From positions 1 to 22,639 of the IMG/VR virus record IMGVR_UViG_3300040931_000021: 22,639 nucleotides of DNA. One strand, written 5' to 3'. Below the pieces are notes generated by a model. That model made no database searches and was not told the origin of the DNA. It saw only the letters and a program-made list of their open reading frames with translations. A program made the translations under genes and the position numbers. Shown here in pieces: positions 1 to 22,639 of the stretch (position 1 is its first letter; each line of letters begins with the position of its first letter). Source of the DNA: a virus.

Positions 1-179
1 TCGGCACTGTTGTCGCTTACTTGACGGCATGGCAACTTTGGTCGCTGACTCGCTACCCGATGGAAATAGCCTTTGTCGGGTTGAATGTCACGCTCCTCCG
101 TTTTGCCGTCACATGTTTTGTCCCGCCCCTTGCGGGCTTCTTGGCTCACTTGGCAACTACAACAGGCATTTGGCGGTGA
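1..179 (+). CDS. C-terminal end of a membrane protein, permease-like, probably host gene (5' end outside window)
   Basis: The frame starting at base 3 is open from the left edge to a TGA at 177-179 and gives 58 residues. It holds a strongly hydrophobic stretch around residues 25-52 (including FVGLNVTLLRFAV and FVPPLAGFLAHLA) with a Pro-Pro-Leu-Ala-Gly turn, and ends TTTGIWR. The pattern of a Trp/Leu-rich helix, a charged turn, a Gly-Leu, an Arg in the next helix and a final PPLAG helix reminds me of the last two helices of the COG0701-type predicted permeases; this is recall, not a search. It runs opposite to the neighbouring terminase and resembles no phage head or tail gene. A phage holin is a less likely alternative. 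Confidence 0.5.
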   Translation, partial: GTVVAYLTAWQLWSLTRYPMEIAFVGLNVTLLRFAVTCFVPPLAGFLAHLATTTGIWR

Positions 180-323
180 AGGTTGAAGAAAAATAGCCCA
201 AAATCAGCCAAAAACCCGCTGTTTTCCCAACCTTCCTACGCCGTCAACTACATTTCACTGTGTCGCTAAGTTGTGGGGTTGTCAAGGGGAAAATTTAAGG
301 TTTTGCCACGAGTTTGGGGTGAT
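180..323. other. Non-coding gap, candidate phage-chromosome boundary
   Basis: This is 144 bases without a convincing gene, between the stop of the rightward permease-like gene and the stop of the leftward terminase gene. Two 8-base arms, GAAGGTTG (178-185) and CAACCTTC (228-235), form an inverted repeat across the left half with an A-rich interior; there is no compact hairpin with a T run. If the element is an integrated prophage, the attachment core should lie here, but without the right end it cannot be recognised. Confidence 0.3.
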
Positions 324-1733
324 TTAGATTATCGTAATGTCGGCTTTGCTTGGTGAAAACTTAACCGCCTCATAGACCGCCCATAGCAGGGCAAAGACAG
401 TATCGTCGTGTTTGCCTTGCCCCGCCCTAAACTTGCCGCTATTAGTGCGCTCTAATGTGAGCAATTCCTCAATCAGCAATTCATGGCGGGGAATGATAAT
501 CTTTCGTTGCTCAAACGCCAAAATCAGTGCGGGAAACGCTGCAAGTTGGGCTTCTCTCGTTGCGTGCTCTAACTTGGCGGGTAGCCCACGCTGCTTACAC
601 CAAGCATAGAGGTCATAAGCCTGATAGGTTTCCAGCACGACGCTCGTTAGCGAATATTGGCTGGCTACTTGCATAAGCCACGCCTTAATTTCCTCTGCTA
701 CACCTGTAGGAAACACCTTCAAATCCACTACAATCAACCTTTCCCGCCCGCCCTCGGTTAGACAGTTAGCCACGACGCAGCCGACAGACCTATCGCCGTG
801 CTTGCTCATAGGTAGCGCCCTATCAACCGCAGCGGTAAACACGAAGCCCACAATTCTTTCGCCCAACACTTCCTCAATCCGCTCAACGGGCAACGGCAGC
901 GGGTAGTCTCTAACCGCCGCTTCAATCAACTCGGGTCTAAAGACCTTTTCGCCCGCAACGCCCCATTCGTTAAGGTGATACTGCCTAAAGAGAAACTCGG
1001 GCATTTGCTTCCGCCTTTCTTCAAGCCACTCTTTGGTGATAAACGGGTGCTCGTCATAAATCTCAGCGCCGTGATAAACAAACCTTAACCGCTCTTTCTC
1101 GGCTTCACCGTTAACATGCTTCAAATAGAGCCTATGCAACAAATGACCGTGCTCCGACGCCGTAGAAGTTATCAGCACTTTAGCGTCTTCTTTCTCGGTC
1201 TGGCTCATAGCGATTTGCACGACTTCTTCGTCGTCAATCAGCGCCAATTCGTCTATGATTAGCAAGTCAGTCGCAATTCCCGCAACCGCTTCAACCGTGC
1301 AAGGCACAGCCTTAATGACACTACCGTTTCGGAATTCAACCTTATTCTGTGCCAGCGTAGCAACTTCGGCGGTAACTTGGTCGCTAACCCGACAGAATTG
1401 GCGCACATACTTAAAGGTAACGCTACTGGCGTGTTTCTCCGAAGTGCTCAAGACGACGACGGTAGCGCCCATTCGTGCCAGCGCCCAATAGACCGCAACG
1501 ATAGCGCTAAAGATTGACTTACCGACACGCTTAGGCACACAAATGACTACGGTTTTCCAGCGGGGGTCTTCAACCTCACGCAGCCAACGCCGCTGATAGG
1601 GCGTTAACCTTAATTTCTCTTTGCGGTTATGCTCAAACACAAACAAGCAATCCTCGGCGAAATCGGCTATGGAGCGGTAGCGGGAGAAATCAATCTTCGG
1701 GGCTTCAACCTTAATTGAGTGCCTCTTAGCCAT
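324..1733 (-). CDS. terL: Phage terminase large subunit (packaging ATPase and nuclease)
   Basis: 469 residues. It powers DNA translocation into the prohead and cuts the concatemer. ATPase half: Walker A VPKRVGKS (66-73), Walker B LLIIDE (157-162) and coupling motif ITSTAS (188-193). Nuclease half, RNase H-like: Asp304 in AAVDRA, Glu368 in VVLETY and Asp443-Asp444 in GKHDD supply the three expected acidic clusters. Length is normal for the family. The ATG at 1733 is preferred because a GGGGTGAGG SD precedes it; an in-frame GTG at 1742 lies inside that SD. It follows the small membrane gene by 5 bases. Unusually, it runs opposite to the portal gene, and no small terminase subunit was recognised beside it. 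Confidence 0.95.
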   Translation of the reverse strand: MAKRHSIKVEAPKIDFSRYRSIADFAEDCLFVFEHNRKEKLRLTPYQRRWLREVEDPRWKTVVICVPKRVGKSIFSAIVAVYWALARMGATVVVLSTSEKHASSVTFKYVRQFCRVSDQVTAEVATLAQNKVEFRNGSVIKAVPCTVEAVAGIATDLLIIDELALIDDEEVVQIAMSQTEKEDAKVLITSTASEHGHLLHRLYLKHVNGEAEKERLRFVYHGAEIYDEHPFITKEWLEERRKQMPEFLFRQYHLNEWGVAGEKVFRPELIEAAVRDYPLPLPVERIEEVLGERIVGFVFTAAVDRALPMSKHGDRSVGCVVANCLTEGGRERLIVVDLKVFPTGVAEEIKAWLMQVASQYSLTSVVLETYQAYDLYAWCKQRGLPAKLEHATREAQLAAFPALILAFEQRKIIIPRHELLIEELLTLERTNSGKFRAGQGKHDDTVFALLWAVYEAVKFSPSKADITII

Positions 1734-1738
1734 ATCCC

Positions 1739-1966
1739 TCACCCCTCATTCCTATTCCCTACACCCTCGTTACCCTTGCCCATTTTCTCAACCTTAATGT
1801 TTCCAACCTGTAGAAACCGAAGTGGCGACGGGGCTAACAGTGCGATAGCAGCAATAGTCGCCGAGAGCGCCACGCCGTCTATGCCTTTCCACAAGGCTAT
1901 CGCTTCAAGCACAACGATAGCGGTAATTGCATAAATCAGCACAAACAATTTCGCACGCTCGCTCAT
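1739..1966 (-). CDS. Small membrane protein of unknown role
   Basis: 75 residues starting MSERAK. Two hydrophobic segments, about residues 8-25 (LFVLIYAITAIVVLEAIAL) and 30-45 (VALSATIAAIALLA), are separated by a short WKGIDG turn and followed by a basic, Gly-rich, probably cytoplasmic tail. The start at 1966 is set by GGTGATAG six bases upstream; a longer reading would begin at 2020 inside the portal ribosome site. It is co-transcribed with, and just upstream of, the terminase. Small two-helix proteins are common near phage packaging or lysis genes; a holin role is possible but nothing proves it. Confidence 0.7.
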   Translation of the reverse strand: MSERAKLFVLIYAITAIVVLEAIALWKGIDGVALSATIAAIALLAPSPLRFLQVGNIKVEKMGKGNEGVGNRNEG

Positions 1967-1972
1967 TTGACT

Positions 1973-2014
1973 ATCACCAACCTCACTTAGCGGGGCGCAA
2001 GTGTTGTTGGTGAT
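1973..2014. promoter_or_regulatory. Back-to-back ribosome binding sites forming an inverted repeat
   Basis: The two divergent genes start only 52 bases apart (1966 leftward, 2019 rightward). Their SD regions mirror each other: ATCACCAAC (1973-1981) and GTTGGTGAT (2006-2014) are perfect complements, and each has an AAGTG farther out. Nearly all of the gap is thus used by translation signals, leaving no room for two separate promoters within it. Confidence 0.55.
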
Positions 2015-2018
2015 TGGC

Positions 2019-3947
2019 ATGTTGAAGAAACTGCGTGAGTTAGTGCGAAAGTGGCTTTACCGAGACGCTGCGGGGGATATTTACCTCTTTGACACCGACA
2101 CGCCTAAGTCTCCATTAGCCGACATTATCCGCAACCCTATCGTGCGGGCTGCCTTAAGTCGCATTAGCAACTCAGCCGCTTCCGTGCCCTTGCTCGTTTA
2201 CAACGGCGAGTTTGAGTTAAGCGAAGACGACCCAAACTTCGGGCACTTAGCCAAATCCGTCGCCGTCGGAATTAGCAACAACGACTTTACCGCTACCGCC
2301 GCAACCGACCTAATTGTCTTCGGCAACTCCTACTGGCTCATCCGCAAGGTCGGGCGACGCTATCTCGGGCTTGATTACATTCACCCGAGCCACATTAGTT
2401 TCAGCGTTGACGGCAAAGAAGCACAAATCATGACCGCCGACCGAGTTATCAACATATCGGTTGAAGACTTAGTGCACTTCAAACTACCCGACCCGACCGA
2501 CCCTAAAGCACAAGGCTTATCGCTCCTTTACTCAATCCAAAACGCCGTAACCTTAATTAACGAATGCGACCGCCTGTTAGCCGAGTATCTCTTTCACGGC
2601 GCACAGCCCTTAACTATCCTAATCACTAAGTCTTCATTGCCCGAAACGACCAAACAGCGCATAATTGAGCGCATTCAAAGTAGGCACGGGCGAGGTCAAC
2701 GCTTCAAGTGGCTACTCCTTGAAGGCTCGGATTACGAGACCAAGACGATAGACACTTCCTTTAAGGCTGGCGACTTAGTTGAAATGCGCCGAATTCTGCG
2801 AGAGGAAATCTTAGCCTGCCTTAATGTGCCGCCTGCCGTCGTCGGGATTTACGAGTATGCCAACTACGCTAACGCTCGGGAGCAAACCAAGATTTTCTGG
2901 CGTGAGACAATAATCCCGCTACTTAGGCTGATTGAGGAAACCTTAAACACGCAATTTTTCCCGAAGGTCAACCCGCAACTTTGGTGCGCCTACGACCTCA
3001 GCCTCGTTGAAGCGCTCAAAGAGAATATCGCCGAAGTTGCTAACTCGTTGGGCAATCTCGTTGACCGAGGCATTATCACAATCAACGAAGCCCGTGAAGT
3101 GTTAGGCTTCCAAGACCCGCTTTCGTGGGGCGACGCTTGGTGGGGCAACCTCAATATCGTGCCTATCGCCCAACAAAAGCCACAGCAAACTAAGTCGGGC
3201 GACGAATTGATTGTCGTCACCAAGCGAATTCCCCGCACATACAGAGAAATGTGGCTCAAGTTTCTGCGGTTGCACGATAGGTATGAGCGCCATGTGCGGG
3301 AAGCAATCAAAGACTATGCACAAGACCTGCGCCGCCGCCTTAAATCCGACCTTAACGCCTACTTCCGCAAAGACATAACCGACTTTCTCTTTAACCTTGA
3401 CGAAGAAGCCGAAGAATTAGCAAAAATCTTGCTGCCCGCCTTAGAAGACATTCTCCGAGACACGCCTAAGGCGTTTGGCGTTGAAGTAGACCCGCTGATT
3501 TACGACGCTAAGGTTAAGGCACGCTTAATGACCTTCAAGCGCCGAATTCGCTGGATTACCGAAGCGACATGGGAGCAACTTAGGCAAAAACTTGGCGACG
3601 CTCTGGCGGAAGGTGGCGGTTGGAGCGACCTAATTGGTGCGGTTGAAGAAGTGCTCGGAGACCTTGAAACTTGGCGTGCCGAAAGGATTGCCCGCACGGA
3701 AACGACCGCAGCGCTCAACATGGGCTATGAGGAAAGCCTTAAAGCCACAGGCGTTAGGCGTAAAATGTGGGTTACCGCCCACGACGAAAGAGTGAGAGAG
3801 AGCCACCAACAAATGGAAGGCGTCGTTGTTGACTTAGACGACTATTTTGTACTACCTTCGGGCATTAGGCTTCGTTTCCCGTGCGACCCCGAGGGGCAAC
3901 CCGAAGAAGTTATTAATTGCCGTTGCACTATAGTGCCTGTAGACTAA
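2019..3947 (+). CDS. Portal protein fused to a MuF-like minor head domain
   Basis: 642 residues. The first ~390 match HK97-type portals: the ring through which DNA enters and onto which the tail docks; clues are the N-terminal KKLRELVRKWL, IGNPVVRA-like NPIVRAALSRIS, FGNSYWLI, and the stem region ending LNVPPAVVGIYEY...AREQTKIFW. The last ~120 match the SPP1 gp7/MuF minor head family: ARTETTAALNMGYEES (about 558-573), KMWVTAHDERVRESHQQMEG, and the terminal INCRCTI. MuF is usually a separate gene downstream of the portal; here both are one frame. The ATG at 2019 has GGTGAT five bases upstream and the CGCAAGTG motif at 1996-2003; a GTG at 2001 lies in that leader. First gene of the rightward block. 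Confidence 0.93.
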   Translation: MLKKLRELVRKWLYRDAAGDIYLFDTDTPKSPLADIIRNPIVRAALSRISNSAASVPLLVYNGEFELSEDDPNFGHLAKSVAVGISNNDFTATAATDLIVFGNSYWLIRKVGRRYLGLDYIHPSHISFSVDGKEAQIMTADRVINISVEDLVHFKLPDPTDPKAQGLSLLYSIQNAVTLINECDRLLAEYLFHGAQPLTILITKSSLPETTKQRIIERIQSRHGRGQRFKWLLLEGSDYETKTIDTSFKAGDLVEMRRILREEILACLNVPPAVVGIYEYANYANAREQTKIFWRETIIPLLRLIEETLNTQFFPKVNPQLWCAYDLSLVEALKENIAEVANSLGNLVDRGIITINEAREVLGFQDPLSWGDAWWGNLNIVPIAQQKPQQTKSGDELIVVTKRIPRTYREMWLKFLRLHDRYERHVREAIKDYAQDLRRRLKSDLNAYFRKDITDFLFNLDEEAEELAKILLPALEDILRDTPKAFGVEVDPLIYDAKVKARLMTFKRRIRWITEATWEQLRQKLGDALAEGGGWSDLIGAVEEVLGDLETWRAERIARTETTAALNMGYEESLKATGVRRKMWVTAHDERVRESHQQMEGVVVDLDDYFVLPSGIRLRFPCDPEGQPEEVINCRCTIVPVD

Positions 3948-4029
3948 GGTGGGGGCGACGCAGTGTTGACGGCGCTTAAGCCCAAAGTGGCTGGCGTCGT
4001 AAGCGGGTGCAACTCCCGCCGCCTCCACC
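3948..4029 (+). ncRNA. tRNA-sized, tmRNA-like structured element between portal and protease genes
   Basis: 3951-3957 GGGGGCG pairs with 4020-4026 CGCCTCC over 7 bp; the third pair is G:U, the alanine-tRNA and tmRNA identity feature, and A4027 sits at the discriminator position. A T arm lies directly inside: GCGGG (4003-4007), loop TGCAACT, CCCGC (4015-4019), differing from the usual TTCAACT by one base. After the acceptor strand comes GTGTTGACGG, close to the TTCGACGG D-loop of tmRNA. The span is 76 nt, but I find no D or anticodon stem; instead GACGC (3957-3961) can pair with GCGTC (3994-3998). No CCA is encoded (ACCT), and GGT/ACC extends the stem to 10 bp. It could be a mini tmRNA-like RNA, an mRNA processing site or a relic. 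Confidence 0.45.
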
Positions 4030-4056
4030 TTTCGCAAGTGACATTGGTGAGCGGTA

Positions 4057-5022
4057 ATGAAAGACATGCTCTACCTTGTCACAAAGCAGATTGAGAGCGA
4101 TAGCGGCGGGGAAATCTATTCAGGCATAGCCACGACGGCGGTTAAAGATAGGCTTAACGAAATCGTAAATCCGAAGGGCTGCATTAACCTTAATGACTAC
4201 CTTGCTAACCCCATACTTCTTTGGCAACACGACCCCAACCGCCCTATCGGTAAAGTTATCAATGTTGAAGTCTCCGACGACGCAATTAAGGTTGACTTCG
4301 TTTTTGCTTCTACGCAGTTTGCGCAGGAAATCAAACAACTCGTAGACGAAGGCATTGTGCGGGGTCTTAGCATAGGCTTCATTCCCCGCAGAATTGAAGG
4401 TAACACCTATGCGGAATGGGAGTGGATTGAGACTTCGGTTGTGACGCTCCCAGCCAACCCGCAAGCATTAATTCAAAAGGAGGGCGATAGCGACATGGAG
4501 TTAGTGAAGAAAGGCATTGTGCCTGACGACGACGCTGAGTTTCCGCTTTACGAGGATTTTGAGCGGGAGTGGGATGCTGACGAAAGCGAAAAGCGTTGGC
4601 GTGAGCATGTTGGCGTAGAAACTAACGAGGATTTGCAAGACAAGGAAAAGCAGCGCAAGTATGCCAAACGCTTCTTTTGGGCTGACGACGAAAGACTTGA
4701 TAACTTCGGCGCTTACAAACTCCCGCATGTTGATGTGATTGACGGAAAGCCCTACGCTATTTGGCGGGGCGTCGTCGCTGCTATGGCGGCGCTCTTAGGT
4801 GCTCGTGGCGGGGTTGATATCCCCGAAGAAGACCGAGAAAAGGTCTATCGGGCGATTGTTAAGTATTATCGCAAGGCGGATAAAGAGCCGCCCGAGTTTC
4901 GCAGTTACACGCCTGAGGAATTGGCGTGGCTTGAAGCGTGTGAGTGGGAAAATCCAATCGCCTACATTCGCAAGTCGCTTGAGCAATTGCGCCGAGAGTT
5001 AGAAAAGGCGCTTTGCAAGTGA
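4057..5022 (+). CDS. HK97-type prohead protease with extra C-terminal domain
   Basis: 321 residues. Residues 1-140 are the S78-type prohead protease that trims capsid delta domains: His58 in LLWQHDPNRPIG, Ser105 in RGLSIGF, and WIETSVVTLPANPQA (123-137) are the usual catalytic and core blocks. Residues ~160-290 form a second domain: WDADESEKRW, FFWAD, YKLPHVDVIDGKP, and AMAALLGARGGVDIP followed by YRAIVKYY, seen by me only as an appendage to phage head proteins and of unknown job. An internal start at 4495 can express it alone (see separate entry). SD GGTGAG precedes ATG 4057; the CGCAAGTG motif is at 4033-4040. Located between the portal and capsid genes as expected. Confidence 0.9.
   Translation: MKDMLYLVTKQIESDSGGEIYSGIATTAVKDRLNEIVNPKGCINLNDYLANPILLWQHDPNRPIGKVINVEVSDDAIKVDFVFASTQFAQEIKQLVDEGIVRGLSIGFIPRRIEGNTYAEWEWIETSVVTLPANPQALIQKEGDSDMELVKKGIVPDDDAEFPLYEDFEREWDADESEKRWREHVGVETNEDLQDKEKQRKYAKRFFWADDERLDNFGAYKLPHVDVIDGKPYAIWRGVVAAMAALLGARGGVDIPEEDREKVYRAIVKYYRKADKEPPEFRSYTPEELAWLEACEWENPIAYIRKSLEQLRRELEKALCK
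4495..5022 (+). CDS. Predicted nested C-terminal protein from internal start in the protease gene
   Basis: An in-frame ATG (codon 147) would give 175 residues beginning MELVKKGIVPDDDAEFPLYE. The upstream AAAAGGAGGGCGATAG (4475-4490) is an exceptional SD and matches base for base the one before the unrelated gene starting at 21715 on the other strand, apart from two extra bases before the ATG. Inside a protease frame such a site is not expected by chance. In lambda, protease gene C contains the scaffold gene Nu3 in the same arrangement, so a scaffold-like or capsid-associated role is a reasonable inference. The product is rich in charged residues but also has a compact YKLP...LLGARGG core, unlike a pure coiled-coil scaffold. 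Confidence 0.55.
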   Translation: MELVKKGIVPDDDAEFPLYEDFEREWDADESEKRWREHVGVETNEDLQDKEKQRKYAKRFFWADDERLDNFGAYKLPHVDVIDGKPYAIWRGVVAAMAALLGARGGVDIPEEDREKVYRAIVKYYRKADKEPPEFRSYTPEELAWLEACEWENPIAYIRKSLEQLRRELEKALCK

Positions 5023-5035
5023 ATTAGGAGGTGCT

Positions 5036-6220
5036 ATGCAAATGAAAGAAGTCTTGCAGGAAGTTGAAAAGACGCTTAATGTCGTTTCTAACATTGCAGA
5101 CAAGGTTGCAGCGACCGAGCGCTTAGTCAAAGCGCTTGAGGAAAGGGTCGCTAATGTTGAGGAAGTGCTCTCAAAGGGCGTTAGCGCCCGAGCCCGCATT
5201 GAGGTTGAAGGTAAGACCGCACAGGAAAGGTTTGAAAACTTCCTTTTGATGCGGGCGACCGACGACCAAATCGCTAAGTGGCAAGACCTTGCTGACGCCT
5301 ACACTGTCTTTGCTTCAATCCGCAGGTTGCGCAACTTGCCCACAGAGGGCTGGCTGGAGCGCCGCTTCGTTGAAGTCACTAAGGCGGTCACTGGCAGCGA
5401 CCTTGTTAACTACATTCCCACTACTTTCTCCAACCGAGTGTTGCAACTCATTCGCTTGCAGCCGAGCCTTGCCCAATTGTTGCCCCAAGTTGACATGCCG
5501 AGCCAAACCTACAAAATCCCTCTGTCTATCTCGGGCATTAGCGTTGTTTATGTTGCGCCCGCAACTGCAATCACGCTCAGCAACGCTTCCGCTCAGGGCT
5601 TGACGCTTGACGCTAAGAAGTTGGCTGCGGGCGTTGAAGTCGCCGACGAAGTTACCGAGGATAGCATTGTGGCGATTATGCCCGAATTCCAAGCCGCCCT
5701 TGCGCAAGCCTTTGCTGAGGCGTTGGAGAATGCTATCCTGAATGGCGACACTTCCAGCACAGACCCGCTGCTTAAGGTTTGGAATGGGATTTTGAAGGGC
5801 GCACATTCGCATGATATTGGCACTTTCGCAGCGCAACACATTCAGCAAGCGTGCGCTCTGATGGGCAAGTTGGGCGTTAACCCCAACGAGGTCGTCGTTG
5901 TCGTCAATCCCGCTAAGTTTGCCGAAATGGTCGGTTGGGCTGAGGTTAGCACGGTTGACAAGTATGGCGCTCAAGCGACTATCCTGACGGGTGAGTTGGC
6001 TAAGGTTTACGGTAAGCCCGTTGTCGTGAGCGCCTTCGTGCCCGCCGAAGTGCACGCCTTAGTCTTCAACCGCCGAGCATTCCTGCTTGGCGTTAGGCGT
6101 GGCTTGCGGGTTGAAACGCAACGGGATATCGTCAAGCAGACCGATATCCTCGTCACCACCATGCGAGCCGACTTCATCGGAGTGCCTTACGAGGAGCACA
6201 AGGCAGTGAAGATTGTTTAA
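5036..6220 (+). CDS. Major capsid protein, HK97 fold
   Basis: 394 residues. Residues 1-65 are a heptad-like helical delta region (EVLQEVEKTLNVVSNIADKV, ATERLVKALEERVANVEE), the part that HK97-type proheads remove by proteolysis. The remainder shows the HK97 capsid layout: a VNYIPTTFSNRVLQLIRLQP stretch, an EVADEVTEDSIVAIMPEF spine-helix region, WNGIL, the VNPNEVVVVVNPAKF-type strand and the ending FIGVPYEEHKAVKIV. A very strong AGGAGGT lies 5 bases before ATG 5036, fitting a highly expressed virion protein. It directly follows the protease (13-base gap), and a terminator-like hairpin follows at 6298. Confidence 0.92.
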   Translation: MQMKEVLQEVEKTLNVVSNIADKVAATERLVKALEERVANVEEVLSKGVSARARIEVEGKTAQERFENFLLMRATDDQIAKWQDLADAYTVFASIRRLRNLPTEGWLERRFVEVTKAVTGSDLVNYIPTTFSNRVLQLIRLQPSLAQLLPQVDMPSQTYKIPLSISGISVVYVAPATAITLSNASAQGLTLDAKKLAAGVEVADEVTEDSIVAIMPEFQAALAQAFAEALENAILNGDTSSTDPLLKVWNGILKGAHSHDIGTFAAQHIQQACALMGKLGVNPNEVVVVVNPAKFAEMVGWAEVSTVDKYGAQATILTGELAKVYGKPVVVSAFVPAEVHALVFNRRAFLLGVRRGLRVETQRDIVKQTDILVTTMRADFIGVPYEEHKAVKIV

Positions 6221-6250
6221 TGCCTGCGGGGGCTATAGTGAGGAGAAAGG

Positions 6251-6268
6251 ATGAAGTCAGCACGCTAA
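6251..6268 (+). other. Five-codon mini-ORF with a good ribosome site after the capsid gene
   Basis: AGGAGAAAGG directly precedes ATG 6251, and the frame reads M-K-S-A-R then TAA. Right after the stop comes TAAGGTAGCAAGGTAGAC, which resembles the stop-plus-leader junction between the helicase and the next gene near 21740 but has no start codon where one would be expected. It may be a leader peptide or the scar of a lost gene. The surrounding gap (6221-6373) contains no other gene. Confidence 0.3.
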
Positions 6269-6297
6269 GGTAGCAAGGTAGACAGCGACCGCAGGGG

Positions 6298-6316
6298 CGG
6301 GGTCTAACCGACCCCG
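6298..6316 (+). terminator. Terminator-like hairpin after the capsid gene
   Basis: CGGGGTC (6298-6304), loop TAACC and GACCCCG (6310-6316) form a perfect 7-bp GC-rich stem, followed by a T-rich run (TCTCTGCTTTTACTTTTG). This is the best intrinsic terminator candidate in the window. Placed just after the capsid gene, it could make partial termination so that capsid transcripts exceed those for the downstream low-copy joining proteins. A farther inverted repeat, CCTGCGG (6223-6229) with CCGCAGG (6289-6295), could fold the rest of the gap. Confidence 0.6.
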
Positions 6317-6373
6317 TCTCTGCTTTTACTTTTGTAGCCCGAAGCGGGTAGCAAGTGAGTGTGGTGAGGCTCG

Positions 6374-6829
6374 ATGGGCATCAAAACCTACCTTAAGTAT
6401 GCCGTCGCCAAGTTGAAGGGCAACAAAGAGGAAGTGCTCCGAGCCGTTGCCGACTTAGTTTTCAAGGGCTCAATCAAGCAAGCGATGCTGCTTAACTTCA
6501 ACCTTTACGCCATCAACGCTAAGGTGCACATCCTCAACTGCGTTATTGCCAAGCGCCCGTTTCCGCCTGCGGGCGTCAAGCATTTGCTCACAACTTGGGG
6601 TCACGCCTTCTTTTGCTTCTACTCGGTCAACAACGCTGTCAAGTTGCCCGAGCCCACGCACATTCTCTTAGCCCGCCAGTTTGTGATTTCAAACGAAGTC
6701 GAGGTCAATGTCTACCTTTGCGTTGCGCCGAAGGAAGTTTACGAGGCATTCAAGGCGCAAGTTAGCGACGGGTTTGACGAGTTTGAAGACTTAGTCGAGC
6801 GAATTAAGCGTGAGGTGAGGCAGCGATGA
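6374..6829 (+). CDS. Head-region hypothetical protein
   Basis: 151 residues, not recognised. It starts MGIKTYLKYAVAKLKG with a basic amphipathic helix, has a hydrophobic middle with AGVKHLLTTWGHAFFCFYSV and HILLARQFVISNEVEVNVYLCV, and ends in a charged helix (DEFEDLVERIKREVRQR). No signal peptide or clear membrane helix. GGTGAGG lies 6 bases before ATG 6374, with GCAAGTG at 6351-6357. It overlaps the next gene by ATGA. Its position between the capsid and head-tail adaptor suggests a capsid decoration or joining role, but nothing in the sequence fixes this. Confidence 0.75.
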   Translation: MGIKTYLKYAVAKLKGNKEEVLRAVADLVFKGSIKQAMLLNFNLYAINAKVHILNCVIAKRPFPPAGVKHLLTTWGHAFFCFYSVNNAVKLPEPTHILLARQFVISNEVEVNVYLCVAPKEVYEAFKAQVSDGFDEFEDLVERIKREVRQR

Positions 6830-7317
6830 ATGCCGCCGCTCAAGCCCAAGTGCTCAACCTAATCGAATTGCAATGGGGCTCGGAGACGAAAGACCGAGCC
6901 ATAGCCCTACTTGGTGCTGCCGAGCGAATTTGGGAAAGCCTTACGAGCGTGCCTTTGGAAGTCAAGTCGTTTAGCGAAACTATCGCATTCAGCAATGGGC
7001 GGGGCGTCACTTCCGCACACCCAGTCAAGCAAGTTAGCAGCATTACCGCCTTACCCGAAGGTGTCGCCCTTGACACTTTGAGAGTGCAACCCTTTGGGCT
7101 CATAATCTTAGCCTACCCCTACAGCGGGGAAGCCGTCGTGGAATACTCTGCGGGTTTTGACAGCACTATTCCCGACGATATTGCCATTGCCGTAGCCCAC
7201 ATTGCGGTTTGGCTGCTTAACGCCGACATAGTTGACAGCATTCAAGCCGAAGTGCGTGTCGACTTCAATCAACTTCCGCCGATAGCAAGGCAGGTGATAG
7301 CGGCATGGCGAGGCTAA
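6826..7317 (+). CDS. Head-tail adaptor (connector) protein, gp6-like
   Basis: 163 residues. Adaptor rings sit under the portal and begin the neck. The order of features fits the HK97 gp6/SPP1 gp15 type: helical start, a strand region with HPVKQVSSITALPEGV, then VVEYSAGFD followed by IPDDIAIAVAHIAVWLLN, a helix that in this family follows a short YxxGF-D-x-IP turn. ATG 6826 overlaps the preceding TGA, with GAGGTGAGG upstream. The next gene starts inside this one's last codons. The family assignment is by motif pattern and gene order. Confidence 0.7.
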   Translation: MNAAAQAQVLNLIELQWGSETKDRAIALLGAAERIWESLTSVPLEVKSFSETIAFSNGRGVTSAHPVKQVSSITALPEGVALDTLRVQPFGLIILAYPYSGEAVVEYSAGFDSTIPDDIAIAVAHIAVWLLNADIVDSIQAEVRVDFNQLPPIARQVIAAWRG

Positions 7318-7628
7318 GCCTTCGTGTGCCAGCCATTGTTTGGCGCAAGCGAATTGAAGAAAACGCCGACGGCACGGTTAGCGTGACCGAGTTTATGGCT
7401 GGCACGGTCGTGGGCTTTCTCGTAACGCCCTCGGCGGGCAAACAATCGCTAATGCACGCCCAACTTGGCACTATAGACGCCGTTTACTTCGTCTTCGGCG
7501 ACTTTAAATTCCAGACCGACGACATTCTCGAAATCAACTACAAGCGCTATCAAATCGCCAAACTCGAAACCTACTCGACCTTTAGCAGACTTTACCTGAG
7601 AGGTGAAGGCAGTGCCGCTCAAGGTTAG
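7305..7628 (+). CDS. Head closure / head-tail joining protein
   Basis: 107 residues, mostly beta. The small barrel signature is visible: WRKR...DGTVSVTEFMAGTVVGFL, FGDFKFQTDDILEINYKRYQIAKLETYS, the gDxl-x-x-Y-V pattern of SPP1 gp16 or phage head-tail joining proteins. Length is typical. AGGTGATAGCGG precedes ATG 7305, inside the end of the adaptor gene, so translation is probably coupled. The gene after it starts within its last 17 bases. This protein would plug the DNA exit channel and bind the tail. Confidence 0.7.
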   Translation: MARLSLRVPAIVWRKRIEENADGTVSVTEFMAGTVVGFLVTPSAGKQSLMHAQLGTIDAVYFVFGDFKFQTDDILEINYKRYQIAKLETYSTFSRLYLRGEGSAAQG

Positions 7629-8079
7629 CGTCGATGTTAGAGGCGTCAACGAAGCGGTTAGCAAGTTGAAGCGGGGGCGTGACGAAATTCACGGCACATT
7701 CGCTAAGTTGGTCGCCCACACCTCGGGAGAGGCAAAGAAGCACGCTCCCGTCGACACGGGTAGGTTGCGGGCAAGCATCAACTTTGAAGTCTCGGGCTTA
7801 ACGGGGCGGGTCTACACCAATGTCGAATACGCCAAGTATGTCGAATTCGGTCATAGGCGCATAATCGTGCCTGTAAACGCCCGAGCCTTGCGCTTCTACA
7901 TCCGAGGCGTCGGTTGGGTCTTTGCTAAGCGGGTTGAGCAAGGTCGGTCGGGCAAATCGGCGACTTGGGAAAAGGTCGGCGACATTATCCGCAAGCCATT
8001 CATGAAGCCAGCCGCCGAGTGGCTGCGAAACCAAATCGCAAAGTTAGCCGAAGCGTTTAAGCGGGGTGTCGCAGAATGA
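7612..8079 (+). CDS. HK97 gp10-like neck/tail-joining protein
   Basis: 156 residues starting from GTG 7612 (PLKVSVDVRGVNEAV), chosen because AGAGGTGAAGG lies just before it; a GTG at 7603 lies within that SD. The family hallmark VDTGRLRASINFE followed by VYTNVEYAKYVEFGHRR is clear. Members bind at the head-tail interface or assist tail completion. The C-terminal half has a WVFAKRVEQGR loop and a long helix WLRNQIAKLAEAFKRG. It overlaps the next gene by four bases (ATGA). Confidence 0.85.
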   Translation: MPLKVSVDVRGVNEAVSKLKRGRDEIHGTFAKLVAHTSGEAKKHAPVDTGRLRASINFEVSGLTGRVYTNVEYAKYVEFGHRRIIVPVNARALRFYIRGVGWVFAKRVEQGRSGKSATWEKVGDIIRKPFMKPAAEWLRNQIAKLAEAFKRGVAE

Positions 8080-8504
8080 AGCAGTTAGCAGCGTTTGAGG
8101 TCGCACAAAAGGTTAGAGACTTGGTCTTCAATAGCGTGAGCGGCGGTCGGAAGGTTGACATCGGCGTGGGCTTGCTGCGGGATACCGACCTAACCCGCAT
8201 CACCAAACCCTTCATTTTGATTGCCCTCGTTAGCAGCGAATTTGTGCCTGAAAGCCACCAACACATTTACCGTGAGACCGACAACATTGAAGTCTATATC
8301 GTTGCCCGCTCGGTTGAAGACAAAAACAGCCTAACCGCAGCGGTAGTCAACGCAGTGCTCAATGCGCCGACGCCGCCCTACACGCTCACAACGGGGCAAC
8401 CCGTCGGGCTTTATGTCGTCAGCGTCGACTACCTAATCGAGGAAGCCGTGCCCAACATTCATGTCGCCCGAGTTAACCTGCGGGCGGTCACTATGCTGCC
8501 TTAG
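8076..8504 (+). CDS. Putative tail terminator protein
   Basis: 142 residues. Layout of helix (FEVAQKVRDLVFN), strand (ITKPFILIALVSSEF), then DNIEVYIVARSVEDKNSLTAAVVNAVLN and LYVVSVDYLIEEAVPNIHVARVNLRAV fits the alpha/beta tail terminators (lambda gpU, SPP1 gp17, phage minor tail U). Position between the gp10-like and tail tube genes is where this gene sits in siphoviruses. GGGGTGTCG precedes ATG 8076. The assignment rests on position and fold pattern more than on sharp motifs. Confidence 0.6.
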   Translation: MKQLAAFEVAQKVRDLVFNSVSGGRKVDIGVGLLRDTDLTRITKPFILIALVSSEFVPESHQHIYRETDNIEVYIVARSVEDKNSLTAAVVNAVLNAPTPPYTLTTGQPVGLYVVSVDYLIEEAVPNIHVARVNLRAVTMLP

Positions 8505-8528
8505 CGCAAGTGAAAGGGGTGATAGCGA
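8505..8528 (+). promoter_or_regulatory. 24-nt translation leader of the tail tube gene
   Basis: Fills exactly the gap between the upstream TAG and ATG 8529. It begins CGCAAGTG and continues AAAGGGGTGATAGCGA, an extended SD complementary to the 16S 3' end. The leader at 16962-16985 is identical except for its last base. Confidence 0.7.
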
Positions 8529-9344
8529 ATGAAAACTCATGCGTTAGACATTTTCGGCTTCAAAGTCGAAACAACGAGAGGGCAAGAGCCCGCAGGCAAC
8601 TGGCTTCAAATCGGGCGGGTTAGCGGCGGCGAAATCAACATCAACGAGAATGTGCGCCGAGTTGAAGCCGTCGGCGGGGTCTACTTCTATCACTCCATCG
8701 TCGAGGCAACCATTAGCGCTGAATTCGCCGTCGTTGACGCCCACCTGCAAACCTTAGTCAACCTTATCAAAAACGACATTTCCCTCAGCGTCGTTGCGGG
8801 GTCGCCGACCGACTACATCGTCAAGGCGCTCGGTTGTCTCGTTGACGAAGTTTCGATTGAAGGTCGTGTTGGTGAGCCACTTAGGGCAACCCTTTCCCTG
8901 CGGGCAATGAAGCCGAGCCTTATCGCTACAGCGCCGACCATTCAACCTCTCAGCGGCAACTTAGTCATGTGGCACGACGCAGCGGTTAGTGTTGGGGGCA
9001 ACAACTATCAGGTTAGCCGCTTCCAACTCCGTGTGCGTCGCAACCCGCATGTGACCGCTGACTTTTCCGCTAAGGCTAACAACGAGAAGCGGTTGCCAAA
9101 CCTTAGCGCTTATGGTGTCGCTGAGTGCGAATTCGTCTGCGAAATCTTTCTGCCGTTTACGCCGCACTTTGCCGCCGACGCTCCCGCTCCCGTTAGCGTC
9201 GCAATCTCGTTGCCTAACGACAAGACCTTAAACTTGAGCAACTTCCACATTGCTACACGCCGAGTGCCCATTTCGGGCGGCTCGGATTTGTGGGTCATGA
9301 CGCTCACACTTCAAGGTAGCGCCAACAACATATCGCTTGATTAG
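8529..9344 (+). CDS. Major tail tube protein
   Basis: 271 residues, nearly all beta. The start has the immunoglobulin/hub-like pattern of tube subunits: W-LQIGRVSGGEININENVRR and VEATISAEFAVVDAHLQTLVNLI, and a second half with the same theme (VSRFQLRVRRNPHVTADFSAKAN, VAECEFVCEIFLPFTPHF, WVMTLTLQGSA). It may be two repeated tube-fold modules, giving a two-domain subunit; tubes made of such duplicated units are known in some siphoviruses. Strong leader upstream. It lies just before the chaperone and tape measure genes, as expected. Confidence 0.75.
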   Translation: MKTHALDIFGFKVETTRGQEPAGNWLQIGRVSGGEININENVRRVEAVGGVYFYHSIVEATISAEFAVVDAHLQTLVNLIKNDISLSVVAGSPTDYIVKALGCLVDEVSIEGRVGEPLRATLSLRAMKPSLIATAPTIQPLSGNLVMWHDAAVSVGGNNYQVSRFQLRVRRNPHVTADFSAKANNEKRLPNLSAYGVAECEFVCEIFLPFTPHFAADAPAPVSVAISLPNDKTLNLSNFHIATRRVPISGGSDLWVMTLTLQGSANNISLD

Positions 9345-9362
9345 TAGTGAAGGTGAGCCGAC

Positions 9363-9563
9363 ATGCTGACACGCTACGAGCGTGAGATGCTCTTTATCGC
9401 CGCCATGAAGGAAGGCATAGACGAGTTTTGCAAGCGTGTGGGGTTGCGTGAGCGTGATTTCTGGAAGTTGGTGAAGACGGGGGTTGGTGCTGCCGAGCCT
9501 ATGGTGCGTGAGCGCTGGCACGACATACTCAAGGTATTAGACGCCCGAGGTGATAGGAAATGA
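9363..9563 (+). CDS. Small hypothetical protein between tail tube and tail chaperone
   Basis: 66 residues, not recognised. All helical and charged: MLTRYEREMLFIAAMKEG, DEFCKRVGLRERDFWKLVKTG and VRERWHDILKVLDARG. The CKRVGLRERDFWKLV part could be a helix-turn-helix but is short. GAAGGTGAG precedes ATG 9363, and its stop overlaps the start of the next gene (ATGA), with GAGGTGATAGG inside its last codons. It may be part of the tail chaperone module. Confidence 0.65.
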   Translation: MLTRYEREMLFIAAMKEGIDEFCKRVGLRERDFWKLVKTGVGAAEPMVRERWHDILKVLDARGDRK

Positions 9564-9814
9564 CCGAAGAGGTCATGACATTGGCAGGTAAATGGAGTGA
9601 AGACGACTTTAAGTTGTTGCGCTGGAAAGACCTAATCGAGTTTTGTGAGCGGTTTGGCACGGGGCTTGAGAGCCTCGACGAGTTGCCGCCTGCTAAGCGG
9701 ATTGAAGCCGTAGCGTGGCTCGACTGGCGCATTCACACGCTTAAGACGGGTGAGCAAATCTCCTTTGAGGAATGGCTTGAGCGCCCTGCGTTAGGCTTCT
9801 TTCAGCAAGCGTAA
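9560..9814 (+). CDS. Tail assembly chaperone, short form (gpG-like)
   Basis: 84 residues. Helical, acidic: LAGKWSEDDFKLLRWKDLIEF, ESLDELPPAKRIEAVAWLDWRI, ISFEEWLERPALGFFQQA. Chaperones of this type coat the tape measure before tube assembly and are made in two forms, the longer by ribosomal frameshifting. It stands right before a second overlapping frame and the tape-measure gene. GGTGATAGG lies 5 bases before ATG 9560. Assignment depends on gene position and on the downstream recoding evidence. Confidence 0.75.
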   Translation: MTEEVMTLAGKWSEDDFKLLRWKDLIEFCERFGTGLESLDELPPAKRIEAVAWLDWRIHTLKTGEQISFEEWLERPALGFFQQA

Positions 9815-10001
9815 GGTCAACGCCCCTCAATCCGAAACCTTCGGATTGGGGGGCGCTTCGGTCACCAAAATCTTCATTCTCCTTGCCAAATACCGCATAG
9901 TCAACTCCATCGGCGACTTCCTCAACCTCAACCTTGCTCAAACCGAGTTGCTTTTGCTTAACTTGCAGGAATTGATTAAGGAAGCCGAGGGCTTCTTCTA
10001 A
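9560..10001 (+). CDS. Tail assembly chaperone, long form by predicted +1 frameshift (gpGT-like)
   Basis: The bases after the short form keep coding in the next frame: from 9795 to a TAA at 9999-10001 that frame is open and reads SKRKVNAPQSETFGLGGASV, then a helical, Leu-rich section (IVNSIGDFLNLNLAQTELLL) ending EAEGFF, with no ATG of its own. An upstream TAG at 9792-9794 in that frame and the 0-frame TAA at 9812-9814 confine the shift to about 17 bases. The only good slip site there is TTC-TTT-C: tRNA-Phe on TTT (9800-9802) can re-pair with TTC (9801-9803). Shifted product: 81+65 = 146 residues. Siphoviruses usually use a -1 slip here; +1 or -2 cases are known. Confidence 0.65.
9821..9855 (+). 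promoter_or_regulatory. 16-bp hairpin downstream of the chaperone frameshift site
   Basis: CGCCCCTCAATCCGAA (9821-9836) and TTCGGATTGGGGGGCG (9840-9855) pair over 16 positions with one G:U and a three-base loop ACC. It begins 6 bases after the 0-frame stop and 17 after the proposed slip site, lies inside the long-form coding frame, and has no T run, so it is more likely a recoding stimulator or translational regulator than a terminator. Confidence 0.65.
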
Positions 10002-10025
10002 CCGCAAGTGTGGGTGGTGATAGGC
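10002..10025 (+). promoter_or_regulatory. 24-nt translation leader of the tape-measure gene
   Basis: Exactly fills the space from the long-form chaperone TAA to ATG 10026. It contains CCGCAAGTG, then GGTGGTGATAGGC as the SD. A GTG inside the motif (10008) is in frame but lies upstream of the SD. Confidence 0.6.
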
Positions 10026-12047
10026 ATGGCGGCAGCAACCGTTGAAATCCTAATCCGAGCACAGGAAAATGTTTCGCAAGCGGTCAATCAAGTCAAGCAG
10101 CAACTAGAGGGGCTTAGCCAGCACGCCCAATCGGTCTTCGGGCGGCTAACACAGTTTTTCCGCCAGAATGAGGAAGCCCTTAACTCTTTGGCTAAGGCGG
10201 GGGCTCTCGTTTCGGGCACACTTACCGCCCTTGCCGCTGTAGGTGCACGCCACGCTACCCAACTCCGTGAAGAAGCGCTCCAAATCGGCACTACGGTCGA
10301 GAAATACTCCCTCTATCGGGCTATGCTGTCAGACTTGGAAATCCGTGCTGAGTTAATTCCGATGTTTATCATGCGCATGCAGGTAGCCTTCCAGCAAGCC
10401 GCCGCAGCGGTCGCCGAGAAAGGCGAAAGGGTTAACGAGTTGACTATGGCTTTAGCCGTGCTCGGTCAAACTGTGCAATCCCAAACTAACGACCCGTTAG
10501 AGCAATTTGTGCTTTTGCTGAAAGAGGTTGCCAAAATCCCCGACCAAGCCCAACAAGCGGCAATCATGTTTGAGTTGTTTGGTCGCAAAGCCTACACCTT
10601 GCTGCCAATCCTTCGTGAGGGCGCACAGGAAATTGATAATCTAATCCAAAAGTATCGGGAATTGGGCGTGACCATTAGCGACGAAGTGGCTAACAAGATT
10701 GACAATATGAGCGACGCTTTCAGCACATTGAAGGCGGCGACGAAAGCGCTATTAGCGGAAGCCCTTGCTGATGTTGCGCCGACACTTGAAAAAATAGCCG
10801 AAGGCATTAACAAGGTAGTCGCAGCCCTTAAGCAATTCAAAGAAGAGCACCCAACACTTTCTTCCTTCGTCAGCCACCTTACGCTATTGGTTGCGGTTTT
10901 AGCCATGTTGGCTGTTTTGTTTGCTGGCGTGGGGCACGCCGTTAAGTGGGTTGGCGACGGTCTCAAAGCGTTAGGAGCACTCAAGATACTTGATTGGGTC
11001 AAAAACTTGGCTGGCGGATTTGGCAAGTTGTGGGATATTCTCAAAGTTTTCGGTAGTAGGCTCTTAGCCGTAGTGGGTGCGCCACTTTTGACAATCGGCG
11101 CAATTATACTCGGTATTGGTTATGCTATCCGCAAGATTGACGAAAAAACGGGCAAAATTAGCGACTGGCTTGCTAAGTTAATGCTGCCAAAAGAAATGCG
11201 CCACCTCGTAGACGAAGGTGCAAGAGACCGCAAAGAAGCCGAAGAATGGTTGCGTCGACAAGAAGAAAAACGCAGGCAAGAAGAAGAAAGAAAGAAGCAG
11301 GAAAAGAAGAAAGAAGAAGCCGACTTCTTAAGCCAATTCAAGAAGTTGCTCGAAGACTTCTTCGGGGCGGGCAAGGAGAAAGACAGAAAACCCCACGATA
11401 GAAAGACGGAAAAAGACGAATGGGCGTTATGGCGTGAGCAAATGCTTCAATCCCAGCGCAACATTGAGCAACGCTGGAATGAATACATTGACAGGTTAGA
11501 AAAGCAGAGGCAGGAATGGCTTGAATTTCAAAAGAAGCAGGCAGAGGAAATGAAGAAGAAGTATGACGAGTTGGTCGAAAAGCAGAAAGAAACCTATGAG
11601 CGGATAGCCCGTGCCGAAGAAGAAATGCGACAACGAATGGCTGAGGCTTACGCCAGCGCCGCAAGACTTGCAGCCAACTTAGCAGCCCGAGCGGGCGTCT
11701 ATCATGTCAGGTTTGGCGCATTCGGTTACTTTGCCATCCCCGTCGTGCAGGAAGCCCAACCCGTAGCATACACGCCTTCCAGAGAGGAAATGACCTTAAG
11801 TTACACTGCTTACATTTACTACTACGCCCAACAAATTTGGCTCTCAATTCAAAACATCATCGTGTTGCTGCAACAAGCGGTCGGTTACTTGTCACTCATT
11901 GCCCAAGCGGTAGCGAAATCAGCGGGCGGGGCAACCTTAACTGTCAATGTGCCCTTCGGTTACGACCAAATCCGTAATGCTATTGCAGACGCAGTTAATG
12001 AAGCACTCGGCAAGCAACTTGCCCACGAATTGGTGCGCAATGTGTGA
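10026..12047 (+). CDS. Tape-measure protein
   Basis: 673 residues; sets tail length and passes through the membrane during DNA delivery. N-terminal third: TVEILIRAQENVSQAVNQVK and a Gln/Ala-rich helical region typical of the family, then IMFELFGRKAYTLLPILREG. Two hydrophobic segments at about 284-306 (LLVAVLAMLAVLFAGVG) and 353-373 (LLTIGAIILGIGYAI). Residues ~390-540 are an extreme Glu/Lys/Arg/Gln coiled coil (many EEK and KKQ repeats). The C-terminal end is Ala-rich with a YIYYYAQQIWLSIQNIIVLL helix. No lysozyme or peptidase motif seen. Predicted tail about 100 nm. Confidence 0.92.
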   Translation: MAAATVEILIRAQENVSQAVNQVKQQLEGLSQHAQSVFGRLTQFFRQNEEALNSLAKAGALVSGTLTALAAVGARHATQLREEALQIGTTVEKYSLYRAMLSDLEIRAELIPMFIMRMQVAFQQAAAAVAEKGERVNELTMALAVLGQTVQSQTNDPLEQFVLLLKEVAKIPDQAQQAAIMFELFGRKAYTLLPILREGAQEIDNLIQKYRELGVTISDEVANKIDNMSDAFSTLKAATKALLAEALADVAPTLEKIAEGINKVVAALKQFKEEHPTLSSFVSHLTLLVAVLAMLAVLFAGVGHAVKWVGDGLKALGALKILDWVKNLAGGFGKLWDILKVFGSRLLAVVGAPLLTIGAIILGIGYAIRKIDEKTGKISDWLAKLMLPKEMRHLVDEGARDRKEAEEWLRRQEEKRRQEEERKKQEKKKEEADFLSQFKKLLEDFFGAGKEKDRKPHDRKTEKDEWALWREQMLQSQRNIEQRWNEYIDRLEKQRQEWLEFQKKQAEEMKKKYDELVEKQKETYERIARAEEEMRQRMAEAYASAARLAANLAARAGVYHVRFGAFGYFAIPVVQEAQPVAYTPSREEMTLSYTAYIYYYAQQIWLSIQNIIVLLQQAVGYLSLIAQAVAKSAGGATLTVNVPFGYDQIRNAIADAVNEALGKQLAHELVRNV

Positions 12048-12058
12048 GGTGATAGCCT

Positions 12059-13573
12059 ATGCCTTATGTGGGGCTTTATTTTGATATGAAAGGCTACATA
12101 ATCGTGCCAACCGACGGTTGGTTTGAAAATGCGGGTCTCTGCCTTCCGAATTGGTCGGGCGGCGACTATTACACACGAATGTATATTCCTATGCACACGG
12201 GGTCACGCAGGCTTGTTGTCAACGACCAAGACATTAGCGCCCTACTTGACAAGCAGTTAGTTGTTGATTGGATTGAGCCGCCCGTGTTTACTTGGGTCAA
12301 CCGAGCGGCGGGCTATCGCACATATCAATTCTTCAACCCGCTAATTCCCGTGCGAATGCTTGGCAAAATGTTTTACGCCATTGCCTTAGAGCGGGGCAAA
12401 AAGAAGCCCTTCCACATAGACTATTTCGTTTTTCTGCAAATCATTTATCACCCCGACGACGGAGGTAAAACGCAGACTGAGTTTCTCTCAAAAACTTTTG
12501 AGGTCAACTTAGACGACGATAATGCCTACCGACCGTTTGTGGCGTTTAAAAACGACGATAAAGTCTTGCAGTTTTGGTTTGACTTGCGCTACTCTTTTAG
12601 CCGCTTCAACGAAGTGGCGTTTTTGCCCTTCTACGCAGGCGACGACGCTTTAATGACTACCGAAGTGGCGACCTTAGACAGCGTTAACCCGCCAGACCGA
12701 GGTGTTTGGTGTTTTAACCCGTTTGTCATTCCGACCTTTGAAGTTATGAGCCGTTGGTTTGACCGCTACATTGCCTATGTCGACAACCTTTACTATGCTG
12801 TGCTTTTCAGAGCCACAGCCTTAGGTGAAACGCACATAACTCGGGCGGGCACAAACGCAGCGATAGCGAAATCGCAGTATCAGCGAAATAACCTAACCGC
12901 CCAATTTGCGCCTTTGCGGTTTTACTATCCCGTCGAAGAAATCGCACTGAGTAGCCCCAACGGAAACTTTACAGTTATAGACCTTCGCACAACCGTGCAA
13001 GACGCCGAAGATAGACTTAACTACCCGTGGGATAGGCACTATTTCTGGTCGGGCTTTAGAGCGTCTATCTTGCTACCGCTTGAAGTGCCGCCAACATACT
13101 ACATTGCTTGCGACGATTATGGCTTCCACGAAATTTTCTCCGTGCGACCTGTGCCAGTTTTGCTATCTTCGGCGTTTACGCACGGGCTACTACTTATGGC
13201 GCATTACCATAAACAATGGGCTTACTTTCCGTTAGAGCCTTTTAACTTCCACTTCCAGCGCTTCAACGCCTACATAGACTATCGGAAAGACCAAGTTAGA
13301 TTTGAAAGTCAAGACCCGATTTTGTTGCTAACCTCATACTATCAGCAAGATTTTCCCAATCGTGGAAGCGGGGCGTTTATTGTGCGAAACGGCAAAGTTG
13401 AAAAGTTATTCCCGATAATCCTAAACCGCTATGCAGGGGTAGGTTGGAGTGACCTTTCAAGGTTTCCGTTTCCGCCGCTGCGTGTGCCACGAAACTCTGT
13501 GCCGACCCGACCCGACTTGCTGTCAACCCTACCGCCACCCGTAGTTGAAGACGGGGGTGAGAAAAAGAAATGA
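12059..13573 (+). CDS. Tail protein of unknown fold, distal-tail position
   Basis: 504 residues, not recognised. Extremely rich in aromatic residues (Phe, Tyr, Trp), beta-like throughout: VGLYFDMKGYIIVPTDGWF, YFVFLQIIYHPDDGG, FWFDLRYSFSRFNEVAFLPF, YYIACDDYGFHEIF. The C-terminal tail is Pro-rich and ends VVEDGGEKKK. It follows the tape measure by 11 bases (GAGGTGATAG SD), the slot usually held by the distal tail (Dit) protein, but it is longer than most Dit proteins and I see no Dit motif. It overlaps the next gene by ATGA. A virion role is inferred from position only. Confidence 0.8.
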   Translation: MPYVGLYFDMKGYIIVPTDGWFENAGLCLPNWSGGDYYTRMYIPMHTGSRRLVVNDQDISALLDKQLVVDWIEPPVFTWVNRAAGYRTYQFFNPLIPVRMLGKMFYAIALERGKKKPFHIDYFVFLQIIYHPDDGGKTQTEFLSKTFEVNLDDDNAYRPFVAFKNDDKVLQFWFDLRYSFSRFNEVAFLPFYAGDDALMTTEVATLDSVNPPDRGVWCFNPFVIPTFEVMSRWFDRYIAYVDNLYYAVLFRATALGETHITRAGTNAAIAKSQYQRNNLTAQFAPLRFYYPVEEIALSSPNGNFTVIDLRTTVQDAEDRLNYPWDRHYFWSGFRASILLPLEVPPTYYIACDDYGFHEIFSVRPVPVLLSSAFTHGLLLMAHYHKQWAYFPLEPFNFHFQRFNAYIDYRKDQVRFESQDPILLLTSYYQQDFPNRGSGAFIVRNGKVEKLFPIILNRYAGVGWSDLSRFPFPPLRVPRNSVPTRPDLLSTLPPPVVEDGGEKKK

Positions 13574-14007
13574 GGCTTGACGGGCAACAAGTCAGGAAGT
13601 TGGGCTTCATGTTTGTCGAATACACGCAAGGGCTACCTTCAAAACACCCGCATGTCGCTAACTGGCAAGGCGGGTTAGTAAACGACTTTGGCGTCATAGT
13701 GCGCCCGACATTCTCTATTTGGGCACAGGAAACACCCGACGGCAAAATTGCCTGTAGCGGGTTTTTAACCGCAGTCATTTACAACATTCAAATGCCTACA
13801 AAGAAATGGTGGCGTCGCACGGTTATGTATGACCTGTTTAACATTTACAACTTGCTGCCTATCTTAGCGGTCAACCGAAGCCAAGATTTCTGTCTCATTG
13901 TTGGCGAAAGGCGACACATAGTGCTAATCGGTGCTGGCGGGCAAATAACGGTTAGAGACACACCTTATACTAAGTTACGGGAGGTGAAAGACGAATACTA
14001 TGGCTGA
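13570..14007 (+). CDS. Tail-tip region hypothetical protein
   Basis: 145 residues, not recognised. Beta-rich with aromatic patches: KLGFMFVEYTQGLPSKHPHV, FGVIVRPTFSIWAQETPDG, PTKKWWRRTVMYDLFNIYNL, FCLIVGERRHIVLIGAGGQI. GGGGTGAG lies 8 bases before ATG 13570, inside the end of the previous gene, and the frame ends by overlapping the next gene by 8 bases. Three small tightly packed genes after the tape measure suggest a multi-subunit tail tip. Confidence 0.75.
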   Translation: MRLDGQQVRKLGFMFVEYTQGLPSKHPHVANWQGGLVNDFGVIVRPTFSIWAQETPDGKIACSGFLTAVIYNIQMPTKKWWRRTVMYDLFNIYNLLPILAVNRSQDFCLIVGERRHIVLIGAGGQITVRDTPYTKLREVKDEYYG

Positions 14008-14392
14008 CGAAAAAGACACTCGTTTCGCAGGCATAATCAACGATTACAACTCTCGGGTTTATATCATCAGCGACTTAGTTGACGCACTATCAAGCGTAAT
14101 CCCGACCGAGTTTGAGGAAATTGAAACTGTCGTTGAGCCAACGAAAAACAACTTTTACACCTACAAGTTTATCGTGCCCGTAAATTTTAACTTTAGCCAA
14201 GCGGGGCAACTGATAGTGCAATACTTAAGCCCCACGCATGCGGGTTGGCATTTTGAGACTAAGGTGTTTTATCGCAGAATTGACGAAGCCGCTTGGGTCA
14301 ACATAGTTGGAGAGGAATTTCAGGTCATTAAAGACTACAAGGTCATTCACAAGTTTCCGCCCGTAAAGAAGCCAAGTGGGGGTGGTGGTTAA
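14000..14392 (+). CDS. Tail-tip region hypothetical protein
   Basis: 130 residues, not recognised. Acidic start (MADEKDTRFAGIINDYNSRV), then beta strands (NFYTYKFIVPVNFNFSQAG, WHFETKVFYRRIDEA, EEFQVIKDYKVIHKF) and a flexible basic/Gly tail ending PSGGGG. Could be a small beta-sandwich subunit of the tail tip. GGGAGGTGAAAG lies about 9 bases before ATG 14000. The next gene starts one base after its stop. Confidence 0.75.
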   Translation: MADEKDTRFAGIINDYNSRVYIISDLVDALSSVIPTEFEEIETVVEPTKNNFYTYKFIVPVNFNFSQAGQLIVQYLSPTHAGWHFETKVFYRRIDEAAWVNIVGEEFQVIKDYKVIHKFPPVKKPSGGGG

Positions 14393-14393
14393 C

Positions 14394-16043
14394 ATGGGCG
14401 TTGAAATTCGGATTTACAAAGCGCCAGCCAGTTACTTTGGTGTGCCCGCCGTGACTTCACCTATTGGCACGGTTAGCGTGTTAGACGCCCTTGATTTTCA
14501 GGAAAAGGCGGTCGTGCCTATCGGCGGGCGCAACTTCGTCGTCGAGAAAGTTTCGCCGCCCGAAGGTAGCGCAATTCAGTTTACCGAAACTAAAGTCTTC
14601 ATTGAGTTGCCCAGTTACCTTGAAGATATTACTGACAAGATTAAGGCTGACATTTTCTGCTACCCGCTGATTTTGCGGGGGCAACGGGCTGCCTACTTAG
14701 AGGCGGGGCAAGTCGTGCAAGTTGAGGCAAGTGCGTGCTGCAACTTCAAAATCGTCAAAGCGCCATACGCTCAGGTCGCATGGTGGGTCAACTTAGTTGA
14801 GTTTTACGAATTCAACTCAGGCTCGGGTCAAGCCATAGGTTTCCCCAATCCCTACATCTATGTGACCGCAACGAAAGCACCTGCGGGCGGGGATTTCTAT
14901 GACATAACCGCTACGCTCTTTCCCGTAACGCCCGACCCACGCTCCAACCCTATCTTAGTGCTGCGGCTGCAACAAGGCAAAGAAGTTAAGCAATACTATT
15001 TCACCAACTACTTCATGCCTGTAGCGCCCGAATTCAAAGTGAGCCTGACGGGGCGGGCTGCGTTTCAAGCCTATCGCTTCCTGTTTACGCAGCAACTCAA
15101 TCTCGGTTTTAATGGATACATACTTACTGACGGTTGGCAAGGATTAAGGTGGATACAAGTGCCGCCTTACCCCGTCAAGTCACCCAAAGCGCCATTCATT
15201 TTCCGCAAAGCGATAGCACTAACGCAGCCGACCTTTGTAAGAGCGGGTAACCTAACCGAATTGCGGGGCGTAACGCAACTACAATGGGGCTGGAAGGATT
15301 GCTCGTTTACGAGTTATAGCCCACTTGAATTGGGCGATATTGTCGTCGTGCGGGTAGCCGTTGACGGAAACGAGTTTGAGTGGCTTTACAAAGTCGTCGC
15401 CGTCGACGAGGGTAGGCGGGGCAATGAGGTAGTCTATGAGGTCAAGGCGACACACCCAATCTATATGTCTGGAAGTATCGTGCGCCAACCTTTCCGACCG
15501 CATTTGCTCACAACCGATTTGTTTGTCACAGTCGTCAAAGCCTTAGCCCACTACCCGAGAAACATTACGCTTGATAGCGCTTACAGCGGTAAATGGCTCT
15601 TTGACAAAGAGCAACGCACCTTCAACACGCTACACGAAGCATTGGATTATCTAATGCAGCACTTAAGCCCACGACCGACCTTGTTGCTTGACGCAGACGG
15701 AAACATTGCTATCGTGCCCGCAACTGGCTTGAGCCCCGCCCCGCTCCCGACCGCCATAGCAATTCAGGTCACAACGAGCAAAAACGAAAGCACCAACACG
15801 GTTAGGGTTTCACCTACAGGCGTCTTCAAGTCGGGCTTAGCGTCGTCTCGGGGCGTTTATGTTTCAACGACTTACCCGATAGACTATCGCCGTGAGTATC
15901 AGTTTGCAGGTTTTTGGCTCTATCAGGTGGGCATGCCTGTGCGAAACGCTCAAAATCAAACCGAGTTTGTTGAGGAAGTGCAATGGCGTGCCGACGCTGC
16001 GGGCGAGATTTTCACTACGCTTAAGGTTGTGAAATATGCGTAG
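14394..16043 (+). CDS. Putative tail hub / baseplate-like protein
   Basis: 549 residues from ATG 14394; GGTGGTGG precedes it, and a GTG at 14376 lies within the preceding gene's last codons. The N-terminal ~220 residues are beta-rich and unrecognised. From ~280: TELRGVTQLQWGWKDCSFTS then LELGDIVVVRV and WLYKVVAVDEGRRGNEVVYE resemble a hub domain that closes the tail tube (gp27/Tal type), where a G-D-x-V turn follows a W-x-x-C-x-F strand. Then VKALAHYPRNITLDSAYSG...TFNTLHEALDYLMQHL...LLLDADGNIAIVP matches the later hub segment in which a small helical domain is followed by a strand pair with DxxGxI. Assignment is moderate to low. Confidence 0.5.
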   Translation: MGVEIRIYKAPASYFGVPAVTSPIGTVSVLDALDFQEKAVVPIGGRNFVVEKVSPPEGSAIQFTETKVFIELPSYLEDITDKIKADIFCYPLILRGQRAAYLEAGQVVQVEASACCNFKIVKAPYAQVAWWVNLVEFYEFNSGSGQAIGFPNPYIYVTATKAPAGGDFYDITATLFPVTPDPRSNPILVLRLQQGKEVKQYYFTNYFMPVAPEFKVSLTGRAAFQAYRFLFTQQLNLGFNGYILTDGWQGLRWIQVPPYPVKSPKAPFIFRKAIALTQPTFVRAGNLTELRGVTQLQWGWKDCSFTSYSPLELGDIVVVRVAVDGNEFEWLYKVVAVDEGRRGNEVVYEVKATHPIYMSGSIVRQPFRPHLLTTDLFVTVVKALAHYPRNITLDSAYSGKWLFDKEQRTFNTLHEALDYLMQHLSPRPTLLLDADGNIAIVPATGLSPAPLPTAIAIQVTTSKNESTNTVRVSPTGVFKSGLASSRGVYVSTTYPIDYRREYQFAGFWLYQVGMPVRNAQNQTEFVEEVQWRADAAGEIFTTLKVVKYA

Positions 16044-16067
16044 CGTCAAGTGTCAGAGGTGAAAACT
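16044..16067 (+). promoter_or_regulatory. 24-nt translation leader of the repeat-bearing fibre gene
   Basis: Exactly fills the gap between TAG 16041-16043 and ATG 16068. It reads CGTCAAGTG, then AGAGGTGAAAACT. The GTG at 16050 is in frame but overlaps the CAAGTG motif and lies upstream of the SD. Confidence 0.6.
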
Positions 16068-16961
16068 ATGGCGTGGGAAGATTTGATTAGATTGCTGCGT
16101 AGAAGTAGGCAGAGTGAAAACATAACTAACCCACCATATAGCCCGCCAGTGCAAATCAGGCGGGGGCAAAAGGTGTTAGACATTGCCCGTGTGAGCGACA
16201 GCATTTTCGTCAAAATTCGCTTGGCTGTGCTTGAAACCTTAAGCGTTTCTGATAACGCAAACTACTTGCTTTCCCGAATTCAACAAAGCGTCGGCGATAT
16301 TATCAGCGTTAGCGACTTGGTTGACTATCTCATTCACGAGTATATAAGGCGAAATGTTACGGATAGTCTTTCGGTTAGTGAAGCGGTTAATTATGTGCTA
16401 TCAAGCATTCAGCAAATCAGCGCTGCGGCAAGCGATAGTCTAACCTTAAGCGAATTACTCAAAGCGTTGCGCAAAGATTTTGCCCCGAGCGACACCTTAA
16501 GTTTAAGCGAAAGTGTCACCTATCAGTTAAGGTCGCCGACACCTTCAGGCTATATCATTCCCGACAGTTATGTTGTTTACAATCACAACTGGCAGACAAT
16601 TAGCGCCAACTTGTCTGTTTGGTGGGATAATGACACCTCAACGAATTACTCAATTTTCTACACGCCGCCAGCGCCGAGCAACCCCCGATATGTCTACCTC
16701 TATTTCAACAACCCGCTTACTTTGCCGAGAAGCATTGAAGTATATATCACGGGTTTCACAACTTCCAAGACGCTTTACATTCGTGTCTACTACTTTGGTG
16801 AGTTAATTTCGTCGACGAGTTTAGTGCCAAATCGGGTTGATTGGTTTTCAGTTACACTACCCACTGGGTCGGTCTCTTATTTTGACGAAATGGAAATTGT
16901 GACCGATAGCAGCATTTTGGGCTTCATCGGGATAGCAGAGTTTCATGTAATGCAGTCTTAG
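16068..16961 (+). CDS. Tail fibre-like protein with DSLSVSE repeats
   Basis: 297 residues. N-terminal ~45 residues are basic and Pro-rich (NPPYSPPVQIRRGQK), likely the attachment end. Residues 55-152 carry five copies of a ~20-24 residue repeat with core [DE]-[TSI]-[LI]-[ST]-[VL]-S-[DE]-x-[VAL]-x-[YA]. Residues ~160-297 form a beta-sandwich-like end domain (SLSVWW-type NLSVWWDNDTSTNYSIFY, PRYVYLYFNNPLTLPRSIEV, DEMEIVTDSSILGFIGIAEF) of the kind that binds sugars. Together this suggests a short fibre with a receptor-binding tip. The next leader follows its TAG. Confidence 0.65.
   Translation: MAWEDLIRLLRRSRQSENITNPPYSPPVQIRRGQKVLDIARVSDSIFVKIRLAVLETLSVSDNANYLLSRIQQSVGDIISVSDLVDYLIHEYIRRNVTDSLSVSEAVNYVLSSIQQISAAASDSLTLSELLKALRKDFAPSDTLSLSESVTYQLRSPTPSGYIIPDSYVVYNHNWQTISANLSVWWDNDTSTNYSIFYTPPAPSNPRYVYLYFNNPLTLPRSIEVYITGFTTSKTLYIRVYYFGELISSTSLVPNRVDWFSVTLPTGSVSYFDEMEIVTDSSILGFIGIAEFHVMQS
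16230..16523 (+). repeat. Five tandem protein-level repeats in the fibre gene
   Basis: Cores read LETLSVSDNANY, GDIISVSDLVDY, TDSLSVSEAVNY, SDSLTLSELLKA and SDTLSLSESVTY, spaced about 20-24 codons. The spacers differ, and the DNA has diverged more than the protein, so this is an old duplication held by selection. Confidence 0.75.
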
Positions 16962-16985
16962 CGCAAGTGAAAGGGGTGATAGCGC
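16962..16985 (+). promoter_or_regulatory. 24-nt translation leader of the last tail gene
   Basis: Exactly fills the gap from TAG 16959-16961 to ATG 16986. It is identical to the tail tube leader at 8505-8528 except for the last base (C for A). Confidence 0.7.
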
Positions 16986-17453
16986 ATGGCTGAGACGAAA
17001 GACTTCGTTAAAATCGTCGGCATTGTTGAAGTCACGCTCAAAGACGCTAAGTCGGGCGAAATCATTTACCGTGAGCGGGGCTACAACACGATTGTGGCTC
17101 AAGGCAAGTCTTATATGCGCCGAAACATTATTCAGCATTCCACTCAATATAACGGCAACTTCCTGTGCTTGTCGGGCTCAAGCACTACGCCGAGCGATAG
17201 TGAAACTTCCGTGCCCGCATTGATTACCCCAGCCAAGACGGCGACCAAAAGCATTGTGACAGAAGGCGGCGTGGAATACATGCGTTGGGAGGCAACTTGG
17301 GCGACTTCGGAAGCAAACACGACAATCTACAGCGTGGCGATTGCGGAAAACAGCGACGGCACGGGCGAATGGGCTCGGTATGTTTTCTCAAGCCCTATCA
17401 GCAAAACCAGCACTCAGGAATTGACTATCACTTACTCAATCCTGCTACAGTGA
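16986..17453 (+). CDS. Putative tail fibre / tip protein
   Basis: 155 residues. Beta-rich; the start KIVGIVEVTLKDAKSGEIIY then ERGYNTIVAQGKSYMRRNI resembles the N terminus of many phage fibre or receptor-binding proteins, in which a strand pair is followed by N-x-I-x-x-x-G and a helix. The next part (LCLSGSSTTPSDSETSVPAL) is the usual step with a small-residue 'sgttp' then 'dt-x-L' turn, and it ends with alternating strands (WATSEANTTIYSVAIAENSD). Same leader as the tail tube gene. Last gene of the rightward block; its final 9 bases overlap the convergent sigma-like gene. Confidence 0.65.
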   Translation: MAETKDFVKIVGIVEVTLKDAKSGEIIYRERGYNTIVAQGKSYMRRNIIQHSTQYNGNFLCLSGSSTTPSDSETSVPALITPAKTATKSIVTEGGVEYMRWEATWATSEANTTIYSVAIAENSDGTGEWARYVFSSPISKTSTQELTITYSILLQ

Positions 17454-18098
17454 CAGAAACTCAGTTAGTTTCTCCTTGAGCGATTTGAAGTGGGTGTCGA
17501 AGTCGTCAATCTCGAAGCGTAACTCATCAACTTCGTAACCCTCAAGGATTTTGACTGCTATCTCACGCTCGGGCTCGGGCAACTTAGCAATGAAGTCACG
17601 CAACTCAATTTCAGCGTAGGGGAAACCTTCCGTGCCAAACAGCGCTAAGTTTTTGGCGTCGGCGTCTTCGTCGGCGTCGGCGGGCTCAATGTCACTGTCT
17701 TCGTCGCCCAGCAATGAGAGCGGGATTTTCTCTAACCGACCCTGATTTGCGACATTTGCGAATGCAAGGTTGCGGATAAGCGTTAGAATGCTGCCTTTGA
17801 CATGATTTCGGATGAAACTAAAGTAGTTGTCGCTCGGCTTCAAGTTGCGCAACGCAAAGACTATGCCTTCTAAGCACGCAATCTCAATGTCTTCACGCAC
17901 GATGTTAGTGAATTGCTGGTTGACTTTGCGCTCGTAATAGTCTATGAGTGCACGAGTGATTGGGCGCATAAGTTGCTCGACTTGGGTGTAAGCGGTGTCG
18001 AAGTCGATTTCGCCCCGAATGTATGCCTCACAAATGCTATTGACTTGTGCCCGAATTTCTGAAGTTTTGGCACGACAGCGCTCATTCTTCATTTTCAT
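17445..18098 (-). CDS. Diverged sigma-70-like transcription factor
   Basis: 217 residues (or 215 from the second ATG at 18092, which is better spaced from GGGAGGG). Residues ~70-110 have the sigma region 2 pattern: REDIEIACLEGIVFALRNL, then FSFIRNHVKGSILTLIRN, compare the usual DL-x-QEG-x-x-G-x-x-x-A and F-x-T-Y-A-x-x-x-I-x-G motifs. An acidic linker (DEDSDIEPADADEDADA) follows. Residues ~165-215 resemble region 4: LRDFIAKLPEPEREIAVKILEGYEVDELRFEI then a weak recognition helix. Promoter contacts are degenerate, so it may be an atypical sigma or a core-binding regulator, perhaps for the structural genes it faces. It overlaps the preceding gene by 17 bases. Confidence 0.55.
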   Translation of the reverse strand: MKMKNERCRAKTSEIRAQVNSICEAYIRGEIDFDTAYTQVEQLMRPITRALIDYYERKVNQQFTNIVREDIEIACLEGIVFALRNLKPSDNYFSFIRNHVKGSILTLIRNLAFANVANQGRLEKIPLSLLGDEDSDIEPADADEDADAKNLALFGTEGFPYAEIELRDFIAKLPEPEREIAVKILEGYEVDELRFEIDDFDTHFKSLKEKLTEFLSL

Positions 18099-18660
18099 TG
18101 CCCTCCCAAACTACCGCTAAGTCTACCTTAGGCACGATACCTTCGCTTAACAACATACTTTTCGCTTTAACCTCAGCGCAAACTTCGGGCGGGTGCAAAA
18201 CTTTGAAGGTTTTTTGCATGCGTTGTTGAAATTGCTCGTAAGTTAAATGCCTTGCTGGCGGAATATCGGGGTGACGAAACTTCCGAGGGATATAAATCGG
18301 GTAGACTGTTAACCGTTTGGGAATGTAGTATTCGTCATGGTCTTCAAAGTCGTGAATTTGCACAACAAAAGCGATAGTTGGAGCAACAAACTTGTCTAAG
18401 TATGCTGCTAAGGTTGCTGTAATCCAGCAATTTTTCTTCGTGCCCGCCTCACAAGTAGTTTCAAAAAGAATGACAAGGTGACGACACTCAGGGCAACACA
18501 CAACTTGGTCTATGTCAACAATCTTTAAATCACTCAAATCAGTGCCAACGAATAAAAAACGAAAGGTTGCGTCAGTAACATTCTCCCGCACCAAGCGCCA
18601 CTTTTGGTCAATTTGAAAGTCGTGTAATGGTTTATAACCTTTGTCGCCTTGCACTCGCAT
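18082..18660 (-). CDS. Hypothetical protein with CPEC motif
   Basis: 192 residues, not recognised. Segment LFVGTDLSDLKIVDIDQVVC then CPECRHLVILFETTCEAGTK and ITATLAAYLDKFVAPTIAFV has the layout D-I-D, strand, E-T, helix, strand, which loosely recalls small PD-(D/E)xK nuclease-like phage proteins, but the catalytic Lys is not evident. A CPEC pair plus later Cys could bind zinc. The C-terminal half has PKRLTVYPIYIPRKFRHPD. Start uncertain: GGGGAG ends only 2 bases before ATG 18660, so GTG 18654 is an alternative. A 46-codon frame starting ATG 18681 overlaps it and is less likely. Confidence 0.6.
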   Translation of the reverse strand: MRVQGDKGYKPLHDFQIDQKWRLVRENVTDATFRFLFVGTDLSDLKIVDIDQVVCCPECRHLVILFETTCEAGTKKNCWITATLAAYLDKFVAPTIAFVVQIHDFEDHDEYYIPKRLTVYPIYIPRKFRHPDIPPARHLTYEQFQQRMQKTFKVLHPPEVCAEVKAKSMLLSEGIVPKVDLAVVWEGNENEE

Positions 18661-18701
18661 TCTCCCCGAAGAATGCCTACCATGTTAGCGACACCTACCT
18701 T

Positions 18702-18860
18702 TCACTTAAGTTTGAGCATGGTCTCCTTTGAGCCACATTTTTTGCACACAAGCCCTTTCGTGACTATGTGCTTGCTTGAAAGCCAAATCTCTTTCCTACA
18801 ACTCCTACACCAAATGATAGCACCGAATTTCTGTTTTGTAAAGTCTCGTTTCTTCCCCAT
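18702..18860 (-). CDS. 52-residue zinc-ribbon-like protein
   Basis: 52 residues, starts MGKKRDFTKQKFGAIIW. Two Cys pairs, C18-x-x-C21 (WCRSCRKE) and C39-x-x-C42 (VCKKCGS), 17 residues apart form a plain four-Cys zinc ribbon with basic surroundings. GGGTGAGTGTCT precedes ATG 18860, giving good SD spacing. It fills the space between the G8 gene stop (22 bases away) and the next leftward gene. Small zinc ribbons in phage early operons often bind DNA or RNA polymerase; no specific role can be read here. Confidence 0.7.
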   Translation of the reverse strand: MGKKRDFTKQKFGAIIWCRSCRKEIWLSSKHIVTKGLVCKKCGSKETMLKLK

Positions 18861-18882
18861 AGACACTCACCCGCTAACGATT

Positions 18883-20748
18883 TTAATAAGCGATGAGGTA
18901 AAACTCGTTAAACAGCAGCACTTGATTTTGCACAGCGACATAGAGCGCTCCCGTTGTGCCTTTCGCTAAGACCCGCACGATTTTGATTTCGTCACTATCA
19001 TTTTCAAGCACAAGTAATTGCCAAGTGTCGGCGACGATTGAAGAAAGGTCTATTGTGTCGCCACTTGTAACTTCGGGGTTACTGACTAAGTGCTCGGAAA
19101 GTGGGGTTAGGCTAACTTGTGCAAAACTTAAGTCGCTTGAGCGTTTAACAGCGACAAGCAATTTTTGTCGTGGCGCAACGAAGAAGTCTTTGACGACTGC
19201 AAGGTTGGCGTTTTTGGGAGTGAGTTTGAAAGTCGCTGGATTAGGCAGTAACGACGAAGGTGGCACTTCCGTGTCTTCTGACTGAATTATCCCGCCCGAC
19301 TGGAATTCCTGCTCCCTAATTACCGTGCTACCGACCTTTTTGTTGACGAAGCGCACCTTAGGCATGTCATAACCGAAAGCGTCGTTGAAAGTGTAAGGCT
19401 CAAGCCATGTGCCATACAACTCGCAATTTTGATAATCAGTTAAAACTAACCCTCCCGTAGCAATCCAATCAAATCGGTTTCGCAAGGTCGTGCTGTAACC
19501 CAACGCAGAGTAGTTGTAAAACTTGCAATTGCGGAAAATATTGCGGTTAAGGTTGGGCGTGCTAAAGTCGTGGAAAATGTGCAACCCATAAATCGTGCTA
19601 TCTTCAACAATGTGATAAACACTTTGTCGGGGGCAAAAGTTGAAAATCGTGCAATTTTTCATGCTAATCTTGTTTGACAGGTTACCCCACGGATACCAAT
19701 CCCAAACATGTGCGTTTTCTATTGAAATGTTGCCCGCTGAGCCCCAAAGTAAAGACGGAGTGCACAACACACCACCTACATGGCGTGTGTTGTTGTTTGC
19801 TTGTAAGTGAGTGCCACAATGATAATAAACGGTCGGGTAAGTTACATATACAAAGATACCGAAGACATTGATGCTATTGAAATGCGGAAGCAATGTAGTG
19901 TAGGAAATATTGTCATCAGTAATATTTGCACGCAATAAAAAGTATCCTGCCGAAATGTTTGGTGTATAATCCCAAACCCACCTTAAACCTGACACGATTA
20001 TGTAATCCGACACCGTTGCACTCGCAATCACATTATAACTCGTTGAGTTGTTAACAAAATGAAGCGTAATTGGTCGGTTAACCTTAGCAACCCACGCACC
20101 TGCAGGATAGTCGTGAGGTAAAGAAGCGCTCAAAGTTAATGTGTTGCCACTAACGGCGGTCACTTGCGCTAAGTGGGGGAAAATAACCGAAGTTTGCATT
20201 TCAGCCGCAGGCAACCGAGGCAACATTACCCAATCCCCAACCTGCCAGTTTAAATTCTCACTCACAGTAATTTGCGTCGCCCCGCTGCTTGCTGCCGAAG
20301 CAAGCGTCGTGATAAAGCGATAGTAGCCTTGACTGCTATCATATGGCACATTGGGAGAGCCTACAAACGAAATCTCAGCGTTGTTGTCATACAAAGCAAA
20401 ATGATAGCCCGCAGTTGTTTTCATAATCGTAACTCTAACGGGCATGGGGTTGGTCGGAGTGCCAACAATGAGTTTGCCCGTGCTGCGAATGCGGATATAG
20501 CCTTTAAAGCGCAATCTAAGCGGTTGCGTGGCGTTAGTGTCAAATTGAAGCGTGCCTCTAATGTCAACATCTAACGAGTTACCCGCTGTGCCTAACTCAA
20601 CATCGGCGCTGCTACCTTCAACCACATCGTAAATGACGGTATGCCCCGACGAAATAACTACTTGGTCGCCCGCAGCGGGCAATCGGTTTAAATCCCAAGT
20701 AGAAGCACTACTCCAGTTTCCTGATTGCACGCTTGTCAAGACAGCCAT
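18883..20748 (-). CDS. G8-domain and right-handed beta-helix protein, possible tailspike or glycan-acting enzyme
   Basis: 621 residues. The start SGNWSSASTWDLNRLPAAGD then VVISSGHTVIYD is the G8 signature (spaced glycines, aromatic-W and GDxVxI), continuing to ~residue 120 with LDVDIRGTLQF and GKLIVG. Residues 155-230 have an ATQITVSENLNWQVGDWVML and AQVTAVSGNTLTLSASLPHD module. Residues ~240-500 have short Asn-rich turns (FRNCKFYNYS, MKNCTIFNF, VEDSTIYGL) typical of a beta helix. The G8/beta-helix architecture is that of CEMIP-type glycan enzymes and many tailspikes. No signal peptide. GGGGGTGA precedes ATG 20748. It is odd that it lies among replication and small regulatory genes. Confidence 0.75.
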   Translation of the reverse strand: MAVLTSVQSGNWSSASTWDLNRLPAAGDQVVISSGHTVIYDVVEGSSADVELGTAGNSLDVDIRGTLQFDTNATQPLRLRFKGYIRIRSTGKLIVGTPTNPMPVRVTIMKTTAGYHFALYDNNAEISFVGSPNVPYDSSQGYYRFITTLASAASSGATQITVSENLNWQVGDWVMLPRLPAAEMQTSVIFPHLAQVTAVSGNTLTLSASLPHDYPAGAWVAKVNRPITLHFVNNSTSYNVIASATVSDYIIVSGLRWVWDYTPNISAGYFLLRANITDDNISYTTLLPHFNSINVFGIFVYVTYPTVYYHCGTHLQANNNTRHVGGVLCTPSLLWGSAGNISIENAHVWDWYPWGNLSNKISMKNCTIFNFCPRQSVYHIVEDSTIYGLHIFHDFSTPNLNRNIFRNCKFYNYSALGYSTTLRNRFDWIATGGLVLTDYQNCELYGTWLEPYTFNDAFGYDMPKVRFVNKKVGSTVIREQEFQSGGIIQSEDTEVPPSSLLPNPATFKLTPKNANLAVVKDFFVAPRQKLLVAVKRSSDLSFAQVSLTPLSEHLVSNPEVTSGDTIDLSSIVADTWQLLVLENDSDEIKIVRVLAKGTTGALYVAVQNQVLLFNEFYLIAY

Positions 20749-20903
20749 ACTTCGTCGTCACCCCCGCTAAGTTGTTGAAGCAAGGCGTCAATTTCGTCTT
20801 GACTTGGCTCGTGGTCGTAGCCTACCCTAATGAGCAAACGATTGTCGTTGCTGTAAACTTCTACAGCGTAGTAATCCCCAGCGTTTTCAATCACTACCCG
20901 CAT
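20736..20903 (-). CDS. Small acidic hypothetical protein
   Basis: 55 residues from ATG 20903 (MRVVIENAGDYYAVEVYS), chosen because GGTGA lies 5 bases upstream; a GTG reading from 20921 overlaps the CAAGTG motif. The frame gives beta strands (YAVEVYSNDNRLLIRVGYDH) followed by an acidic helix (SQDEIDALLQQLSGGDDEVW). Its 3' end contains the SD and start of the G8 gene (13-base overlap), so the two are probably translationally coupled. No family recognised. Confidence 0.6.
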   Translation of the reverse strand: MRVVIENAGDYYAVEVYSNDNRLLIRVGYDHEPSQDEIDALLQQLSGGDDEVWLS

Positions 20904-21123
20904 AGTCTTCACCGTCAACACTTGCTACCTTCCGAGCCCAATCGGGCAAATGCTCGGGGCACAGAGCCGACCCGTCGCCCGCCGAGCGGTCGCAGCGAAT
21001 TCGGTAGCGTGTGTAGGCGTTGCAGCGCCGCCCCGTGTCTTCGTGTTGATAGCAGCATGGGCGGGAAACGGCTGCTTCCCAAAGTTGTGCCAAGCCTTTT
21101 TGAGCGACGAATTTCACCAACAT
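20887..21123 (-). CDS. Small Cys/His-rich protein, probable zinc binder
   Basis: 78 residues. Cys and His cluster: RPCCYQHEDTGRRCNAYTRY, RIRCDRS, then SALCPEHLPDW. The order C-x-x-H, C, C, C-x-x-H resembles short zinc-binding modules in which RC-x-A and C-x-x-H flank the loop, suggesting two metal sites or one plus a disulfide. GGAGGGTGAC precedes ATG 21123 after a 19-base gap; the leader begins right after the previous TAG with CAAAGGAGG. Function unknown. Confidence 0.7.
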   Translation of the reverse strand: MLVKFVAQKGLAQLWEAAVSRPCCYQHEDTGRRCNAYTRYRIRCDRSAGDGSALCPEHLPDWARKVASVDGEDYAGSD

Positions 21124-21142
21124 TTAAGGTCACCCTCCTTTG

Positions 21143-21715
21143 CTACAGTATCAACGAAATTGCGTGCAAACGACGCAAGTCTATAATGCTATCAAGATAG
21201 GCTTCAACTTCTTCGGTAAGTTTCCTACCTTCGTCACACCAAAACTCAAGGGCTACCTTATCACCCTTTTTGTAGGCTCTTTGTAACCCCCAAAAGATAA
21301 CTTCAATCAGCCTATCTTTGTAAGTGTCAATCCGCTCTTTTTCAGCAACTATGGTGGGCGGTAACTCGTGCTCGTGCATGTCAATAAAGCAGGAAAGGTC
21401 GGCAAGGTAATATGCCTGCCACTCAATTTTTTCTAACACCCTCCCACATTCGCCAGCCACAAACTCAAAGTAATACGGTCTACCGCACGATTTTTCAATG
21501 TTGAAGTAGACGAAAACCCCCTTGTTTCGTAGGAAGTTAGCGCATTGTTGGAGTAACGGGATTTCTTTGTTTGGGTCATTAAATTTCCCCAAGACAAGTT
21601 TTTCTTCGTCGGCTAACTCCATGAAATTCCCGAGCAACGCTGCATTGTTTGCTAACACCTCTTTTTGTAGCAACTCAATCACTTCGTCTGCGGTCAAAAG
21701 CGGTTGCTGCGTCAT
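21143..21715 (-). CDS. Hypothetical protein next to the helicase
   Basis: 190 residues, not recognised. Mostly helical and acidic: TADEVIELLQKEVLANNAAL at the start, a short beta part (KGVFVYFNIEKSCGRPYYFE), DMHEHELPPTIVAEKERID in the middle, and a final helix (WCDEGRKLTEEVEAYLDSII). Its strong SD AAAAGGAGGGCGATAG is the one repeated inside the protease gene. It lies 24 bases after the helicase stop and is likely co-transcribed with it, so a replication-associated role is plausible but unproven. Confidence 0.75.
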   Translation of the reverse strand: MTQQPLLTADEVIELLQKEVLANNAALLGNFMELADEEKLVLGKFNDPNKEIPLLQQCANFLRNKGVFVYFNIEKSCGRPYYFEFVAGECGRVLEKIEWQAYYLADLSCFIDMHEHELPPTIVAEKERIDTYKDRLIEVIFWGLQRAYKKGDKVALEFWCDEGRKLTEEVEAYLDSIIDLRRLHAISLIL

Positions 21716-21739
21716 GTCTATCGCCCTCCTTTTGCTACC
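21716..21739 (-). promoter_or_regulatory. 24-nt translation leader with AGGAGGGCGATAG
   Basis: Exactly fills the gap between the helicase TAA (21740-21742) and ATG 21715. It begins GGTAGCAAAAGGAGGGCGAT. The SD block recurs at 4475-4490 inside the protease gene, on the other strand, ahead of an in-frame ATG. Confidence 0.65.
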
Positions 21740-22639
21740 TTAGAATGGAAAGTCACTAAGGTAATCTTCGTCGCCGTCGTCGCTATCGTCGTCGCTACCG
21801 TCGCTGTTATCCGACCAAATTGTTGGCGGTGTAGGCTGATTGCTGTCTTTGAGTTTAAGACCAACAATGCAAACCAAACCATTCTCCTTGCGTTTTTTGA
21901 AATTAGATACAAGCAATGCATTGATGAAAGCCCGCTTGGTGATTGGAGTGCCTAAGTCGTGCTCTTTGACGAATTCTCGGTAAGCGTCATAAAGCCTTTG
22001 TGCGGGCTCGGAAGCGTTAGCGTCTTCTATTGTCTGCGTTTCAAGGAAATGCCCAACATTGTCAGCCAACAGCCTGATAGGCTCAGTGAATTCAGCGACC
22101 TTGGGTGGCTCGGTTAGTTTAAATTTTTTCGTCGCTGCCTCTTTGAATGCCTGCCTGAATGCCTGAATTATAGCAGGTGTGTTTTGTTTGATTACTTCCA
22201 CTCTTTCTTCATTTCTGCGCCTAAGAGTATGACCTTCGTTTTCCACTCTGTCGGAGAAACGCAACGGAAAGTTAACTGCGATAATTCTGTCTGCTACTGC
22301 GTAGGATTGCTGTTTGAAGGCATTAGGATAGTTGTTGCTTAAAATCAAGTTTATCCATGTGATTGGAATTGTTTCCGTGTCACGATAGAGTTTTTTGACG
22401 ACTATTTCGTCGCCACCTGCAAGTTGTTTTATTGTTTCTATATCCCAAGCAGCGGTTGCGGGCGCTTCGTCAAAAACTGCAATTGCACAATCTTTAAGCG
22501 CATGCCTTCCTGACAGGTTTGCATTGTCGTGCTGATTAGAAGTAATAATTTTTGTCGTCGTGTATTGCACTAAGTTGCCGAAGGCTGCTTTAATTGTTTG
22601 CACTAAGGTATTCTTGCCATTGCGACCGCCACCTAAGAG
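21740..22639 (-). CDS. SF3 helicase / D5-type primase-helicase, C-terminal part (5' end outside window)
   Basis: 299 residues visible, N terminus beyond 22639. Walker A GGGRNGKNT (fragment 3-11) in the SF3 form G-x-x-x-N-G-K-N/S-T; Walker B AVFDEA (Asp57, Glu58); sensor-1-like ILSNNYPN (99-106); and VADRIIAVNFPLRF (115-128), the D-R-I-I-x-x-x-F arginine-finger block of D5/P4-type helicases. Then a winged-helix-like C domain (AQRLYDAYREFVKEHDL, RAFINALLVSNFKKRK). The last ~30 residues are a disordered acidic tail, Pro-rich then Asp-rich, ending SDFPF as in SSB tips. It would unwind the phage origin during replication. First gene of the leftward block seen here. Confidence 0.92.
   Translation of the reverse strand, partial: LLGGGRNGKNTLVQTIKAAFGNLVQYTTTKIITSNQHDNANLSGRHALKDCAIAVFDEAPATAAWDIETIKQLAGGDEIVVKKLYRDTETIPITWINLILSNNYPNAFKQQSYAVADRIIAVNFPLRFSDRVENEGHTLRRRNEERVEVIKQNTPAIIQAFRQAFKEAATKKFKLTEPPKVAEFTEPIRLLADNVGHFLETQTIEDANASEPAQRLYDAYREFVKEHDLGTPITKRAFINALLVSNFKKRKENGLVCIVGLKLKDSNQPTPPTIWSDNSDGSDDDSDDGDEDYLSDFPF

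Follow-up and report, generated by a model that had tools for sequence, protein, structure and literature searches.

A predicted phage RNA gene corresponding to the tRNA-like domain of tmRNA and its relatives across viruses

A compact RNA element in the head-gene region

The window analysed here is a 22,639-nucleotide stretch of viral DNA (IMG/VR record IMGVR_UViG_3300040931_000021, positions 1 to 22,639). Between its portal and head maturation protease genes, the latter followed by the major capsid gene, lies a 77-nt element that, from its sequence and fold, we identify as a small phage RNA gene consisting of the tRNA-like domain (TLD) of tmRNA alone:

2001–3947, plus strand: portal protein fused to a MuF-type head morphogenesis domain (PHROG 2662/12/2468), upstream neighbour
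3948–3950, plus strand: 5′ leader GGT, able to pair with ACC at 4027–4029 and so lengthen the stem by 3 bp; common to the window clade (sequence of near relatives)
3951–4027, plus strand: predicted TLD-only (CDS-less) tmRNA, 77 nt (R1 covariance-model match, also in 12 near relatives)
3951–3957, plus strand: acceptor stem 5′ strand GGGGGCG, G3 at 3953, pairing with 4020–4026
3958–3969, plus strand: D-loop region without a stem, A18 and G19 at 3962–3963, then TTGA(C) (sequence; A18/G55 link across the family)
3970–3999, plus strand: P2 arm, CGGCGC 3970–3975 / GCGTCG 3994–3999, with an internal loop and an apical hairpin at about 3979–3992 (double changes in near relatives and family)
4003–4019, plus strand: T arm, GCGGG 4003–4007 / CCCGC 4015–4019, loop TGCAACT 4008–4014, G55 at 4009 (sequence, fold, model match)
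4020–4027, plus strand: acceptor 3′ strand CGCCTCC 4020–4026, U70 at 4024, and discriminator A73 at 4027 (sequence)
4028–4030, plus strand: 3′ trailer CCT; CCA in relatives L005, L006, L007 and L018 (sequence)
4057–5022, plus strand: head maturation protease (PHROG 80), downstream neighbour

PHROG annotation of the neighbours revealed no integrase adjoining the element, and no promoter-like site was found near it. Elsewhere in the window, 18883–20748 (minus strand, opposite to the structural genes) encodes a protein of 621 aa whose only match, a weak one, is to tail assembly.

The element has a folding energy of −47.6 kcal/mol, and 199 of 200 shuffles fold less strongly (z −3.8). A full 7-bp acceptor combined with a 5-bp T arm and its T-loop is found at a single place in the window, and one of 100 shuffles contains such a combination. 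The original prediction, made from the letters alone, had read the 7-bp acceptor with its G:U third pair (G3953-U4024, the G3-U70 position), the 5-bp T stem with loop TGCAACT and the discriminator-like A4027 correctly; its total of 76 nt is one nucleotide short. GTGTTGACGG lies at 3963–3972. In the D-loop region, TTGA(C) is the counterpart of GG..TTCGAC in tmRNA. The 30 nt from the D region to the T-arm linker form a single closed arm, P2, whose helix is joined directly to the T arm and which stands where the mRNA-like domain and pseudoknots of tmRNA would be. No tag reading frame, resume codon, stop or pseudoknot occurs between 3970 and 3999, in agreement with the predicted absence of the coding and pseudoknot parts. 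The fold has neither D stem nor cloverleaf, and ARAGORN made no call on the element. The original prediction overlooked P2 as a third arm. Position 4000 is a U here and a G in relatives. The pairing of the leader 3 bp into the 3′ ACC, also noticed beforehand, is present; in the window copy it could get in the way of RNase P and of adding CCA.

At gathering scores, the window element reached no Rfam family. The tmRNA model (RF00023) gave 16.2 bits against a gathering score of 47 and, at relaxed thresholds, caught mainly the 3′ half; the tymovirus tRNA-like structure (RF00233) gave a weak 17-bit match. RAGATH-21 (16.5 bits, threshold 70.3) and Caulobacter CC3552 (17.9 bits, threshold 50) were rejected. 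A full tmRNA from an Omnitrophota MAG (L253) has an acceptor and T arm identical to those of the window element (GGGGGCG...GCGGGTGCAACTCCCGCCGCCTCCA).

Compensatory changes in near relatives

Portal searches identified near relatives whose portals are about 93% identical. Apart from the window, 12 of them have the element, in every case immediately 5′ of the protease gene. Compensatory change in related phages, which the original prediction had named as a check, is present: pair cells are 99.6% intact and two P2 pairs show double changes (P2 is, for instance, CGACGC/GCGTCG in most near relatives and CAGCGC/GCGCTG in L008), while sliding controls gave zero double changes. G3-U70 is retained in 11/11 distinct near relatives.

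The element is absent from 24 more distant portal relatives. In two distant portal relatives that lack it (L014:1698–1740 and L012:5996–6040), the same place holds an apparent plain hairpin, and after it comes a stretch, TTTCGCA or TTTTCGCA, resembling that 3′ of the window element. Six of the 12 near relatives also have a small cysteine-containing gene (MKVEVFSCRFCGEE...) between the portal-MuF gene and the element (L002:2733–2990, with the same place occupied in L003, L007, L010, L015 and L018); it is lost or reduced in the others, with a remnant in L004/L009. The L002 copy has no PHROG match, and in L007 and L010 the frame extends into the element.

A family of TLD-only elements in viral genomes

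Pattern scans of viral contigs were used to collect similar elements. A first pattern, comprising only the acceptor G3-U70 frame and the T arm, matched tRNA-Ala genes and many elements of about 75–80 nt without an ARAGORN call; a second, with TCGAC in place of the 5′ acceptor, found many more. Together, the scans yielded at least 119 distinct elements, not counting those of the window clade. We aligned 45 diverse viral elements, leaving out the window and its clade, and built a covariance model (R1), which carries 18 uninformative positions from an artificial 18-nt anchor used in the MAFFT alignment. The acceptor, P2, P2 hairpin and T arm are 96.1% paired in this alignment, with 237 cells changed on both sides (70 in shuffles) and a covariation score of 0.596 (0.115 in shuffles). 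Because acceptor and T-stem pairing was partly required at collection and P2 pairing was not, P2 carries the weight of the covariation; it is 93.7% paired, with double changes in five of its six pairs.

R1 matched the held-out window element with 49.9 bits (E 2.2e-10), its sole match in 22.6 kb, so the element belongs to the family, although its score is lower than that of most members. We consider the element itself and its kinship with tmRNA very likely on this comparative evidence. Full elements were also matched by R1 in the isolated phages Streptomyces LuckySocke, Stenotrophomonas Jojan60 and Pontimonas phiPsal1 (52–64 bits), where they have no RNA-gene annotation. Of 16 loci bearing family elements that were tested with the Rfam tmRNA model, 12 exceeded its gathering score, in matches lacking the entire mRNA domain, and members scored 52–71 bits with RF00023. 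The P2 cap reads AA/AG then CC in 92 of 109 family elements, and GGAC stands 5′ of the T arm in 92/109; these conserved motifs suggest a single family, as opposed to repeated independent truncation.

Matches to the 3′ half found by BLAST in myco-, Gordonia and enterobacterial phages were, among those inspected, ssrA-type attachment sites and not members. A tRNA-like piece of Lactococcus phage jm2 (936 type; L556:345–437) was rejected at 18.6 bits with broken pairs; it has a good T arm and a broken acceptor, is unannotated and lies near the genome end, and BLAST matched it to 22 records of Lactococcus phages. Three of 194 cyanobacterial genomes contained a match, which argues for a mainly viral element. 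In one cyanobacterial chromosome contig (Leptolyngbya sp. SIOISBB, L205:5341–5423), a TLD-only element lies in a tRNA array directly upstream of tRNA-Cys.

Conservation of tmRNA identity elements

G3-U70 with A73 constitutes the alanyl-tRNA synthetase identity and is kept in all ssrA (PMC3968760). To count these positions, we used a scan pattern that contained no acceptor base and considered elements with a 7-bp acceptor: G3-U70 and A73 were each present in 66/66 elements, and in 31/31 at loci new to that scan, whereas pair 4 of the acceptor varies freely (GC, CG, AT, TA or GU) in the same 66. CCA is encoded in 21 of 88 family elements, so most would need CCA addition.

SmpB binding requires the interaction between the D- and T-loops (PMC3968760). 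Positions 18 and 55 of these loops covary across the family, U55 occurring with G18 and G55 with A18 (Fisher p 5e-20; six G55 cases scored as GG by the script are AG at the fixed position). The window element has the A18 (3962) and G55 (4009) form. A18 likewise accompanies G55 in full tmRNAs that have G55; the link came to light through a T-arm pattern search of genomes, whose matches were for the most part ordinary tRNAs, full tmRNAs or chance occurrences. The T-loop TGCAACT, accompanied by AG in the D-loop, is also found in many tRNA-Cys genes of bacteria (Patescibacteria, Verrucomicrobia and cyanobacteria; e.g. L158, L162, L186 and L187), an echo of this link. By sequence comparison, the window element keeps the fold and recognition elements of tmRNA: an acceptor with G3-U70/A73, a stemless D-loop with the GAC motif, D/T-loop pairing, P2 and the T arm.

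Genomic places of family members

Members occur in tRNA arrays (LuckySocke, L205, L419, L439, L447, L465 and others), beside tRNAs in Jojan60, in the head operon between protease and capsid in phiPsal1 and after an exonuclease gene in L308. Head maturation protease and major head protein are among the commonest families of neighbouring genes. Such varied places favour a trans-acting RNA over a local signal, and we consider the family element probably to be one. An SmpB gene was found in none of 30 carrier records, several of them fragments, so host SmpB must be assumed.

Proposed function and alternatives

We favour, as the best explanation of the whole, a TLD-only tmRNA that would be charged with alanine, bind SmpB and compete with host trans-translation, a reading we think moderately likely; for the antagonist mechanism taken separately, we see the chances as evenly balanced. 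Enzymes of the host that process tRNAs would excise the RNA from the late transcript of the head genes; it would then receive a CCA end and its alanine from AlaRS. The charged RNA could then bind host SmpB and EF-Tu in competition with host tmRNA, enter stalled ribosomes and take the nascent chain; as it would provide no resume codon, proteolysis tagging would be blocked or bypassed. In this way, the window element probably interferes with host ribosome rescue. Ribosome entry is proposed because the element is conserved as chargeable. A precedent is the TLD-only tmRNA reported in Mycobacterium phage DS6A (Mao et al. 2009, as cited in PMC4131195 and PMC11915505). A DS6A-like molecule is reported to be a strong inhibitor of tmRNA whether or not it can be charged, perhaps through SmpB titration (PMC4131195), and PMC11915505 places the inhibition of endogenous tmRNA in E. 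coli. Since this published inhibition does not need alanylation, yet G3-U70 is invariant in the family, we favour an active, ribosome-entering competitor over a passive SmpB sponge; the invariance suggests that a sponge is not the whole story. The alanylatable decoy or minimal tmRNA mimic raised in the original prediction fits best, given the held-out R1 match, G3-U70 invariance, D/T-loop covariation and the TLD-only phage precedent.

The main rival of an active competitor is a minimal rescue RNA without a tag, of the type suggested for mitochondrial tmRNAs that lack a tag frame: alanylated RNA and host SmpB would free stalled ribosomes with the addition of one alanine and no tagging, keeping phage translation running. 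The strict conservation of chargeability speaks for it, as do the retention of mitochondrial CDS-less tmRNAs together with SmpB and the tRNA arrays of some carriers, which thus supplement translation. However, the sole phage example tested, DS6A, is reported in those two sources as inhibiting tmRNA, and a release mechanism without a stop codon is not known. We regard the rescue role as unlikely, while taking it seriously.

Less likely still is a processing signal in cis, in which RNase P and 3′ tRNases would cut the fold to separate portal and protease messages and the released RNA would have no role. The portal–protease position in all near relatives and similar head-gene positions in other viruses would suit such a signal, but many members lie in tRNA arrays or elsewhere, more distant portal relatives do without the element, and cleavage needs no conserved G3-U70, A73, D/T-loop pair or P2 cap. 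Cleavage between the cistrons, as the original prediction suggested, may occur as a side effect of the competitor RNA; it does not account for the family.

A relic of recombination with host ssrA, or an attachment site in it, is highly improbable: phages do integrate in ssrA and tmRNA 3′ ends do adjoin integrases, but those cases comprise the 3′ end only, with no full element by R1, whereas the present element retains an intact 5′ end and an intact P2, both covarying, and has no integrase next to it. For the family, the compensatory changes refute this part of the original prediction. We likewise give very little credence to a divergent tRNA-Ala with an unusual anticodon arm, which would match G3-U70, A73 and the similar length, because ARAGORN calls no tRNA, the D stem is absent, the apical loop shows no consistent anticodon across the family and Rfam reports family elements as tmRNA, not tRNA.

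Significance and comparison with known systems

The TLD-only phage tmRNA is already known as a kind from DS6A, contrary to the original prediction that knew of no such phage element; what is new is the window member, together with evidence that such RNAs occur widely in phages and are kept there by selection. The 2025 tmRNA database holds 97,179 sequences, nine of standard form without a tag frame, and its paper names one phage case, DS6A (PMC11915505); beside it stand more than 100 distinct phage elements without an ARAGORN call, a lower bound from a simple pattern scan. A phage tmRNA survey (PMC9004378) is ARAGORN-based and would therefore miss family elements. It is an even question whether TLD-only tmRNAs form a widespread, ancient phage RNA class with its own P2 cap, selected for alanylation and SmpB-dependent ribosome entry, so that numerous phages without close kinship would use an RNA to govern host trans-translation or to take its place. 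If the elements act like that of DS6A, phages would commonly use RNA to interfere with ribosome rescue, the reason why phages carry tmRNA-like genes could be tested directly, and natural minimal TLDs would be at hand for SmpB and AlaRS work.

DS6A is a different phage, likened here by its published description; the inhibition reported is that of its RNA or a similar molecule. Full tmRNA (ssrA, RF00023) shares the acceptor with G3-U70, the stemless D-loop with the GAC motif, P2 and the T arm, and differs in having an mRNA-like domain, resume codon, tag and pseudoknots, at about 230–400 nt versus 77. The CDS-less tmRNAs of jakobid and oomycete mitochondria and of Mallomonadaceae plastids (the latter about 65 bp; PMC11915505) are likewise reduced by loss of the tag frame, but they are not from phages and the mitochondrial ones are usually permuted. 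Tymovirus tRNA-like structures of plant RNA viruses (RF00233) have the same T-loop UGCAACU on a pseudoknotted acceptor at the 3′ end of an RNA genome and are unrelated. A man-made molecule has nearly the same design: the T. thermophilus TLD crystal construct joins the 5′ 25 nt and 3′ 34 nt of tmRNA through UUCG (PDB 2CZJ, PMC3929946), whereas the phage P2 is longer and has its own conserved cap. A TLD with SmpB is a working tRNA mimic in vitro (PMC3929946).
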